Origin: Nesterenkonia halophila | GTDB lineage: Bacteria; Actinomycetota; Actinomycetes; Actinomycetales; Micrococcaceae | Length of the DNA: 64,000 nt | Reading direction: 5' to 3' | Assembly (NCBI RefSeq): GCF_009467795.1 | Contig: NZ_WIAX01000013.1 | Coordinates: forward strand, 186,001-250,000 | Part shown: piece by piece, positions 1-64,000 of the stretch | How the letters are laid out: every line of letters starts with the position of its first letter | How positions within the stretch are numbered: the stretch's first letter is position 1 | Translations under genes and position numbers: made by a program | The notes under the pieces: generated by a model | Database searches by the model: none | What the model was told of the DNA's origin: nothing | Seen by the model: only the letters and a program-made list of their open reading frames with translations

Positions 1-125
1 ATGAAGACGACGGCCATCAGCACGAAGAACGGCGTCATCAGCAGCGCGCAGGCCCGCGCACGGGGGCGGCGACCCGCCGTCACCGTATCGGAGGCGGCGT
101 CTCGGGTCATCGTCGTCGCACTCAT
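1..125 (-). CDS. Sugar ABC transporter permease, N-terminus only (cut by window edge)
   Basis: About 41 residues are visible from an ATG at 125-123: a polar, arginine-rich leader followed by the start of a first membrane segment (ALLMTPFFVLMAVVF), as in the N-termini of carbohydrate ABC permeases. The start codon overlaps the stop of the binding-protein gene upstream (ATGA), so the two are translationally coupled and should form one import system. The rest of the gene lies outside the window, so the family call rests on context and this short hydrophobic start. Confidence 0.6.
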   Translation of the reverse strand, partial: MSATTMTRDAASDTVTAGRRPRARACALLMTPFFVLMAVVF

Positions 126-1447
126 CCCTTCTGCTCCTCGACCGTCAGCCCGAGAGCGCGGAGATCCGGGATCGTGCCCGCCTCCGCTGCTCGCACGGCG
201 TCGACCAACGTCTCGTCAGTGGCCGGAACCCGGGCGAAGTTGTCCTGCATGACATTCAGCGTCGAGGTCATCCGCGGCCCCCAGTTCCAGTCGTCGCGCA
301 CCTTCGCCGCTTCCTGGGCGAACAGGCTGTAGATGTCCTGGCCGCCGTAGTAGGACTCATCGAACGTCTCGCGAGCAACCCCGACCAGTTCCTCGACCAC
401 GGGGAACATGCTGGACGTGCCCGCCGAGAGCCGGGCGCGCATGGAATCGGGATGCGAGACCTGCCAGGAGAGGAACTCCATGGCGGCCTCCGGCTCCCGA
501 CTGTCTGAGGTGAGGGCGAAGGTCGAACCGCCGTGATCGCCGAGACTTCCCGCGCCCGCTTCCCACTGCGGCAGCGGCGCGATCCCCCACTGACCCGACT
601 GGCCGGGACGGGCAGACATCTGGGCCCCGGCGTCCCAGGCCCCGGACAGGCGCGTCAGGATCTGGCCGCGGCTGAGCATCGCGTCGAACTCCTGCCCGTC
701 GGGCATGAGCGCGACGACGTCGTCGTCGATGAGACGTTGCCAGAACTCTGCGACCCGCCGAGTCGGCTCGTCAGCCAGACCCACATGCCAGGCACCGTCC
801 CGGGCCTCGAACCACTGGCCGCCGGCCTGCTGACACCACCCGGCGAAGTATGTCCCTCCGTTGGTGGGGAAGATCGCGATCCTCTCCCCCTCGCCCTCGT
901 CACGGATGCGGCGTCCGAGCTCGGCGAACTCGTCCCACGTGGTCGGCACCTCGTATCCACGGTCGGCGAAGACGTCACTGCGATAGTGCAGGAGCATCGG
1001 CTCGAGGTCGTTCGGCACCGAGTAGATCCGACCGTCGTAGGTCGTGCGCGCGAGCGCCTCCGGCTGGATTTTCTCCTGAAGGTCCTGTCCCATCAGATCG
1101 CTGATGTCGGCGGCGATCCCGTCGATGACGAAACCCGGCACCTGAGGGTACTCGAGCGTGACGACATCTGGAGCGTTGCCGGCACGGGCGGCATTCCGCA
1201 GGATGGCGTATCCGCCTTCTCCCCCCGTGGGGATCTGGTTGAAGACCACCTCGACGTCGTCGTGGGTCTCGTTGAACGCCTTGACGACTTCGTGACTGCC
1301 CCGGATGGAGGACCAGAAGGTGACCTGGGTCTTTCCGCTACGGGCGACGCCGGAGGTCCCCACCGGGCCGCAGCCGCTCAGTCCGCCGAGCACCGGCAGT
1401 GACAGCCCAAGCCCCAGGGCACCGCGTCGGCTGATCCTCCCGGACAT
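122..1447 (-). CDS. Extracellular sugar-binding lipoprotein of an ABC transporter
   Basis: A 441-residue solute-binding protein, family 1 type. The N-terminus has a twin-arginine-like stretch (SRRGALGLGL) and a lipobox ending at Cys26 (LSGC), so the mature protein should be a lipoprotein outside the membrane. I chose the ATG at 1447 because AGGAG lies six bases upstream; the in-frame GTG at 1453 would sit on top of that ribosome-binding site. The stop overlaps the start of a permease gene, giving a lipoprotein-permease unit that continues beyond the window. It is clearly divergent from the three mutually similar lipoproteins further right. The substrate cannot be read from sequence; the neighbourhood suggests a plant-polysaccharide-derived sugar. 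Confidence 0.85.
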   Translation of the reverse strand: MSGRISRRGALGLGLSLPVLGGLSGCGPVGTSGVARSGKTQVTFWSSIRGSHEVVKAFNETHDDVEVVFNQIPTGGEGGYAILRNAARAGNAPDVVTLEYPQVPGFVIDGIAADISDLMGQDLQEKIQPEALARTTYDGRIYSVPNDLEPMLLHYRSDVFADRGYEVPTTWDEFAELGRRIRDEGEGERIAIFPTNGGTYFAGWCQQAGGQWFEARDGAWHVGLADEPTRRVAEFWQRLIDDDVVALMPDGQEFDAMLSRGQILTRLSGAWDAGAQMSARPGQSGQWGIAPLPQWEAGAGSLGDHGGSTFALTSDSREPEAAMEFLSWQVSHPDSMRARLSAGTSSMFPVVEELVGVARETFDESYYGGQDIYSLFAQEAAKVRDDWNWGPRMTSTLNVMQDNFARVPATDETLVDAVRAAEAGTIPDLRALGLTVEEQKG

Positions 1448-1543
1448 GCGCACCTCCTACACCTGATCTGGTGATCTGGATTACATTCTCATGCGCCAGT
1501 GTGCTGAAGTGATCGAGCTTCGGTCAATAGATCAGCAACATAT

Positions 1544-1558
1544 TTTTTCGATCATTCA
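1544..1558 (-). promoter_or_regulatory. Candidate operator, TGATCG-core motif (site E)
   Basis: Read on the minus strand this is TGAATGATCGAAAAA, sharing TGAATGATCG with the site at 4175-4189. It lies about 100 bases upstream of the divergent binding-protein gene in the 289-bp intergenic region 1448-1736, which otherwise contains no gene. Confidence 0.35.
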
Positions 1559-1680
1559 ATCACTCAAGATAGGTCGCTCACTCTGACCAGGCATGATCAG
1601 CCAGACGCATTCCACGCTTTCGCGCCTCGGCCCCACACGAGTTGCCAGGGCCGCAGCACTCGCCAGGACACCCCAAACTT

Positions 1681-1695
1681 CGATCGATCGTTATA
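1681..1695 (+). promoter_or_regulatory. Candidate operator, TGATCGTT-type motif (site G)
   Basis: CGATCGATCGTTATA, a relative of the CTATTGATCGTT sites, lies 42 bases before the regulator start at 1737. With the site at 1702-1716 it would place two binding sites over the regulator's own promoter region. Confidence 0.3.
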
Positions 1696-1701
1696 CTCCT
1701 G

Positions 1702-1716
1702 CAGAACGATCAATAG
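1702..1716 (-). promoter_or_regulatory. Candidate autoregulatory operator (site A)
   Basis: On the minus strand CTATTGATCGTTCTG. Its first 12 bases match the site at 22941-22955 exactly. It sits just upstream of the ribosome-binding site AGGAGG (1724-1729) of the DeoR/LacI hybrid regulator, which suggests autoregulation. Confidence 0.4.
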
Positions 1717-1736
1717 TTCATCCAGGAGGTACGAAC

Positions 1737-2828
1737 GTGCGTGAGTCCGTCCACGACAGGCGAGGACGCATCGTCGAGGTCGTGCATCGTCGCGGAGTCG
1801 TCCGAGTCGCCGACCTCGCTTCGCTGCTCGCCGTCTCGATGGTCACAGTTCGTCGCGACGTGGAGGCTCTGGCCAGGACCGGCAGGATCAGCCGCCGTCA
1901 CGGGGTCGTCGGCCCGCCGCAGGAGGGCGCCGCCGATTCCCGGATCGGAGATTCGGGGCTGGGGACGGTGGCAGTCGTCGCTCCGGCGAGACATCCCTAC
2001 CTCGACGAGGTCACCCAGGGGTGCCGCCGCCATCTCGAGCTCGCAGGATTCCGGGTGGTCCTCCACGTCGCTCCGCACGTCCCGGGCGCCGAACGTCAGC
2101 TCGTCGAGCGCCTGCCCCCAGGCAGCCTCGACGGCCTGCTGCTGGCGCCGCGATGGCATCACCGAGACGATGAGCAGGACGACCTTCCGTTCCTGGCGTC
2201 GCTCGACCTGCCGACCGTCCTCCTCGAGCGTCGGGTGCCGGCGTCACGCACCGTGCCCTCGGTGGACTCGGTGACCAGCGACCATGGCCACGGGGTGCGA
2301 CTGGCTGTGGAGCATCTGACGGGACTCGGGCATCGTCGCATCCTGCTGGCCGCTCGGGACGACAGCCCGACGGCCCGCACCATCCGTGCGACCTTCTCCG
2401 TGATCTGCGCCGAGCACCCCGCGGTCGACCACCATCGCACCGTGCTGAGTTCACCCGATGCGGCGCCCCCCGGGGAGCCGGACGCCGCACTGGACCTTTC
2501 CGAGCCTAATCACCTCCGCGCGCTGCTGAGGGACGACGGATTCACAGCCATCCTCGTCCACAGCGACGAGAACGCCCTCGTGATCACCCAGCGGCTGTCG
2601 CTCTCCGGACTGCAGATCCCCGAGGACTGCGCGATCGTAGCCTACGACGACGTCGTGGCCGGACTGGGGAGCATCCCCCTGACTGCAGTGGCCCCGCCGA
2701 AGCACGACGTCGGACGGGAGGCGGCCGAGGTCCTAGTCCGCAGGATGCGTGCGCACCAAGACGATCAGCCGTGGACCACTCGCCACGTCGAGATGCTGCC
2801 GTCGCTGGCGGTCCGATCGTCGACCTGA
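1737..2828 (+). CDS. DeoR/LacI hybrid transcriptional regulator
   Basis: A 363-residue regulator with an N-terminal DeoR-type winged helix-turn-helix (about residues 5-57: RIVEVVHRRGVVRVADLASL followed by SMVTVRRDVEALARTGRISR). It is joined to a LacI/periplasmic-binding-like sugar sensor domain (about 75-355, with IVAYDDVVAGLGSIPLTAVAPP near the end). The GTG at 1737 is chosen because AGGAGG lies seven bases upstream; longer in-frame starts lack such a signal. It is transcribed divergently from the sugar-binding lipoprotein gene and convergently with the next one. By family role it should respond to a sugar or sugar phosphate. Related TGATCGTT sites near several sugar genes are proposed targets. 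Confidence 0.85.
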   Translation: MRESVHDRRGRIVEVVHRRGVVRVADLASLLAVSMVTVRRDVEALARTGRISRRHGVVGPPQEGAADSRIGDSGLGTVAVVAPARHPYLDEVTQGCRRHLELAGFRVVLHVAPHVPGAERQLVERLPPGSLDGLLLAPRWHHRDDEQDDLPFLASLDLPTVLLERRVPASRTVPSVDSVTSDHGHGVRLAVEHLTGLGHRRILLAARDDSPTARTIRATFSVICAEHPAVDHHRTVLSSPDAAPPGEPDAALDLSEPNHLRALLRDDGFTAILVHSDENALVITQRLSLSGLQIPEDCAIVAYDDVVAGLGSIPLTAVAPPKHDVGREAAEVLVRRMRAHQDDQPWTTRHVEMLPSLAVRSST

Positions 2829-2847
2829 CCGCCGGCGACAGAGCCGG

Positions 2848-4122
2848 TCACTCCAGCTGGGCCTCCATCTCGGTGTGCATCGCCTCGGCGGCCTCGGCCG
2901 GGGCCTGGCGCCCGAAGAACACCTCATCCTGGTAGCGATACAGGATCGAGCCGAACTCCGATCCGCCCGCGGCCGTGACCGGCTCCGGCTCTCCGATCTC
3001 GGACGCGATCTCGTCGATGTAATCGGCGGTCGCCCGCTGCATGCCCTCCATATCCTCCGAGACCATCGAGCGCACCTCGCTGTTCGGCGGGATGCCGCGC
3101 TCGGCCTTCAGGATCTCACCGGCCTCGGCAGAGTTGGCGAAGAAGTCGATGAACTCCTGAGCCTCCTCGGGATGGTCGGTGCCGGCGGAGGCGGAGAGGA
3201 ACTGCGAGGACTTGTACCAGGGTGTCGCGTCCTCGGCCTCGCCGGTGGGGCTCGGGAAGCGCAGCAGCTCCATCTCCACGCCGGCGGCGCCCGCCAGCGC
3301 GACGGCCTCGTTCGACCACCAGGTGCCCAGCGCCAGCTCGCCGCTGCCGCTCAGCGACTGCTCCTTGCCGATGTTCTGATCCTCACTGATCGCCTCGGCC
3401 GGCGGAGTTCCTCCGGCCTCCATCAGATCCAGGTAGAACTGGAAGTAGCCCTCGGCGTCGGCAGGCTCGAAGCCCAACCCGCCGTCCTCGCCGCTGAGAT
3501 GCGCGCCGTGCTGGCGCAGCCACATCGTGAAGCCCGAGGGCTCGCGGGGAGCCCCGGCGCCCCAGGCGCCGTCGAGGTTCTCGGAGAGCTCCACAGCGAG
3601 ATCGGCGTACTCGCCCCAGGTCCAGGTGGTGTCGTCCGGCATCTCGACCCCGGCCTCCTCGAAGAGCTCCGGGTTGGCGACTATGACGAAGGAGTTGATC
3701 CCGATGGTCGTGCCGTACATCTCTCCGCCGATCCGGCCGTTCTCCGCCACACTGTCGTCCACCTGAGAGACGTCGACGCCGTCGAGGTCCAACAGCGCTC
3801 CGCGGTCGGCGTACTCGCGGATGTACTGCTCGTCCATCTGGATGATGTCCGGAGCGTCGTTCGCCGCCGTCTGCGTCGCGAGCTGGTCCCAGTACCCGTC
3901 CCAGCTGCCGAACTCGCCCTCGACCGTGATGTTCGGATGCTCTTCGTTGAAGGCTTCGATGACGTCCTGGGTGAGCTCGTGGCGCGTGTCGGAGCCCCAC
4001 CAGCTGAAGCGCAGAGTGACATCCTCGCCCTCATCGGAGGCGCCTGCTCCGCAGGCGGTCAGACCGAGGGCGGCCACAGTGCTCAGCGCCGCGAGGCGGG
4101 TCGTACGTGCTGTCCTGGGCAT
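2848..4122 (-). CDS. Sugar-binding lipoprotein (paralogue 1 of 3)
   Basis: A 424-residue ABC solute-binding lipoprotein: short basic leader, hydrophobic core, lipobox LTAC with Cys24, then the family-1 binding fold starting LRFSWWGSDTRHELT. It closely resembles the products of 4373-5662 and 10231-11529: all share WWGSD(T/S)RH, GYWDQLATQTA, REYADRGALLDL and FFGRQ(A/S)P or LFGRQSP near the C-terminus. No permease or ATPase gene adjoins it, so it must work with permeases encoded elsewhere, perhaps those at 28207-30100. Its 3' end lies 19 bases from the convergent regulator gene. A GATC-centred operator candidate (4175-4189) lies upstream. Confidence 0.87.
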   Translation of the reverse strand: MPRTARTTRLAALSTVAALGLTACGAGASDEGEDVTLRFSWWGSDTRHELTQDVIEAFNEEHPNITVEGEFGSWDGYWDQLATQTAANDAPDIIQMDEQYIREYADRGALLDLDGVDVSQVDDSVAENGRIGGEMYGTTIGINSFVIVANPELFEEAGVEMPDDTTWTWGEYADLAVELSENLDGAWGAGAPREPSGFTMWLRQHGAHLSGEDGGLGFEPADAEGYFQFYLDLMEAGGTPPAEAISEDQNIGKEQSLSGSGELALGTWWSNEAVALAGAAGVEMELLRFPSPTGEAEDATPWYKSSQFLSASAGTDHPEEAQEFIDFFANSAEAGEILKAERGIPPNSEVRSMVSEDMEGMQRATADYIDEIASEIGEPEPVTAAGGSEFGSILYRYQDEVFFGRQAPAEAAEAMHTEMEAQLE

Positions 4123-4174
4123 AGATCCTGTTCCTGTTAGTGGCTTCCGGCCGGGATCAGCCTTGCCCCGTCGC

Positions 4175-4189
4175 TGAATGATCGTTCAC
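4175..4189 (+). promoter_or_regulatory. Candidate operator, near-palindromic GATC-centred site (site D)
   Basis: TGAATGATCGTTCAC contains the near-perfect palindrome TGAA-n-GATC-n-TTCA. It lies 53 bases upstream of the lipoprotein gene start at 4122 and shares the TGATCGTT core with sites at 1.7, 22.9 and 25.5 kb. Confidence 0.4.
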
Positions 4190-4201
4190 TCACCCTACTG
4201 C

Positions 4202-4234
4202 GGGCCGAATCCGGGAAGAACCCGGATCCGGCCC
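4202..4234 (-). terminator. Hairpin, 14-bp stem with loop AAGAA
   Basis: GGGCCGAATCCGGG and CCCGGATCCGGCCC pair with one mismatch around a five-base loop. Lying between two minus-strand lipoprotein genes with no clear T-run, it could be a strong intrinsic-type or RNA-processing hairpin. It is one of four hairpins packed into 4202-4388. Confidence 0.5.
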
Positions 4235-4260
4235 GGCACAGCGTTCCCGTCGGAGGCTCC

Positions 4261-4291
4261 GTCCGAGCTGCCTCACGACATCTCGGACTCC
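4261..4291. repeat. Degenerate copy of the hairpin that overlaps the neighbouring stop codon
   Basis: These 31 bases match 4361-4391 at all but two positions and lie exactly 100 bases away. The 4361 copy contains the stop codon of the lipoprotein gene; this copy lies beyond it and encodes nothing. It may be the leftover 3' end of a lost tandem lipoprotein gene. Confidence 0.6.
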
Positions 4292-4303
4292 GTTCGCTCG
4301 CCG

Positions 4304-4333
4304 CCCCGGACGGCGCATCCGCGCCGCCCGGGG
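4304..4333. terminator. GC-rich hairpin, 13-bp stem
   Basis: CCCCGGACGGCGC and GCGCCGCCCGGGG pair with a single mismatch around the loop ATCC. It lies between the two copies of the 31-base repeat, in the intergenic space downstream of the lipoprotein gene. Confidence 0.45.
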
Positions 4334-4360
4334 CCCCTGCTCGCTCTCTTGGGAGATTCC

Positions 4361-4388
4361 GTCCGAGATGTCTCACGACATCTCGGAC
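4361..4388 (-). terminator. Perfect 12-bp hairpin containing a stop codon in its loop
   Basis: GTCCGAGATGTC and GACATCTCGGAC are perfect inverted repeats separated by four bases, three of which are the stop codon of the lipoprotein gene ending at 4373. The last codons of the gene therefore form one arm of its own terminator-like hairpin. Confidence 0.6.
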
Positions 4389-5662
4389 TCCATCTCCGCG
4401 ATCATCTGCTCGGCGGCCTCCTCCGGCGCCTGGCGACCGAAGAACACCTCGGTCTCGTAGCGGAACATGATGTCCTGCAGCGCGGAGAAGCCCGGGGCGG
4501 GAACCGGTTCGGATCCGCCGAGCTCAGGGCCGATCGACTCGACGAACTCCGCCGACCGCTGGTCGGCACCGTCGAGCTCGGGAACCACAGTCTCGCGGAC
4601 GTCCTCGTTCGCCGGCAGACCGCGGTCCACCAGGTTGAGCTGAGCGGCCTCCTCGGAGTTCACGAAGTAGTCGACGAACTCCTGAGCCTCCTCCGGATGG
4701 TCGGTGGCGGACGCGACCGACATCAGCATGGAGGACTTGTACCACATGCCGTTGTCCTCGGCGCTGCCGGTCTCGCTCGGGAAGCGCAGCAGCTCCAGGT
4801 CGACACCCGAGGCGCCGGTCAGCGCGCTGATCTGGTTCGTCCACCAGGGCGCCAGAGCCGAGTTGCCCTGTCCCATCAGCGCCTGGTCTGGGCCGGTGCT
4901 CTGGTTCTCCGAGATCACCGAGGCCGACGGCAGGCCGCCCTCGTCGACGCGGTCCTGCCAGTAGGACAGGTACTCTGCGGCGTCGGCCGCCTCGAATCCG
5001 AGCTCGCCTTCCTGGGTGGTCAGGTGCTTGCCCTGCTGTCGCAGCCACACCTGGAAGGACCCCGGCTCGTTGGGCTGCGAGGAACCGTACGAGCCCTCGG
5101 GCAGCTTCTCGGAGAGCTCTGCGCTGATCTCGGCATAGTCCTCCCAGGTCCAGGTGGTGTCGTCGGGCATCTCGACGCCGGCCTGCTCGAAGAGTTCCGG
5201 ATTCGCCACGATCGCCAGCGAGTTGATGCCGGTGGTGACGCCGAAGAGCCCATCCTCGGTGGAGCCGTTCTCCACGATCGACTCGTCGAAGGTCGAAGTG
5301 TCGACGCCGGAGAGGTCGAGCAGCGCGCCGCGGTCGGCGTACTCGCGCAGATACTTCATGTCCATCTGGATGATGTCAGGAGAGTCGTCCGCCGCGGTCT
5401 GGGTGGCCAGCTGGTCCCAGTACCCGGCCCAGTCACCGTACTCACCCTCGACGGTGATGTTCGGGTGCTCCTCGTTGAAGTTGTCGATGATCTCCTGGGT
5501 GGTCTCGTGACGAGAGTCCGAGCCCCACCAGGTGAAGCGCAGGCTGACGTCGCCGTCGCCTCCGCCGTCGCCACCGTCGGCATCGCCGCCGCAGGCGGTC
5601 AGCGCGACGGCCGAGACGGAGGTCAGGGCCACGATCTTGGAAAGTCGCGAGAAGGTCGTCAT
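4373..5662 (-). CDS. Sugar-binding lipoprotein (paralogue 2 of 3)
   Basis: A 429-residue solute-binding lipoprotein with lipobox LTAC followed by a Gly/Asp linker (GGDADGGDGGGDGD) and the binding fold beginning LRFTWWGSDSRHETT. The ATG at 5662 is preferred over one at 5677 because AGAGGA lies five bases before it. It is a close paralogue of the proteins at 2848-4122 and 10231-11529. The upstream region 5663-5916 has no gene. It carries a GTGA-n6-TCAC inverted repeat (5731-5744) and a LacI-type operator candidate (5748-5761) nearly identical to the one before the permease operon at 30.1 kb. I infer from this that the lipoprotein serves those permeases. Confidence 0.87.
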   Translation of the reverse strand: MTTFSRLSKIVALTSVSAVALTACGGDADGGDGGGDGDVSLRFTWWGSDSRHETTQEIIDNFNEEHPNITVEGEYGDWAGYWDQLATQTAADDSPDIIQMDMKYLREYADRGALLDLSGVDTSTFDESIVENGSTEDGLFGVTTGINSLAIVANPELFEQAGVEMPDDTTWTWEDYAEISAELSEKLPEGSYGSSQPNEPGSFQVWLRQQGKHLTTQEGELGFEAADAAEYLSYWQDRVDEGGLPSASVISENQSTGPDQALMGQGNSALAPWWTNQISALTGASGVDLELLRFPSETGSAEDNGMWYKSSMLMSVASATDHPEEAQEFVDYFVNSEEAAQLNLVDRGLPANEDVRETVVPELDGADQRSAEFVESIGPELGGSEPVPAPGFSALQDIMFRYETEVFFGRQAPEEAAEQMIAEMESEMS

Positions 5663-5747
5663 GGGATTCCTCTTCATCGAGTGATCGGTGCGGTGCCGAT
5701 GCCGAACCTGCGCTCCAGTGGTGCAATTCTGTGATTCAGGTCACTCA

Positions 5748-5761
5748 GCAATCGGTTTCCA
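5748..5761 (+). promoter_or_regulatory. Candidate LacI-type operator before binding-protein gene
   Basis: GCAATCGGTTTCCA differs at one base from the corresponding part of TTGGCAATCGCTTTCCAA at 30201-30218. Both have the CG centre usual for LacI-family operators. Confidence 0.45.
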
Positions 5762-5916
5762 CTGACTGTATGGCCGGGCCGGAACGCCGGTCAACGCATA
5801 GAGAGTCCTTCAGTGGTGCCGCTTTGACATGCAGTGATCCACCCCGCGTATGGATCGATCCGCTCAGGTGAGCATCACGGCATCGACGAGACCGGCGCTG
5901 TCGACGAAAGTCCACG

Positions 5917-7455
5917 TCACCGGCGGTGACCGACCAGCACGCCCTCGAACTCGTCGGCGAAGAACTCCGCGGCCCGGCGCATCCGGCAGACCACACGTGA
6001 TCCGTCGAGATGGAGCAGGATGCTGAGCTGGGCCAGCCACTCGTCGGTGACCTGCGAGCGCACCAGCAGCGTCTCGCCGTCGAGCCACGCGGCGGAGCTG
6101 TGCGTCTCGTACCCGTACCCGGGCAGCGGATGCTCGAGGTGGTGCCCGATCCCGAAGGGGACGTGCCGCGCCGCGCCGTCGGCGGCGGTCAGCGTCAGCT
6201 CGCCGGAGTCCGGGCCGCAGCGCAGCGACAGCCCGACGACGTCGAGTCCGCTTCCCTCCACCGCCTGCTCGAGGATCGCCGCGTCCCATCCGACGGCGGA
6301 CGGCGCCGCCCCGCGGACCGGCTCCAGCTCCAGCCGCCGCGGCGGACGGTCCGGGATCACAAGCCGGTCCACGGGTGCCGCGGCGCCGGCCCCTCCCGCC
6401 CCGAGGTCTGCGAGCTCGGCGGCCAGCGGATCCAGCAGCTCTTCCCAGAAGGCGTCGTGGAGCAGTTGGACGTCCGACTCGACGTGCTGGCTGTCGCCGG
6501 TGACGACGACGGCGACGTCGAGGTCGGGCACGCAGAGCATCAGCTGTCCGCCCATCCCCCAGGCCGCATAGGCGCCGCGGCGACACCGCCAGAACTGGTA
6601 TCCGTAGCCGTGCTGAGCCTCGGGGTGAGCGAAGCTCCCGCCGACGGTCGGCACCTGGGCGGCGACGGCCCGGCGCAGGTAGTCGGCGGAGACCACCTGC
6701 TCACCGTCCGCGACGCCGTCGCGCAGGCACAGCAGCGCCACGCGCGCCAGATCCCGCGGCGTGCAGGACAGCCCTGAGCCGCCGTGGCCGACGCCGGCCG
6801 GATTCTCGGCGACTTCGCGCCACGGCGGCGATCCGGCCCTCTGCTCCTCGCTCAGTCCCAGCGGCGAGCGCAGCGCGGCGACCTCGCCCACGAAGCCCAG
6901 CGGCCGGCCGACCCGCTCGGCGAGGAACGTCTCGATCGGAACCCCGGAGATCCGCTCGACGATCGCTGTCAGCACCACTGCGGCGGTGGTGTCGTAGGCG
7001 AACAGCGCGCCGGGCGGCCGTGTGGGCGGCACCGTGAAGAACGATCGCACCCAGTCGACGTCGGCGACGAGCGTGTGCGGACTCTGCGCATGCGGTGTGC
7101 GCATGGTCAGCAGGTCCTCGATCGTCGTCGCCGCCGCATGCGCGGAGATCTCCGCTGCCGGCGCGACGTCGCCGAGGTGGTCGAGAGCCTGATCCTCGAG
7201 GCGGACTGCGCCGTCGTCGACGAGCATCCCGACCGCCAGCGAGACCAGCGATTTGCCGGCCGAATAGAGGCGATGTCGGCGCTGCGGCCCGTAGGGATGC
7301 CGGTACGCCTCCTCGACCAGCCGCCCGCTGTGGACCACGAGCAGGGAATGGACGATCAGCCCGCGGTCGGCCAGCCGCGGCAGCAGCCGGTCGCCGACCC
7401 GGGAGGCCCACCACTCCGACGACGGCGCGGGGTGCTGACCCATCTGCGAGCTCAT
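5917..7455 (-). CDS. Serine hydrolase (class C beta-lactamase/DD-peptidase fold)
   Basis: A 512-residue protein without an obvious signal peptide. The catalytic Ser-x-x-Lys motif is S65-A-G-K68 (RLYSAGKSL). A YDT sequence occupies the place of the usual Tyr-x-Asn, and a conserved HGGSGL segment follows. The last ~150 residues form an additional domain I do not recognise. The ATG at 7455 overlaps the stop of the DUF2264 gene (ATGA), so the two are translated together. Family members include esterases and peptidases; beside a DUF2264 gene and pectin genes an esterase acting on a decorated oligosaccharide is plausible but unproven. Confidence 0.75.
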   Translation of the reverse strand: MSSQMGQHPAPSSEWWASRVGDRLLPRLADRGLIVHSLLVVHSGRLVEEAYRHPYGPQRRHRLYSAGKSLVSLAVGMLVDDGAVRLEDQALDHLGDVAPAAEISAHAAATTIEDLLTMRTPHAQSPHTLVADVDWVRSFFTVPPTRPPGALFAYDTTAAVVLTAIVERISGVPIETFLAERVGRPLGFVGEVAALRSPLGLSEEQRAGSPPWREVAENPAGVGHGGSGLSCTPRDLARVALLCLRDGVADGEQVVSADYLRRAVAAQVPTVGGSFAHPEAQHGYGYQFWRCRRGAYAAWGMGGQLMLCVPDLDVAVVVTGDSQHVESDVQLLHDAFWEELLDPLAAELADLGAGGAGAAAPVDRLVIPDRPPRRLELEPVRGAAPSAVGWDAAILEQAVEGSGLDVVGLSLRCGPDSGELTLTAADGAARHVPFGIGHHLEHPLPGYGYETHSSAAWLDGETLLVRSQVTDEWLAQLSILLHLDGSRVVCRMRRAAEFFADEFEGVLVGHRR

Positions 7456-9356
7456 GCCGACGGCGAGTCCGTGCGGACCACCTCGAAGGGATCGAAGCGC
7501 ACCGTGATCGTCGCCTGCTCGTCGGCCCAGCGGAAGGAGACCTGCTCGTCGTCGACGACCAGCTCCCGCACGCCGGTCAGCGAAGCGATCTCCTCGGTGC
7601 CGGCGAGTCGGGCGAGCGAGACGAGCACCGCCGAACCCTCGACGTCGGCGCGCACTGCCGGGATCGCGACCCACGGCGCGAAGGCCGTGCCCGCCGGCGA
7701 GGTCAGCCGCTCCTCGTCCTCCCAGCCGTGCAGTCCGCGCAGCTCGGAGCGCAGCTCGCCGGCCGGGTCCACCGCCCAGCCGGCGTGCCGGACCTTGACC
7801 GGATGCGCCGCGTCGACCACCCGGTCGATGCGGACCTCCTCGGCGCCGCGGACGACGACGACCGACTCCACCCGCAGCCCCGGCAGGGCCGCCATGCCGG
7901 CGGAGAAGATCGGCCGGTGCCAGGATCCCGCCCAGGCCCAGCCGCCCCCGCCGCCGGCGCCCAGCGGGTGGATGCGCCGTCGGACGCTGCGCTGACCGCG
8001 GAACTGCACCGAGACATGGTTGTCGGCGACCTCGCCCCTCGCCGTCGGCCCGGTGCTGGTCGAGTAGGCCAGCCGCGCGTAGAGCGGGTCCTCGTCGCCG
8101 GGCTCCTCACCCTGGTGCGGCCGCACATGGTCGCTGCCATGGTTGTGCACCCGCACGACGCCGTCGTCGCGCGTGGTCTGCACCGCCCAGCCGGTCGGCT
8201 CCATGCCGAAGGCGAGGTCCTCGCGCTCGATCGGGCGCTCGGTCTCGGTCGCGCGCCACAGCTCCGAGTCTTCACCGAGCAGCAGCGCGACGAAGGCCTT
8301 CGACGCCCACAGCGGCGAAGCCGGTCCGGAGTATGACTGCACCGTCGCGGCGTGCGGACCGTGCCAGCCGAGGCTGAGCAGGCCGTCCTCGCCGATGCTG
8401 CCGCGGTCCAGGAAGTAGCGCAGCGAGGAGTTCAGCACCCGCTTCGACTCTCCCGGATCCATCGGCGTGTCACCGGTCAGCGCGCCGAGCCCGACGGCGG
8501 TGGAGGCGGCGAAGCGGTAGGTCAGCGAGCGGCCGAGATGCAGCGGGGCGCCGTCGGCGCCGAAGAGGTGCCGGACCTCCTGCAGGTGCTCCTCGAGCCG
8601 CGAGCCGTGCACGCCGGAGGCTCCGCGCAGGTGGTCGTCCAGGACCGGGTAGAAGTGCAGCGCCCACCCGTTGTAGTGGTCGAAGGAGCGACCATCGCCG
8701 TCGGTGTACCAGCCGTCCCCGCAGTTCCAGGATTCCAGCAGGTCCAGCGCCCGCCGGCGGACGCGGGTGGTCTGCTCGTCGCCGCGGCCGACCGACTCCA
8801 GGAAGCCGGCCACGGTATAGGGGAAGAGGTACCAGTTGTTCGCCGCCGGCAGCGCGTGCAGGGCGCCGGAGAGCCAGCGGGCGACGCCGTCCTGCACCTG
8901 CTCGTCCAGCTGGTCCCAGAGCCAGGGGCGGGTCAGCCGCAGCGACAGCGCCAGGCACGCCGACTCGACCATCGGCTGGCCGCCGGCGTCCACGTCGCGG
9001 ATGGGCAGCCAAGGTTCGGCTCCGGGCTCGTCGGGGCGGGACCCGCCGGCGCGCAGCCCGTCGGCGTAGCGCTCCAGCCAGCCGTGCGGGTCCTCGCCGT
9101 CGGCGCCGGCCACGCGGAAGGCCGCCGCCAGCATGGAGCGGGCGAAGCCCTCCAGCCCGTCCGACTGCGGGCCGCTGCGCGAGGCCCGCCCGGGCAGGTT
9201 CAGATGCGCGCGGCCCGGACTCGCCCAGTGCCAGGCGGATCCGACCAGATGATCGGCCACTGCGACCCAGTGGTCCCGGGTGAAGCCGGTGTACGGGCTC
9301 GCCGCGAAGTCCTCGGCGGGCAGCTCGATCAGATGTGCGGCGTCTCGTGCGGTCAT
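7452..9356 (-). CDS. DUF2264 domain protein
   Basis: A 634-residue protein with the DUF2264 hallmarks: SPYTGFTRDHWVAVADHL near residue 20, DGLEGFARSM near 67, and the stretch NWYLFPYTVAGFLESVGR. The family is predicted to adopt an alpha/alpha-barrel fold and often sits in plant-polysaccharide utilisation loci; its reaction is not established to my knowledge. There is no signal peptide, so it should act in the cytoplasm on an imported oligosaccharide. A purine-rich ribosome-binding site (AGGGGGAG) lies directly before the ATG. The following serine hydrolase overlaps its stop codon. Confidence 0.8.
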   Translation of the reverse strand: MTARDAAHLIELPAEDFAASPYTGFTRDHWVAVADHLVGSAWHWASPGRAHLNLPGRASRSGPQSDGLEGFARSMLAAAFRVAGADGEDPHGWLERYADGLRAGGSRPDEPGAEPWLPIRDVDAGGQPMVESACLALSLRLTRPWLWDQLDEQVQDGVARWLSGALHALPAANNWYLFPYTVAGFLESVGRGDEQTTRVRRRALDLLESWNCGDGWYTDGDGRSFDHYNGWALHFYPVLDDHLRGASGVHGSRLEEHLQEVRHLFGADGAPLHLGRSLTYRFAASTAVGLGALTGDTPMDPGESKRVLNSSLRYFLDRGSIGEDGLLSLGWHGPHAATVQSYSGPASPLWASKAFVALLLGEDSELWRATETERPIEREDLAFGMEPTGWAVQTTRDDGVVRVHNHGSDHVRPHQGEEPGDEDPLYARLAYSTSTGPTARGEVADNHVSVQFRGQRSVRRRIHPLGAGGGGGWAWAGSWHRPIFSAGMAALPGLRVESVVVVRGAEEVRIDRVVDAAHPVKVRHAGWAVDPAGELRSELRGLHGWEDEERLTSPAGTAFAPWVAIPAVRADVEGSAVLVSLARLAGTEEIASLTGVRELVVDDEQVSFRWADEQATITVRFDPFEVVRTDSPSA

Positions 9357-9739
9357 CTCCCCCTGCTCCCTTTCATGTCATGCGCATCTGCCCCTCCGCC
9401 GCGCGGACGCGACCGACGACGGGCCTTCCGTCAGCCTTCCGCACCGGCGCCGATGAGGGAAGACCCTCGGTGGGATCGTTCCGAGTCCGGGCGGAGCTGC
9501 CCGCCGGTTCTCCCCGCCCAGCTGGACGGGGTCGCCGATCCGCCCCGTCGTGTTCAGGCGGCCTCGTCCAACTGGACGGGGCCGGAGAAACACGACGGGG
9601 CCAGACGGTCACGGCCCGACGCGCGGAGCAGGAGCACCGATCGGTCCCGCCCAACTGGACGGGGAACACCGGCCGAGCCCGCCCGATACCCACCCGATCC
9701 CTGCCAGAACCGCACGACAGCGGCGACGACGGCGGCGGG
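9357..9739. other. Intergenic region with dispersed short repeats, no gene seen
   Basis: The first bases upstream of the DUF2264 gene include the palindrome ATGCGCAT (9380-9387). From 9513 onward the region carries three versions of a CC(A/G)CTGGACGGGG motif (9513-9531, 9566-9581, 9646-9674) and an inverted pair CCCCGTCGTGT (9543-9553) / ACACGACGGGG (9590-9600). Reading frames through it lack start signals and coding character. Confidence 0.6.
9646..9674 (+). repeat. Dispersed repeat, copy 1
   Basis: A 29-base element beginning CCCGCCCAACTGGACGG; 28 of 29 bases are identical to 11934-11962. Partial copies lie at 9513-9531 and 9566-9581. Confidence 0.65.
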
Positions 9740-9865
9740 CGTTCGGAGCTCATCGCCTCGCTGATCTTCCTGGCGACCGCAGTCGGCGCCGTCGCCTGGG
9801 ATCGCTTCGTCGGCTTCGTCCAGATCGACGGGACTCCGGTGCCGCTGCTCTCCCCGGAACCGTGA
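9740..9865 (+). other. Possible small membrane-protein reading frame, start unresolved
   Basis: The frame ending at TGA 9863-9865 encodes a plausible membrane segment (ELIASLIFLATAVGAVAW) and a short tail, and ends three bases before the GTG of the next membrane-protein gene. No ATG, GTG or TTG with a ribosome-binding site was found in frame just upstream, where the short repeats begin. It may be the remnant of a gene whose 5' end was replaced by the repeat region. Confidence 0.3.
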
Positions 9866-9868
9866 CCC

Positions 9869-10177
9869 GTGTGGTTCTTGCTCCCTCCGGCCGTCCTCGC
9901 CGCGGCGGCCCTCGCCGTCGCCCTGCACCGGTCGAGAGGCTGGACCCGCCCCCTGGCGGCGACGAACACCTTGCTGTCCGCCTTCCTCGCCGGCACCGTC
10001 CTGGCGCTACTCGCCGACGACTCCCTGCTGAACACGGAAGCCTTCGAACTCCTCGCCGAGGACGAGAGCTCGGCACGCACGACGGTCGTCGTCGGCGCGG
10101 CGCTGGGAACGGTCGTGATCTCCGGCTGGAGCATCCTCGACGGCTGGAGGAAGGCTCGGAGCCGCACCAGGCGATGA
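9869..10177 (+). CDS. Small integral membrane protein, unknown function
   Basis: A 102-residue protein starting with GTG. Three hydrophobic stretches are visible: residues 2-19, about 29-50 and about 70-89, followed by a basic tail (RKARSRTRR), suggesting a cytoplasmic C-terminus. No domain is recognised. It directly follows another apparent membrane frame (9740-9865) and is convergent with the lipoprotein gene ending at 10231. There is no good Shine-Dalgarno sequence, so translation may depend on the upstream frame. Confidence 0.55.
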   Translation: MWFLLPPAVLAAAALAVALHRSRGWTRPLAATNTLLSAFLAGTVLALLADDSLLNTEAFELLAEDESSARTTVVVGAALGTVVISGWSILDGWRKARSRTRR

Positions 10178-10230
10178 CACCGGCACGACGTCGGCCTCTC
10201 CGCCGCCACCGCCCACCGCGTCGTACCTGG

Positions 10231-11529
10231 CTACTGCAGCTCGGCCTCCATCTCGGCATACATCGCCTCGGCCGCCTCGGCCGGAGACTGCCGCCCGAAG
10301 AGCACCTCGTCCTGGTAGCGGTAGAGGATCTCCTGGAACGTCGAGCCGCCCTTCGCCGGCACCGGCTCGGGCGGGCCGAGCTCGTCCTCGATGTCGGCGA
10401 TGTACTCGGCCACCGCCTGCTGCGGCCCCTCGAGCTGCTCGGTGATCTGCTCGCGGATCTCTGTATTCGGCGGGATCCCGCGCTCGGTCATCTCGATCTC
10501 GGCGGCCTCCTGCGAGTTCACGAAGAAGTCGATGAACTCCTGCGCCTCCTCAGGGTGCTCGGTGTCCGCACTGGCCGAGAGGAACATCGAGGACTTGTAC
10601 CAGGGCGCGGCCCCGTGCTCGCCGCCCTCCGGGCTCGGGAAGCGCAGCAGCCGCAGCTCGGTGCCGACCGCCTCGCTCAGCGCCACGGTCTGATTGGACC
10701 ACCAGGCGCGCATGGCGACGTCGCCGCTGGTGGTCAGCGAGTCGTCCGGCCCGACGCCGTGGTCCTCGGCCAGCGCCGACGCCGACGGCGTCGCCCCGGC
10801 GTCGAGGAGCTCCTGAATGTAGGCGAAGTACTCCTCGGCGTCGGCGGGCTCGTACCCGAGCTCACCCTCCTCGGTGCTCAGATGCTTGCCGTGCTGGCGC
10901 AGCCAGGTCTGGAACCCGCCGGTCTCGTCGAAGCCGCCCGCACCCCAGGAGCTGTCGAGATTCTCCGACAGCTCGACGGCGACATCCTGGTACTCCTGCC
11001 AGGTCCAGCTGGTGTCGTCGGGCATCTCGACGCCGGCCTCGGTGAAGTGGTCCGGGTTCGCCAGCATCACGAAGGCATTGATGCCGATGGTGATGCCGTA
11101 CTGGGAACCGTCGGCCTGGCCGTTCTGCACCACCGACTCGTCCATCTGCGAGACGTCGACGTCGGCCAGATCCAGCAGGGCGCCGCGGTCGGCGTACTCG
11201 CGCAGGTACAGCTCGTCCATCTGCATGATGTCCGGGGCGTCGCCGCCGGCGGTCTGCGTGGCGAGCTGGTCCCAGTAGCCGTCCCAGGGTCCGTAGCGCC
11301 CCTCGACGGTGATGTCCGGGTGCTCCTCCTCGAAGGCGTCGATGATGTCCTGGGTGTTCTGGTGACGCGTGTCCGAGCCCCACCAGCCGAACTCGAGGGT
11401 GACACCCTCGCCGTCGCCCCCACCTCCGTCGCCGCCCCCGCCGCAGGCGGTCAGCAGCAGGGCCGTCGCCAGTCCGGAGGCGGTGAGGATCCTGGTGCGG
11501 CCCCGGCGGGCCGTGCGGACGGGTTCCAT
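10231..11529 (-). CDS. Sugar-binding lipoprotein (paralogue 3 of 3)
   Basis: A 432-residue solute-binding lipoprotein with basic leader (RTARRGRTR), hydrophobic core, lipobox LTAC, a Gly/Asp linker, and the fold starting LEFGWWGSDTRHQNT. The ATG at 11529 is chosen because GAGGGGAG lies just upstream; longer in-frame starts run into the promoter. It is a close paralogue of the proteins at 2848-4122 and 4373-5662, and like them has no adjacent permease or ATPase gene. Three near-copies with no dedicated transporter suggest alternative receptors sharing one membrane channel. Confidence 0.87.
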   Translation of the reverse strand: MEPVRTARRGRTRILTASGLATALLLTACGGGGDGGGGDGEGVTLEFGWWGSDTRHQNTQDIIDAFEEEHPDITVEGRYGPWDGYWDQLATQTAGGDAPDIMQMDELYLREYADRGALLDLADVDVSQMDESVVQNGQADGSQYGITIGINAFVMLANPDHFTEAGVEMPDDTSWTWQEYQDVAVELSENLDSSWGAGGFDETGGFQTWLRQHGKHLSTEEGELGYEPADAEEYFAYIQELLDAGATPSASALAEDHGVGPDDSLTTSGDVAMRAWWSNQTVALSEAVGTELRLLRFPSPEGGEHGAAPWYKSSMFLSASADTEHPEEAQEFIDFFVNSQEAAEIEMTERGIPPNTEIREQITEQLEGPQQAVAEYIADIEDELGPPEPVPAKGGSTFQEILYRYQDEVLFGRQSPAEAAEAMYAEMEAELQ

Positions 11530-11544
11530 AGGTGCTCCCCTCGT

Positions 11545-11589
11545 CATGATGCGTGCTCTCATCATGATGTGAGGCGCATCACACGTCAA
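11545..11589 (-). promoter_or_regulatory. Promoter with overlapping inverted repeat
   Basis: On the minus strand TTGACG (11589-11584), a 17-base spacer and CATGAT (11566-11561) make a reasonable sigma-70-type promoter for the lipoprotein gene. A CATGATG / CATCATG inverted repeat (11545-11551 and 11560-11566, eight-base spacer) overlaps the -10 element and is a candidate repressor site. Confidence 0.45.
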
Positions 11590-11634
11590 CGGGGTCGGAC
11601 CGCCGGACGGAAACCGCTCGCCGCACCCAGGGCG

Positions 11635-11784
11635 TCACACCCCGTCCGCACCGGCAGTCGAGGATCGTCGGACGACGCGCGCATAGCTCCACCACAGCGA
11701 CGCCAGCAACACGACCACCGCCGCAGGGACGAACCAGACGAGATAGCCGTCGCCTGTCGCATGACCCCCTCTCCCGTCATTCAT
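11635..11784 (-). CDS. 49-residue single-pass membrane protein, unknown
   Basis: From the ATG at 11784 the frame gives a short polar, Gly-rich N-terminus, one strong hydrophobic segment (YLVWFVPAAVVVLLASLWW) and a basic stretch (ARVVRR) before a short tail. This is a normal topology for a small membrane protein. It lies upstream of and in the same direction as the lipoprotein gene, 105 bases away. The ribosome-binding site is weak, so the gene could be real and low-expressed or could be chance. No family is recognised. Confidence 0.45.
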   Translation of the reverse strand: MNDGRGGHATGDGYLVWFVPAAVVVLLASLWWSYARVVRRSSTAGADGV

Positions 11785-11933
11785 CGGCCTGATCGCAGGA
11801 CCCCTCGATGCCCCGCGCGGGAGGGCGCCACCCCCTCCCCGAAAGCTCGACCCCGCGCTCCCCGTGCAGCTTCCGGCGCCTCACCCAACAGGAGGGGGAA
11901 GACGCAACACCACGGGGCGGATCGCCCCCCCCC

Positions 11934-11962
11934 CCCGCCCAACTGGACGGCGAACACCGGCC
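11934..11962 (+). repeat. Dispersed repeat, copy 2
   Basis: Differs at one base from 9646-9674. It follows a run of 12 or more C bases and an ACACCACGGGGCGGATCG stretch (11907-11924). That stretch also has a counterpart, inverted, at 9536-9553. Confidence 0.65.
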
Positions 11963-11973
11963 CCCGCCGCAGT

Positions 11974-12990
11974 TCAGTCCCGCCGGGTGCTCTCGCGCAG
12001 CACCGGCGTGCCCTCGACGACGGTCCAGCGGTCGGCGTCGCCGTTGTGCAGCGTCATCACCGCGGTCATCCGCCCGATCTCCTCCAGCGGCAGGCGCACC
12101 GTGGTGATCGTCGGACTCTGGTCGGCCAGCGTGGGGATGTCGTCGAAGCCGGCCAGGGCGATGTCCTCGGGCACACGCATCCCGGCCTCGCGCACAGCCG
12201 CCAGCGCACCCAGCGCCATGACGTCAGAGACGCAGAACAGGCACAGCGGCCCCGCGTCCGGCCCGCCGACCGCGCCGGAGCGGATCAGCTCGCTCATCAG
12301 GAAGTAGCCGCCGTCCCGGCTGAACGCCCCGTGGTGGACCGCCTCCGGCTGCACCCCGGCGGCACGCAGCTTGGAGATGAACCCCGCCGTGCGCTGGGCG
12401 GCGGTGGTCAGCTGTTCCTCGCCGGCGAAGATCACGAACCGCCGATGTCCAAGCTTGAGCAGCTCGCCGGCCAGCGCCGCCGCGGACCCGTCGTTGTCGA
12501 TGCGCACACCCCCGGCATTGCTCAGCGGCTGACCGATCATGGCCACTTTGCCGCCGTTGTCCTGATAGGTCTCCAGCACCTTCTGCAGCGCCGCGTCGTC
12601 GGCCAGCCCGCGGGAGCCGGCCAGCATGATCGCGTCGGTGCGATAGGACATGAAGGTGCGCACCGCCTCGACCTCGGCCTCGGCCTCGCGCTCGGTGGAG
12701 GCCAGCATCAGCTGAACCCCGGACCCGGCCAGACCACGCTGGGCCCCGCGGGCGATCGAGGAGAAGTACGGATCGGCGATGTCATGGACGATCAGCCCGG
12801 TGAGCCCCGCGCTGGAGCGTGCAAGCGCTTGCGCCTGCGCGTTCGGGAAGTAGCCGAGCTCGTCGGCGGCGGCGCGCACCCGCTCCGCGACCGCCGGATT
12901 CGGCCGGCGCGAGGATCCGTTGAGGACACGGGACGCCGTGGACTGCGAGACGCCGGCGGCCTTGGCGACGTCGGCCAGGCGGACTGCCAT
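11974..12990 (-). CDS. LacI-family transcriptional repressor
   Basis: A 338-residue LacI/GalR protein. The N-terminal helix-turn-helix and hinge are canonical (VRLADVAKAAGVSQSTASRVLNG, then QALARSSAGLTGLIV), followed by a two-lobed sugar-binding domain ending AGFDDIPTLADQSPTITTVRLP. TAGGAG precedes the ATG. It is divergent from the 13-20 kb catabolic operon. A TGGAAAGCG-n-ATTCC site lies in the shared promoter region and is a likely operator. Similar sites precede the permease operon (30.2 kb) and one binding-protein gene (5.75 kb), so this protein may control them all. Confidence 0.9.
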   Translation of the reverse strand: MAVRLADVAKAAGVSQSTASRVLNGSSRRPNPAVAERVRAAADELGYFPNAQAQALARSSAGLTGLIVHDIADPYFSSIARGAQRGLAGSGVQLMLASTEREAEAEVEAVRTFMSYRTDAIMLAGSRGLADDAALQKVLETYQDNGGKVAMIGQPLSNAGGVRIDNDGSAAALAGELLKLGHRRFVIFAGEEQLTTAAQRTAGFISKLRAAGVQPEAVHHGAFSRDGGYFLMSELIRSGAVGGPDAGPLCLFCVSDVMALGALAAVREAGMRVPEDIALAGFDDIPTLADQSPTITTVRLPLEEIGRMTAVMTLHNGDADRWTVVEGTPVLRESTRRD

Positions 12991-13012
12991 GGAACAGCTC
13001 CTACTGTGACTG

Positions 13013-13056
13013 TTGACACACTCTTCCCGGCGAGTCTACCCTGGAAAGCGCATTCC
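13013..13056 (+). promoter_or_regulatory. Promoter and LacI-type operator of the 13-20 kb operon
   Basis: TTGACA (13013-13018) and TCTACC (13035-13040), 16 bases apart, form a promoter-like pair. Directly downstream, TGGAAAGCGCATTCC (13042-13056) is a CG-centred near-palindrome sharing TGGAAAGCG with the 30.2 kb operator, placed where a repressor would block transcription start. Confidence 0.5.
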
Positions 13057-13110
13057 GGCATTATCGCCGCGACGACCGCATCGAGATCCACCTGTCAGGA
13101 GTCCTGTCAC

Positions 13111-14277
13111 ATGTCTGAACCCCGCGTCCTTCGCATCGCCATGAACGGCATCACCGGCCGGATGGGCTATCGCCAGCACCTGCTGCGCTCGATCCTCCCC
13201 ATCCGCGACCAGGGAGGCATCGAACTGCCGGACGGCTCCAAGGTCACCGTCGAGCCGATCCTGGTCGGCCGCCGCGAGGACAAGATCCGCGAGCTCGCCG
13301 CGAAGCACGACGTCGAGCACTACACCACCGACCTCGACGGCATCATCCAGGACCCCAGCGTGGACATCGTCTTCGACGCCTCGATGACCTCGCTGCGCCA
13401 CCAGACGCTGTCGGCGGCGATCGCCGCGGGCAAGCACCTCTTCACCGAGAAGCCCACCGCCGAGACCCTCGACGGCGCCGTCGACCTCGCACAGAAGGCC
13501 TCGGCCGCGGGAGTCACCGCCGGCGTCGTCCACGACAAGCTCTACCTGCCGGGCCTGATCAAGCTGCGCCGACTGGTCGACGAGGGCTTCTTCGGCCGGA
13601 TCCTCTCGCTGCGCGGCGAGTTCGGCTACTGGGTCTTCGAGGGCGAGCACCAGGAGGCCCAGCGGCCGTCGTGGAACTACCGGCTGGCCGACGGCGGCTC
13701 GATGACCACGGACATGTACTGCCACTGGAACTACGTGCTCGAGGGCATCGTCGGGACGGTCAAGTCGGTCACCTCGCGCACCGCCACCCACATCCCGCAG
13801 CGCTGGGACGAGAAGGGCGAGCGCTACGACGCCGACGCCGACGACGCCGCCTACGGCATCTTCGACCTGGAGACCCCGGACGGCGACGACGTCGTCGGTC
13901 AGATCAATTCCTCCTGGGCGGTGCGCGTCCACCGCGACGAGCTCGTCGAATTCCAGGTCGACGGCACGCACGGCTCGGCGGTCGCCGGCCTGCAGAAGTG
14001 CGTCGCCCAGCAGCGCGCCCACACCCCCAAGCCGGTCTGGAACCCCGACCTGCCGGTGACCGAGTCCTTCCGCGACCAGTGGATGGAGGTCCCGGACAAC
14101 GCCACCTTCGACAACGGCTTCAAGGCCCAGTGGGAGGAGTTCCTGGCCGACGTCGTCGCCGGCCGCGAGCACCGCTTCGGCCTGCTCTCCGCCGCCCGCG
14201 GCGTGCAGCTGGCCGAGCTGGGCCTGCAGTCCGCCGCCGAACGCCGCACCGTCGACATCCCGGAGATCACCCTGTGA
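13111..14277 (+). CDS. Gfo/Idh/MocA-family oxidoreductase
   Basis: A 388-residue NAD(P)-dependent dehydrogenase. The N-terminal Rossmann region starts LRIAMNGITGRMGYRQHLLRS; the TGRMG loop is reminiscent of dihydrodipicolinate reductase. The conserved EKPTAE motif follows near residue 113, then a C-terminal alpha/beta substrate domain. The ATG at 13111 is preceded by CAGGAG. It is the first gene of an operon in which the next start codon overlaps its stop. Such enzymes oxidise or reduce sugar hydroxyls; the substrate here is unknown. The DUF993 and isomerase partners suggest a specialised sugar-acid pathway. Confidence 0.8.
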   Translation: MSEPRVLRIAMNGITGRMGYRQHLLRSILPIRDQGGIELPDGSKVTVEPILVGRREDKIRELAAKHDVEHYTTDLDGIIQDPSVDIVFDASMTSLRHQTLSAAIAAGKHLFTEKPTAETLDGAVDLAQKASAAGVTAGVVHDKLYLPGLIKLRRLVDEGFFGRILSLRGEFGYWVFEGEHQEAQRPSWNYRLADGGSMTTDMYCHWNYVLEGIVGTVKSVTSRTATHIPQRWDEKGERYDADADDAAYGIFDLETPDGDDVVGQINSSWAVRVHRDELVEFQVDGTHGSAVAGLQKCVAQQRAHTPKPVWNPDLPVTESFRDQWMEVPDNATFDNGFKAQWEEFLADVVAGREHRFGLLSAARGVQLAELGLQSAAERRTVDIPEITL

Positions 14278-15617
14278 GCACCACGAGCACCGAGAACAGC
14301 ACCAGCACCAGCATCCAGCTGCCCACGCTGACCCTGCCGACGCCCGAGGGCGGCACGGTCGAGCACACGATGACCGGCCAGACCGATCCGCGCGTCGGCG
14401 AGTTCACCCGCCCGAGCGAGCCGCTGAGCTCGCGGGTGGTCTACGCCGCCGCCCACGTGGTCCCGCGCATGGACGCCGAGAACGTCCCCGGCGCTCCGGC
14501 GGCGCCGGACTGGGAGGCCACGCTGGCCTATCGCCACGAGCTGTGGTCCTACGGCCTGGGCGTCGCCGACGCGATGGACACCGCCCAGCGCGGCATGGGT
14601 CTGGACTGGGCGGCGACGCAGGAGCTGATCCGCCGCTCGGCCGCCGAGGCCGCCCGCGTCGTCGAGTCCGGCACCTACCCGGCGCTGGCCGGAAAGTCGG
14701 TGCGCGACCTCATCGCCTGCGGCGCCGGCACCGACCAGCTGGACCCCGCCGACGTCGAGCCCGGCGGCGCCGGTCTGGACGCCGTCCGGGCCGCGTACCG
14801 CGAGCAGCTGCAGGTCGTCCAGGGCTCCGGGGCCAAGACGATCCTGATGGCCTCCCGCGCCCTGGCGAAGGTCGCCGCCGGTCCGCAGGACTACCTCGCC
14901 GTCTACGGCGAGCTGCTGGCCGAGGCCGAGCAGCCGGTCATCCTGCACTGGCTGGGTCCGATGTTCGACCCGGCACTGGCCGGCTACTGGGGCTCCGACG
15001 ACGTCGCCGCGGCCACCGAGACGTTCCTCGAGCTGATCGGTTCACATCCGACGAAGGTCGACGGCGTGAAGGTCTCGCTGCTCGACGCCGAGCACGAGAA
15101 GCGGCTGCGCGCCCGGCTGCCGGAGGGTGTGCGGCTCTACACCGGCGACGACTTCAACTATCCGGAGCTGATCGACGGCGAGGAGCAGGGTGCCGACGGC
15201 TGGCAGCAGTCCGACGCGCTGCTGGGCATCTTCGCGGCGATCTACCCGGCGGCCTCCACGGCGATCCAGGCCTACGACGCCGGCGACGCCGAGCGCGGCC
15301 GGGCGATCCTGGACTCCACCCGGGAGCTGGGTCGGCACATCTTCGCCCACCCGACGATCTACTACAAGACCGGGGTGGCGTTCCTGTCCTGGCTCAACGG
15401 TCACCAGAACGGCTTCCAGCTGGTCGGCGGGCTGCACGCCGGCCGCTCGCTGCCGCATCTGGCCCGGATCTTCGTCCTCGCCGACGCCGCCGGGCTGCTC
15501 CCCGACCCGCAGCTGGCCGCCGAGCGGATGCGCGCGGCGCTGATCGTCGGCGGCGTCGACCCCGACGGCGCCGCGGGCACCGGCAGCACCAGCGGTACAG
15601 AAGGAGGCGCCCGATGA
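14274..15617 (+). CDS. DUF993 family protein (aldolase-like TIM barrel)
   Basis: A 447-residue protein starting at a GTG that overlaps the previous stop (GTGA). It has a low-complexity Ser/Thr N-terminus followed by a DUF993 region, which is related to the dihydrodipicolinate synthase/aldolase class I superfamily. Recognisable stretches include VILHWLGPMFDPALAGYWG, the Lys-containing segment HPTKVDGVKVSLLD and FAHPTIYYKTGVAFLSWLNGH. I cannot assign the Schiff-base lysine with certainty. The product is probably a lyase or aldolase working between the flanking dehydrogenase and isomerase. Confidence 0.7.
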   Translation: MSTTSTENSTSTSIQLPTLTLPTPEGGTVEHTMTGQTDPRVGEFTRPSEPLSSRVVYAAAHVVPRMDAENVPGAPAAPDWEATLAYRHELWSYGLGVADAMDTAQRGMGLDWAATQELIRRSAAEAARVVESGTYPALAGKSVRDLIACGAGTDQLDPADVEPGGAGLDAVRAAYREQLQVVQGSGAKTILMASRALAKVAAGPQDYLAVYGELLAEAEQPVILHWLGPMFDPALAGYWGSDDVAAATETFLELIGSHPTKVDGVKVSLLDAEHEKRLRARLPEGVRLYTGDDFNYPELIDGEEQGADGWQQSDALLGIFAAIYPAASTAIQAYDAGDAERGRAILDSTRELGRHIFAHPTIYYKTGVAFLSWLNGHQNGFQLVGGLHAGRSLPHLARIFVLADAAGLLPDPQLAAERMRAALIVGGVDPDGAAGTGSTSGTEGGAR

Positions 15618-16510
15618 GCTTCGAGCTCTCGCTGAACACCGGCACCACCCCGCAGCTCTCGCTGCGCGAGGCCGTCGAGGCCGTCGCCGCCGCCGGACTG
15701 GAGCACATAGGCCCGTGGCGGCATCTGCTGGCCGACGCCGGCGGGGCCGAGGCCGCCGCGAGGATCATCGCCGAGGCCGGACTGAGCGCGACCACGCTCT
15801 GCCGCGGCGGATTCCTCACCCCGTCCGAGCCCGCCCAGCGGGCCGAGGCGCTGGAGTCGAACCGGGCCGCGATCCGCGAGGCGGCGACGATCGGCGCGGA
15901 CGAGCTGATCATGGTCGTCGGCGGGCTGCCCTCGGCGGCGCATCTGCTCGGCGGCTCCGGCGACCGCTCGGACACGTCCATCGTCGACGCCAGAGCCCGG
16001 ATGTCCGAGGGGATCGCCGAGCTCGTCCCCTACGCCGCCGAGCACGGCATCCGCCTGGTGCTCGAGCCGCTGCACCCGATGTACGCCGCCGACCGCGCAG
16101 TGCTCTCCACCCTGGGCGAGGCGCTGGACGTCGCCGGCGAGCACCCGGCCGAGACCGTCGGCGTCGTCGTCGACACCTTCCACGTGTGGTGGGACCCGCA
16201 GTTGGGCGAACAGATCGCCCGCGCCGGCCGCGAGGGGCGCATCGCCAGCTACCAGGTCTGCGACTTCAACCTGCCCATCGCCTCCGATGCGCTGAAGTCC
16301 CGCGGAATGATGGGCGACGGGCACGTCGACTTCGCCACGATCAGCCGCTGGGTGGCCGAGGCCGGCTACACCGGCCCGGTGGAGGTGGAGATCTTCAACG
16401 AGGAGATCAACTCCCAGGACGCGGCCACCACGCTGGAGACGATGACGGCCCGCTACGGCGAGCTGGTGCTGCCGGCGCTGCAGGCCGCCGCCCCGGCGCC
16501 GGCGCCCTGA
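15614..16510 (+). CDS. Sugar phosphate isomerase/epimerase family protein (TIM barrel)
   Basis: A 298-residue xylose-isomerase-like TIM barrel. Likely metal-binding acidic and histidine residues lie in LVLEPLHPMY, VVDTFHVWWDP, YQVCDFN and VEVEIFNEE. Its ATG overlaps the DUF993 stop (ATGA) and AGGAGG lies seven bases upstream. Such proteins epimerise or isomerise keto-sugars or act as dehydratases on inositol-type compounds. Together with the two preceding genes it forms a three-step catabolic unit of unknown substrate. The long inverted repeat just after the gene may end or attenuate transcription. Confidence 0.8.
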   Translation: MSFELSLNTGTTPQLSLREAVEAVAAAGLEHIGPWRHLLADAGGAEAAARIIAEAGLSATTLCRGGFLTPSEPAQRAEALESNRAAIREAATIGADELIMVVGGLPSAAHLLGGSGDRSDTSIVDARARMSEGIAELVPYAAEHGIRLVLEPLHPMYAADRAVLSTLGEALDVAGEHPAETVGVVVDTFHVWWDPQLGEQIARAGREGRIASYQVCDFNLPIASDALKSRGMMGDGHVDFATISRWVAEAGYTGPVEVEIFNEEINSQDAATTLETMTARYGELVLPALQAAAPAPAP

Positions 16511-16556
16511 GCCGTCCGCCGACCCCCGCGAGACCGTCGAGAGCCCGCCGGCGGGC

Positions 16557-16638
16557 ATCGAGCGGCCGCTCCTGACGACGTTCTGCCGCCCCACGCCCGC
16601 CGCAGGGCCGCAGATCTCGTCAGGAGCGGCCGCTCGAT
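16557..16638. terminator. Perfect 22-bp inverted repeat with 38-base loop
   Basis: Arms 16557-16578 and 16617-16638 are exact reverse complements; each contains the palindrome AGCGGCCGCT. The repeat lies between two plus-strand genes 167 bases apart. It is a strong transcript-ending or attenuating hairpin, or a recombination remnant. Confidence 0.6.
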
Positions 16639-16677
16639 CCAGCCGCATTCCGACCCATCCGCATTCCGAGGAGAGAG

Positions 16678-18801
16678 ATGACCGACGACGTCGACGACGC
16701 ACCCCGCAGCCCGACTTCCGTGCTGCTGGTGGGACTGGACGGCTTCGGCCGCCAGCACCTGGCGAACCTCGAGCGGCTGGCCGCGTGCGGCCGCGCCGAG
16801 CTCATCGCCGGGGCCAGCCTGACCGATCCAGGACCGGAGGTCCGCGGGAACATCCCGGTCCACGCCACGCTGGGCGAGGCGCGCAAGGCCGGGCACCGTC
16901 CCGACGTCGTCATCATCTCCACCCCGATCAACACGCATTTCGACCTCGCCCGCGAGGCGATGGACATGGGCGCCGACGTGCTGCTGGAGAAGCCGCCGAC
17001 GGCGACGCTCGCCCAGCACCGCGAGCTGCTGGCCCATGCCGAGGCCGCCGGCCGCCGGGTGCAGGTGGGCTTCCAGTCCATCGGCTCCCACGCGCTGGCG
17101 GCGATCGAGCAGCTGCTCGCCGCGCCGCAGGCCCCGGGCGGGATCGGGGAGCTGCGCGCGGTCTCGGCCACCGGGCTGTGGCTGCGCCGGCAGGCCTACT
17201 ACGACCGCGCCCCGTGGGCCGGCCGACGGGTGCTCGACGGCGTCGAAGTCGTCGACGGCGTGGTCACCAATCCGCTGGCCCATGCAGTGCGCACTGCACT
17301 GCACGTCGCCGGCGCGCGGCGGGCCGCCGACGTCGACGACGTCGCCGTCGAGCTGCACCACGCCCATCGCATCGAGGCCGACGACACCTCCATCGTGCGG
17401 CTGCGCACCGCCTCCGGACTGCCGGTCACCGCCGCGCTGACGCTCTGCGCGCCGGAGGATCAGGAGCAGGACCCGTGGGTGACCGTGCACGGCACCGAAG
17501 GCCAGGCGGTGCTGTACTACACCCGGGACGAGCTGGTCATCGCCCCGAACCGCGAGGCCCCGCAGAATGCCGACGACGCCGGGGAGCCGCGCACTGTCGT
17601 CCACGGCCGGACGGACCTGCTGGAGAACCTGCTCGACGTCCGCGAGGGTGCCGCCGCGGCGCTGCTCTCCCCGCTGGCCGACGCCGACGCGTTCATGCAG
17701 GTCCTCGAGGCGGTGCGCACCGCCGACGAGCCCGCGACGATCGCCGAGGAGCACCTGGTCCAGGTCGACTCCGGCCCGGAGCGGCACCCGGTCATCCCGC
17801 ACGTCGCCGACTACCTGGCCCGGGCGACGAAGGCGCCGTCGACGTTCTCCTCGCTCGGCGCCCCCTGGGCCGCCTCGCCGGCGACCGACGGCGAGCTGCG
17901 GCTGGGCGAGCAGACCCTCGCGACGCTGCGCACCGGCGAGGACGTCTCGCCGACCGACTCCCCGCGACCGTTCCTCGACCGGGTGCGCACCCGCGGCGGC
18001 GTCGTCGTCACCGACCAGCAGCCGCTGGACCACACCTGGCATCTGGGCGTCTCGGCGGCGCTGCAGGATGTCGACGGCACGAACTTCTGGGGCGGACGGA
18101 CCTACACCCGCGACGCCGGCCGCTACATCTGGCGCGAGGACCACGGGCGCATCCGGGCCGCCGAGCAGCGACTGGAGCACGACGTCGCCGCGCTCGGCGG
18201 CGGCTCCCGGCTGGATCAGCGGCTGGAGTGGCTCGACCACCGCGGCACGGCGCTGCTGGCCGAGGAGCGGGCGGTCGCCGTCGCCGGCCTCGACGCCGAC
18301 AGCGCCGGGGCCGACGACGCCTGGGCGCTGGATCTCTCCTTCGCGCTGACCTCCGCGGTCGAGCGGACCGTGATGCTGGGCAGCCCGGGGTCCAACGGGC
18401 GCGTCGGCGGCGGCTACGGCGGCTTCTTCTGGCGGCTGCCCGCCGTCGAGGACGCCACCATCTGCACCGCCGAGGCCGAGGGCGAGGAGGCGGTGCACGG
18501 CAGCGTCACCGACTGGCTGATGTACTCCGGCCGCTTCGGCTCGGAGCACGGCGGCGGCGAGGCCACGCTGGTGCTGGCCTCGACCGATGCCGACCCGTGG
18601 TTCGTGCGCTGCTCGGGCTACCCCGGCGTCGGGATGTCGCTGGCCTGGGACGCACCGGTGGCCGCCGAACCCGGCCGCGAGGTGGCGCGCCGAGTGCGCG
18701 TCGCCGTCGTCGACGGCCGACTGGACCGTGACCGGGCCGCCGCCCTCGGCGAGCGGCTGATCAGCGAGCCGGCCGCGGCGCCGGCGGAGGAGCGAGCATG
18801 A
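16678..18801 (+). CDS. Gfo/Idh oxidoreductase fused to a DUF6807 (PmoA-like) domain
   Basis: A 707-residue two-domain protein. Residues about 10-345 are a Gfo/Idh dehydrogenase: Rossmann start VLLVGLDGFGRQHLANLERL and EKPPTATL near residue 103. Residues about 395-700 match the DUF6807/PmoA-like beta-sandwich: HTWHLGVSAALQDVDGTNFW, WLDHRG, GGYGGFFWRLP. In many genomes these are separate neighbouring genes, so this is a natural Rosetta-stone fusion. GAGGAGAG precedes the ATG. It follows the 22-bp inverted repeat and its stop overlaps the M24-like gene. Confidence 0.8.
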   Translation: MTDDVDDAPRSPTSVLLVGLDGFGRQHLANLERLAACGRAELIAGASLTDPGPEVRGNIPVHATLGEARKAGHRPDVVIISTPINTHFDLAREAMDMGADVLLEKPPTATLAQHRELLAHAEAAGRRVQVGFQSIGSHALAAIEQLLAAPQAPGGIGELRAVSATGLWLRRQAYYDRAPWAGRRVLDGVEVVDGVVTNPLAHAVRTALHVAGARRAADVDDVAVELHHAHRIEADDTSIVRLRTASGLPVTAALTLCAPEDQEQDPWVTVHGTEGQAVLYYTRDELVIAPNREAPQNADDAGEPRTVVHGRTDLLENLLDVREGAAAALLSPLADADAFMQVLEAVRTADEPATIAEEHLVQVDSGPERHPVIPHVADYLARATKAPSTFSSLGAPWAASPATDGELRLGEQTLATLRTGEDVSPTDSPRPFLDRVRTRGGVVVTDQQPLDHTWHLGVSAALQDVDGTNFWGGRTYTRDAGRYIWREDHGRIRAAEQRLEHDVAALGGGSRLDQRLEWLDHRGTALLAEERAVAVAGLDADSAGADDAWALDLSFALTSAVERTVMLGSPGSNGRVGGGYGGFFWRLPAVEDATICTAEAEGEEAVHGSVTDWLMYSGRFGSEHGGGEATLVLASTDADPWFVRCSGYPGVGMSLAWDAPVAAEPGREVARRVRVAVVDGRLDRDRAAALGERLISEPAAAPAEERA

Positions 18802-19967
18802 CGCAGCAGACCCCTGGGACGCAGCAGTCTCAGCAAGCCCAGCAGACCCAGCAGATGCGTCCGGTCGAGGAGCTGGCCGCCAAACACCGCCGGCTGGTCG
18901 GCGTGCTCGACGACGTCGGCGCCGACGGACTGGTGCTCTCCTCCGAGGGCGCGCTCTCCTGGCTGCTGGTCGGCGCCCGGGTGCACATCAGCCTGGCCGG
19001 CGCGCCGATCCTGCGGGCGCTGGTGACCCGCGAGGGCGTGGAGATCGGGGTGTTCTCCAACGAGGCCGCCCGCATCCGCGAGGAGGAGCTGGCGCATCTG
19101 GCCGGCGCGCTCGACGACGGCACCATCACCCTGCATCCGATCGCCTGGCACGCCGACGTCGACGCCGTCGCCTCCTGGTTCCCGGCCGCGGCGGGCTGGC
19201 GGCTGGCCGAGGAGGCCTCGGCCGCGCTGCCGCTGCGCGCCGCCCGCGCCAGCCTGCTGGCCCCGGAGGTCGAGCGCTACCGGGCGCTGTGCCGCGAGTC
19301 CGCCGAGGTGCTCACCGACGTGCTCTCGGCGACGACGCCGCAGACCTCCGAGTTCCAGCTCGCCGCCGAGCTGGGCGGCGCGCTGACCGCCCGCGGGGCG
19401 GAACCGGTGGTGCTGCTGGCCCAGGGCGCCGCGCGGGCCGTCCACCGGCACCCGCTGCCGACGTCGGGGCCGCTGGGCCGCCGGGCCATGGCGGTGGTCT
19501 GCGCCCGCCGCGGCGGGCTGATCGCCAACGTCACCCGGTGGGTTGGCTTCGGCGAACCGGTCGATGGCGAGGACGCGCTGGATGCGGCGATCCTCGACGT
19601 CGAGGCCGACATCTTCGCCGCCCTGCGCCCCGGCGTCGCGCTGGCCGACGTGCTGGAGACGATCCAGCAGGCCTATCCGGCCCGCGGCTTCGACGCGGAG
19701 GAGTGGACCCAGCACCACCAGGGCGGAGCGGCCGGCTATCAGGGCCGCGACCCGCGGGTCTCCCCCGGGGTGCGCGATGTGCTGCACCCCGACCAGGCCT
19801 TCGCCTTCAATCCGACCGCCTTCGACGCGCGGCGGGGCCTCGGCGCGAAGGTCGAGGACACCGTGCTGATGCGTCAGGATGGAGAGGTCGAGGTCCTCAG
19901 CCTCGACCCGCGCTGGCCGAGCATCGAGGTCGCCGGACGCGACCGGCCGGCGACGCTGCGGCGCTGA
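18798..19967 (+). CDS. M24 (creatinase/prolidase) family protein lacking most metal ligands
   Basis: A 389-residue pita-bread-fold protein with a Gln-rich leader (residues 1-20), an N-terminal creatinase-like domain and a C-terminal M24 domain. Classical M24 peptidases use Asp, Asp, His, Glu, Glu. Here the segment that normally holds both Asp reads VCARRGGLIANVTRW. The His region (HHQGGAAGYQGRD) and last Glu (KVEDTVLM) remain. The first Glu position reads FAFNPTAF. It is therefore probably a metal-independent creatinase-like hydrolase or a non-enzymatic member. It is coupled by ATGA overlap to the Gfo/Idh-DUF6807 gene. Confidence 0.75.
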   Translation: MTQQTPGTQQSQQAQQTQQMRPVEELAAKHRRLVGVLDDVGADGLVLSSEGALSWLLVGARVHISLAGAPILRALVTREGVEIGVFSNEAARIREEELAHLAGALDDGTITLHPIAWHADVDAVASWFPAAAGWRLAEEASAALPLRAARASLLAPEVERYRALCRESAEVLTDVLSATTPQTSEFQLAAELGGALTARGAEPVVLLAQGAARAVHRHPLPTSGPLGRRAMAVVCARRGGLIANVTRWVGFGEPVDGEDALDAAILDVEADIFAALRPGVALADVLETIQQAYPARGFDAEEWTQHHQGGAAGYQGRDPRVSPGVRDVLHPDQAFAFNPTAFDARRGLGAKVEDTVLMRQDGEVEVLSLDPRWPSIEVAGRDRPATLRR

Positions 19968-20031
19968 GCGCCGGCGTCGAATCTCGATTAGGCTGAACGT
20001 GACAAGTCCCACTCGACCAAGGAGAGTCCCC

Positions 20032-20460
20032 ATGTCAGCACCGATCATCGTCGGCGTGGACGGCAGCGAGACCGCCCGCAAGGCGGCCGAGCAGGCGCTC
20101 GAGCTCGCCCGCGCGCTGGACGCCGAGCTCAAGGTGATCTCGGCCTACAGCCAGGACCGCAGCGAGACCATCCAGAGCGGCTCCGACAAGTGGGTCGTCT
20201 CCGACGCCGACAACGCGCTGCACACCGCAGAGAAGGTCGTCGCCTCGCTGGACACCGACGGCGTGACGGTCACCCCGGGCGCAGAGTTCGGCCGGCCCGC
20301 CGAGGCGCTGCTGGCCGCCGCGGAGAAGAACGACGCGCAGATGATCGTCGTCGGCAACCAGCGCATCCGCGGCATGGGCCGCGTGCTGGGCAGCATCGCC
20401 ACCTCGGTGGCGCACAACGCCGACTGCGACGTGCACATCGCCAACACCTACACGGCCTGA
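20032..20460 (+). CDS. Universal stress protein (UspA family)
   Basis: A 142-residue single-domain Usp: IIVGVDGSETARKA at the N-terminus, a DAQMIVVGNQ strand and the nucleotide-binding loop GMGRVLGSIATSVAHNADCDVHI (compare G-2x-G-9x-G-S/T). AAGGAG lies eight bases before the ATG. It starts 64 bases after the M24-like gene in the same direction and ends in a long bidirectional hairpin. Its role in sugar use is unclear; such proteins bind ATP and modulate stress responses. Confidence 0.9.
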   Translation: MSAPIIVGVDGSETARKAAEQALELARALDAELKVISAYSQDRSETIQSGSDKWVVSDADNALHTAEKVVASLDTDGVTVTPGAEFGRPAEALLAAAEKNDAQMIVVGNQRIRGMGRVLGSIATSVAHNADCDVHIANTYTA

Positions 20461-20495
20461 GGCGCCCCTTCCCGCTGGGGTGCTTCCGCCGGGGA

Positions 20496-20551
20496 TGACT
20501 CCGTGGGACAGGTGGGAATGCGCACTCATTCCCACCTGTCCCACGGAGTCA
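20496..20551. terminator. Perfect 25-bp inverted repeat, bidirectional terminator
   Basis: Arms 20496-20520 and 20527-20551 are exact reverse complements with a six-base loop. It lies between the convergent universal stress and rhamnogalacturonan lyase genes. Related hairpins occur at 22991-23046 and 25530-25585, each just downstream of another minus-strand gene. Confidence 0.8.
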
Positions 20552-20570
20552 ACGCCCGGGGAGCCGGAGC

Positions 20571-22859
20571 TCAGTCGTCGGCGGGCACTGTCACCGTGAC
20601 CGCCTCGGAGGCCGTCTCGCCGGCGTCGTTGCTCGCGACCACCTGGACCTCGTGCTGACCGGGGCCGACGTCGTCGGCCTCCAGCTTCACATCCTGATCC
20701 CTCGGCGTGCGGTCCTCGACCTGCGCCGTCGCCCGTTCCTCGCCGTCGACGATGAGCGCGAACCGTGTGCCGTTGACCTCGCCCTCGGCGATGGTCGCCT
20801 CCACCCGCAGCTTGCCGACTTCGGCGTCCTCGACGTCGACCGTCACCGGCCCCGGCGCGCCGTCGGCGGCGTCGGGGACATCCTCGAACTCCGGCGCCTC
20901 GGCGGTGTAGTCCAGCCGCGGCGCCGGCGGCTGTTCCATGCCTTCGCCGAGGAAGTAGGAAGTGTGCGGCGGCTGGTTGTAGGCGGTGTTCTGCCAGGCG
21001 ATCGACAGCCGGTACTGCGAGTCGGACATCGGCGTGCGCAGCCGGTGCTCAGTGGGGATCACCGTGGTGGCGATGCGCAGCGCCGTCGAGTCCTCGGTGC
21101 GAGTGACGATCTCCTCGCGCCAGTCGCCCAGCAGGTCGGCCTGTACTGCGACATTGCCCTTGGTGCCGTTGTTGCTCAGCGTGCCTTCGGCCCGGTAGAG
21201 CTCCTCCTCCGTCTCCTCCTCGTAGTTCCACGTCGAGATGGTCGGCACGCCCGTGCCGGACTCGGCGTCGTAGTCGTGGTCGGTGATCTCGCGCAGCAGA
21301 TCGCCGTCCCACCAGGTGAGGAAGTTCGCCGCGGGGATGGTCTCGGAGATGAGCTCGCCGGAGGCGGACTTCAGCTGACCCGTCCGTGAGTCCCAGGAGG
21401 CGTCGCCGCCGACGGCCCAGCCCTCGGCGCCGGGGTGGCGCGGGTCGATGTCGCCCATGGCCGCCCGGCCGGTGTCGGTCTCGCCGGGAATGTCCCAGAG
21501 GATCTCTCCGGTGGCGGCGTCGCGCAGCGTCGCACCGCGCCCGCCGGAGGCGCCGATGTCCTCGTGGGCGGAGAAGACCTCCTGGCCGGGGCGCGATGGG
21601 TCGAAGTCGGAGACGTGCTGGGCGTCGCCGTGGCCGAGGCCGGTGTTGTACAGCGCGGAGCCGTCGTCGTCGAGGGTCATCGAGCCGTAGACGATCTCGT
21701 CCTTCCCGTCGCCGTCGACGTCGTTGACCGAGAGGCTGTGGTTGCCCTGGCCTTCATACTCGTCGCCGGCTTCGTCACTGTCGAAGACCCAGCGCGAGCT
21801 CAGTTCCTCGCCGTCGAAGTCCACCGCCCAGATCACCGCGCGGGTGTAGTAGCCGCGGGCGAAGACGGCGCTCGGCGACTGCCCGTCCAGATACGCGGTG
21901 CCGGCGAGGAACCGGTCGGAGCGGTTGCCGTAGTCATCGCCCCAGTTCTCGAGATCGCCGCGCGGAGGCACATAGTCGACCGTGTCGACGGCCGCACCGG
22001 TCTCGCCGTCGAAGACGGTCAGGTACTCAGGCCCCTCGAGGACGCGTCCCTCGGAGTTGCGATGGTCGGCCTCGGGGTCGCCGATCGCCCCTCCGGTGCC
22101 GTCGACCGTGCCGTCGGCCGTCTTGGCCATGACCTCGGAGCGCCCGTCGCCGTCATAGTCGAAGACCTGGAACTGCGTGTAGTGCGCTCCGGCACGGATG
22201 TTCTTCCCCAGGTCGATGCGCCAGAGCTGCGTGCCGTCCATCTCATAGGCGTCGAGCATGACGCTGCCGGTATATCCGCTGTGCGCGTTGTCCTTGGCGT
22301 TGGTGGGATACCACTTGACGATGAACTCGTACTCGCCGTCACCGTCGACGTCGCCGATGGAGGTGTCGTTGGCGGTGTAGCTGTAGTCCACGCCGTCCGG
22401 CGTCGTGCCGCCCTCGGGCTTCTGCAGCGGGATGTCGCGCGTCTGGCCGCCCCAGGTACTGAACTCCTCGGTGGCCCAGCGCTCGACGCCGTCGACGACG
22501 GTGCTCACCCGGTAGGTCGCCCCGGCCGCGCCGTCGGGGTCCTGGAGGCTGGTCGCCTCGGTGAGCGGCTCCTCGGTGATCCGCTCGCCGTCGCGGTAGA
22601 CGTGGAAGGCCAGGTCCTGCGGATCGTCGCCGAGCAGCCGCCAGCCGACATGCACGCCGTCGCCGGTCGCGGCGGCGACGGGGGCGCGGTCGATGCGCTC
22701 CGCCTGGCGGGCGAGCGCGGAATCCTGCGACGATGCGCCGTCGGACCCGCCGGACGGCTCCGGCGCCGCGGCGGCTCCCCCGGCGGCGCCGAGGAGCAGA
22801 CTGCCGGCCGCCGCGGCCGAGACGCCGGCCGACAGCGGTGATCTGAAACGATTCACCAT
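20571..22859 (-). CDS. Secreted rhamnogalacturonan lyase, PL11 family
   Basis: A 762-residue exoenzyme with an N-terminal signal peptide (MVNRFRSPL, then an Ala/Gly-rich hydrophobic stretch to about residue 35). The catalytic region resembles YesW/YesX-type lyases: an eight-bladed-propeller-like fold with calcium-loop repeats (DVDGDGEYEF, DYDGDGRSEV, DVDGDGKDEI) and the conserved NTAYNQPPHTSYFLG near the end. An Ig-like domain occupies about residues 670-760. It should cleave the rhamnose-galacturonate backbone of rhamnogalacturonan I by beta-elimination outside the cell. The start shares MVNRFR(S/T)PL(S/T)AG with the acetylesterase next door, and the two upstream regions are duplicated. Confidence 0.92.
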   Translation of the reverse strand: MVNRFRSPLSAGVSAAAAGSLLLGAAGGAAAAPEPSGGSDGASSQDSALARQAERIDRAPVAAATGDGVHVGWRLLGDDPQDLAFHVYRDGERITEEPLTEATSLQDPDGAAGATYRVSTVVDGVERWATEEFSTWGGQTRDIPLQKPEGGTTPDGVDYSYTANDTSIGDVDGDGEYEFIVKWYPTNAKDNAHSGYTGSVMLDAYEMDGTQLWRIDLGKNIRAGAHYTQFQVFDYDGDGRSEVMAKTADGTVDGTGGAIGDPEADHRNSEGRVLEGPEYLTVFDGETGAAVDTVDYVPPRGDLENWGDDYGNRSDRFLAGTAYLDGQSPSAVFARGYYTRAVIWAVDFDGEELSSRWVFDSDEAGDEYEGQGNHSLSVNDVDGDGKDEIVYGSMTLDDDGSALYNTGLGHGDAQHVSDFDPSRPGQEVFSAHEDIGASGGRGATLRDAATGEILWDIPGETDTGRAAMGDIDPRHPGAEGWAVGGDASWDSRTGQLKSASGELISETIPAANFLTWWDGDLLREITDHDYDAESGTGVPTISTWNYEEETEEELYRAEGTLSNNGTKGNVAVQADLLGDWREEIVTRTEDSTALRIATTVIPTEHRLRTPMSDSQYRLSIAWQNTAYNQPPHTSYFLGEGMEQPPAPRLDYTAEAPEFEDVPDAADGAPGPVTVDVEDAEVGKLRVEATIAEGEVNGTRFALIVDGEERATAQVEDRTPRDQDVKLEADDVGPGQHEVQVVASNDAGETASEAVTVTVPADD

Positions 22860-22870
22860 TGATCGTTCCT
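22856..22870 (+). promoter_or_regulatory. Candidate operator overlapping the lyase start codon (site F)
   Basis: CCATTGATCGTTCCT overlaps the start codon and ribosome-binding site of the lyase gene. It matches the regulator-proximal site CTATTGATCGTTCTG at 12 of 15 positions. The acetylesterase gene has no equivalent here. Confidence 0.3.
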
Positions 22871-22895
22871 CTCCGAATATCGAGAACAGATACGA

Positions 22896-22917
22896 GGGGT
22901 CGCCGACTGACGACCCC
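22896..22917 (-). promoter_or_regulatory. Conserved 5'-leader hairpin of the lyase transcript
   Basis: GGGGTCG and CGACCCC flank the loop CCGACTGA. The same loop occurs at 25434-25457 with stem TGGGTCG/CGACCCA, that is, with a compensating base-pair change. This suggests a selected RNA structure. Confidence 0.5.
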
Positions 22918-22923
22918 TGGAGA

Positions 22924-22955
22924 ACGTAAGGCACATCACATGTAACGATCAATAG
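22924..22955 (-). promoter_or_regulatory. Promoter region with operator (site B)
   Basis: On the minus strand CTATTGATCGTTACA (22955-22941) supplies a -35-like TTGATC. Seventeen bases on lies TTACGT, a weak -10. The same arrangement and spacing recur at 25463-25494. Overlap of the TGATCG motif with the -35 suggests repression. Confidence 0.4.
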
Positions 22956-22990
22956 CCTGAGCATGCCGTCTGAGCATCGCCACCTCAGGA

Positions 22991-23046
22991 TGACTCCGCG
23001 GCACGTGTGGGAATGTTCGCGCTTTCCCGCACCTTCCACGGCGTCA
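22991..23046 (-). terminator. Hairpin terminator of the acetylesterase gene (degenerate family member)
   Basis: Arms beginning TGACTCCG and ending GGCGTCA pair imperfectly over about 24 bases. The element is about 50 bases downstream of the acetylesterase stop and is the most diverged of the three related hairpins. Confidence 0.55.
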
Positions 23047-23096
23047 TCGCCCCGGAATCATAGCCCCGAGGTCATCCACCCGGGAGGCCTCGAGAC

Positions 23097-25397
23097 TCAG
23101 TCCAGCCGAGTGATCTCCACCCCGTTGAGCCAGCCCTCGGCCTCGATCGTCAGCTGGCCGTCGTCGACCTCGACCGGTCGCAGCACGCGGCTGCTGGTGG
23201 CGCCACGGCCGGCGTTGGCTGCGCCGAAGTCCTCGCCCTCCACCGCGACGTCGAGCCGGGCGGTGCCGAGCATGTCGCCCCAGATCACCCGGACCGCGTA
23301 GGTCCCGTCGGGGACGTCGACGGCGAATGGCGTCTCCGCACTCGGCAGCAGGAAGTCCCGCGCCAGATCAGACGGCGCCGGGGCGAAGTCCGCGCCGCGG
23401 TCCCGGCCGTCGGGTTCGCCGGCCAGGAAGCCGTAGCCGCGCTCGACCGTGTAGGCCGTGGTCTCTTCGACCGGCGCGAAGCCATCCATCGTCGACCCGC
23501 CGGAGAGCTGGAAGTCGAAGGAGTGCCGCGGCGCGCGCGTGGCGACGGTCAGCGGCTCCGAAGTCTCCGAGGCGCCGCGGGCGTTCACCGCGACCACGCG
23601 CAGATCGTAGGAGGCGTCCTGCTCCAGACCGGAGACCTCCGCGCGCTGCTCCGTGGAGGTGGTGGCCAGCGACCAGGCACCCTCGCCGGCCGAGGAGGGC
23701 TTCACCTGCACCCGGTGGGCGTCGGCGGCGTCGCCGGAGGCCCAGTGCAGCGTCAACCCGGAGGCCGTGACACCCTCGGCCCGCAGATCGCTCGGGGCCG
23801 CGGGCACCTCGGCCGGGGCCTCGACGTCGACGACGTGCTCGGCCAGCGGGACGTCCAGGGCCGCCGTGTCCTCGGCGACCAGCCGCGCCATCTGGATCGC
23901 GCCGTACTCCTGGAAGTGGGTGTCGTCCTGCGTGCCGTCGGGGCGGTTCGGGTACACCCCAGACGGGACCCAGAGGAAGACGGACTTCGCCCCCTCGGGG
24001 CCGATCTGGTCCAGATAGGCGCGGCTGGAGGCCGCGAGGTCCACCAGCGGAGTGCCGGTCTCCTCGGCCAGCGCGGTCGCCTGCTCGACGTATTCGGGGA
24101 AGGAGACGTTGAACGCGCCGGTGGCGGGATCGAAGTCCCGTCGCGAGACGGGGGTGACCAGGATCGGCGTGGCCCCGCGCTGCCGGGCGCCCTCCACATA
24201 GGTCCGCAGGTAGTTGCGATAGTCGGCCGGAGCGGCGTACCGGTCGTCGACGCCGTAGGTGTTGTCGTTATGCCCGAACTGCACGTAGAGCGTGTCCCCG
24301 GGGCGGATCTGGCGCAGCACGCTGTCCAGCCGCCCCTGGCTGATGAAGTTCTTCGACGAGCGCCCGCCGATGGCGTGGTTGTCGACGACGACGCCGTCGT
24401 CGAGGAATCGGCCGAACATCTGTCCCCAGCCGGCCTGGGGCGCGTACGCCTCGGCGTAGGTCTGCACGGTGGAGTCGCCGGTGAGGTAGGCCGTCGGCGT
24501 CTCCGCGGCCTCGCGCTCGTCGTGGGCGGTGATCGTCACCGCCGAGATCGTCGCCGCCTCGCCGGAGAACTCCAGGTTCAGCTGGCCGTCCACCAGCGCG
24601 GCGTCGAAGGCCAGCTCCCGCGTCTCGCCGGCGGCGAGCCGGGTCGGCTCGACCTTCTGCACCTGCTCGGCGGTGATCGCCAGATCCGCGGGCGCCTCCG
24701 GGTCACCGGCCGCGACGGTGACGGTGTAGTCGCCGACGGGGAGGTCGGCGACCAGCTCGGTCTCTCCGACGGTGACCAGATCCCCGCTCAGCGGATCCTG
24801 CCCTCGATGGAGAGGAGTCACCTCCTCGAGGTCGACGAAGCCGACGCGGCTCTGGGCGGTGTAGGGCGATCCGGGACGCAGCGCGACCGCGCCCTCGGCC
24901 GCCCGACCCGGCCCGAGGTCCAGGGTCAGACTGCCGTCCTCCGGGAAAGTCGGCTCCGGCACCGAGTCGCCGGCCAGCCGGCCGACGGCAGCCGCCGAGG
25001 GCTCCGAGAGCCCTTCGGCGCCGACGGCTCGCACCCTGTAGTAGTGCACCGCCGTGGTATCGACGTCGTCGTCGGTCGCGAAGACCTCGCGGGCTCCGGT
25101 GCGCGCGACCTCGACATAGTCGCCGTCGGCGCTGTCGGCGCGCAGCAGCACATAGCCCTGCGCGCCGGAGACCTCGTCCCACCGGATGTCCAGACTCCCG
25201 GGCTCGGCATGGGCGACCCGCACCGACTCCGGTGCGGCGACGACGCCCTCGGCCTGGGCGACGGTCTCGGCGTCAGCTCCGGCGTCGCCGGCATGCGTCG
25301 GGCCGGCGGCCGTTCCCCCGGCGGAGCCCAGGATGAGGCCGACTGCCGTGAGCACCGAGGCCCCAGCGGTCAGCGGCGTTCTGAAACGATTCACCAT
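23097..25397 (-). CDS. Secreted rhamnogalacturonan acetylesterase (CE12-type SGNH) with fibronectin III domains
   Basis: A 766-residue exoenzyme. A signal peptide (MVNRFRTPLTAG to about residue 35) is followed by a fibronectin type III domain (about 45-135) and a linker domain. The SGNH hydrolase core spans about 305-520: YLTGDSTVQ (Ser block), AIGGRSSKNF (Gly), FGHNDNTYG (Asn) and DDTHFQEYG (Asp-x-x-His). A second fibronectin III domain (about 540-630) and a C-terminal beta domain follow. It should remove acetyl groups from rhamnogalacturonan so that the lyase can act. AGGAGG lies ten bases before the ATG. Secretion signal, leader DNA and terminator are shared in design with the lyase gene. 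Confidence 0.9.
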   Translation of the reverse strand: MVNRFRTPLTAGASVLTAVGLILGSAGGTAAGPTHAGDAGADAETVAQAEGVVAAPESVRVAHAEPGSLDIRWDEVSGAQGYVLLRADSADGDYVEVARTGAREVFATDDDVDTTAVHYYRVRAVGAEGLSEPSAAAVGRLAGDSVPEPTFPEDGSLTLDLGPGRAAEGAVALRPGSPYTAQSRVGFVDLEEVTPLHRGQDPLSGDLVTVGETELVADLPVGDYTVTVAAGDPEAPADLAITAEQVQKVEPTRLAAGETRELAFDAALVDGQLNLEFSGEAATISAVTITAHDEREAAETPTAYLTGDSTVQTYAEAYAPQAGWGQMFGRFLDDGVVVDNHAIGGRSSKNFISQGRLDSVLRQIRPGDTLYVQFGHNDNTYGVDDRYAAPADYRNYLRTYVEGARQRGATPILVTPVSRRDFDPATGAFNVSFPEYVEQATALAEETGTPLVDLAASSRAYLDQIGPEGAKSVFLWVPSGVYPNRPDGTQDDTHFQEYGAIQMARLVAEDTAALDVPLAEHVVDVEAPAEVPAAPSDLRAEGVTASGLTLHWASGDAADAHRVQVKPSSAGEGAWSLATTSTEQRAEVSGLEQDASYDLRVVAVNARGASETSEPLTVATRAPRHSFDFQLSGGSTMDGFAPVEETTAYTVERGYGFLAGEPDGRDRGADFAPAPSDLARDFLLPSAETPFAVDVPDGTYAVRVIWGDMLGTARLDVAVEGEDFGAANAGRGATSSRVLRPVEVDDGQLTIEAEGWLNGVEITRLD

Positions 25398-25433
25398 CGA
25401 CTGATCCCCTCCTGATGTCATGGACGATCATGG

Positions 25434-25457
25434 ATGGGTCGCCGACTGACGACCCAT
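25434..25457 (-). promoter_or_regulatory. Conserved 5'-leader hairpin of the acetylesterase transcript
   Basis: ATGGGTCG and CGACCCAT form an eight-base stem around loop CCGACTGA, identical in loop and different by a compensated pair from 22896-22917. Confidence 0.5.
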
Positions 25458-25462
25458 GGAGA

Positions 25463-25494
25463 ACGTAAGGTGGATCACATGTAGCGATCAACAG
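25463..25494 (-). promoter_or_regulatory. Promoter region with operator (site C)
   Basis: Minus-strand CTGTTGATCGCTACA (25494-25480) contains TTGATC, 17 bases before TTACGT, exactly as in 22924-22955. Confidence 0.4.
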
Positions 25495-25529
25495 CTCGAT
25501 CATGCCGTCTGAGCATCGCCACCTGAGAA

Positions 25530-25585
25530 TGACTCCGTGGGATGCGTGGGAATGCTCACGCTTTCCCACGCGTCCCACGGAGCCA
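25530..25585 (-). terminator. Long hairpin terminator downstream of the epimerase gene
   Basis: About 24 bases in each arm pair with only an end mismatch, one A/G and one G-T position. It lies 50 bases downstream of the epimerase stop and is a clear relative of the perfect repeat at 20496-20551. Confidence 0.7.
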
Positions 25586-25634
25586 TCCTGAGGGGAGCCA
25601 TCGCCCGAGAGCCATCGTCCGGGCACCGCCTCGG

Positions 25635-26528
25635 TCAGTGCGACAGCTCAGTGCGCCAGGAGCGCTTCGGCTCCCAGCCGAGCACGCGACGGGCCTTCTC
25701 GATGGAGAACGCCGTCGCGTCGCCGGTGAGGCCTCCGGCCAGATGCGCCAGCTCCGGGAAAAGCTCCGGGATCAGCTCGGCCAGCGGCCGGCGAGCCAGC
25801 GCATCGGCGGCGCCGACGAAGAACACCGAGCCGTTCTCCACCGCGTCGCTGTGCTCCAGGGCGGCGAGCAGGAAGTCGGTGACGTCGCGGGCGTCGACGT
25901 AGTTGAACAGCGCCACCGCCGACAGCGCCGGGTCGTCCAGCCGCTCGCGGACGGTGTGGCCCTGCTGCGTGGGCGCCCCCTCCCATTCCTCGGGGGCGAT
26001 CACGTAGCACGGGCGGAAGCTCATGAACTTCACCGCGTCGGTCTGCTGGGCGAACATCGCCGCGACCTGCTCGGCGACGTGCTTGCTCAGCCCGTAGGCG
26101 TGCCACGGCTGCGGGGGCACCTCCTCGTCCAGCGGCAGCCGCGGCGGGACCCAGCCGGCCGGCGAGCCGTAGCCCATGATCGACGGGCTCGAGGCGATGA
26201 CCACTGTCGTCGCGCCGGAGCCGACCGCCGCGGCGGTGACGTTCTGCGCGATCGCCGCGTTGGTCGTCAGGATCACGTCCTCCGGCGCGGCGAAGGGCAC
26301 TGCGATCGCCGCCAGCGAGATCACCGCCGTCGGGGAGATCTCGGCGAAGAGCGCGGCGGTCGCCTCGGCGTCGAGCAGGTCGGCGGCCCGGTGGTCCACG
26401 CCGTCGACCGGCTGCTCGGGCAGGTCGCGGTCGACGCTGATGATCTCGTGCTCGGTGGCGGCGAAGCCGGCGACGACGCTGCGCCCCAGCCGTCCGGAGC
26501 CTCCGGTGATGATGATGCGTTCAGCCAA
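25635..26528 (-). CDS. NAD-dependent epimerase/dehydrogenase, possibly uronate dehydrogenase-like
   Basis: A 297-residue extended short-chain dehydrogenase: GGSGRLG nucleotide loop, AIAVPFAAPED, SSPSIMGYGSP and the catalytic Tyr-x-x-x-Lys in HAYGLSKHVAEQ. It starts with TTG, six bases after a perfect AGGAGG. Overall length and the S-S-x-x-x-x-G-Y segment recall uronate dehydrogenases, which oxidise galacturonate to a lactone, but general UDP-sugar-type epimerases share these features. Beside pectin genes and an enolase-superfamily enzyme, a role in galacturonate oxidation is an attractive inference. It lies 77 bases after a Gfo/Idh gene in the same direction. Confidence 0.75.
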   Translation of the reverse strand: MAERIIITGGSGRLGRSVVAGFAATEHEIISVDRDLPEQPVDGVDHRAADLLDAEATAALFAEISPTAVISLAAIAVPFAAPEDVILTTNAAIAQNVTAAAVGSGATTVVIASSPSIMGYGSPAGWVPPRLPLDEEVPPQPWHAYGLSKHVAEQVAAMFAQQTDAVKFMSFRPCYVIAPEEWEGAPTQQGHTVRERLDDPALSAVALFNYVDARDVTDFLLAALEHSDAVENGSVFFVGAADALARRPLAELIPELFPELAHLAGGLTGDATAFSIEKARRVLGWEPKRSWRTELSH

Positions 26529-26605
26529 CAGATGCCTCCTGCAGTGGGCGGGTCGGGGATCATGGACGGACGAGAGCCGACGAGGGGCCGACGCCGGCGC
26601 GGCGG

Positions 26606-27964
26606 TCAGCTCGCGGCGGCCGCCGTCGCCGCCGCGCCCAGCCCCAGCTCGACGTCGGCGACCTGCACCGGCGCGCCGGCGGCCAGCGAGGCGTTGCCGC
26701 AGACGCCGACGGCGATCGCCTCGATGCCGTCGACCAGTCCGGCCGGGCGGTGGTGCGGATCCTCGCCGGGTCCGGTGAAGATGTCGGCGAGCAGCAGCCG
26801 GTCGCCGCCGCCGTGGGCGCCCTCGCCCTGGACGATCTCGATCTCCTCGGCCTCGTTCCAGTGGCGCTGCAGCACCAGCCGCTCACCCTTGGCGCGCGCC
26901 GCCGAGGAGCGGCCGTCCTCGGACGCCGAGGGGTCCACCGGCGAGCCGCCGGAGGCCGGCAGCACCGCGGCCCGCTCGACGACCTCCAGCTCGAGCCGCC
27001 CCTCGGTGCCGTTGACCGCCACCCGGTACCCCTCCCAGGGGCTGTGGGCGTTGAGCGAGTAGTTCAGCACCGGACCGTGCGCGTAGTCGACGAGCAGCGC
27101 GAGGTTGTCCTCGATGGTGATGCCCTCGCCGAAGACGTCCTGGTCGCGGCGGTAGCCGTCGTGGTGCTCGTTCTCCAGATAGAGCGCCCGCAGCGTCTCG
27201 TCGGTGCGCAGGTCCAGGGCGAAGGGGTCGGATGCCGAGCCCTCGCGGGTGCCGCGCTCGGCCGGGCTGATCCCGCGGGCGGCGGCGTTCTCCGCACCGT
27301 AGAACTTCAGCCCGCCGGAGGCGTAGACCTTCTGCGGGGAGTCGTCGAGCCACCAGTTGACCAGGTCGAAGTGGTGGGAGGCCTTGTGGATCAGCAGCCC
27401 GCCGGAGTTCTCCTTCGCCCGGTGCCAGCGGCGGAAGTAGTCGGCCCCGTGGACGGTGTCCAGCACCCAGGTGAAGTCGATCGAAGTCACCGTGCCGATC
27501 GCCCCGTCCTGGATCGCGGCCTTCAGCGCGGTGTTCCGCGGCGAGTAGCGGTAGTTGAAGGTCACGGTGACGTCCCGGCCGGTCTCCTCGACGGTGCGGG
27601 CGATCCGGGCGCTGGACTCTGCGTCGACGGTCAGCGGCTTCTCCACCACGACGTCGGCCCCGGCAGTCAGCGACTCGACGATGTAGTCGGCGTGGGTGAC
27701 GTCGGGGCTGGTGATGATCACCCGGTCGATGCCCTGCGACTGCACGACGGCGGTCAGCTCGCCCGGGTCGAAGATCTCGACCTCGGCGCCGTGCTCGGCG
27801 GCGATCCGTCCCCGGTGGTGCTCGGCGCGGCCGGGGTTCGAGTCGGCGACGGCGACCAGCTCGGCGACGTCGGCGTGGGCGCCGAGGATGGCGTCGACGT
27901 ACATCGCGCAGCGGCTGCCCATGCCGACGATGACGTACCGGGTGCGGGTGTTCTGGGTGCTCAC
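26606..27964 (-). CDS. Gfo/Idh/MocA-family oxidoreductase
   Basis: A 452-residue dehydrogenase: RYVIVGMGSRCAMYVDAIL at the N-terminus, VVEKPLTV near residue 105, FNYRYSPRN and the substrate-domain motif HKASHHFDLVNWWLDD. The GTG at 27964 is preceded by AAGGAG eleven bases upstream. It is the first gene of a likely two-gene unit with the downstream epimerase (77-base gap). The upstream 27965-28206 region contains two palindromes suitable as operators and the terminator of the permease operon. Its substrate is unknown; rhamnose- or galacturonate-containing oligosaccharides are candidates by context only. Confidence 0.82.
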   Translation of the reverse strand: MSTQNTRTRYVIVGMGSRCAMYVDAILGAHADVAELVAVADSNPGRAEHHRGRIAAEHGAEVEIFDPGELTAVVQSQGIDRVIITSPDVTHADYIVESLTAGADVVVEKPLTVDAESSARIARTVEETGRDVTVTFNYRYSPRNTALKAAIQDGAIGTVTSIDFTWVLDTVHGADYFRRWHRAKENSGGLLIHKASHHFDLVNWWLDDSPQKVYASGGLKFYGAENAAARGISPAERGTREGSASDPFALDLRTDETLRALYLENEHHDGYRRDQDVFGEGITIEDNLALLVDYAHGPVLNYSLNAHSPWEGYRVAVNGTEGRLELEVVERAAVLPASGGSPVDPSASEDGRSSAARAKGERLVLQRHWNEAEEIEIVQGEGAHGGGDRLLLADIFTGPGEDPHHRPAGLVDGIEAIAVGVCGNASLAAGAPVQVADVELGLGAAATAAAAS

Positions 27965-28049
27965 GGGTGAGCCAGCTCCTTCGGAGTGCGAATGGGACGG
28001 GGCGGGACGCAGGGCCCCTCCAGCAGTCTGCTGGTGACTATGGGGAATG

Positions 28050-28077
28050 AGAAGAGCTCTTCTGATGCGTTGCGCAT
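28050..28077. promoter_or_regulatory. Two adjacent palindromes upstream of the Gfo/Idh gene
   Basis: AGAAGAGCTCTTCT (28050-28063) is a perfect 14-bp palindrome, followed directly by ATGCG-n3-CGCAT (28065-28077). They lie about 90-110 bases upstream of the minus-strand gene start and are candidate operators. Confidence 0.35.
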
Positions 28078-28117
28078 ATCGTTCAGTGACCCGAGGGCAT
28101 CTCCGCCGCTCCACGGC

Positions 28118-28163
28118 GACGACGGCGCCCCGCCCGCCGGAGCGGGTGCGGGACGCCGTCGTC
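28118..28163 (-). terminator. Terminator-like hairpin after the permease operon
   Basis: GACGACGGCG and CGCCGTCGTC form a ten-base outer stem, with an inner CCCGC/GCGGG pairing, 44 bases downstream of the permease stop. Confidence 0.6.
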
Positions 28164-28206
28164 GTCGGTGCTGCGGGCGCGCTGGCCGCGGATCACCGGA
28201 TGCGGA

Positions 28207-29178
28207 TCACTTGATGCCGGTGGTGGCCATGCCCTTGATGAGGAACCGCTGGCCGAACAGGAAGATCAGGAACAGCGGCAGGATCGAGACGATCGACATC
28301 GCGAACATCGCGCCCCAGTTGGACTCGCCGGTCGAGTCCAGGAAGGACTGCAGGGCCAGCGGCACGGTGTACACGTCCGGCGAGGTCAGGAAGATCAGCT
28401 GGCTGAAGAAGTCGTTCCACGTCCACATGAACGTGAAGATCGCCGTCGTCGCCAGCGCCGGGACCATCAGCGGCAGGATGACCTGGATGAAGATCCGGAT
28501 GTGGCCGGCACCGTCGATGCGGGCCGCCTCGTCCAGGTCCTTCGGGATGCCGCGGATGAACTGCACCATCAGGAAGACGAAGAACGCGTCGGTGGCCAGG
28601 ATCTTCGGCACGATCAGCGGCAGGAAGGTGTTCACCCAGCCGAGGTTCGAGAACAGGATGTACTGCGGGATGATCACCACGTGCACCGGCAGCATGATGG
28701 TCAGCAGCATCAGCGCGAACATCGGCTTCTTGAACCGGAAGTCCAGTCGGGCGAAGGCGTAGGCCGCCATCGAGCAGGAGATCAGGTTCGCCAGGATGGA
28801 ACCGAAGACGACCACCGCCGAGTTCCACAGGAAGTGGCTGAACGGGTGGCTCAGCGCGTTCCAGCCCTCGACGTAGTTGCCGAACTCCAGCGAGGTCAGC
28901 AGCAGGCCGGACTCGCGGAAGATCAGCTCGTCGGGACGCAGCGAGGAGACCAGCATCCACAGCAGCGGATAGATCATCCCCAGCGAGGCGACCACCAGCA
29001 GCACGTGCTTGATGATCGAGCGGGTCGCACGGCCGGCGGCCGTCGTCGACTTCATCGGCGAGCGGTCCTCGCCGGCGCCGGTGGACTGGGCGAGCGCGGC
29101 GGTGTTGGCGCTCATGTCCTCCTCGCGGCGCCGAGCGCCGCCGGAGGGGGCCGAAGTGGTCTGCAGAGAATCAGTCAT
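28207..29178 (-). CDS. Carbohydrate ABC transporter permease (MalG type)
   Basis: A 323-residue inner-membrane protein with a ~50-residue cytoplasmic leader and six predicted membrane segments. The first is HVLLVVASLGMIYPLLWML; the last is FAMSIVSILPLFLIFLF. The ATPase-contact EAA loop reads DLDEAARIDGAGHIRIF. Its start overlaps the stop of the preceding permease by eight bases. No ATPase gene is present; many actinobacterial sugar importers share one ATPase encoded elsewhere. The three orphan binding lipoproteins at 2.8-11.5 kb are the probable receptors. Confidence 0.92.
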   Translation of the reverse strand: MTDSLQTTSAPSGGARRREEDMSANTAALAQSTGAGEDRSPMKSTTAAGRATRSIIKHVLLVVASLGMIYPLLWMLVSSLRPDELIFRESGLLLTSLEFGNYVEGWNALSHPFSHFLWNSAVVVFGSILANLISCSMAAYAFARLDFRFKKPMFALMLLTIMLPVHVVIIPQYILFSNLGWVNTFLPLIVPKILATDAFFVFLMVQFIRGIPKDLDEAARIDGAGHIRIFIQVILPLMVPALATTAIFTFMWTWNDFFSQLIFLTSPDVYTVPLALQSFLDSTGESNWGAMFAMSIVSILPLFLIFLFGQRFLIKGMATTGIK

Positions 29179-30100
29179 CGTAGTGCACCCAATACTTGGA
29201 CAGCCAGAAGTTGATGGCGGTGAGCGAGGCGATGATCAGCACCAGGACCCAGGCCATCGCGGAGGCGTAGCCCATGTCGAAGCCCTTGAAGCCCTGCTGG
29301 TACAGATACAGCGTGAAGAACAGCGTGGAGTCCGCCGGGCCGCCGGTGCCGTTGGAGACCACGTAGGCCTGCGTGAAGTTCTGGAAGGCGCCGATGAGCT
29401 GCAGGACCAGGTTGAAGAAGATGATCGGGGTCAGCAGCGGGATCGTGATGGTGAAGAACTGCTTGAATCGGCTGGCGCCGTCGATGCTGGCGGCTTCGTA
29501 GAACATCTCCGGGATCTGCCGCAGCCCGGCCAGGAAGATGACCATCGGCGCGCCGAACGTCCAGACGTGCAGGATGATCAGCGTGCTCAGCGCGGTGTCC
29601 GGGCTGGACACCCAGCCCTGCCCCTCGATGCCGAAGTTGCCCAGGATCTGGTTGATCAGACCGCCGTGGCCGAAGATCTGGCGCCACAGCACCGCGATGG
29701 CGACCGAGGAGCCGAGCATCGACGGCAGGTAGAAGACCGAGCGGTAGAAGGCCAGACCGCGCATGCCGCGGTCGAGCAGCATGGCCACCGCCAGCGAGAC
29801 CGCCAGCTGCAGCGGCACGCCGACGAAGACGTAGGTGAAGGTCACCTCGATCGACTTGTGCAGCCGCTCGTCGCCGATCATCCGGGTGATGTTCTCCAAC
29901 CCGGCCCACTCCGGCGGCTGGAGCAGGTTGTAGTCGGTGAAGGCCAGGTACAGCGAGGCCATCATCGGGAACAGCGTGATCCCGAAGAGGCCCAGCGTCC
30001 AGGGCAGCAGGAACAGATGGCCGGCCTTGTTCTCCTTATGCCGACGCTTGCCGCCCTTGCCCGTCTTCTTGAGCTGATTGAGTTCGGCGACGACGCTCAT
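29171..30100 (-). CDS. Carbohydrate ABC transporter permease (MalF type)
   Basis: A 309-residue membrane protein with a Lys-rich cytoplasmic leader (KKTGKGGKRRHKENK) and first segment HLFLLPWTLGLFGITLF. The EAA loop is EMFYEAASIDGASRFKQF. GGAGG lies before the ATG at 30100. The downstream MalG-type gene overlaps its stop, giving a two-gene operon. A palindromic LacI operator sits about 100 bases upstream, so expression is probably induced by a sugar. The upstream gap 30101-30498 contains no gene and holds the divergent promoters of this operon and the enolase-superfamily gene. Confidence 0.92.
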   Translation of the reverse strand: MSVVAELNQLKKTGKGGKRRHKENKAGHLFLLPWTLGLFGITLFPMMASLYLAFTDYNLLQPPEWAGLENITRMIGDERLHKSIEVTFTYVFVGVPLQLAVSLAVAMLLDRGMRGLAFYRSVFYLPSMLGSSVAIAVLWRQIFGHGGLINQILGNFGIEGQGWVSSPDTALSTLIILHVWTFGAPMVIFLAGLRQIPEMFYEAASIDGASRFKQFFTITIPLLTPIIFFNLVLQLIGAFQNFTQAYVVSNGTGGPADSTLFFTLYLYQQGFKGFDMGYASAMAWVLVLIIASLTAINFWLSKYWVHYDD

Positions 30101-30198
30101 GGCGCCACCTCCCCGGCCCCGACGCGCCGAGGCGCCTGCGAGCGGTCGTGGTGGGACAGCATGGCCCCCTCCTCCGTGGTCTCGGGTCGAATTCCCGC

Positions 30199-30262
30199 GG
30201 TTGGCAATCGCTTTCCAACCGTCTCTGAGTCGACGGTAAGCTGGACCGCAGTGTGAGGTCAA
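30199..30262 (-). promoter_or_regulatory. Promoter and palindromic LacI-family operator of the permease operon
   Basis: TTGGCAATCGCTTTCCAA (30201-30218), extended by one further G/C pair on each side, is a CG-centred palindrome typical of LacI-family operators. Upstream on the minus strand TTGACC (30262-30257) lies 17 bases from TTACCG (30239-30234), a weak -10, so the operator would lie just beyond the transcription start. Confidence 0.6.
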
Positions 30263-30498
30263 GCACATCCCGACGCCCGGATCGCCCCGCGCGCGGCGAT
30301 CCGGGCGGCCTGCCGCACCCCCGCGGGCGAGGCAAGGGCCGCGCATCCGCGTGATCGCGGGGATCGCGCGTTGAATCGTTTTGAACACCACTCCACGATG
30401 CCGTTGGTGGATCATTCCATTCTCTAGATGGCGTGGACGGCATCACAGGGCGGCACTAGAGTCGAGGCCATCGATCCCGACTGCGAGGAGCCCCACCG

Positions 30499-31650
30499 AT
30501 GCACCACGTCGCGGACCACGCCATCCCCGCCGTGACGCGGGTCGAGCTGCTGCGCGCGGCGATGCCCTTCAGCGCCGGACGCCGCGTCCAGGGCGAGGAG
30601 ACCGTCGACGAGTACAACGCCTCGTCGCAGTCCTTCACCCGCATGGAGACGCTGATGGTCCGCATCACCGACGCCTCCGGGGCGATCGGCTGGGGCGAGG
30701 CCTTCGGCCATCGGGTCAACCCGGTCTCCTGGGCGGCTCTGGAGCATCTGGTCGCCCCGTTCCTGCTCGGCCGCCCCGCCGCTCCGGAGGCGGTCCGCGC
30801 GGACTCGGAATACGCGTTCCACGCCTTCGGCCGCACCGGCCCGGTGCACTATGCGGTCTCGGCGGTCGACACCGCACTCTGGGACCTCGCCGCGCAGCGC
30901 GCCGGCGTCCCGCTGCGTCGGCTGCTGAACCCGCAGGCCGGCGACGCCGTCGGCTGCTATGCCTCGCTGGTCCACTACGGGGAGGACCCCGCGGAAGTCG
31001 CCCACCACGTCGGCCGCGCCCAGCGGGCCGGCTACCGGGCCTTCAAGCTGCACGAGTCCACGCCGCAGGCCATCGGCGCCGCCCGCGAGCAGGCCGGGGC
31101 CGAGGCGGTGCTGATGACCGACGTGAACTGCCGCTGGGACGAGGCCGGAGCCGACGCGGCGCTGCGCGCCCTGGCCCCGTACGATCTGCGCTGGCTCGAG
31201 GAGCCGATCTTCCCGCCCGACGACGCCGCGGCCATGGCCCGGCTCAATGCCCGCCATCGGCGCATCTCCGCCGGCGAGAACGCCTCCGGAGCGGCCGGGA
31301 TGATCGAGCAGATGCGCGCCGGAGCCGTGGAGGTCGCCCAGCCGTCGGTCGGCAAGATCGGCGGGATCTCGGCGATGCGCGAGGTCATCGCCGCCGGCGC
31401 CGAGCTCGGCGTCGACGTCGTCCCCCACGCCTTCTACTGCGGTCCGGCGCTGAACGCCACCGCCCAGCTCCTCGCCGGACTGCTGCCGGACGCGCAGCTG
31501 GAGGTCCCCTTCCTGCAGTGGCCGCAGACGCTGCACGCCCTGCACGGCGCGGGCCCGTCGATCACCCTGGACGAGACCCCGGGGCTGGGCTTCGTCCCCG
31601 ACGAGCAGGTCCTGCAGGATCATCTGCTGGCCTCGAGCGTCATCGCGTGA
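30499..31650 (+). CDS. Mandelate racemase/muconate lactonizing-type enolase-superfamily enzyme
   Basis: A 383-residue enolase-superfamily enzyme with the usual capping domain and barrel. Magnesium ligands are visible in MTDVNCRW (Asp), LEEPIFPP (Glu) and ISAGENASG (Glu). A catalytic lysine lies in YRAFKLHES. On the opposite face VVPHAFYCG holds a histidine, but the usual partner Asp of the His-Asp dyad is Ser (QPSVGKIGG). GAGGAG precedes the ATG. It could be a sugar-acid dehydratase or a galactarolactone cycloisomerase-like enzyme, which would link to a uronate dehydrogenase step. The exact reaction cannot be assigned. Confidence 0.8.
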   Translation: MHHVADHAIPAVTRVELLRAAMPFSAGRRVQGEETVDEYNASSQSFTRMETLMVRITDASGAIGWGEAFGHRVNPVSWAALEHLVAPFLLGRPAAPEAVRADSEYAFHAFGRTGPVHYAVSAVDTALWDLAAQRAGVPLRRLLNPQAGDAVGCYASLVHYGEDPAEVAHHVGRAQRAGYRAFKLHESTPQAIGAAREQAGAEAVLMTDVNCRWDEAGADAALRALAPYDLRWLEEPIFPPDDAAAMARLNARHRRISAGENASGAAGMIEQMRAGAVEVAQPSVGKIGGISAMREVIAAGAELGVDVVPHAFYCGPALNATAQLLAGLLPDAQLEVPFLQWPQTLHALHGAGPSITLDETPGLGFVPDEQVLQDHLLASSVIA

Positions 31651-31732
31651 GCATCGCGGCAGAGGGGCGGCGCGCGGGCTGACCGCTCCCTCGACCTGCG
31701 ACGACGGCGCCGACTCGCATAGAGTGCTGTCC

Positions 31733-32923
31733 ATGACTGAGGTCACGCACTCCACGCGCACTCCGCACGGCCGCGGGCTCCGCATCGCCTGCGTCCCCGA
31801 CAGCTTCAAGGGTTCGGCGTCCGCCGCCGAGGCTGCCGCCGCCCTGGCCCGCGGAGTCGAGCAGGTCTTCGCCGGCGCCGAGGTCGTCACCCTGCCCTTC
31901 GCCGACGGCGGCGAGGGCACGCTGGAGGCGCTGCTGGACGCCTGGGGTCAGCAGGCCGAGGAGGTGGACGTCGTCGACGCGCTCGGCCGCGCGGCCACCG
32001 GACTGACGGGGCGCTCGGCCGACGGTCGCACCGCGGTGCTGGAGGCCGCCCAGGGCAACGGCCTGCCGCAGGTCTCCGACGTCGCCGCGCAGCCGCGGCG
32101 CGCCGACACCCGCGGGGTCGGGATGCTGGCCGAGCACCTGCTCGACTCCGGCGCCGAGGAGATCCTGGTCTGCCTGGGCGGCTCGGCGACCACCGACGGC
32201 GGCACCGGCCTGCTGCGCGCGCTGGGGGTGCAGTTCCTCGACGCCGACGGCGCCGAAGTCGCCGACGGCGGGCAGGGCCTGGCCGACATCGCCCGGATCG
32301 AGACGGCTGGGCTTCATCCGCGGGCGCGGCAGGTGCGCTGGCGACTGGCCGTCGACGTGGACAACCCGCTGGTCGGCGAGCGCGGCGCGGCGGCGGTCTT
32401 CGGCCCGCAGAAGGGCGCGGACGCCGACGACGTCGTCGCGCTCGACGCCGGGTTGGAGCGGCTGGCCGAGGTCCTCGCAGAGACCGCAGGGGCCGACGCC
32501 GCCGAACTGCGCGAGCGTCCCGGGCTCGGGGCCGCCGGCGGGGTCCCGGTCTCGCTGGCCGCGCTGCTCGACGCCGAGGTGGTGCCGGGCTCGCAGATGG
32601 TCGCCGAGGCGCTGGACCTCTCCGGCACGCTGGCCGGCGCCGACGTCGTGCTCACCGGCGAGGGGTCGCTGGACTCGCAGTCGCTGGGAGGCAAGGTGGT
32701 CGCCGCCGTGCGCGATCACGCCCCGGAGGGGGCGGCCGTCGTCGTGGTGGCCGGGGCGGTGGGGCTCACCGCCGCCGAGTGCCGCGCGGCGGGGCTGACC
32801 GCGGCGCTGTCGATCGCCCCGGCGGCGGCGAGCCTGGAGCAGCTGCAGGAGCGGGCTCCGGAGCTCATCGAGCAGACGGCCGCCCAGGCCTGCGCGCTGC
32901 TGGGGCATCGGCCGCGCGACTGA
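31733..32923 (+). CDS. Glycerate kinase, type I (GarK/GlxK family)
   Basis: A 396-residue kinase: IACVPDSFKGSASA at the N-terminus, LPFADGGEGTLEALL, CLGGSATTDGGTGLLRALG and VVLTGEGSLDSQSLGGKVV. These are hallmarks of the family that phosphorylates D-glycerate for entry into glycolysis. It lies 82 bases after the enolase-superfamily gene in the same direction. In galactarate and glucarate catabolism, glycerate is the end product of aldolase cleavage. That makes this enzyme a sensible last step for an oxidative galacturonate route. TAGAGT lies seven bases before the ATG and no Shine-Dalgarno is evident, so the transcript could be leaderless. Confidence 0.9.
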   Translation: MTEVTHSTRTPHGRGLRIACVPDSFKGSASAAEAAAALARGVEQVFAGAEVVTLPFADGGEGTLEALLDAWGQQAEEVDVVDALGRAATGLTGRSADGRTAVLEAAQGNGLPQVSDVAAQPRRADTRGVGMLAEHLLDSGAEEILVCLGGSATTDGGTGLLRALGVQFLDADGAEVADGGQGLADIARIETAGLHPRARQVRWRLAVDVDNPLVGERGAAAVFGPQKGADADDVVALDAGLERLAEVLAETAGADAAELRERPGLGAAGGVPVSLAALLDAEVVPGSQMVAEALDLSGTLAGADVVLTGEGSLDSQSLGGKVVAAVRDHAPEGAAVVVVAGAVGLTAAECRAAGLTAALSIAPAAASLEQLQERAPELIEQTAAQACALLGHRPRD

Positions 32924-32953
32924 GCAGCCGGCTCACCGCCGCCGCCCGCACAT

Positions 32954-33004
32954 CGGGCCCTTCCCCGGCGGACAGCCGGGCACTGTCCGTCGGGGAAGGG
33001 CCCG
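32954..33004. terminator. 22-bp inverted repeat, bidirectional terminator
   Basis: Arms 32954-32975 and 32983-33004 pair with one G-T position around a seven-base loop, between the convergent glycerate kinase and cysN-cysC genes. Confidence 0.8.
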
Positions 33005-33030
33005 ACCTGTCGTCCTCGTCAGCGAGCTGC

Positions 33031-34947
33031 TCAGGTGAGCTGAGCGATCAGCTCCTCCACCAGAGCATCCTGGCTCTGCTCGCTGGTGTCGAGGGTGATG
33101 TCCGCGCGCCGCGGCGCCTCGTAGGGGGCGCTGATCCCGGTGAAGTTCTGCAGGTTCCCCTCGCGGGCCTGCTTATAGAGACCCTTCGGGTCACGCCGTT
33201 CGCAGACCTCCAGCGGGGTGTCGACGAAGACCTCGACGAAGTCGCCGTCGTCGAAGAGCTCGCGGGCGGCGTCGCGGTCCCGGCGGTACGGCGAGACGAA
33301 GGCGGTCATCACGATGACGCCGGCCTCGGCGAACAGCCGGGCGACCTCGGCCACGCGGCGGATGTTCTCCTCGCGGTCGGCCTCGGCCATGCCCAGGTCC
33401 TTGCACAGCCCCTGGCGCACATTGTCGCCGTCCAGGATCATCGTGCGGTACCCGCGCCGCTGCAGCTCGACCTCCAGCGCGTTGGCCAGCGTGGACTTGC
33501 CGGATCCGGAGAGGCCGGTGAACCAGATGCAGCGGCCGCCGTGACCGTTGGTCTGTTCGCGCATCTGCCGCGTGACGGCTGTGCGATGCCAGACCACCTG
33601 GGCCTTGGACTCGTGCTGCCGGTACTCGTACGGCGAGTCCTGAGAGACGACCTCGCGGATCATGCCGGCGCCGACGGTGACGTTGGTCAGCCGGTCGATG
33701 ATGATGAAGCTGCCGGTGCCCGGGTTGCCGCGATACATGTCCATCGGGACCTCGCCGGTGAGCTCCACCTGGCACCGAGCGATGGCGTTGAGCTCCATCG
33801 CCTCGGCGTCCTGGTGGTCCAGCGTGTTGACGTCCACCTGGTACTCGATGGACTCCACCGTCCCGGAGATCTCCTGGGTGGCCAGCTTGAAGTCGTAGAG
33901 CTTCCCCGGCTGCATCGTGTTCTCGTGCATCCACACGATGTCGGCGGCGAAGGTGTTCGACGACGCGACGTCGTCCTCGGCCGCCACCAGCCAGTCGCCG
34001 CGGGAGATGTCGATCTCGTCGGTCAGCGTGACCGTGACGGCGTCGCCGGGGAATGCGGCCTCGAGGTCGCCGTCCCAGGTGACCACCCGGTCCACTGTAG
34101 AGATCTTGCCCGACGGCGCGGTCTTGACCTGCTGGCCGGGCTTCAGGATGCCGGAGGTCAGCGTCCCGGTGTAGCCGCGGAAGTCGAGGTTCGGCCGGTT
34201 GACGTACTGCACCGGCAGCCGCAGGTCCTCAAGGTTCTGGTCGTGGACGACCTCCACAGTCTCGAGGTGCTTCAGCAGCGGGGTGCCCTCGAACCACGGA
34301 GTGTTCTCGCTCGGGTTGACGACGTTGTCGCCCTCCAGCGCCGAGATGGGCACGAAGGTGATGTCCTGCGCGTGCAGGTTGGTGGCGAACTCCCGGTAGT
34401 CGGAGACGATCTGGTCGAAGCGCTCCTGGGAGTAGTCCATCAGGTCCATCTTGTTCACCGCGACGACCAGGTGGTCGATGCCCAGCAGATCGCAGATGTA
34501 GCTGTGGCGGCGGGTCTGGGTGACCACGCCGTGCCGGGCGTCCACCAGGATGACCGCCAGCGAGGCGGTCGAGGCGCCGGTGGCCATGTTCCGGGTGTAC
34601 TGCTCGTGCCCGGGGGTGTCGGCGATGATGAACTTGCGCTTGTCGGTGGAGAAGTAGCGGTAGGCGACATCGATGGTGATGCCCTGCTCGCGCTCCGACT
34701 GCAACCCGTCGACGAGCAACGCCAGGTCGACCCGGTCACCCTGGGTTCCCGAGTTCTTCGACGCGGCGGTGACGGCGGCGAGCTGGTCCTCGTAGATCAT
34801 CTGCGAGTCGTGCAGCAGCCGACCGATGAGCGTGGACTTGCCGTCGTCGACGCTGCCACAGGTGATGAACCGCAGGAGGTCCTTGTTCTCATGCTCGGCG
34901 AGGTAGGCCTCGATGTCCTCGGCGATCAGTGGGGACTGGTGCGACAT
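33031..34947 (-). CDS. cysNC: Sulfate adenylyltransferase subunit 1 fused to adenylylsulfate kinase
   Basis: A 638-residue bifunctional enzyme. The N-terminal EF-Tu-like GTPase CysN has P-loop GSVDDGKST (31-39), DTPGHEQY and NKMDLMDY, followed by its beta-barrel domains. From about residue 455 an APS kinase (CysC) begins, with P-loop GLSGSGKST, then [14 protein letters not shown] and [10 protein letters not shown]. With CysD it converts sulfate and ATP to APS at the cost of GTP, and CysC phosphorylates APS to PAPS. The ATG directly abuts the cysD stop codon. No PAPS reductase is present nearby, so PAPS may be made for sulfation rather than for cysteine, although a distant cysH cannot be excluded. 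Confidence 0.97.
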
Positions 34948-35883
34948 TTAGAAATAACCCTCTCGCTTCTTCTTCTCCATCGAACCGGCCTGGTCGTGGT
35001 CGATGGCGCGCCCCGACCGCTCGGAGGTGGTGGTCAGCAGCATCTCCTGGATGATCTCCGGCAGCGTCTGCGCGTGGGACTCCACCGCACCGGTCAGCGG
35101 ATAGCAGCCCAGCGTGCGGAACCGCACCCACTTCTCCTCGGGCTCCTCGCCCGGCTCCAGCGGCATGCGCTCGTCGTCGACCATGATGTCGATGCCGTCG
35201 CGCTCCACGATCGGCCGCGGCGCCGAGTAGTACAGCGGCACGATCGGGATGTCCTCGAGGTAGATGTACTGCCAGATGTCGAGCTCGGTCCAGTTGCTCA
35301 GCGGGAACGCCCGGATCGACTCGCCCTTGGTGAGCTTGGAGTTGTAGATGTTCCACAGCTCGGGGCGCTGGCTCTTCGGATCCCAGCGGTGGTACTTGTC
35401 CCGGAAGGAGAAGACCCGCTCCTTGGCCCGCGAGGCCTCCTCGTCGCGACGCGCGCCGCCGAAGGCGGCGTCGAAGCCGTGCAGCGACAGCGCCTGCTTC
35501 AGCGCCTGAGTCTTCATGATGTCGGTGTACTTGGCCGAGCCGTGGTCGAAGGGGTTGATGCCGGCCTGGCGCCCCTCCTCGTTGGTGTGGGTGATGAGCT
35601 CCATCCCCACTTCGGCGGCCATCCGGTCGCGGAACTCGATCATCTCCCGGAACTTCCAGGTGGTGTCGATGTGCATCAGCGGGAAGGGCGGGGGCCCCGG
35701 GTAGAACGCCTTCCTCGCCAGATGCAGCATCACCGAGGAGTCCTTGCCGATGCTGTAGAGCATCACCGGGTTGGCGAACTCCGCCGCCACCTCACGGATG
35801 ATGTGGATGGATTCGGCTTCGAGCTGCTTCAGATGCGTCCGGCGCTCGGGCGTGACCGGCGTCTCTGCGGTGGTCGCTGTCAT
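34948..35883 (-). CDS. cysD: Sulfate adenylyltransferase subunit 2
   Basis: A 311-residue PAPS-reductase-fold adenylyltransferase: [19 protein letters not shown] (PP-loop), [30 protein letters not shown] and the C-terminal KKKREGYF typical of CysD. It adenylates sulfate together with the CysN part of the next gene, whose ATG follows its TAA immediately. Eleven bases separate it from cysQ, so cysQ-cysD-cysNC form one operon. Confidence 0.97.
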
Positions 35884-35893
35884 TTTCCCTACC

Positions 35894-36742
35894 TTAGCTG
35901 TTCTCCGGTGCGATGCTCAGTGTACTGACGAGCGCGTCCTCCCAGACCCGGTCCCGCGCCGAGGCGACGATGAAGCTCGGGTTGAGCACCGACTCCTGCT
36001 GGTTGCAGCGCAGCGGCTCCAGCGTGTCCGCGCGGAGCACCTCGCCGCCGGCGGCGGTGACCACCGCCTGCGCCGCGGCCGTGTCCCACTCCGAGGTCGG
36101 CGCCAGCCGCGGGTAGAGGTCCGCCTCGCCCTCGGCCACCAGGCAGAGCTTCAGCGAGGACCCCATCGAAACGCGCTCGTGCTCGGGCAGCTGAGCCACG
36201 AAGGCTTCGAACTCCTCCGAGCCGTGCGAGCGCGACCCCACGATCTTCCAGGGGCCGTCGCCGGGGCCGGGCAGCGGCCGCACGGCGATGGAGGTCGGCG
36301 CGGCGTCCTCGTCGCCGTCGAGCCGCACGGAGCCGGTCCCGGCCTGGCCGATCCAGGTCTGGGAGAGCACCGGGGCGTGGACGATGCCGAAGATCGGCTC
36401 GCCGTCCTCGACGAGCGCGACGTTGAGCGTGAACTCGCCGTTCTTCTTGATGAACTCCTTGGTCCCGTCCAGCGGGTCGATCAGCCAGTAGCGCGACCAG
36501 CCGCGGCGCTCCTCCCACGGGACGTCGCCCGATTCCTCGGAGAGGACCGGCACGTCCGGGGTCACCTCCTCCACCAGCGCGGTCAGCGCCCGGTGGGCGG
36601 CCATGTCGGCCTGGGTGAGCGGAGAGGCGTCGTCCTTGTACTCGACGTCGACGTCCTTCTCATAGATCTCCAGGACGCGACGCCCGGCCTCGTGCACGCC
36701 TGCGATCAGGCGGCGGCGGGTCGCGTCGTCGATGAACGACAT
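35894..36742 (-). CDS. cysQ: 3'(2'),5'-bisphosphate nucleotidase
   Basis: A 282-residue lithium-sensitive-phosphatase family enzyme with metal sites in [18 protein letters not shown] and [12 protein letters not shown]. It hydrolyses PAP, the toxic by-product of PAPS-using reactions, to AMP. Its place directly upstream of cysD-cysNC points to handling of PAP from sulfation or PAPS reduction. A 66-base gap separates it from the upstream permease gene. It is distinct from the inositol-monophosphatase-like gene at 53.5 kb. Confidence 0.93.
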
Positions 36743-36808
36743 GCAGTCGGATCCTCCAATGTGGTCGGACAGGGGCGGCCAGACATCGTCGTGGATGGTG
36801 GCGAGCGG

Positions 36809-38575
36809 TCAGAACGACCAGACCATCGGCACCAGGCCGACGACCACGATACCTGTGAGCAGGCTCATCGGGGCGCCGATCCGGACATAGTCGGTGAACC
36901 GGTACCCGCCGGGTCCCAGCACCATGAGGTTCGTCTGGTATCCCAGCGGCGTCATGAAGCTGGCCGAGGCGGCGAACATGATGGCGATGACGAAGGGCAT
37001 GGAGCTGACGTCGAGCTGCTCGGCCACGGCGACGGCGATGGGGAACATGAGCACGGCCGCGGCGTTGTTGGTGATCATCTCGGTGAAGATGACCGTCAGG
37101 GCATAGACGATGAGCAGCGCCAGCCACGGCGATCCCGCATCCGCGAGCAGCAGCCATTCGGCGATCTGCTGCGCGGCGCCGGTCTGCGTCATGGCCGCCC
37201 CCAGGGCGAAGGCGGCGGCGATGACGATGAGGACGGTCAGGTCGATCGCGCGCCGGGCCTTGCCGATGGGCACGCAGCGGGTGGCCAGCAGCAGCAGGGC
37301 CGCCATCAGCGCGGCCTCGAGGATGGAGACCAGGCCCGTGGCGCTGGCGGCGACCATCGCCGCGAGGATGCTCAGCGCCAGCGGCGCCTTCCGGAAGTTC
37401 GGCGGGGCCGCATCGTTCAACGCGCTGACCAGCAGGAAGTCCTTGCGGTGCCGGTACTGGCCGACGAAGTCGTCGCCGGCCTCCATCAGCAGCGTGTCGC
37501 CGACCTGGAAGGAGATGTCGCCGAGCTTGCCGGTGAGCCGCTCGCCGCCGCGGGAGACCGAGAGCACCACGGCCTGATAGCGCGAACGGAAGCGCGACTC
37601 GCGGATCGTGCGCCCCAGTGCCGGGAAGTCCGGGCCGACGATGGCCTCGACGATCCGCCGGCGCGAATGCCGGATGTCGAGTTTATGGACGTCCCCCTCC
37701 GCCGGGGCCAGGCCCTGGATCCGACGGAGCTCATGCGCGCAGTCAGGAGCTCCGATGAAGACCAGAGCATCGTCCTCGTACAGCGTCGTGTCCGGCGAGA
37801 CCGCGGTGAGCACCTCGCCGTCGCGGTGGACCTCGGCGAGATAGCCGTGATTGAGGTGACGCAGCCCGGCGGCGGTGATCGTCCGGCCCACCAGCGGGCC
37901 GCCCGGCTCGACGAGGGCATCGACGGCGTACTCGCGGGCGGCCTCCAGCTGCTCGAACGCCCCCTGCCGGTCCGGCAGCAGCCGGCTGGCGAAGAAGAAC
38001 AGGTAGGTCGCCCCCACCAGGACCAGCGGCACGCCGACCCAGGTCATGTCGAACATGGCCAGCTGGACGCCCTGCTGGGAGTCCAGCATCCCGGCGACCA
38101 CCAGGTTGGTGCTGGTGCCGATGAGCGTGCAGGTGCCGCCGACGATGCCCGCGTAGCTCAGCGGGATCATCAGCTTCGAGGGAGCGATCCGGAGGCGGCC
38201 CGCCCACTCCTGCACGGCGGGGATGAACATGGCGACCACGGCGGTGTTGTTCATGAAGGCGCTCATCGCCGCCGTCGGCCCGAGCAGCCGCAGCTGGGCG
38301 GCGCGCGTGCCGGTGGGATGTCCGAGGATCCGACGGGCCATCCATTGGATCGCGCCGGACTCCTTGAGGCCGGCGGCGACGATGTACAGCGTCGCGATGG
38401 TCAGCACCCCGGTGTTGCTGAAACCGGCCAGCGCGTCCTGCGGCGAGAGGATGCCGGAGACCACGAGGAACGTCACCGCGGTCATGAGGACCACGTCCGG
38501 GGCCAGCCGAGTGAGGGCCAGCGTGGCGAGGACTCCGACCACCGTCAACAGGGCCAGAACGGCTTCGAACGACAT
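36809..38575 (-). CDS. SLC13-family permease with RCK/TrkA-C domains, probable sulfate importer
   Basis: A 588-residue membrane protein: about six N-terminal segments, two soluble TrkA-C-like domains (about residues 200-375), then a second membrane half. The two symmetric signature regions are FMNNTAVVAMFIP...GTSTNLVVAG and MITNNAAAVLMFPIA...YQTNLMV. This layout is that of SLC13/DASS transporters, several of which import sulfate. Next to cysQ-cysD-cysNC sulfate is the obvious substrate. The ATG at 38575 is preceded by GGAGG twelve bases away; an upstream GTG at 38599 is less likely. Confidence 0.88.
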   Translation of the reverse strand: MSFEAVLALLTVVGVLATLALTRLAPDVVLMTAVTFLVVSGILSPQDALAGFSNTGVLTIATLYIVAAGLKESGAIQWMARRILGHPTGTRAAQLRLLGPTAAMSAFMNNTAVVAMFIPAVQEWAGRLRIAPSKLMIPLSYAGIVGGTCTLIGTSTNLVVAGMLDSQQGVQLAMFDMTWVGVPLVLVGATYLFFFASRLLPDRQGAFEQLEAAREYAVDALVEPGGPLVGRTITAAGLRHLNHGYLAEVHRDGEVLTAVSPDTTLYEDDALVFIGAPDCAHELRRIQGLAPAEGDVHKLDIRHSRRRIVEAIVGPDFPALGRTIRESRFRSRYQAVVLSVSRGGERLTGKLGDISFQVGDTLLMEAGDDFVGQYRHRKDFLLVSALNDAAPPNFRKAPLALSILAAMVAASATGLVSILEAALMAALLLLATRCVPIGKARRAIDLTVLIVIAAAFALGAAMTQTGAAQQIAEWLLLADAGSPWLALLIVYALTVIFTEMITNNAAAVLMFPIAVAVAEQLDVSSMPFVIAIMFAASASFMTPLGYQTNLMVLGPGGYRFTDYVRIGAPMSLLTGIVVVGLVPMVWSF

Positions 38576-38662
38576 CGGGGGACGATTCCTCCAGGTCACG
38601 GTGAGAACGGCATCACGCTACCAGCGGGCACAGCCGTTCCCGGGCCGGACCCGCGGCGGCGC

Positions 38663-39805
38663 TCACCGTTCGAGCTGCAGGGCGCCGACGATCCGGTCCG
38701 CGCACCCCGGGAGCTCGGCCGGCAGAGATCCGTCCTCGGCGACGACGCTGTCCAGATGACGACGGCGCCACGACCGGTAGTCCAGCTCGCGGGGCGTCAC
38801 GGCGTGCCGCACGGCGTCCTCGGCGGTGACCACGATCGGCCCCGGCGCCTCGGCCTCATAGTCCAGCGGAATGCCCCGGCCGGAGCGGAACTCCTCGAGG
38901 TCATAGGCGAAGAAGATCGTCGGGATGTCTCGCAGCGCGGCCTCGTAGACGATGGAGGAATAGTCGGTGATGACCGCGTCGGCCGCAGCGAGCCAGTCGA
39001 GCACGCCGATGCCCCCTCCGTCGACAGTCTGCTCCCCTCCCGGGACGCGGGACCGGTCATGCGGGTGGCGCAGGAGCACCAGCGTGTCCTGCCCGTCGGC
39101 CTGCTCGCGGAACGCCTCGGCCAGCTGTCCATAGGGGATGCCGCCGAGCCGACGAGATGTGGGGGCATAGAGCACGATGCGGCCCTCGGCCAGCCGCGGA
39201 TGACGCCGCACGACGCGCTCCCGGGCGGCGTCCATCCGCTCGCCGTCCAGCAGGTAGTCGACACGGGCCATCCCGTAGGGACGGATGGTCTCAGGGGCCG
39301 CGCGGAAGGCCCGGGAGAAGACTTCCGACGGCACACGGCCGGACGAGCAGAGGAAGGTGTAGTTGTCATGCATGCGCATCACCTCGGCGACCTTCGGATC
39401 CGGCCCGTCGGCGGTCCCCTCCGTCAAGTACGCGAAGTTCTTGAAACCGCCCATCGCATGCCAGAGCTGCCCCACCGGCAGGCCGCGCCGGTGGCGGAGC
39501 ACGCTGACCGGCACGATGTAGCCGTCGACGAGGATCGCCCGACAGGTGGCCAGGTGATACATCTCGCGCAGCGCCGCGACGACGTACCCGGAGGCGAACT
39601 TCTTGTGCTCCAGGACGGCGATCCGATGGTCCGGGTGGCGGGCTCGGAGCGACTCGCGGAGCAGGGCGAAGTCCGCCTCCATCCGATTCAGGTCCCGGGT
39701 CATGAGCACGACCTTGCGCTGGACGGGCAGCAGCTTCAGCCCGGAATAGACGGCGCGCGCTCCCCATACCAGCACACTCAGCGCGTGCGGCATCATGCGG
39801 TTCAC
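38663..39805 (-). CDS. CDP-glycerol glycerophosphotransferase (TagB/TagF-like)
   Basis: A 380-residue peripheral-membrane-type transferase with the family's C-terminal motifs: RPYGMARVDYLLDG, VLYAPTSR, LLRHPHDRS, WLAAADAVITDYSSIVYEA and the phosphate-binding FFAYDLEEFRSGRG. Family members transfer glycerol-phosphate (or ribitol-phosphate) from CDP to teichoic-acid-type polymers. The GTG at 39805 is chosen for its upstream GGGGGGA. Its neighbours are sulfate activation genes on one side and polymer biosynthesis on the other. No CDP-glycerol synthetase gene is seen in the window. Confidence 0.85.
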   Translation of the reverse strand: MNRMMPHALSVLVWGARAVYSGLKLLPVQRKVVLMTRDLNRMEADFALLRESLRARHPDHRIAVLEHKKFASGYVVAALREMYHLATCRAILVDGYIVPVSVLRHRRGLPVGQLWHAMGGFKNFAYLTEGTADGPDPKVAEVMRMHDNYTFLCSSGRVPSEVFSRAFRAAPETIRPYGMARVDYLLDGERMDAARERVVRRHPRLAEGRIVLYAPTSRRLGGIPYGQLAEAFREQADGQDTLVLLRHPHDRSRVPGGEQTVDGGGIGVLDWLAAADAVITDYSSIVYEAALRDIPTIFFAYDLEEFRSGRGIPLDYEAEAPGPIVVTAEDAVRHAVTPRELDYRSWRRRHLDSVVAEDGSLPAELPGCADRIVGALQLER

Positions 39806-39937
39806 GGTCCCATCCCCCCAGAGCAGCACTCGCCCATCAGTCGGATGATGAGTCGGTCGGCTCGTCACTGCTGGCACATACCGGGGCTACCCTAACGCAC
39901 CCTGCAGACACGGTGAGCGGCGCGGAGTCCGGGAACT

Positions 39938-39970
39938 CGTCCGGGCGATGCGGAAGCATCCGCCCGGACG
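39938..39970. promoter_or_regulatory. Hairpin upstream of the BNR-repeat gene
   Basis: CGTCCGGGCG and CGCCCGGACG pair, extended by ATGC/GCAT with one bulged base, in the 208-bp divergent space 39806-40013. TACACT (39975-39980) just after it could be a -10 element for the gene at 40014. Confidence 0.4.
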
Positions 39971-40013
39971 GCTCTACACTGGGCACGCACTCCTCCCGCC
40001 CCCGAGAGGTTCT

Positions 40014-41948
40014 ATGCGCCCCTCCCGCCCCTCGGCGATGCCGTGGCTGCTCTCCGTCCTGGTCACGCCCGCTCTCGTCCTGCCGCAGACCGGGGCGACC
40101 GCCCCGCCCTCGCCGGCGGAGGAGGCCCGGGAGGAGCCGCTGGTGTGCACCCCCTCGTCGGACGCCACGTCCTATGACACGGATTCGTCACAACGCTGGA
40201 GGGTGGCCGACCGCTCAGTCGTGGATCCCTCCATCTGGTCCGGCCATCAGGTGTCGCAGGACATGGTCGTCGACGGGCCGGCGACCTATGTGGGGTATTA
40301 CGACGCCGACCGACACCTGACCGTCGGCTACCGCCCGGCGCCGGGGCATCCGTGGGAGACCCGCCGACTGTCCGGCGCCGCCGCCGTCGTCGGCTGGGAC
40401 AGTCACAACGGCATCGACCTGGCGGTCGACTCCGCCGGAGATCTCCACGTCGCGGCGAACATGCACCTGGACGACCTGCGCTACTGGCGCACCAGCTCAC
40501 CGGGGGACCTCGATTCGCTCGAGCGCGTGGAGACCATGGTCTCGCCCGACCGGGAGGATCAGGTGACCTACCCGGCCTTCCGGCGCGCCGACGACGGCAC
40601 GCTGATCTTCGATCATCGGAACGGCGGCGCCGGCGACGGGACCCAGTTCTTCAGCGTCTACGATCCCGATCGGCGCAGCTGGTCCTCCCTCGTGGACGGT
40701 CCGCTCTTCGACGGCGGATCATCGCGCGACGGTGAAGACTACAGCGCCTATCACCGGATCACCGAGGAGCCGAACAGCGACGGCTACTACGAGATGACCT
40801 GGGTCTGGCGCCGGACCCCGGACGCGGCGACGAACTCGCGCCTGTCCTATGCGCGCAGCACGGACCTCGAGCACTGGGAGACCGCCTCGGGGAAGCCCCT
40901 GGACCTCCCCCTCCGCCGGGACGCCGCCGGCGTGGTGGTGGACGACGTTCCGGAGCACGGCGGTCTCCTCAACGGGGCCGAGCGAGTCGCCGAGGACTCC
41001 TCCGGACGTCCGGTGGTCGTCTATCCGCGGCTCGACGACGCCGGGGACCATCAGCTGTTCGGCGCCCGTCCGTCGGCCGACGGATGGGAGACGCAGAGGC
41101 TCACGCGCTGGACGGGCAGCATGGACCTCGAGGGAGAGGGCACCCTCTCGACCCCATTGCACCTGAGCGACGTCGAGTCGCAGTCCGACGGGAGCATCCG
41201 GGCAGACTTCCGGTGCTCGGGCCCGGAGAAGCGTGCCCGCTCCCTGATCCTGGACGGCCGCTCGCTGAAGCCGGTGGCGGAGACGGCCATCCCGTCGAAC
41301 GGCTACCCCGCGGAGATCACCCGGCGACGGGAGACCACACCCCCGGCCGATCATGGGGTGCTGGAGGTCGTCGAGCCGGCCGACGACGAGAGGCGCGCCA
41401 TGTTCTGGCAGTCCCGGGGCAGCAACGGGGACCGGCCGTTCCAGCAGACGCCGTCTCCGCTGCCGCTGCGCGTCTACACGCTGGAACCGCAGACCGCCGC
41501 CTCTCCGCCGCGGCAGCTGCAGGCGGAGCCCTCGTCACAGGGCCTCCGCCTCACCTGGCGCGCCCCGACGGACGACGGCGGCTCCCCCATCACCGGCTAC
41601 CGCATCGAGACCTCGCGGGACGGCGGCATGACCTGGCGACGCGCCGACCACGTCGACAGCACCGCCGCCCGGATCGATCCCGAGCGCGCGGACGGTCCGG
41701 AGGACCTGACCATGCGCGTCACGGCGACGAATCGGAACGGCGCGGGAGACGGCGCCACCGTCGTGGCCTCGGTGCCGGGCACGATGGCCGCAGTCGAAGC
41801 CTCGGGCGCCGCCGACGTCGACGGCGCTCGGAATACCTGGGTCCCGACGGCGGCAGGCGGCGGCATCCTCCTCCTGCTCGCGCTGGCCGTCCGACGTCGT
41901 CGGCCGGCCCGTTCCCGTCGTCGACGCTACAGGCCGCGCTCGCGATAG
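40014..41948 (+). CDS. Secreted BNR-4 repeat protein with fibronectin III domain and C-terminal membrane anchor
   Basis: A 644-residue protein. A signal peptide (to about residue 28) is followed by a BNR-4-type beta-propeller (about 45-500), recognisable from HNGIDLAVDSAGDLHVAANMH, VTYPAFRRADDGTLIFDHRNG and GLLNGAERVAEDSSGRPVVVYPR. Then come a fibronectin III domain (about 510-605), a hydrophobic segment (AAGGGILLLLALAV) and an Arg-rich tail. Relatives include polysaccharide lyases and carbohydrate-binding proteins. It would face outward, anchored in the membrane. Its 3' end overlaps the convergent sulfotransferase-like gene by 22 bases. Set in a polymer locus, it may trim or bind the polymer. 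Confidence 0.75.
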   Translation: MRPSRPSAMPWLLSVLVTPALVLPQTGATAPPSPAEEAREEPLVCTPSSDATSYDTDSSQRWRVADRSVVDPSIWSGHQVSQDMVVDGPATYVGYYDADRHLTVGYRPAPGHPWETRRLSGAAAVVGWDSHNGIDLAVDSAGDLHVAANMHLDDLRYWRTSSPGDLDSLERVETMVSPDREDQVTYPAFRRADDGTLIFDHRNGGAGDGTQFFSVYDPDRRSWSSLVDGPLFDGGSSRDGEDYSAYHRITEEPNSDGYYEMTWVWRRTPDAATNSRLSYARSTDLEHWETASGKPLDLPLRRDAAGVVVDDVPEHGGLLNGAERVAEDSSGRPVVVYPRLDDAGDHQLFGARPSADGWETQRLTRWTGSMDLEGEGTLSTPLHLSDVESQSDGSIRADFRCSGPEKRARSLILDGRSLKPVAETAIPSNGYPAEITRRRETTPPADHGVLEVVEPADDERRAMFWQSRGSNGDRPFQQTPSPLPLRVYTLEPQTAASPPRQLQAEPSSQGLRLTWRAPTDDGGSPITGYRIETSRDGGMTWRRADHVDSTAARIDPERADGPEDLTMRVTATNRNGAGDGATVVASVPGTMAAVEASGAADVDGARNTWVPTAAGGGILLLLALAVRRRRPARSRRRRYRPRSR

Positions 41949-42934
41949 GTCTCGTCCAGAGCCTTCACCAGCTGGTAGCAGAGATCGTCCAGCTCACTGT
42001 CCGCCGCCTCCTGCGGCCGCCAGTCCTCGACGGGCTTGGAACGGAAGGCCTCCGGGTCCGTCCATCGCCGGTCCGACGTGATGCGGTCCATGTAGGGCGC
42101 TCGCACGTGCTTCTCCAGGAGCGGTCTCTGCTCGCCCATGAAGTCGATGATCCGCTCGACCTCATCCATGGGCACCACCCAGGGCGGCCTCCCGCCCGGC
42201 AACGACCTGCTGAGGATGAAGTCGAAGCGCGGCCGATGGGGCTCCGGCCGCAGATCCGGATGCCGCTGGTACAGCCTCAGGACCTCCCCGGGCAGGCTCG
42301 CGTTCGCTCTCTCGACCTGCTCGGCCCGTTGCCGGATGGAGTAGATGTCGCAGAAGTCGCCGACGATGTCTCCGCTCAGCGGGACGACGTCGACGCTGTC
42401 GACCAGGCCGGCGTACTTCTCGGCGAATTCTCCCCACCGCATCTGGGTGTCCAGGAACTTCCCGGTGTAGTCCGACAGCGTCGACGAGGACCAGGCGCCC
42501 CACTGCCACCAGGCCGAGTTGACCAGATCGACGGGGGACCGCACCCATGCGACGAACTCCACGCGCACGTCGTCCGGGACGCAGCCCAGCAGCAGGTGCG
42601 CGCCCTCGCTGGTGTGGAAGTACGACTCGTTCGAGATCACGAGGAAATCGTGGTCCTCGTAGTACTGCCCGAGACGCCGCCGCAGCAGCTCGGGGAACGA
42701 GTCTCCGAAGGTCCCGAGGTTAGAGAAGATCGGGGAGGACTTCGCCCCGGAGAGGCTGTCCTCGGCCCGTTTCCGCAGTGACTCGCCCAGCACCAGACCG
42801 TTGCGGCGGAGGACCGCATAACGCCCGACGCCGATCTGGTCGGAACGCATCAGCCCGGCACGAGGCAGCCAGGTCTGCAGGGCGCTGCTGCCGCACTTTC
42901 CCGCCCCACCGTGGATGATCAGTCGTTTGACCAC
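41927..42934 (-). CDS. Sulfotransferase-like protein
   Basis: A 335-residue protein whose N-terminus reads VVKRLIIHGGAGKCGSSALQ. This matches the phosphosulfate-binding loop style of bacterial sulfotransferases (I-H-x-G-x-x-K-x-G-S-x-x-L-Q). RVEFVAWVRSPVDLVNSAWWQW resembles the second PAPS-binding region with its Arg and Ser. I prefer the GTG at 42934, with AAGGAG four bases upstream; an ATG at 42964 overlapping the previous stop is possible. With PAPS-making genes 5 kb away and polymer genes upstream, sulfation of the surface polymer is a reasonable inference. Donor use is unproven. Confidence 0.65.
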   Translation of the reverse strand: MVKRLIIHGGAGKCGSSALQTWLPRAGLMRSDQIGVGRYAVLRRNGLVLGESLRKRAEDSLSGAKSSPIFSNLGTFGDSFPELLRRRLGQYYEDHDFLVISNESYFHTSEGAHLLLGCVPDDVRVEFVAWVRSPVDLVNSAWWQWGAWSSSTLSDYTGKFLDTQMRWGEFAEKYAGLVDSVDVVPLSGDIVGDFCDIYSIRQRAEQVERANASLPGEVLRLYQRHPDLRPEPHRPRFDFILSRSLPGGRPPWVVPMDEVERIIDFMGEQRPLLEKHVRAPYMDRITSDRRWTDPEAFRSKPVEDWRPQEAADSELDDLCYQLVKALDETYRERGL

Positions 42935-42960
42935 GCTTCTCCTTCGTTCGACCTGGGCGC

Positions 42961-44181
42961 TCATCCCTCGCCGACGGACACGGTGGACTCGGCATCGTCG
43001 GTCGCTGCGAGCCCCGCCAGGTGGTCCGACGGGTTCAGCCCCAGCTCCCGCACGACATCGAGGTACGACGCAGCGATGCTCCGCCTCCGCGCATCGAGGA
43101 CCGCCGGATCGCTGTCGAAGACGACCGTCTGGAAGACATCCTTGAGATCCTCGAGGCGCCGCACCTCGTTCATCTGGTGCAGGGACGCCGAGGGGATGGC
43201 CATGGTCTCGGTCAGCTCCTTGACGCGGAGGTCGTGGACGACAGGCATGGCGGGGACGGAGGCCTGGATTCCCATCATGTTCCCGTGGATACGGGAACCG
43301 ACCACGCCGCTGCACTTGGCCATGTACGCGATCCACTCGTCGACGCGGGAGAAGGCCTGCGCGCGTGAACGGAGCAGCTCCTCGAACTTCTTGACGTCCA
43401 TGCCGGCGATGTAGGAGTTCAGATGCGCGAGCTGCTGTCGGTTGACCCGCTCGTCGAAGCCGAGGCCCCACTGCAGCACCGCCGGCTGCATCTGCCCGAC
43501 GTAGTCGGCCCCCCGGTACCGCACATACTCGAAGAGGAGCTTCTCGACCTTGTCATGCATCGGCGTCCGAGCCGACTGGCCGTAGATCCCCTCAGTGATC
43601 GCGAGACGGTCCAGGACCGAGTTCCGGCTTCCCTTCTCGATGATGGTGGTCCACAGCGCAGGATCGGCGTTGATCAGGTACGAGGGGCAGCCGAGCGCCA
43701 CGACGTTGTCGATCCCGTACCGGGACAGGACCTCCTTGGTGAACTCGCCCCGCACGAGGATAGCGGGCGTGCGCGCCGCCACTTCCTGGAGGAACGTCAC
43801 CGTGCCCGAGGGGATCTCGGGGAAGTCGGACGGCGTCATGTCCATCTTCGCCTGGGAGCCCACTCCGCAGAGCAGGACCGGCTTGTCGACCTTGCGGACG
43901 AAATGGGCCTGCTGGCCGTAGTCGATCTGGGGATTCACCAGATTCGCCTCGGGCAGCACCATGACGTCGACGTTGTCCCGCACCCACGCGGGATCCGACG
44001 AATAGGTGAGATACACGACCTCGTCGGCGAAGAGCTTCCGCGCCCCGTACTTGAAGGCGAGGTTGCCGGTATTGATGCTGGTGACCTGGATCAGCTCGTC
44101 ATAGCTGAGGCCGACCCGGTCGGTCACCCCGTTGTAGTCCTGCAGTCCCGTCGCGTCGTAGACGAAATATCCAACACGCAT
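42961..44181 (-). CDS. Polysaccharide pyruvyl transferase family protein
   Basis: A 406-residue cytoplasmic transferase. The family's C-terminal signature is visible as GVVGSRIHGNMMGIQASVPAMPVVHD, and NTGNLAFKYGARKLF near residue 40 corresponds to the usual Gly-Asn-x-Gly-type N-terminal region. Members add a pyruvate ketal from phosphoenolpyruvate to sugar residues of surface polymers, giving them negative charge. AGGAAG lies before the ATG at 44181. It follows the WsaF-GT2 gene by 63 bases and precedes the sulfotransferase-like gene by 26, so all three are probably cotranscribed. Confidence 0.85.
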   Translation of the reverse strand: MRVGYFVYDATGLQDYNGVTDRVGLSYDELIQVTSINTGNLAFKYGARKLFADEVVYLTYSSDPAWVRDNVDVMVLPEANLVNPQIDYGQQAHFVRKVDKPVLLCGVGSQAKMDMTPSDFPEIPSGTVTFLQEVAARTPAILVRGEFTKEVLSRYGIDNVVALGCPSYLINADPALWTTIIEKGSRNSVLDRLAITEGIYGQSARTPMHDKVEKLLFEYVRYRGADYVGQMQPAVLQWGLGFDERVNRQQLAHLNSYIAGMDVKKFEELLRSRAQAFSRVDEWIAYMAKCSGVVGSRIHGNMMGIQASVPAMPVVHDLRVKELTETMAIPSASLHQMNEVRRLEDLKDVFQTVVFDSDPAVLDARRRSIAASYLDVVRELGLNPSDHLAGLAATDDAESTVSVGEG

Positions 44182-44244
44182 TGTCACTTCCTAGCCTCTG
44201 GTCTCGGTCGTCTGACTGTACTGGCCGATCATCGGCGGGCCCGC

Positions 44245-47200
44245 CTAGACCAGCTTCGGCCGCCCCGAGGCCTCGTCCATGTAGCGCTTCGACGCGTCCC
44301 AGGCGCCGTCGATGTACCGCTCCTTGGAGGCGAGGAAGGCCGCCAGCTCGCTCTCGCGCAGGCCGCTCCGGGCCGCCGCATGGGTCGCCTGCTCGGCTTC
44401 GTGCTGCTTCGCATGGACGACCTCCTTGGCATTCCGGAACCGCAGGAGGCCGAAGTTCTGGTAGAGCGCCGCGGCCTCCTCCGTGCCCCGCTTATAGGCC
44501 AGCTCCGGATCCTGCGTGTAGTCATGCGAATGGATGACCTGCGACGAAGGCGCATAGGCACGCGAGTAGCCCATCGTCAGCAACTTCCGCGCGATCGCCT
44601 GGTCCTCGGCGAAGGGCACCGGCGGGAAGCCGTGCTCGCGCAGCAGGTCCCCGCGATATCCGGCGTTGTTGTCGCTGTTGAAGCAGACGGTCGCCACGAA
44701 GTACGGGTCGTTGTCGAACCGCTCGGCGACATCCTTGCGCTCCATCACGTAGCCCAGACCGCGCAGTCCGTTGAAGTGCTGCTTCAGCTCGACGTCGTAC
44801 AGCTCATGGTGCTCCGAGTAGGCGCGGTGGCTGCCGAAGGAGTAGCCGCAGCTGGGCAGCATCGCGATGGGTGCGATCAGCGACTCGAGCCAGTACTCGT
44901 GCGCCGGGATGGCATCCTGCGTGATGTAGGCGTAGTAGTCCGTCTCCAGCAGGCGAGCCGCCTCGGTCCGCGCCGGACCGTGGGAGAAGGTCCGGGCGTC
45001 GATCGGGTGGACCTTCGCCAGTCCGCGCCGCTCGACCTCGGCCACGACCGGCGCGACCTCGCCGTCGAGCCGCGAGTCGATGATCTGCAGCTCCACGTCG
45101 AACGACGTCAGCTGGCCGTGGACCGCCTCGACGACCTCCCTGAATTCCTCCCCGGGGTAATAGGTCGGGATCACCACGCCGACGCTCCGTCGACGCGGGG
45201 CCGGCTCGCGCTGCTCCTCGGCGACCAGGAAGTTCTCCTCCATCCACGCGCCGATCTTCTCGAACTCGCCCTCCCAGGAGAGCGAGCGCGCGAAGCTGTG
45301 GTACGCCCCGCGGAGCTCGTCGAAGGACTCCTGCGTCAGCCGACGCGCCTGCTCGGCGACGAACCGGACGATCCCCTCCGCGGACGGCTCCACGGAGTGG
45401 GCGCCGCGGGCGTCCGTCGTCTCCCGCGTCGACTCCGACGCCGGCTGCACGACGACGGTGCCGGCCGCGGCGAGCTCCACCGGCATGATCGAGTAGTTGG
45501 TGGCCGATGCGACGAGCCCGAATCGCGACTTCTGGAACAGCTCCGCCATCTCGGCCGGAGAGATGACCCCGGCGTTCACCACTTTGTCGCCGAGCGGATA
45601 GGCCGGGTGGTCGTCGCCGAAGACGACCACCTCGCCCAGGCCCAGCTCGGCGAGCTTGTTGGCGGCGTCGGCCATCATCTCGGAGGCCCGTCGCGCCGAG
45701 TGGCCGCGGACGTAGACCGCGGCGAGCACGTCGCGCTCGGCGAGCGGCAGGTCGCGCTGGGAGAACATCGGCTCCGCGCACAGCTCGAAGCTCGTGTGCA
45801 TGCCGCCGTAGGGCTCGACGAGCTGCTCGAGCCACGGCCCGGCGCAGATGAAGTCCAGCCCGAGGCGGTAGGTCCACTCGGCCCGGAGAGCGTCAGCGCC
45901 GGCGGGGAGGAACAGCGACTCGCGGTCCTGCACGAAGTACAGGCGCGCATTGGCGTTCTTGTTCTCCGTGGTCAAGTACGCCGTGTCCCAGGAGCTCGCC
46001 ACGAGGACCTCGCCCGCCACCTCATGGAAGCCGTCCTCGAACCGACGGAAGGAGATCGGGCTGATCGGGAAATGCCCGATGAACTCGGCGTAGAGGTCGT
46101 CGATCTGCGAGACGGTCTTCTCTCCGGGGATCCAGAACACCGACTCCCAGCCCAGGCGAGCCAGCGTGCGCGCCGCACGGAACATGGTGGTGTGACCGCC
46201 TCCGCCCTTGCTGAAGGCGGGGACGACCCAGTTGATCCGCCGGCGACCGACGCGGACGGAGGAGAGCACCTCGGTGGTCTCCAGATCGACCTCGGACTCC
46301 AGGACCTCGGCGGGTGTCTGCACGTCGATCCAGTCCTGCCCGGTCCAGTGGCCGACCCAGGCCACTGCGGAGGCCAGCCGGGCCCGCTGCATGCCGGCGG
46401 CGACTTCCCGGGACGGCAGATGCCCCAGGAGGATGCCGATGGACAGGAAGTGCGCGAGCGCCGTGCCGTCCCAGCCCTGGAGCTCGGTCGCATACCGCTC
46501 GCGATAGTAGCCGGGGTCGAAGAAGCGGGACGGCTGCGTGCCCTCGCGCTCCCCGTTCAGCTGGTAATGCAGCACGAAGTCGAAGTCGTCGCCCGCCTTC
46601 GTGAGATCGGGCCGCCGATTCCGATAGTGGACCGCGTCGAAGTCGAAGAACTGCCGCGCGGCGTGCAGCGCCGCGCGGCTGTGGAGCGTGCGCCCACGCT
46701 CCGTCGCCGCCGTCGGCGAGGTGATCTCGCGGCCCTCGAGGTGCCCGAACTGGCGATAGTGCTTCACCGGGTGGACGCGCTTCGCCGCCACATCGCCGAA
46801 GCGCTTCCAGTAGTCGATCGGGGAGAAGTTCTGGTTGGGGGCCAGCAGGTTCTGCCGCCCCACCCGGCTGTAGTGGTTCCGTGCCTCGTCGGGGCCGCTC
46901 AGACGGTGGACCTCGGCGTACCACTCCGCATCCAGCTCGACGATCTCGTCGACCCCGGCCCCGCTGGAGATGCCGGTGGCCGGCGCCGTATAGGGGCGGT
47001 CCTCGTCCAGCCCGTGCGTCAGCAGGTGGAGCGTGATCAGCCAACGTCCCCAGGTCTGCGGGATGTCCGCGTTGAGGTCGCGATACTGCCGCCAGTCGAA
47101 GGTGGGCGGGACGTCGGCGGGGTCCACGTTCTTCGACTCGGCCAGCGACTCGAAGGTCGGATGCCGCTCGGCCGCTCCGCCCTTCTCCCTCCAGTGCGCC

Positions 47201-47280
47201 TCCGCCTCGGCGGCGTTCAGCCCGCGGGCGTCCTCGTACCAGGAGGTGTAGAAGTCACTGTCGAAGTGCGGGGTGTTCAC
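44245..47280 (-). CDS. Bifunctional WsaF-like/GT2 rhamnosyltransferase
   Basis: A 1011-residue multidomain glycosyltransferase. Residues 1-330 contain repeated motifs of the type F-D-x-x-x-Y-x-x-x-x-x-D-L (for example at 61-70 and 213-226) and histidine-Tyr-rich spacer units. From about 349 a WsaF-like GT-B domain starts (INWVVPAFSKGGGGHTTMFR) with the late segment FGLVASATNYSIMPVELAAAG. From about 690 a GT2 domain follows (VGVVIPTYYPGEEFREVVEAV, DARTFSHGPARTEAA, FNSDNNAGYRGDLLREHGFP). WsaF and this GT2 type are rhamnosyltransferases in S-layer glycan and rhamnan pathways; dTDP-rhamnose genes lie 8 kb away. The GTG at 47280 has AGGGAG nine bases upstream. Confidence 0.87.
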   Translation of the reverse strand: MNTPHFDSDFYTSWYEDARGLNAAEAEAHWREKGGAAERHPTFESLAESKNVDPADVPPTFDWRQYRDLNADIPQTWGRWLITLHLLTHGLDEDRPYTAPATGISSGAGVDEIVELDAEWYAEVHRLSGPDEARNHYSRVGRQNLLAPNQNFSPIDYWKRFGDVAAKRVHPVKHYRQFGHLEGREITSPTAATERGRTLHSRAALHAARQFFDFDAVHYRNRRPDLTKAGDDFDFVLHYQLNGEREGTQPSRFFDPGYYRERYATELQGWDGTALAHFLSIGILLGHLPSREVAAGMQRARLASAVAWVGHWTGQDWIDVQTPAEVLESEVDLETTEVLSSVRVGRRRINWVVPAFSKGGGGHTTMFRAARTLARLGWESVFWIPGEKTVSQIDDLYAEFIGHFPISPISFRRFEDGFHEVAGEVLVASSWDTAYLTTENKNANARLYFVQDRESLFLPAGADALRAEWTYRLGLDFICAGPWLEQLVEPYGGMHTSFELCAEPMFSQRDLPLAERDVLAAVYVRGHSARRASEMMADAANKLAELGLGEVVVFGDDHPAYPLGDKVVNAGVISPAEMAELFQKSRFGLVASATNYSIMPVELAAAGTVVVQPASESTRETTDARGAHSVEPSAEGIVRFVAEQARRLTQESFDELRGAYHSFARSLSWEGEFEKIGAWMEENFLVAEEQREPAPRRRSVGVVIPTYYPGEEFREVVEAVHGQLTSFDVELQIIDSRLDGEVAPVVAEVERRGLAKVHPIDARTFSHGPARTEAARLLETDYYAYITQDAIPAHEYWLESLIAPIAMLPSCGYSFGSHRAYSEHHELYDVELKQHFNGLRGLGYVMERKDVAERFDNDPYFVATVCFNSDNNAGYRGDLLREHGFPPVPFAEDQAIARKLLTMGYSRAYAPSSQVIHSHDYTQDPELAYKRGTEEAAALYQNFGLLRFRNAKEVVHAKQHEAEQATHAAARSGLRESELAAFLASKERYIDGAWDASKRYMDEASGRPKLV

Positions 47281-47621
47281 CAGTCGTTCTCCCTTGATCC
47301 AGAGGTGTCGGACGAGTTGCTGCGAGCGGCGGGCGGGCAGACCTGTTCCGAGGGCGTCGCACAGGACGGGCGCTGGAGCCTCCGACGACCCTCCGGGCCG
47401 GACGGAACATGCCGATCCCGGAGTGCAGGACGTCGCCGCCGGGTGTTCCCCTCGCGCCCGGACGGGCTTCCGAGACGCGGCGACATGGACTGCGCCGCGC
47501 TGCACAGGTTCTGCCGCTGGCGCAGTCTACCTGCGCCCGGCGCCCTACCCGCCGGTACCCGGTGGCGCGCCTCCGCGAGGTCCTCAGGTCTCGGTTCATC
47601 GGGTCGATTCATCGGCGCGGC
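47281..47621. other. 341-bp gap without a recognised gene
   Basis: This stretch separates the AlgX-like gene from the WsaF-GT2 gene, both on the minus strand. Reading frames on either strand look like chance frames in GC-rich DNA. It is long enough for a promoter of the downstream three-gene unit, but I see no convincing -35/-10 pair or hairpin. Confidence 0.5.
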
Positions 47622-48953
47622 TCACTGCTCCGGGATCTGCGGCATGAATCGTTCGATCGTCTGGCCGATGACCACATCCGGCCGGACACGCTCGATCTCG
47701 TCCCAGTCGAACTCCGCCTGCCAGCGCATCCGGAACTCGGCGAAGAGGTGCTTCGCCCACCATCCGAGATGCTCGGAGTCCTCGCCCGGGCCGAAGGACG
47801 AGCTGCCGAATGCCATCGCGCTCTTCGGCGACGCAGCCGTGCTGTTCTTGAAGTCGAACCACAGGCCGCGATGCCGCCCGGACCCGACCTCGCCGCGGGC
47901 GGTCATCCTGGCGGCCTCTGCGTACGGCTGGAAGTCCCGGTCGTCTGCCACTGTGACCTGCTCGTAGAACGGCAGCGTGCCGAAATACTTGGAGAGGTCC
48001 CCGCGCCGAGCCTGGGTGGTGCTCATCGGCACGCGCTCGACGACTGCGCGCAGGCGCGGCTCGACGGCGGCGAAGAGACCTGCCGCCACCTTCTGGGTGC
48101 CCTGCGGCGAGAGATGCGTGTCGGTGGCGAAGAAGCCCGAGCGCTTGGGCTTCATCTGTTCGAGCGTCGGACGCACGTTCACCCACCACGGCTCGCTGCG
48201 CAGCGCGGAGCTGACCTCCCGGAGGAGCGGAGTGGGGCCGCTCACCGGGACCGGCGCCAGGTCGCGGAGGATGCTCAGCTTCTCCGGCAGGATCGTCTGG
48301 ACGTAGGTGATGCCCAGCTCGGCGCACCGCTCAGCGCGCCTCTGGAGGAGCTCGACCCACTGGGCGGAGAGCTCTCGCACGTCCTCGCGATCCATCCGAT
48401 ACTGCTCCGTCAGGCTGTTCGATCCCCCGGTGAGGAACATGACGCCGTCATGGCCCAAGACGGCCGGGTCCGCCGAATACCCCACCGGCAGATGGACCGG
48501 AGAGAAGTCCTCCGGGCGGGGGTGACCCACACGCTGCGGATGGTCCGTGCCGCCGGCGCCTCCCCGGGCGGCCTTGTTCTCCAGCTCCTGGCGGGCCTTG
48601 TCCGCGCAGACGACCCGAAAGCCGTCGGTGGGACTGAGGATCGTCCGACGCCGCCCGGCCACCGCTACCAGGCGGACCTTCTCCGCGACGAAGGCGAGTG
48701 CCGAATACCGTCGGGGAAGATCCAGCTCGAAGGGTACCGCTTCGGGGACGGCGCGCTGCAGCGTCGTGTCCGTGCCCTGCGGCGTGATCGTCATCAGCGT
48801 CCTGCCGTCATGGACCAGCTCCACGTACTCAGCATGCGCCGCCCAGCCGGACGCCGTCGCCTGGGCGAAATCGATGCGGAAGTAGCCGTACGGCTGGTCG
48901 GCGGCCTGTGTGTCCGACGCGTGCTGTTCGGCCGTCGGGTGGTCAGTCGTCAT
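47622..48953 (-). CDS. AlgX/AlgJ-like SGNH-fold protein, probable polymer O-acetyltransferase
   Basis: A 443-residue protein. After an N-terminal beta domain (to about 110) an SGNH-like domain appears, with VMFLTGGSNSLTEQYRM (Gly-Ser block) and the catalytic-type Asp-x-His in FFATDTHLSPQGTQKVAAGL. This pairing is characteristic of AlgX/AlgJ/DltD-like acetyltransferases. There is no signal peptide or membrane helix, so it probably works in the cytoplasm, unlike AlgX. It overlaps the preceding glycosyltransferase gene by 11 bases. The likely role is O-acetylation of the glycan or its lipid-linked unit; the acyl donor is unknown. Confidence 0.7.
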   Translation of the reverse strand: MTTDHPTAEQHASDTQAADQPYGYFRIDFAQATASGWAAHAEYVELVHDGRTLMTITPQGTDTTLQRAVPEAVPFELDLPRRYSALAFVAEKVRLVAVAGRRRTILSPTDGFRVVCADKARQELENKAARGGAGGTDHPQRVGHPRPEDFSPVHLPVGYSADPAVLGHDGVMFLTGGSNSLTEQYRMDREDVRELSAQWVELLQRRAERCAELGITYVQTILPEKLSILRDLAPVPVSGPTPLLREVSSALRSEPWWVNVRPTLEQMKPKRSGFFATDTHLSPQGTQKVAAGLFAAVEPRLRAVVERVPMSTTQARRGDLSKYFGTLPFYEQVTVADDRDFQPYAEAARMTARGEVGSGRHRGLWFDFKNSTAASPKSAMAFGSSSFGPGEDSEHLGWWAKHLFAEFRMRWQAEFDWDEIERVRPDVVIGQTIERFMPQIPEQ

Positions 48954-51900
48954 GGGTCACCATCTGCTCGGTCTGTCGGGCGGCACGCGACCGGCGGACG
49001 TCCTCCACCAGTCGGCGTGCTCGGGCGTCGAAGCTGTGCTGCTCCCGCACCATGGCGGAGAGCTCCTCGCGGGCCTGCTGCGGGTAGAACTCCTCCGGAT
49101 CCCTGTCCAAGATCTGCAGCAGCTCCCGCGGCGCGGTGAAGACGGCCAGGCGGTCGCCGAAGACCTCCTCCAGCCCCACGACGTCGTCGGTGACCAGGCG
49201 CCCGCCGGCGGCCAGCACGTCGAAGATCCGGTTGGAGAGGAAGCCCTCGTCGCGCATCTGCGGCCAGTGGTCGTTGAGCACCCACCGCGCCGAGGCGTAG
49301 TAACGGGCCAGCTGCTCGTTCGGCAGCGTCTCGCCGGCGATGACCTCCTCGGGAACCTGCGATTCCCAGTCCTTCCCCCAGATGCTCAGCGGCACTCCCG
49401 CATGGGCGGCGTGCCAGGCGGCGGGCCGGTACTGACGGCGCGAGTTGCCCACCATCAGCGCCCGGCTCTCCAGCTCGGGGATCAGCTCCTCGTCGAGGTG
49501 GAAGCGCCGCGCGTCGGTGCACTGCAGCAGCGGCTCGACGGCGACGCCCCACTGTTCGCCGGCCGTCCGCGCCCACGGCATGCTCGCCGCATAGCGCAGG
49601 TCGTACTTCTCCAGCTCCTTGGCCGAGACCTGCTCCGGATGACTGATGACCCACAGCAGACTCGTGGCATTCGCCGGCAGCGGCACGTCGCGCAGCCCGC
49701 GGAGATTCAGCACCACATCCTCGAAGTCCGTGGTGCCGCGCAGCGCGTTCTCCTGGTAATCCACGTGCACCTGCTGCCCCAGGCGGCGCAGCGCGTCGGC
49801 GAGCGAGTTCGCGTAGTGGAAGTCGCCCCAGTTCGCCGCCTCCGCAGAGGCGGGCGCTCCGGTGCGGATCGCCCAGCGCAGCTGCTCCGGACGCTCGGCG
49901 ACCTGCACCGTGCCCGAGGGCACCCAGGTAGCATCCGTCCAGCGCGCGGCGTCGGCGGGGAAGGACTGGGCGGTGTACTGCGAGTAGAGCGCCTCCGCCC
50001 CGACGGCGGCCAGCGCCTGTTCACTGCCCGACGGCGGCGTCGGCCAGAGCTCGGCGAAAGTCCGCACGTCGTCGGGGTGCCGGTTGCCGTGGCCGGCCCA
50101 GCCGCGCCGCTCCGTCCGCACGGTGACCTCAGTCTGTGTGCGCACCGGCAGTTCGACGGCCCGCGCCAGCTTCTGCGAGAGATCGATGTCCGTCCAGAGG
50201 CCGGCCAGCTGCGTCGACAGCCCGCGGACGGAGAGCAGATCCCGGGTCCGCGCCAGCAGCGGGAACGGCGCTCCGGGCACGGTGATCACCTGGCCCGAGT
50301 CCAGGATGGTCGTCGGCATCCCGGCCAGCAGCGGCACCGGGTCGCGTCCGTGCCGGGGATACACGACGCCGGCGTCCTCGACGAGCAGCGTGCGGCCCAG
50401 CACCGTCGGATGCACCGCTGCCGAGCCGTCGAGCGCCGTCCGCAGCTCGTCCAGCCCGCCGGACTGCACCGCGGGGGCGGCGCCGGCGTCGACGATCAGC
50501 GTCTGCGCGCCGCGGGCCTGCCGCAGCGCGGCGTTGACGTAGCTGGGACGGTCGCCGCGCAGTCCGGCCGGCAGCACGCGCACCTCGGCATCGGAGAGCT
50601 CCAGGGCGCGGCACTGGGCGAGCAGCGCGGCGTCATGGGTCCGCGGGGTCAGGAGGAACTCGACGCGGCACGACGGCGAGCCGGCCAGCATCCCGGTGAT
50701 GAACTCCGCCGCCTCGGAGACGTCGGCGACATCGTCGAGGACGACGGTGACCAGATCCTCGTCCAGCGACGGTGCGGGCTCGGCCTCGAACTCCCGCCAA
50801 GCCTGCCGGTCGCCGACGTGGAAGTTCCACGCCTTCGACTCGAACTCGCTGATCCGGTGCGGGTCCGAGTCCGCCTCGCTGTACCGGACGCCGACGAACG
50901 GCACCTGATGCATCTCCGCGGCCGTCGAGAGCTTCAGCACGAGGTCATAGTCGACGGCGCGACGCAGGCCCTCGTCGAAGCCGCCGACCTCGTCGAGGAT
51001 CCCGCGGACGGCGACGATCGCCGTCTGGTCCACGGAGTTGCCGATCCGCAGCGACTCGCGCGTCGGTGGGACGGCGCGGAGCACGGGCTCACCGCCCATG
51101 GTCACCTCGCAGGCGGCGAAGCCGACCTGGTGGCCCTCGGTGACGAGCACGGCCAGCATCGTGCGCAGGAACTCGGGATCCCATTCCTTGTCCGAGTCGA
51201 GGAAGGCCACGTACTCGCCCCGGGCGGCGGCCAGGCCCTGGTTGCGCGCGCGGCTGACGCCTCCGTGGTCCAGGCCGATGTACCGGACCCTCTCGTCGCG
51301 TGCGGCGAGGGAACGCGCCACGGACTCGGTGTCGTCGGTCGAGCCGTCGTCGACGACCAGCAGCTCCCAGCGGGTGTAGGTCTGGCGCTGGACCGACTCG
51401 ACGGCCGCGCGCAGCACGGAAGCACGGTTCCACGTCGGCAGGATGACGGAGGCCAGCGGCGCCTCGCCCCGGTCCTCGACAGGGCGGAAGTCCTCGCGCG
51501 CCGCGTCGAGCTCCGGCGTCGTCCCGGGCATCTCCGAGGCGCCGACCAGGGGATCGTGCCGTCGGGCCGCCTCGGCGTGGTCGGACTGGGCGGCGGCGAC
51601 CCTGCCGCGCAGAGCCTGCAGCGTGACCTCCTCGCCGAAGAGCTCGGGATCGACCGGCACCACGCTCTCCGCCGCGGCCCCGGCGAGGAAGTGGTCCAGC
51701 AGGCTCTCCTCTTCGGGCAGTCCGACGCCGGCGGCGGCGAGCCGACTCCGGCACTCCTCCGCGGAGAAGAGCCCGGCGGCGAGCACCTCGCGCAGCAGCG
51801 TCTCCTCGTCCGGCATCTCCTCGGCCTCGCCGGGCCGCCGTGGGCTGCCCGGGCCCGAGCCGGCGCCGCCGGCCCCGGAGGAGCGGGGCGGGCGGGCGAT

Positions 51901-52332
51901 GCTCGTGATCCGGCGCCGCAGCGAGCGCTGAGCGCGCAGCTGGACGGCGACGGCGACCAGCCACAGTCCGGCCGTGCCGATCCAGGCCACGGCCTGGGCG
52001 CCGAGCAGACCGGCGACCAGCACCGCGGCCCAGAGGAGGAGCCCGACGGCGGCGCCGCGCCAGGCGTCGCGCCCGGACTGCGGCGCCGTCGTCATGCCCG
52101 AGACCTTCCGGCCGGCCGCGCGGGCGGTCTCGCGGCGCACCCGGGTGCGCAGCTCGGCCAGCAGCTGCCGGGCCCGGGTCCAGAACTGCGTCTGCAGCCC
52201 CAGCGTCGCCAGCGCGAAGGTGCTCATCAGCACCGGCATCGCCCGCTGCGCGTCGAGGACCGCGGCGAGGACCACCAGCCCGGCGAGCGCCGCCGCTGCC
52301 ACGGCGAGGAGTCGTCCCCTCTGCTCACGCAT
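48943..52332 (-). CDS. Large membrane-anchored GT2 plus CgeB-like glycosyltransferase
   Basis: A 1129-residue protein. Hydrophobic segments near residues 8-25 and 95-130 anchor it. A GT2 domain covers about 300-500 (ASVILPTWNRASVLRAAVES, LLVVDDGSTDDTESVA, EYVAFLDSDKEWD). A GT-B-like C-terminal domain resembling CgeB/DUF3880-glycosyltransferase-1 spans about 830-1110 (NWGDFHYANSLADALRRLGQ, LLWVISHPEQV, GFLSNRIFDVLAAGGRLVTDDV). The C-terminal domain is clearly related to that of the 60410-62479 protein. Its ATG overlaps the rgpF-like stop by eight bases. It should add two different linkages to the growing polymer. Confidence 0.85.
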   Translation of the reverse strand: MREQRGRLLAVAAAALAGLVVLAAVLDAQRAMPVLMSTFALATLGLQTQFWTRARQLLAELRTRVRRETARAAGRKVSGMTTAPQSGRDAWRGAAVGLLLWAAVLVAGLLGAQAVAWIGTAGLWLVAVAVQLRAQRSLRRRITSIARPPRSSGAGGAGSGPGSPRRPGEAEEMPDEETLLREVLAAGLFSAEECRSRLAAAGVGLPEEESLLDHFLAGAAAESVVPVDPELFGEEVTLQALRGRVAAAQSDHAEAARRHDPLVGASEMPGTTPELDAAREDFRPVEDRGEAPLASVILPTWNRASVLRAAVESVQRQTYTRWELLVVDDGSTDDTESVARSLAARDERVRYIGLDHGGVSRARNQGLAAARGEYVAFLDSDKEWDPEFLRTMLAVLVTEGHQVGFAACEVTMGGEPVLRAVPPTRESLRIGNSVDQTAIVAVRGILDEVGGFDEGLRRAVDYDLVLKLSTAAEMHQVPFVGVRYSEADSDPHRISEFESKAWNFHVGDRQAWREFEAEPAPSLDEDLVTVVLDDVADVSEAAEFITGMLAGSPSCRVEFLLTPRTHDAALLAQCRALELSDAEVRVLPAGLRGDRPSYVNAALRQARGAQTLIVDAGAAPAVQSGGLDELRTALDGSAAVHPTVLGRTLLVEDAGVVYPRHGRDPVPLLAGMPTTILDSGQVITVPGAPFPLLARTRDLLSVRGLSTQLAGLWTDIDLSQKLARAVELPVRTQTEVTVRTERRGWAGHGNRHPDDVRTFAELWPTPPSGSEQALAAVGAEALYSQYTAQSFPADAARWTDATWVPSGTVQVAERPEQLRWAIRTGAPASAEAANWGDFHYANSLADALRRLGQQVHVDYQENALRGTTDFEDVVLNLRGLRDVPLPANATSLLWVISHPEQVSAKELEKYDLRYAASMPWARTAGEQWGVAVEPLLQCTDARRFHLDEELIPELESRALMVGNSRRQYRPAAWHAAHAGVPLSIWGKDWESQVPEEVIAGETLPNEQLARYYASARWVLNDHWPQMRDEGFLSNRIFDVLAAGGRLVTDDVVGLEEVFGDRLAVFTAPRELLQILDRDPEEFYPQQAREELSAMVREQHSFDARARRLVEDVRRSRAARQTEQMVTHDD

Positions 52333-53323
52333 GCCGCGCCTCCTCACGCGCCGGCGCCGGGGCGCCGGTCGCCGTCGTCGCCTCGTCCAGCAGGTATCCG
52401 ATGCGCTTCCTCCGCAGCTCCTGGCGGGTGACCGGAAGGTTCTTCTCTCCGGGGCGGACCGGGTAGTTCTCCCGCGTGGCGTCCAGGAACTCGCGGACTT
52501 CGCCGAAGTGCTCCGGCTCGCGCGCGACGCAGGCGGCGAGGAGGTCGTCGGCGCCCAGCGCGTAGGGGTCGAAGCGCAGCGTGTCGAACTTCAGCAGCGG
52601 CAGTCGGGAGTCGTCGAGGATCCGGTCGGCGAAGGCGACCGCCGGATTCCACGGCTTCCCGTCCAGGTTGAAGCGGTGGACGTCGGCGATCACCTTGCTC
52701 GGATCCTGCAGATCCAGCCGGTGGGTGGTGAACCAGTGATAGCGGCGCCGTGCCAGGGCCTCCTCCTCCGCCGTGGGCTGGAAGTAGGCGCCCAGCGAGA
52801 AGCCGGCGGCCGCCATGGCGCGGGAGAAGCCGACCTCGTAGCGCTGGATCACCGCCATGCGATCCGAGACCGGCTCGAGGTCCTTCCAGAACCGTCGGAA
52901 GGCCTGCGACCCGGCCACGAAGCCGTTGACCAGCATGAAGAAGCTCTGCACATGGCCGCCGTGATGGTGGGAGTAGGTCATCCCCATGACGTCCACGGCG
53001 CGGGCCTGCGGGCTGTCGAAGATCTCGGCCGTCGGCACGGTGGGGCCGACGAAGGTGTCGTTGCAGATCAGGATCTGGCTGTACTGCCCGAGATCCCCGG
53101 CCACGTCCAGGCCCCATTTATAGCTGTAGAAGTCGTAGCCGAAGTTCTCCCGGGTCACGAACTCCACGCTCGGCGGCAGCTGCGCCGCGGCGTCCTCGGC
53201 GCCGGAGGTGGAGACGACGATGACCCGGTCGGCGGCGGCGGAATAGTCCTGCACGGCCCGCAGCGTGTGCGGGCGCAGGCGGCGCTGCACGTCGAAAAGC
53301 GCCATCACGACCAGGCGACTCAT
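52325..53323 (-). CDS. Rhamnan synthesis protein F (RgpF-like)
   Basis: A 332-residue protein with the RgpF-family hallmarks: LVVMALFDVQRRLRPHTLRAVQ, ENFGYDFYSYKWGL, ILICNDTFVGP and HVQSFFMLVNG. RgpF-family proteins modify or extend rhamnose-rich wall polysaccharides. GGAGG precedes the ATG at 53323. It is first in a tightly overlapping set with the GT2-CgeB-like and AlgX-like genes, divergent from the inositol-monophosphatase-family gene across a 200-bp gap. Confidence 0.88.
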   Translation of the reverse strand: MSRLVVMALFDVQRRLRPHTLRAVQDYSAAADRVIVVSTSGAEDAAAQLPPSVEFVTRENFGYDFYSYKWGLDVAGDLGQYSQILICNDTFVGPTVPTAEIFDSPQARAVDVMGMTYSHHHGGHVQSFFMLVNGFVAGSQAFRRFWKDLEPVSDRMAVIQRYEVGFSRAMAAAGFSLGAYFQPTAEEEALARRRYHWFTTHRLDLQDPSKVIADVHRFNLDGKPWNPAVAFADRILDDSRLPLLKFDTLRFDPYALGADDLLAACVAREPEHFGEVREFLDATRENYPVRPGEKNLPVTRQELRRKRIGYLLDEATTATGAPAPAREEARHA

Positions 53324-53523
53324 CGGCCGGCTCCTCCGCCGCCGTCGACAGCTCCCGCGGAGCCCGCCGCACGCCTCGTCCCCTGGGTCGTCACTGCGGA
53401 GCCCCTCTCTCGCTCGTCTCGCTCTGTCGCCTGCAGTCGTGTCCGTGCCGCCGGTCAGTGTACCGGCCGTCGACGACGGCCCCGCGCCCGCCGCCGCGCG
53501 AGATGCGACGTAGACTGCCGACG

Positions 53524-54228
53524 ATGACTCCTGCCGACGATTCCGAGGCCGCCCGCGCCGCCCTCGAGGAGGCCCACGCGCTGATCCTCGAGCTGCTGCC
53601 GCGGCTGCACGCGCTGCGCGCCGACGTCGCCGTCAAGGGCGACGACACCCCGGTCACTGCGGCCGACCGGCTCGTCCAGGCCGAGCTGGCGCAGCTGCTG
53701 CACGCCCAGTTCGACCAGCTGACCTTCGTCGGCGAGGAGGACCGGGCCGGCTGGGACGAGGAGGCGAGCGGCTGGGTCGCCGTCGTCGACCCGATCGACG
53801 GCACGGAGAACTTCGCCTCCGGCCTGCCCGAATGGGGCACCGCGATCGCGATCTTCCGCGACGGCCGCCACGCCGGCAGCATGATCGCCCTGCCGGATCT
53901 GAGCCTGCGGCTGATCACCGGCGACGTCGTGGAGCCGGCGAACTCGCGGATCACCGCCTTCTCCTCCGGCGTCGACGATGCCCTGGTCCGGCAGATCGCC
54001 GAGACCCCGCAGGCGCGCATCATGGGCGCGGCCGTCTACAACCTCCACGGGGTGGTCACCGGCCGCTTCGCGCGCTTCGTCAACCCCGTCGGCGCCTACT
54101 CCTGGGACCTGCTGGCCGGTCTCGCGCTGGCCCGCGAGCACGGCTGCCGGGTGCTGGTCGACGACGTCGAGTACGACGGCGGCTACCTCGCGCCGGGCAT
54201 GCAGCACCGGGTCGACATCCGGCGCTGA
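53524..54228 (+). CDS. Inositol monophosphatase family protein
   Basis: A 234-residue phosphatase with metal-binding segments FVGEEDRAGW, VVDPIDGTENF and YSWDLLAGLALA. The family includes inositol-1-phosphatases, histidinol-phosphatases and PAP phosphatases. The shorter sequence and lack of CysQ-specific features favour inositol or another sugar phosphate. TAGACT stands seven bases before the ATG at 53524 and no Shine-Dalgarno is present, so the transcript may be leaderless; an ATG seven codons upstream is an alternative start. It converges on the rmlC-rmlD fusion gene, 21 bases away. Confidence 0.85.
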   Translation: MTPADDSEAARAALEEAHALILELLPRLHALRADVAVKGDDTPVTAADRLVQAELAQLLHAQFDQLTFVGEEDRAGWDEEASGWVAVVDPIDGTENFASGLPEWGTAIAIFRDGRHAGSMIALPDLSLRLITGDVVEPANSRITAFSSGVDDALVRQIAETPQARIMGAAVYNLHGVVTGRFARFVNPVGAYSWDLLAGLALAREHGCRVLVDDVEYDGGYLAPGMQHRVDIRR

Positions 54229-54249
54229 CGCGCTCATCCGCTCAGCCGC

Positions 54250-55716
54250 TCAGCTGCTCCTCAGGTGCTCGGCGAGCGCCTCGAACTGGTCGGCCGGGGC
54301 GAATCCGGTCGCCTCCAGCTTGGACAGGTCGAAGGTGCTCTGCGCCGGACGCGGGGCCACGCCCTCCTTGCCGGCGAAGTACTCGGCCGTGGTGATCGGG
54401 GCGACCCGGGCGGGGTCGTGGCCGGTGAGCTCGTAGACCTTCGCCGCGACGTCGGCCCAGGCGACCGGCTCGCCGTTGTTCGAGACGTTGTAGGTGCCGT
54501 ACGGCGCCCCGCTCACCAGCAGGTGGTCGACGGCGGCGGCGATCGTGGTGGTGAAGCTCAGCCGGCCGATCTGGTCGCTGACCACCGTCGGGTCCACGCC
54601 CTTCTCCGCGAGCGCGGCCATCGTGGCCACGAAGTTCTTCCCCTCCCCGATCACCCAGGAGGTGCGCAGGATGTAGTGCCGCGGCGCGACGGCGACGGCG
54701 TGGTCGCCGGCGGCCTTGGACTGGCCGTAGACGCCCAGCGGGGCGAAGGGCTCGTCCTCCGGATGCAGCTCGCGGGTGCCGTCGAAGACGTAGTCGGTGG
54801 AGAGGTGCACCAGCGTCAGCCGGTGCTCGGCGGCGATCCGCGCCAGCGCGGCGGGCCCGGCGGCGTTGGCCGCCCAGGCGGCCGCGCGGCCCTCGGGCGT
54901 CTCGGCGGCGTCGACGGCGGTGTACGCGCCGGCGTTGACCACCGTGTCGTACTCCGCCCAGGAGAACTGCGCCAGCGACTCCGGTCGGGAGAGGTCCAGG
55001 GTCTCGCGGCCGACGACGTCGACGTCGTCGCGGGAGTCCCACAGCGCGGCCAGCGCCCGGCCGAGCTGGCCGGAGGCGCCGAGGACCAGGGTGCGGCGCG
55101 GCTTCATCGGAGTGACCTCGGCCAGCCGCGGATGCGCCTGGTCCTTCGCCGAGAGCTCGCCGTCCTGGAGCGGGATCGGCCACGGGATCGCGGCGGTCTC
55201 GTCGGCGAGGTTCAGGAAGGTGTACTCGCTCTGCGCCTCGGCCGACCAGTGGTCGTTGACCAGATAGGTGTAGGCGGTGCCCTCCTCCAGGGCCTGGAAG
55301 GCGTTGCCGACGCCGCGCGGGACGAAGACCGCCACCGACGGGTCGATCTCGCACCAGTAGGTCGCCCCGAAGGTCGGGCCCTCGCGCAGGTCCACCCACG
55401 CGCCGAAGACGCGCCCGGCGGCCACCGAGATGAACTTGTCCCAGGGCTCGGCATGGATCCCGCGCGTCACCCCCGGCGAGGCGTTGAAGCTGATGTTGTT
55501 CTGCACCGGGCCGAAGTCCTCCAGGCCCAGGGCGGTCATCTTCTCGCGCTGCCAGTTCTCCTTGAACCAGCCGCGGCTGTCCCCGTGGACGGCCAGGTCG
55601 ATGACCTTGAATCCGGGGATCGGGGTGTCCTCGACGGCCAGCGGCCCGCCGGTCCGCAGCTCATGCGTCGTCGTGTCGGTGCTGTCCCCGCTGTTCGCCT
55701 CAGTGCTCTCCGTCAT
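54250..55716 (-). CDS. rmlCD: Fused dTDP-4-dehydrorhamnose 3,5-epimerase and reductase
   Basis: A 488-residue bifunctional enzyme. Residues about 30-205 are the RmlC cupin epimerase: DSRGWFKENWQREKM, FNASPGVTRGIHAEPWDKF, VPRGVGNAFQALEEGTAY. From about 210 an RmlD reductase follows, with GASGQLGRAL, NAGAYTAVDAAE, LSTDYVFDG and YGQSKAAGD (Tyr-x-x-x-Lys). Together they turn dTDP-4-keto-6-deoxyglucose into dTDP-L-rhamnose. The ATG at 55716 lies two bases after the rmlB stop. Such fusions occur in other Actinomycetota. This supplies donor sugar for the WsaF- and RgpF-type enzymes. Confidence 0.95.
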   Translation of the reverse strand: MTESTEANSGDSTDTTTHELRTGGPLAVEDTPIPGFKVIDLAVHGDSRGWFKENWQREKMTALGLEDFGPVQNNISFNASPGVTRGIHAEPWDKFISVAAGRVFGAWVDLREGPTFGATYWCEIDPSVAVFVPRGVGNAFQALEEGTAYTYLVNDHWSAEAQSEYTFLNLADETAAIPWPIPLQDGELSAKDQAHPRLAEVTPMKPRRTLVLGASGQLGRALAALWDSRDDVDVVGRETLDLSRPESLAQFSWAEYDTVVNAGAYTAVDAAETPEGRAAAWAANAAGPAALARIAAEHRLTLVHLSTDYVFDGTRELHPEDEPFAPLGVYGQSKAAGDHAVAVAPRHYILRTSWVIGEGKNFVATMAALAEKGVDPTVVSDQIGRLSFTTTIAAAVDHLLVSGAPYGTYNVSNNGEPVAWADVAAKVYELTGHDPARVAPITTAEYFAGKEGVAPRPAQSTFDLSKLEATGFAPADQFEALAEHLRSS

Positions 55717-55718
55717 GC

Positions 55719-56777
<1,059 letters not shown>

Positions 56778-56790
56778 TCAGGAGCACTCG

Positions 56791-57666
56791 ATGGCACGCA
56801 AGGGAATCATCCTCGCCGGGGGATCGGGCACGCGGCTCCACCCGATCACGCGGGCTGTTTCCAAGCAGCTGCTGCCCGTCTACGACAAGCCGATGATCTA
56901 CCACCCGATCTCCACGCTGATGCTCGCCGGCATCCGCGAGATCCTCATCATCTCCACTCCGGAGGACATGCCGCAGTACCGGCAGCTGCTCGGCGACGGC
57001 GAGGACTTCGGCGTGCGCTTCGAGTACGCGGTCCAGGAGACCCCGGACGGGCTGGCCCAGGCCTTCATCATCGGCGAGGAGTTCATCGGCGACGACCCGG
57101 TCTGCCTGGTGCTCGGCGACAACATCTTCCACGGCCAGCACTTCTCCGAACAGCTGCGGCGGGCCAGTGCCCAGGAGCGCGGCGGCACGGTCTTCGGCTA
57201 CCTGGTCAAGGACCCGGAGCGCTTCGGCGTCGTCGAGTTCGACGACGCGGGCCGGGCACTGACCATCGAGGAGAAGCCGGAGCACCCGCGCTCCCCCTAC
57301 GCGGTGACCGGGCTGTACTTCTATGACAACGACGTCGTCGAGATCGCCAAGGGCGTGCAGCCCTCCGCACGCGGCGAGCTGGAGATCACCAGCATCAACA
57401 ACGTCTACCTGGAGCGCGACGAGCTCACCGTCGAGCGGCTGGGCCGCGGCTTCGCCTGGCTGGACACCGGCACGCACGACAGCCTGCTGGAGGCCGCCCA
57501 GTACATCGAGACCGTCGAGAAGCGCCAGGGCCTGAAGGTCGCCTGTCTGGAGGAGGTCGCCTGGCAGCAGGGCTGGATCACCGACGAGCAGCTGACCGCC
57601 GCCGGCGCCGCCCTGAAGAAGACCGACTACGGCCAGTACCTCCTGCAGCGGGTGCAGGGCCGCTGA
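56791..57666 (+). CDS. rmlA: Glucose-1-phosphate thymidylyltransferase
   Basis: A 291-residue nucleotidyltransferase of standard length: [36 protein letters not shown] is interrupted only by the family's usual positions, with [18 protein letters not shown] and [15 protein letters not shown] downstream. It makes dTDP-glucose, the first step to dTDP-L-rhamnose. CAGGAG lies six to seven bases before the ATG. It is followed after 22 bases by the NeuB-like fusion gene, likely in the same transcript. Confidence 0.96.
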
Positions 57667-57688
57667 GCGCCGGAAGGTGCCTCCCGCC

Positions 57689-59281
57689 ATGACCGTCGAT
57701 CCGCCCGATCCCTCCGTCGATCCCGCGGTCGCGGTGAATCGGCTGGCCGCCGACCTCGCGCCGGCCTCCAGCACCGACACCATCGTCATCCTCGGCAAGG
57801 GTCCCTCCGCCGAGGGGGTCTCGCCGCAGGTCTTCGCCGGGAACCTGGTCATCGGCATCAACGACGCCGAGCGCATCCAGCCCACCGACGTCACCATCTT
57901 CCACGAGGACTGGGTGGCCGACTCGCTGCACGACGGCGGGCTGCGCGCCTCCGCCTACGTGACCTCCGCGGAGTTCGAGGCGCCGGGACGCGCCGTCGTC
58001 CGGGCGCCGCACCAGCCGCTGGGAAGCAATGAGGAGGACCTCATGCTCTCCCGCTTCCAGGACCGCGAGGAGTTCGCCGTCGAGGGCGCGATCTTCCTCA
58101 GCGCCCTGGAGATCGCCCGCGCCGTGGCCGACCAGCGGGGCCGGACGCAGACCGTCTGGATGGTGGGCTTCGACTTCACCCCGGGCACCGGGCCGGCCCG
58201 CTCGGCGACGACGCAGTTCGCCCCGGACAGCTCCATCCGGCGGGCGAACCTGGAGCTGCAGCAGTACATCATGCGCAATGCGCTCTACGCGCTGCAGGAC
58301 TCCAACCTGGACGTCCAGCATGTCGGCGCCAAGGAGTTCTCCGCGCTGACCGTCGAGGAGCTCAACGCCCGGCACCGCGTCGAAGTCTCCCAGTCGACGC
58401 GGGGACGGGCCGCGGACGAGGAGGAGCTCGTGGTCCCGCCGGTGGAGATCACCGCGGAGCTCACCACCAACCACTTCGGCGACCTGGACCGCCTCGAGCA
58501 GCTGGTCCGCGCCGCGCACGCCGCCGGCGCCGACTGGGTGAAGGTGCAGAAGCGCGACGTCGAGACCTTCTACACCCGCGAGCAGCTCGCCGCCCCCTAT
58601 AAGTCGCCCTTCGGCACCACCTTCGGCGCCTACCGCCAGCAATTGGAGCTGGATCTGGACGGCTTCCGCGTGCTGGACGAGCTCTGCGACGACCTGGGCA
58701 TCGGGTGGTTCGCCTCCGTGCTGGACCAGCCGTCCTTCCAATGGATGCTGGACCACCTCGACGTCCCGCGGGTGAAGCTGCCCTCGACCATCTCGGAGAA
58801 GCGGGATTATCTGCGCTTCGTCGCCGAGGAGTACACCGGTTCGCTGGTGATCTCCACCGGCATGACCGACGCCAGCTACGAGGACTGGCTGCTGGAGACC
58901 TTCACCCGCCAGGACACGCTCTACCTGCTCCACTGCAACTCCGCCTACCCCACCCCGGACGAGCACACGAACATCGGGGTGGTCCGCCACTACGCCCAGC
59001 TGGCCGCGCAGCGGGCCGCGGAATCCGGTCCGCGGATCGTGCCGGGGTACTCCAGCCACGACTTCGGCTGGATGGCCTCGGCGCTGGCCGTGGCCGGCGG
59101 CGCCGGCATGGTGGAGAAGCACGTGAAGCTCGGCAACACCGAGTGGGCGCACTTCGACGCCGTCGCCGTGGACCTCACCACCGAGGAATTCGCCGAGTAC
59201 GTCTCCGCGATCCGTCAGGCGCAGGTGCACGTGGGGTCGGCGGAGAAGCGGATCACCGCCAGCGAGCACCACAAGTACTGA
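57689..59281 (+). CDS. NeuB-like sialic acid synthase domain with an extra N-terminal domain and no SAF domain
   Basis: A 530-residue fusion. Residues about 30-225 form an unfamiliar domain starting TIVILGKGPSAEGVSPQVF and including VIGINDAERIQPTDV; the G-K-G-P-S loop recalls nucleotide-binding loops of DUF115-type proteins. Residues about 245-520 are a NeuB TIM barrel: ITAELTTNHFGDLDRLEQLV, VKLPSTISEKRDYL, ISTGMTDASYEDW, LLHCNSAYPTPD and GYSSHDFGWMASALA. NeuB condenses an N-acyl sugar with phosphoenolpyruvate to make nonulosonates. The C-terminal SAF (antifreeze-like) domain of classical NeuB is missing. No NeuA or NeuC gene is nearby, so the product is uncertain. Confidence 0.75.
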   Translation: MTVDPPDPSVDPAVAVNRLAADLAPASSTDTIVILGKGPSAEGVSPQVFAGNLVIGINDAERIQPTDVTIFHEDWVADSLHDGGLRASAYVTSAEFEAPGRAVVRAPHQPLGSNEEDLMLSRFQDREEFAVEGAIFLSALEIARAVADQRGRTQTVWMVGFDFTPGTGPARSATTQFAPDSSIRRANLELQQYIMRNALYALQDSNLDVQHVGAKEFSALTVEELNARHRVEVSQSTRGRAADEEELVVPPVEITAELTTNHFGDLDRLEQLVRAAHAAGADWVKVQKRDVETFYTREQLAAPYKSPFGTTFGAYRQQLELDLDGFRVLDELCDDLGIGWFASVLDQPSFQWMLDHLDVPRVKLPSTISEKRDYLRFVAEEYTGSLVISTGMTDASYEDWLLETFTRQDTLYLLHCNSAYPTPDEHTNIGVVRHYAQLAAQRAAESGPRIVPGYSSHDFGWMASALAVAGGAGMVEKHVKLGNTEWAHFDAVAVDLTTEEFAEYVSAIRQAQVHVGSAEKRITASEHHKY

Positions 59282-59313
59282 GCCGCGGGGGCCGAGCCGA
59301 CCGGCACGGCGGC

Positions 59314-60195
59314 TCAGCGCTTCATGCGATCGATGATGTCGACGGCCACGCGCCGGTCGGCGCCGTAGGTAGGGTGGCGGAACTCCACGATGTCGCCGGC
59401 CGGATCCACGCCGGCCGCTGCCGCGCCCTCGGCGGCGTCCAGGCGCGGCGTGCGGAGATCGACGACGGCGCCGTCGAGACCCGGGAAGGCCCACATCGCA
59501 TCCACCGCCAGCGAGACGACGTCCTCGCCCAGGTCGTCGAGGACATCCACAGTGATGGCCCGGCCCGGCGCGCCGCTGAGCTCCTCGAGGAAGATCACTC
59601 GGCCCTCCTCGGGCACGAGCTCCTCGTCCAGCCCCTGCCGCGCGAGGTGGCGGCGCACCCGCTTGCGGGGCAGGTCGGCCAGGTAGGCGCTCTTCCGCCA
59701 GACGCTCTGCTCCGCGGCGATCAGTCCGGCCAGCGAGTCCTCGCCGGTGCCGACCACATGACGCGGCACGCGCACGACGGCGGCGACCACGGTCTCGCCG
59801 AGCACATAGCAGCGCAGCGCGAGCGCCCCGCCGTCGGCGGAGTCTCCGACCGCGCCGTGGGCGGAGGGTTCGGAATCGCCGGCCTCCGACGCCGTCGGCA
59901 CGCCGGCGGCGCGGAGGTATCCCTGCTGGAGGCGGGACGATCCGGCGGCCTGGGCGGCCTGGGCGCTGACCAGGTTCGTCTCCCGCCCGTCGAAGCTGCC
60001 GACCAGCCGGGCGCCGGCGTAGAAGAGCAGGTGGGTCTTGCCGACCCGCCGCAGCGTGAGTCCGCGGGCTTTCGCGGCCCGTTCCAGGAGACCCCCGGTC
60101 GAGACCACGCCGTCCCGCGGCCAGTACCTCATGCCCTCCCGCGGGGTGATGCGGTCGACGATGAACTCTTCGACGGACGTCGGCTCGGTCTCCAC
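59314..60195 (-). CDS. ATP-grasp-like protein, function unknown
   Basis: A 293-residue protein. A basic N-terminal domain (LLERAAKARGLTLRRVGKTHLLFYAG) is followed by SRLQQGYLRAAGVPTA, reminiscent of the second strand-helix of ATP-grasp ligases (K-x-x-x-x-x-x-L-x-x-x-G-V-P). The C-terminus includes VIFLEELSGAPGRAITVDVLDD and an Asp/Glu-bearing GAVVDLRTP. I could not assign all ATP or metal residues, so the call is tentative. It is convergent with the NeuB-like gene and divergent from a glycosyltransferase gene. The GTG at 60195 coincides with the predicted transcription start (see promoter). Confidence 0.55.
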   Translation of the reverse strand: METEPTSVEEFIVDRITPREGMRYWPRDGVVSTGGLLERAAKARGLTLRRVGKTHLLFYAGARLVGSFDGRETNLVSAQAAQAAGSSRLQQGYLRAAGVPTASEAGDSEPSAHGAVGDSADGGALALRCYVLGETVVAAVVRVPRHVVGTGEDSLAGLIAAEQSVWRKSAYLADLPRKRVRRHLARQGLDEELVPEEGRVIFLEELSGAPGRAITVDVLDDLGEDVVSLAVDAMWAFPGLDGAVVDLRTPRLDAAEGAAAAGVDPAGDIVEFRHPTYGADRRVAVDIIDRMKR

Positions 60196-60202
60196 CGGAT
60201 CA

Positions 60203-60231
60203 GGTATACGGCGTGCACGGGGGCGCGTCAA
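60203..60231 (-). promoter_or_regulatory. Strong promoter giving a leaderless transcript
   Basis: On the minus strand TTGACG (60231-60226), a 17-base spacer and TATACC (60208-60203) are followed, after seven bases, by the GTG start of the ATP-grasp-like gene. There is no room for a Shine-Dalgarno sequence, so initiation should be leaderless. Confidence 0.6.
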
Positions 60232-60239
60232 ATGTCTTC

Positions 60240-60283
60240 GCACCGTCGCGGCACCGTCGCGGCACCGTCGCGGCGCCGTCGCC
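60240..60283 (+). repeat. Four tandem 11-bp units
   Basis: GCACCGTCGCG occurs three times exactly and once with two changes, directly upstream of the -35 element of the leaderless promoter in the 214-bp divergent region 60196-60409. Confidence 0.7.
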
Positions 60284-60409
60284 GCACCGCCCGCGCAGCG
60301 GCGCGAGTCCGGGGCCGCGGCCCCGGGGCCGGGTCGCGCCGGGACCCCAGCGGCTATCATGACGGACGGCCGCCCCTCCCCTCCCTCTGCGACGAAGGAC
60401 CTGTGCGTG

Positions 60410-62479
60410 ATGACCACTCACCCCGTCCCGGACGCCGCCGCGCTCGACGCGCTGCTGCGGCGCGGGCACGAGGCGCTGCGGCAGGGGCGGCACGCCCGGG
60501 CGATCGGCGCCTACGAGGAGGCGAAGCGCACCTTCGGCGAGCTCGCCGACGTCGTCGACTTCTCCCTCGACCTGGCCCGCCGCCGGGCCGCGCGCGACTC
60601 CCCGGCGCAGCCGGTGGCCCCCGGCGTGCACCGGCGGTACGGGGCCGCGGCCGCCGCGGCAGGGCTGCTGGACGCGAAGCAGCTGCCGGCCGACGCCGAG
60701 CCGGACTCGCCCTCCGCGGACCGGCCGTCCGCCGAGGGCCCGCTGGTCTCGGTGATCATGCCGATCGAGCACGTCCCGGAGGGCCTCGGCCACGGCCCGC
60801 GCGCCGTCGTCGGCGAGGCCGTGCGCAGCGTGCTGGACCAGACCTGCCCGGACTGGGAGCTGCTGGTCTGCGACGCCTCCGACGCCGAGGACGTCGCCGA
60901 AGTCGTCCATCTGCACCCGGACCGCCGACTCGCCCACCACCGGCTGCCCGGAGCGGCCGGCGCGACGGCGCGCAACCACGGGATCGCCCGCGCCGCCGGG
61001 CCGATCCTCGCCTTCCTCGCCCCGGAGGACGTCTGGCATCCGCGCCACCTGGAGGAGGTGGTCCGCGTCCACCGCGCGGGCCCGCATCCGGTGGTCCGCA
61101 GCGGACAGTGGGAGGCCGCGCTCGACGGCGAGGACCTCGTGGCGGCCTCGGTGACGCCGGAGCCTCGCGCAGAGGCGGCGCTGAGCACCGTCAGCCTGCA
61201 CCGCGCCGCGCTCGACGAGGTCGGCGTCTTCGATCCGCGGCTCGACGGCGCCCAGGACCGCGAGCTGCTCGCCCGCTGCGCCCGGCACTGGACGCCGGTG
61301 CAGCTCGACGCGCCGCTGGTCCTGCGACGCCGCCCGGCAGCGGGCGACGCCGTCGGCCCGGCGCCCGAGGGCGGCCCCGCGGTGGACGCCGCCGTGGATG
61401 CCGCGGCCGCCCCCTCCGTCGACGCCGCCATCGACACGGCGCTGCGGCCGCGCGCCCTCGACGACTGGCGCCCAGTGACCGATCCGGCGCGCACGATCGC
61501 GATCAAGATCGCCGCCCCGAGCCGGGAGACCGCCTGGGAATGGGGCGACTTCCACTTCGCCCGCCATCTGGCCGATGCGCTGGAGCGGCTCGGCTGGCGC
61601 TGCGCCGTGCACTGCCTCGACCGGTGGTACACCCACGACGCCGACATCAACCTGGTGCTGCGCGGGCGCGTGCGCTTCGACCCCGACCGCAGCCGCGCCG
61701 CGCGGAACCTGCTGTGGAGCATCAGCCATCCCGACCGGCTCGTCGGCCGCGAGGAGCTCGACGCCTACGACCACGTCTTCGTCGCCTCCTCGCCCTTCGC
61801 CGCGGAGCTCGATCAGCTCACCGACGCCCCGGTCTCGGTGCTCCACCAGGCCACCGATCCGGAGGTCTTCGCCGACCCCGAGCAGCCGGCTGAGCTGCCG
61901 GAGCCGGTGGCGTTCATCGGCAACTCGCGCGGCGTGCGGCGGCGGCTGGTCTCCTGGGCGGTGGAGGCCGACGTCGACCTCGCCGTCTGGGGCACCCGGT
62001 GGGAGCGGTTCCTGCCCGAGCGCATGGTCCACGGCGACCACGTCCCGAACGACGAGCTCGCCGCCCACTATGCCGGCGCCGCCATCGTGCTCAACGACCA
62101 CTGGGAGACGATGGCCGCGCACGGGTATCTCTCCAACCGGCTCTTCGACGCCAGCGCCGCCGGGGCCTTCGTCGTCTCCGACCCCGCCGCCGGGATCGAG
62201 GAGACCTTCGGCGAGGACATCCCCGTGGTCGACTCGCCGCAGGCGCTGCGGCGCACTGTCGACTGGTACCTGCAGCACCCCGAGGAGCGCCGCGCCCGGG
62301 CCGAGCGGGCGCGCGAGCGGGTGCTGGCCCGGCACACCTTCGACCACCGGGCCTGGGAGCTGACCCTGGTGCTGCGGCGCCTCGCCGCGGCTCAGGCGGC
62401 CGGGTCAGCTCAGTCTGCCGGGTCGGCTCAGTCTGCCGAGCGGCGCAGCAGCCGGCGCACGGCCTTCGCCGCCCGGTAG
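60410..62479 (+). CDS. GT2-like plus CgeB-like glycosyltransferase
   Basis: A 689-residue protein. After a short TPR-like start (residues 5-60) a GT2-like domain runs about 110-320: VSVIMPIEHVPEG, SVLDQTCPDWELLVCDASDAED, ARNHGIARAAGPILAFL. Its usual Asp-x-Asp is replaced by LAPEDVWHP, so activity needs checking. From about 365 a CgeB-like GT-B domain follows: EWGDFHFARHLADALERLGW, LLWSISHPDRLV, FIGNSRGVRRRL, GYLSNRLFDASAAGAFVVSDP. GTG 60407 or ATG 60410 may start it, with GAAGGA before. The 3' end overlaps the convergent coiled-coil gene by 52 bases. The protein is related to the one at 48943-52332. Confidence 0.82.
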   Translation: MTTHPVPDAAALDALLRRGHEALRQGRHARAIGAYEEAKRTFGELADVVDFSLDLARRRAARDSPAQPVAPGVHRRYGAAAAAAGLLDAKQLPADAEPDSPSADRPSAEGPLVSVIMPIEHVPEGLGHGPRAVVGEAVRSVLDQTCPDWELLVCDASDAEDVAEVVHLHPDRRLAHHRLPGAAGATARNHGIARAAGPILAFLAPEDVWHPRHLEEVVRVHRAGPHPVVRSGQWEAALDGEDLVAASVTPEPRAEAALSTVSLHRAALDEVGVFDPRLDGAQDRELLARCARHWTPVQLDAPLVLRRRPAAGDAVGPAPEGGPAVDAAVDAAAAPSVDAAIDTALRPRALDDWRPVTDPARTIAIKIAAPSRETAWEWGDFHFARHLADALERLGWRCAVHCLDRWYTHDADINLVLRGRVRFDPDRSRAARNLLWSISHPDRLVGREELDAYDHVFVASSPFAAELDQLTDAPVSVLHQATDPEVFADPEQPAELPEPVAFIGNSRGVRRRLVSWAVEADVDLAVWGTRWERFLPERMVHGDHVPNDELAAHYAGAAIVLNDHWETMAAHGYLSNRLFDASAAGAFVVSDPAAGIEETFGEDIPVVDSPQALRRTVDWYLQHPEERRARAERARERVLARHTFDHRAWELTLVLRRLAAAQAAGSAQSAGSAQSAERRSSRRTAFAAR

Positions 62480-62739
62480 GCGCGGGAGTTCTCCGCACGT
62501 CGGGCGCGGGCCTCGGCGTCGCGGAGCCGGCCGGTGAGCTCGCGGACCCTGGTGCGCTGCTCGCCGAGCTCGACGCGCTGCTGCTCGCGGACCACCAGCA
62601 GTTCGGCGCACTCGCTCTGCAGCCGCTGCAGCTCCTCGGTGATCCGCCGGTTCTCGACGTCGAGGCTCTGCACCTGCTGCTCCAGGTCCTGCTGCTGGTC
62701 CTGCTGCTGGTCCTGCGGGGAGTCGGGTGCTGCGCTCAC
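62428..62739 (-). CDS. Small coiled-coil protein
   Basis: A 103-residue protein starting at GTG. The N-terminus is Gln/Asp-rich (two DQQQ units encoded by a 12-bp tandem repeat near 62686-62714). A long heptad-type coiled coil occupies about residues 18-85 (DVENRRITEELQRLQSECAELL and onwards), and the C-terminus is strongly basic (RAAKAVRRLLRRSAD). No enzyme domain is present. Adjacent to glycosyltransferase genes it may be a scaffold or membrane-surface partner. The gene is short and overlaps the convergent glycosyltransferase gene, but the coiled-coil pattern argues that it is real. Confidence 0.6.
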   Translation of the reverse strand: MSAAPDSPQDQQQDQQQDLEQQVQSLDVENRRITEELQRLQSECAELLVVREQQRVELGEQRTRVRELTGRLRDAEARARRAENSRAYRAAKAVRRLLRRSAD

Positions 62740-62799
62740 GGGCGAGTCCGCCTTCCGTCTGCTCGATCCGCCCCGTCCGCCGGGGCGCCGACGATCAGT

Positions 62800-64000
62800 C
62801 TATTCCACGCCGCGCGCCGCCTCGGCGGCGGCCCGGATCGTCGCGGCGTCCTCGGAGGCGAAGGCTTCCAGCATCAGTCGGGCCTCGGGCACCAGAGTCG
62901 TCCGCGAGGTCTCCGCCCCGTAGAGCTCGGCCAGCGTGGTCGCCTCGCGCGCCAGGTCGACGACGGCGTCGTCGTCGGTCTTCCGCCGGACCAGCACCGG
63001 CAGATGGACCTTCAGCAGCCGGTTCCAGTAGTGCGCCCGCATCCGGCCGGCCCGCCGGGCGGCCTCCCCGCCCTCGCCGCGGGCCAGCGCGAGCACGCCG
63101 AAGCAGTCGTGGAGGAACTGCAGCTGCCGGCGGGCGGAGATCTCGGCCCGCGAGACGTGCGTGCGCCGCCCCGGCCGGCCGGACCGGCCGGGCCGGTCGG
63201 ACGCCGCCGTCGGGCTCGGATCCTCCAGCGTGAGGAAGTAGCAGTCGACGTCGTCGACGAAGGCCACTGCGCGAGCGTGGAGGAAGACGCTGATCATGTA
63301 CGGGTGGTCGCTGGCGTAGATGAGCGACTCGTTGAACCGGCAGCCCAGGTCGCGGAGGAAGTCGGTGCGGAACAGCTTCTGCACGTGCAGGCTGTTCAAC
63401 CAGCCGGGGTGGTAGTCGTCGCGGCGCTGAGTCGCCATCTTCGGCGGGAGCACGTTCGGCGCCGAGCGGTTCACCCCCACGTAGCGGCCGACGACGACGT
63501 CGGCGGACTCGCGCGCCGCGGCCCGAGTCATCGCCTCCAGCGCCTGACGCCCCAGGTAGTCGTCGGCGTCGAGCAGGAAGACGTGCTCGCCGGCGGCGGC
63601 GTCGACGATCGTGTTGCGCCCGGCCGAGGGGCTGCCGGTGGGGGCATGGCTGGTCACGGTGAACGCCGCCCAGTCCGCCGCCTCGGCGTAGCTCCGCGCC
63701 GTCTCCACCGTGTCGTCGGTGGAGCCGTCGTCGACGACCAGCACCTCGATCTGCTCGGCGCCCAGCGTCTGCTCCGCGAGGCTCTCCAGGCAGCGGCCGA
63801 TCCGCTCGGCCTCGTGGTGCGAGGTGATGCCGACGGTGACCAGCGGCGCGCCCTCCGGACGCTGCGAGGCCGCGTCCCGCGGGACCGGGCGCGGACGACG
63901 GCGCGCGGCGAGGTCCGGGGCGGGCCGCGGGCGCAGCCGGGAGGCGACCGCCGTCGACACGGCGGCGACCCGCTGCCGCGCCGGCGCCCGCAGCCGGGCC
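62800..64000 (-). CDS. GT2 glycosyltransferase, 5' end possibly beyond the window
   Basis: At least 386 residues of a GT2 protein: VTVGITSHHEAERIGRCLESLAEQT, EVLVVDDGSTDDTVETA, AGRNTIVDAAAGEHVFLLDADDYLG (nucleotide-sugar-binding Asp-Asp) and the substrate-side region CRFNESLIYASDHPYMISVF. A GTG at 63960 is in frame, but the reading frame stays open and Arg-rich to the window edge and no clear ribosome-binding site precedes the GTG. The true start may therefore lie outside. It is the next minus-strand gene upstream of the coiled-coil gene, 60 bases away, and belongs to the polymer locus. Confidence 0.85.
   Translation of the reverse strand, partial: ARLRAPARQRVAAVSTAVASRLRPRPAPDLAARRRPRPVPRDAASQRPEGAPLVTVGITSHHEAERIGRCLESLAEQTLGAEQIEVLVVDDGSTDDTVETARSYAEAADWAAFTVTSHAPTGSPSAGRNTIVDAAAGEHVFLLDADDYLGRQALEAMTRAAARESADVVVGRYVGVNRSAPNVLPPKMATQRRDDYHPGWLNSLHVQKLFRTDFLRDLGCRFNESLIYASDHPYMISVFLHARAVAFVDDVDCYFLTLEDPSPTAASDRPGRSGRPGRRTHVSRAEISARRQLQFLHDCFGVLALARGEGGEAARRAGRMRAHYWNRLLKVHLPVLVRRKTDDDAVVDLAREATTLAELYGAETSRTTLVPEARLMLEAFASEDAATIRAAAEAARGVE

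What the first reader, a model, noticed from the sequence alone, without database searches (positions are those of the whole stretch)
22860..25634. Two intergenic modules of exactly 237 bp, duplicated in design, around the lyase and acetylesterase genes
Regions 22860-23096 and 25398-25634 are both 237 bp long and align over much of their length. Each contains, in order along transcription, a hairpin terminator, a TTGATC/TTACGT promoter-like pair and a GTCGCCGACTGACGAC leader hairpin. The proteins that follow share MVNRFR(S/T)PL(S/T)AG signal starts. A whole terminator-promoter-leader-signal cassette seems to have been duplicated and placed before two non-homologous secreted enzymes.
Basis: seen in the sequence. 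Interest (0 to 1): 0.75.

Follow-up and report, generated by a model that had tools for sequence, protein, structure and literature searches.

The report
Split enzyme gene with copied front
In a Nesterenkonia bacterium, a large secreted pectin-degrading enzyme that most relatives examined make as one chain is made from two genes, and both halves carry the same copied control region, export signal and probable repressor site; this explains the repeated module and is a testable case of a gene being divided in two.

Summary
The two modules are real and homologous: without their hairpin they score 87 in local alignment, against at most 13.5 for 1966 random window stretches. The equal 237-bp length is coincidence: in the sister genome (Nesterenkonia sp. 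F) the same intergenes are 240 and 225 bp.

What it is: in 53 of 56 other genomes examined the esterase and lyase are ONE polypeptide, and the Nesterenkonia pair falls inside that fused clade. Its genes break at the domain boundary, and the lyase carries a copy of the esterase's promoter block, leader hairpin and signal peptide. Best reading: gene fission, probably by tandem duplication and complementary loss.

The shared MVNRFR start is encoded by TGAATCGTTTCA, a LacI-type palindrome: 6 sites in this genome and 34 in 58 genomes (own included), against 0 and 1 for the reversed pattern, often next to L-rhamnose genes. Three of three g41 fused genes have it over their likely start (MNRF). Probably the RhaR operator.

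The 'terminator' is one copy of a separate dispersed 60-nt palindrome family (about 32 places here, about 63 in the sister), abundant only in these two of 395 genomes. No further cassette copies were found.

The parts
20494..20553 (.). 60-nt palindrome, copy 3, 3' of the lyase gene and between convergent genes
   Evidence: RNA fold -52.7 kcal/mol on +
20571..22859 (-). PL11 rhamnogalacturonan lyase gene, 762 aa
   Evidence: PF21348 1.6e-236, PF18370 5.7e-28
22740..22859 (-). lyase codons 1-40 (signal-peptide region), homologous to esterase codons 1-40
22844..22855 (.). LacI-type palindrome TGAATCGTTTCA over lyase codons 2-6
22895..22918 (-). leader hairpin of the lyase mRNA
22918..22952 (-). 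promoter-like block TTGATCG..CTCCA of the lyase, conserved in all four modules aligned
   Evidence: promoter function inferred
22989..23048 (.). 60-nt palindrome, copy 2, 3' of the esterase gene
23097..25397 (-). GDSL esterase gene (YxiM / rhamnogalacturonan-acetylesterase-like, with fn3 and a galactose-binding domain), 766 aa
25278..25397 (-). esterase codons 1-40 (signal-peptide region)
25382..25393 (.). LacI-type palindrome TGAATCGTTTCA over esterase codons 2-6
25434..25457 (-). leader hairpin of the esterase mRNA
25457..25491 (-). promoter-like block of the esterase
   Evidence: promoter function inferred
25528..25587 (.). 60-nt palindrome, copy 1, 3' of the epimerase-like gene
25635..26528 (-). 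upstream gene, NAD-dependent epimerase/dehydratase family
   Evidence: PF01370 1.3e-26

Best explanation
The module pair is what a gene fission left behind. The ancestor carried one secreted bifunctional enzyme: signal peptide, GDSL acetylesterase, a linker, PL11 rhamnogalacturonan lyase, with a repressor operator over its start codon. In the lineage of the window and Nesterenkonia sp. F the gene became two: the 5' part (palindrome, promoter block, leader hairpin, ribosome site, operator/start, signal peptide) now stands both before the esterase and before the lyase, so each half can be transcribed and exported separately. The most economical route is tandem duplication of the whole gene with its upstream region, then loss of the lyase half from copy 1 and of the esterase half from copy 2 (inferred). 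Proposed working: without rhamnose a LacI-family repressor (RhaR) sits on TGAATCGTTTCA, 62-63 nt downstream of the promoter-like block, and blocks initiation or acts as a roadblock; rhamnose or rhamnogalacturonan fragments release it and both enzymes are made and secreted together. Because the operator lies inside the reading frame it also dictates the first residues (M)VNRF. Shown: sequence homology, fused relatives, nested trees, a non-random motif in rhamnose-gene neighbourhoods. Inferred: promoter, repressor identity, repression, duplication-loss route.
For: Homology of the modules from palindrome to about codon 40. Esterase in 37 of 395 family genomes, in the window's own genus only in G000 and G021. 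Esterase and lyase in one stop-free frame in 53 of 56 other genomes examined (28 in L129-L156, 23 in L166-L188, G557, G402); Pfam shows both in single 1755- and 1679-aa proteins. The esterase ends GWLNGVEITRLD-stop where the fused chain reads GWLNGLEITPLM, and the lyase resumes ARQAERIDRAPVA where it reads QRQAERIDRSPVA. FastTree trees, midpoint-rooted, put the Nesterenkonia pair in one clade with genera g41, g14 and g115: local support 0.986 (esterase), 0.965 (lyase; this clade also holds G459), 1.0 (concatenated). Signal peptides of the halves match each other (111) and the g41 fused enzyme (59-80) better than three other signal peptides of this genome (28-53). Three of three g41 fused genes start, as far as the frame shows, ATGAATCGTTTCA = MNRF. 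Motif: 6 vs 0 reversed control here, 34 vs 1 in 58 genomes, beside rhaM, L-rhamnose isomerase, LacI, sugar-binding-protein and PL11 genes; within 1 mismatch near the 5' end of 39 of 51 fused genes, 16 exact, against 0 of 51 for the reversed pattern at up to 1 mismatch.
Against: Three distant relatives, all of genus g17, have the two unfused (G569, G648, G699), and G454 has a second, lone esterase. A paper on Paenarthrobacter sp. FR1 names its CE12 and PL11 as two different proteins (PMC12844168, passages); I did not test whether they are orthologues. The esterase tree puts Nesterenkonia next to g41 (0.868), the lyase tree next to g115 (0.894): the halves agree on the clade but not on the sister; no outgroup was used. 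The promoter words are absent from the fused genes of g41 that were searched, so only the operator and signal peptide trace to the fused ancestor. 12 of 51 fused genes show no motif within 1 mismatch. In G021 the esterase site has one mismatch. No promoter passed the sigma-70 scan. The published RhaR motif is a figure not held, so the regulator was not checked against it; and beside a site in G001 stands a different LacI-like protein, 35.5% identical to the one near rhaM here. No expression or binding data.
Confidence: 0.8

Rival explanations
1. Mobile cassette: a terminator-promoter-leader-signal unit is copied around the genome ahead of secreted enzymes.
For: The unit is duplicated and ends with the signal peptide.
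Against: No third copy of the promoter/leader part in the window's genome, 65.5% complete, nor in 30 genus genomes besides the sister's pair; the second PL11 of this genome has a different leader and signal.
Confidence: 0.05
2. Fission by direct insertion of a copy of the 5' cassette into the inter-domain linker, rather than whole-gene duplication followed by complementary loss.
For: The junction lies between domains and what is missing there is the linker.
Against: It needs a copying event with precise ends and an in-frame signal-to-lyase joint in one step; I saw nothing that marks the ends of such an insertion.
Confidence: 0.25
3. Reverse polarity: separate genes are ancestral and the fused form arose in relatives.
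For: Unfused pairs exist in genus g17; trees were midpoint-rooted.
Against: Nesterenkonia nests inside fused sequences, with several successive nodes of support 0.96-1.0 in the concatenated tree, and its duplicated signal peptide resembles that of the fused g41 genes.
Confidence: 0.08
4. TGAATCGTTTCA is conserved only because it encodes the signal-peptide start, not as an operator.
For: In these genes it is coding in both halves and, as far as the frame shows, in g41.
Against: At 30 of 34 sites in 58 genomes the motif lies 19-394 nt upstream of a gene start as called by my own gene caller, 1 site had no called gene and 3 lie in coding starts; many of the genes are rhamnose genes; 1 reversed-control match.
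Confidence: 0.12
5. For the hairpin part: the 60-nt palindrome is a family of transcription terminators or mRNA 3' stabilisers.
For: 21 of 22 copies between tandem genes are nearer the upstream stop than the downstream start (median 26 vs 108.5 nt), 19 are between convergent genes; strong hairpins; covariation, 71 double-changed cells vs 37.1 in shuffles, 0 of 500.
Against: 8 of 52 lie between divergent genes, no T run at the window copies, sequence conservation beyond what a terminator needs; gene calls are from my own simple caller.
Confidence: 0.4

Closest known systems
CE12:CBM35:PL11 fused enzymes (cazy_webscraper paper, PMC10483417; passages read)
   Same: Esterase N-terminal and PL11 lyase C-terminal in one chain; 50 CE12 plus PL11 sequences reported there
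   Different: In the window and Nesterenkonia sp. F the two are separate genes with a duplicated 5' region; the passages read do not discuss fission
Actinomycetales LacI-type RhaR regulon (PMC3870299; passages read)
   Same: LacI-family gene near a rhamnose mutarotase gene, palindromic sites at rhamnose and rhamnogalacturonan genes
   Different: Here the site also lies over the start codon of two secreted enzyme genes; match to the published logo not tested
Repetitive extragenic palindromes, GTAG/CGTC classes (PMC3733652; passages read)
   Same: Dispersed extragenic hairpins, mostly downstream of coding regions
   Different: 60 nt instead of 20-40, no GTAG or CGTC tag seen, no RAYT match in either genome, abundant only in two of 395 genomes
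Roadblock by a regulator bound downstream of the promoter, e.g. Kpn2I C-protein (PMC6237814; search listing and start of abstract only)
   Same: A DNA-binding protein in the way of RNA polymerase stops elongation
   Different: Different protein family; roadblock here is inferred only
Gene fission by duplication and complementary loss (monkey-king type in Drosophila, recalled, from no call)
   Same: Two descendants each keep a different half
   Different: Bacterial secreted enzyme, with promoter block, operator and signal peptide kept in both

Membership tests
LacI-family RhaR operator/regulon | Even palindrome with central CG, LacI type (type recalled) | tested here: met
   TGAAWCGWTTCA
LacI-family RhaR operator/regulon | Sites beside L-rhamnose catabolic genes | tested here: met
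   rhaM PF05336 above cut-off (L049, L080, L055); RhaI_grampos above cut-off (L079, L084), just below it for the cut-off-length call in L085
LacI-family RhaR operator/regulon | LacI gene in the cluster | tested here: met
   PF00356 5.8e-18 in L049; 50.5% and 44.8% identical to LacI proteins next to sites in G042 and G046; 35.5% to the one in G001; extraction for G052 failed
LacI-family RhaR operator/regulon | Match to the published 20-bp motif | tested here: inconclusive
   Motif is in a figure; no letters in the text
LacI-family RhaR operator/regulon | Binding and rhamnose response | not testable with these tools
   needs EMSA, deletion
CE12-PL11 fused enzyme, split | Both halves descend from the same fused clade | tested here: met
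   sister taxon differs between halves
CE12-PL11 fused enzyme, split | Break at a domain boundary | tested here: met
CE12 rhamnogalacturonan acetylesterase | Similarity to solved CE12-type enzymes | tested here: met
   YxiM 2o14 1.8e-35, RG acetylesterase 1deo 1.1e-8; activity not tested
PL11 rhamnogalacturonan lyase | RGL11 domains | tested here: met
REP (GTAG/CGTC) | 20-40 bp with GTAG or CGTC tag at one end | tested here: not met
   60 nt, GATG...CATC
REP (GTAG/CGTC) | RAYT transposase (GTAG class) | tested here: not met
   PF01797: 0 in G000 and G021; 1 of 30 genus genomes, G009; both genomes are incomplete
REP (GTAG/CGTC) | Extragenic, mostly downstream of genes | tested here: met

The most novel reading that the evidence does not exclude
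A combined element, operator plus start codon plus signal-peptide start, is the conserved unit: the repressor binds over the first codons as a roadblock and so fixes the N-terminus of the exported enzyme. When the bifunctional enzyme split, this dual-coded element was doubled, giving two separately exported but co-repressed enzymes. This would be a regulatory site that constrains protein sequence through a gene fission.
Probability: 0.4. Interest if true: 0.6.

Novelty: new variant of a known kind. Interest (0 to 1): 0.5.

Why it matters
Gene fissions are usually seen only as differences in protein domains. Here the regulatory and export parts that each half needed are still visible, the fused form is kept in many relatives and two genomes carry the split, so the steps can be ordered and tested. 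It also shows that identical N-termini on unrelated secreted proteins can reflect a DNA site inside the reading frame. The 60-nt palindrome family is a second, separate find: a repeat abundant in only two of 395 genomes searched.

Tried and rejected
Conserved 22-bp word shared with G004 and G022 as an operator: rejected, those matches lie inside an OsmC-like coding frame (the name OsmC is recalled from the sequence, from no call). Rfam: only microRNA models far below their gathering scores, an effect of the long hairpin. RAYT-driven REP: no PF01797 in either genome. Functional theme of palindrome neighbours: none seen by eye among the genes next to the 20 fetched G000 copies. Further cassette copies: none. 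A lyase tree rooted with the second PL11 was unusable because one outgroup row was badly extracted; I dropped both outgroup rows and rebuilt it with a midpoint root. Attenuation by the leader hairpin: terminator-like only in the lyase copy and within chance. NCBIfam gave no family above its cut-off for lyase, esterase or epimerase. A single G005 match of the module is no palindrome.

Limits: the genome is a 65.5% complete assembly. Gene context of the palindrome and of the operator rests on a simple codon-bias gene caller I wrote; its 3 'inside' cases are probably over-long calls and were left out of the medians. About 32 and about 63 places are half of the both-strand match counts 64 and 126 at E 0.01 (list cut by the tool); 20 and 32 copies were fetched and aligned. 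The family-wide palindrome search used strict filters that scored 13 candidates a genome. 'One frame' for most of the 51 loci rests on the esterase and the first part of the lyase; the whole lyase stretch was seen in the longer loci L157-L165, L192 and L194-L196. Lyase trees used only that first part. Six further family genomes with the esterase (G301, G349, G353, G365, G392, G399) were not examined for fusion. The shuffles keep only base composition. The linker was judged to be fn3-like by eye; Pfam scored two fn3 stretches in L157 and one in L195 without placing the second.
Full report
1. Observation. The two intergenes (22860-23096, 25398-25634) are each 237 bp and align. Segment by segment the lyase and esterase modules are 78% (palindrome), 86% (palindrome to -35), 89% (promoter block), 91% (leader hairpin), 58% (rest of the leader), 80% (codons 1-15) and 66% (codons 16-40) identical, each better than all 500 shuffles; codons 41-100 fall to 59% (2 of 500), and the stretch from the upstream stop to the palindrome is 60% (30 of 500). 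With the palindrome left out the modules score 87 in local alignment, against at most 13.5 for 1966 random stretches of the window. So the homology runs from about the palindrome through the signal peptide. The equal length does not hold in the sister genome: 240 and 225 bp.

2. Where it comes from. A scan of genome contigs with a palindrome pattern hit only contigs of Nesterenkonia sp. F, 32 stretches (that tool may leave out the window's own genome). Their contig lengths are those of genome G021 of the genus search. The window is therefore from a genome of the same genus (G000). G021 carries the same two modules at C3:39196-39355 and C3:41724-41871, in the same gene order. The rest of the leader is 97% identical between the two lyase modules but 58% between the two modules of the window, so the duplication is older than the split of the two genomes.

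3. The palindrome is separate. The hairpin part is a copy of a 60-nt palindrome, consensus GATGACTCCGTGG-nAnGnG-TGGGAA-loop-TTCCCA-CnCnTn-CCACGGAGTCATC. There are 64 both-strand matches in G000 and 126 in G021 at E 0.01, so about 32 and 63 places. Among 395 genomes of the family no other has more than 2 matches at E 0.001, with strict filters; a laxer search gave 2 in G025 and 8 in G005 (best 2.2e-6), which I did not look into. Of 52 aligned copies, 22 lie between tandem genes (21 of them nearer the upstream stop), 19 between convergent and 8 between divergent genes; 3 were called inside genes. The stem covaries: 71 cells changed on both sides against 37.1 in shuffles (0 of 500), 90.1% of cells paired against 87.1%. 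Eleven of 20 G000 copies sit between the same two genes as one of the 32 fetched G021 copies. No RAYT (PF01797) was found in either genome. The two module copies are 78% identical, the family average, so the hairpin alone does not speak for duplication.

4. The operator. The shared start ATGGTGAATCGTTTCA contains TGAATCGTTTCA. In the window the pattern TGAAWCGWTTCA occurs only at these two starts even with one mismatch (0.10 expected). The genome has 6 sites and no reversed-control match: the two starts, and places upstream of a second PL11 gene, of an L-rhamnose mutarotase gene with a LacI gene nearby, and of two sugar-binding-protein genes, one facing a transporter gene that looks like MFS (name recalled). 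In 58 genomes, own included, there are 34 sites in 14 genomes against 1 control match. Of these 34, 3 lie in coding starts (the two here and the G021 lyase), 30 lie 19-394 nt upstream of a called gene start and 1 had no gene called; several of the genes are L-rhamnose mutarotase or isomerase (families tested for a subset). Rodionova et al. (PMC3870299, passages) describe a LacI-type RhaR in Actinomycetales with 20-bp palindromic motifs; the logo is a figure I could not read.

5. The split enzyme. The esterase was sought in 395 family and 396 order genomes and found in 37 and 35 of them. Outside the window's genus I examined 56 genomes with it: in 53 the esterase and the PL11 lyase share one stop-free frame, esterase first; in 3 genomes of genus g17 they do not (G569 same frame with one stop between, G648 fragments, G699 separate frames), and G454 has an extra lone esterase. 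Pfam finds both enzymes in single proteins of 1755 and 1679 aa. The Nesterenkonia esterase ends and the lyase resumes at matching domain edges; a linker of about 180 aa is missing. Midpoint-rooted trees of esterase, lyase and both joined place Nesterenkonia in the clade of g41, g14 and g115 (0.986, 0.965, 1.0), though the nearest sister differs, g41 for the esterase and g115 for the lyase and the joined set. In g41 all three fused genes appear to start with ATGAATCGTTTCA, M-N-R-F, and their signal peptides resemble both Nesterenkonia ones (59-80) more than three other signal peptides of the window's genome do (28-53). The motif within one mismatch lies near the 5' end of 39 of 51 fused genes, 16 exact; the reversed pattern gave 0 of 51 in the same 56,478 bases. 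The fused architecture itself is in print (CE12:CBM35:PL11, PMC10483417, passages). None of seven paper searches (bear on fission) listed a report of this split; they cover open-licence papers only and I judged by listings.

6. Reading. The simplest account is that a fused gene, already carrying the operator over its start, was duplicated in tandem and each copy lost one half. The copy of the 5' region in front of the lyase then needs no special cassette. The promoter words are not seen in the g41 genes, so the age of the promoter block is unknown. How the operator works here (block or roadblock) is inferred from its place 62-63 nt downstream of the promoter-like block; no promoter passed the consensus scan. 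The leader hairpin GGGTCGTC-nnnn-GGCGACCC is kept in all four modules, with G-U pairs in the G021 lyase copy (read by eye), and would stand near the 5' end of the mRNA; a stabilising role is a guess.

7. Verdict. Observation confirmed; 'modular cassette' replaced by gene fission with a copied front end. Interesting and testable, built from known kinds of parts.

Noticed in passing
window 20494-20553, 22989-23048, 25528-25587; about 32 places in G000, about 63 in G021: A 60-nt, strongly palindromic, dispersed repeat family abundant only in these two of 395 genomes, mostly 3' of genes, with no RAYT match; how it spread is unknown.
   Followed up: partly
window 22989-23048 and L027:7725-7784: The loop of the palindrome in the lyase module looks inverted between the window and G021 while the arms stay palindromic, as if the element had flipped in place (by eye).
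   Followed up: no
L047 (G000:C10:123949): A second PL11 lyase in the same genome with a different leader and signal peptide and the motif 71 nt upstream of its start.
   Followed up: partly
L189 (G569), L191 (G648), L193 (G699): One distant genus has esterase and lyase unfused, in one case in the same frame with a single stop between them: a possible independent split or decay.
   Followed up: no
L066 (G001) and L078 (G029): The same motif lies between a LacI-like gene and an MFS-like transporter gene (names recalled); the G001 LacI is only 35.5% identical to the one near rhaM here, so a second regulator may share the site.
   Followed up: no
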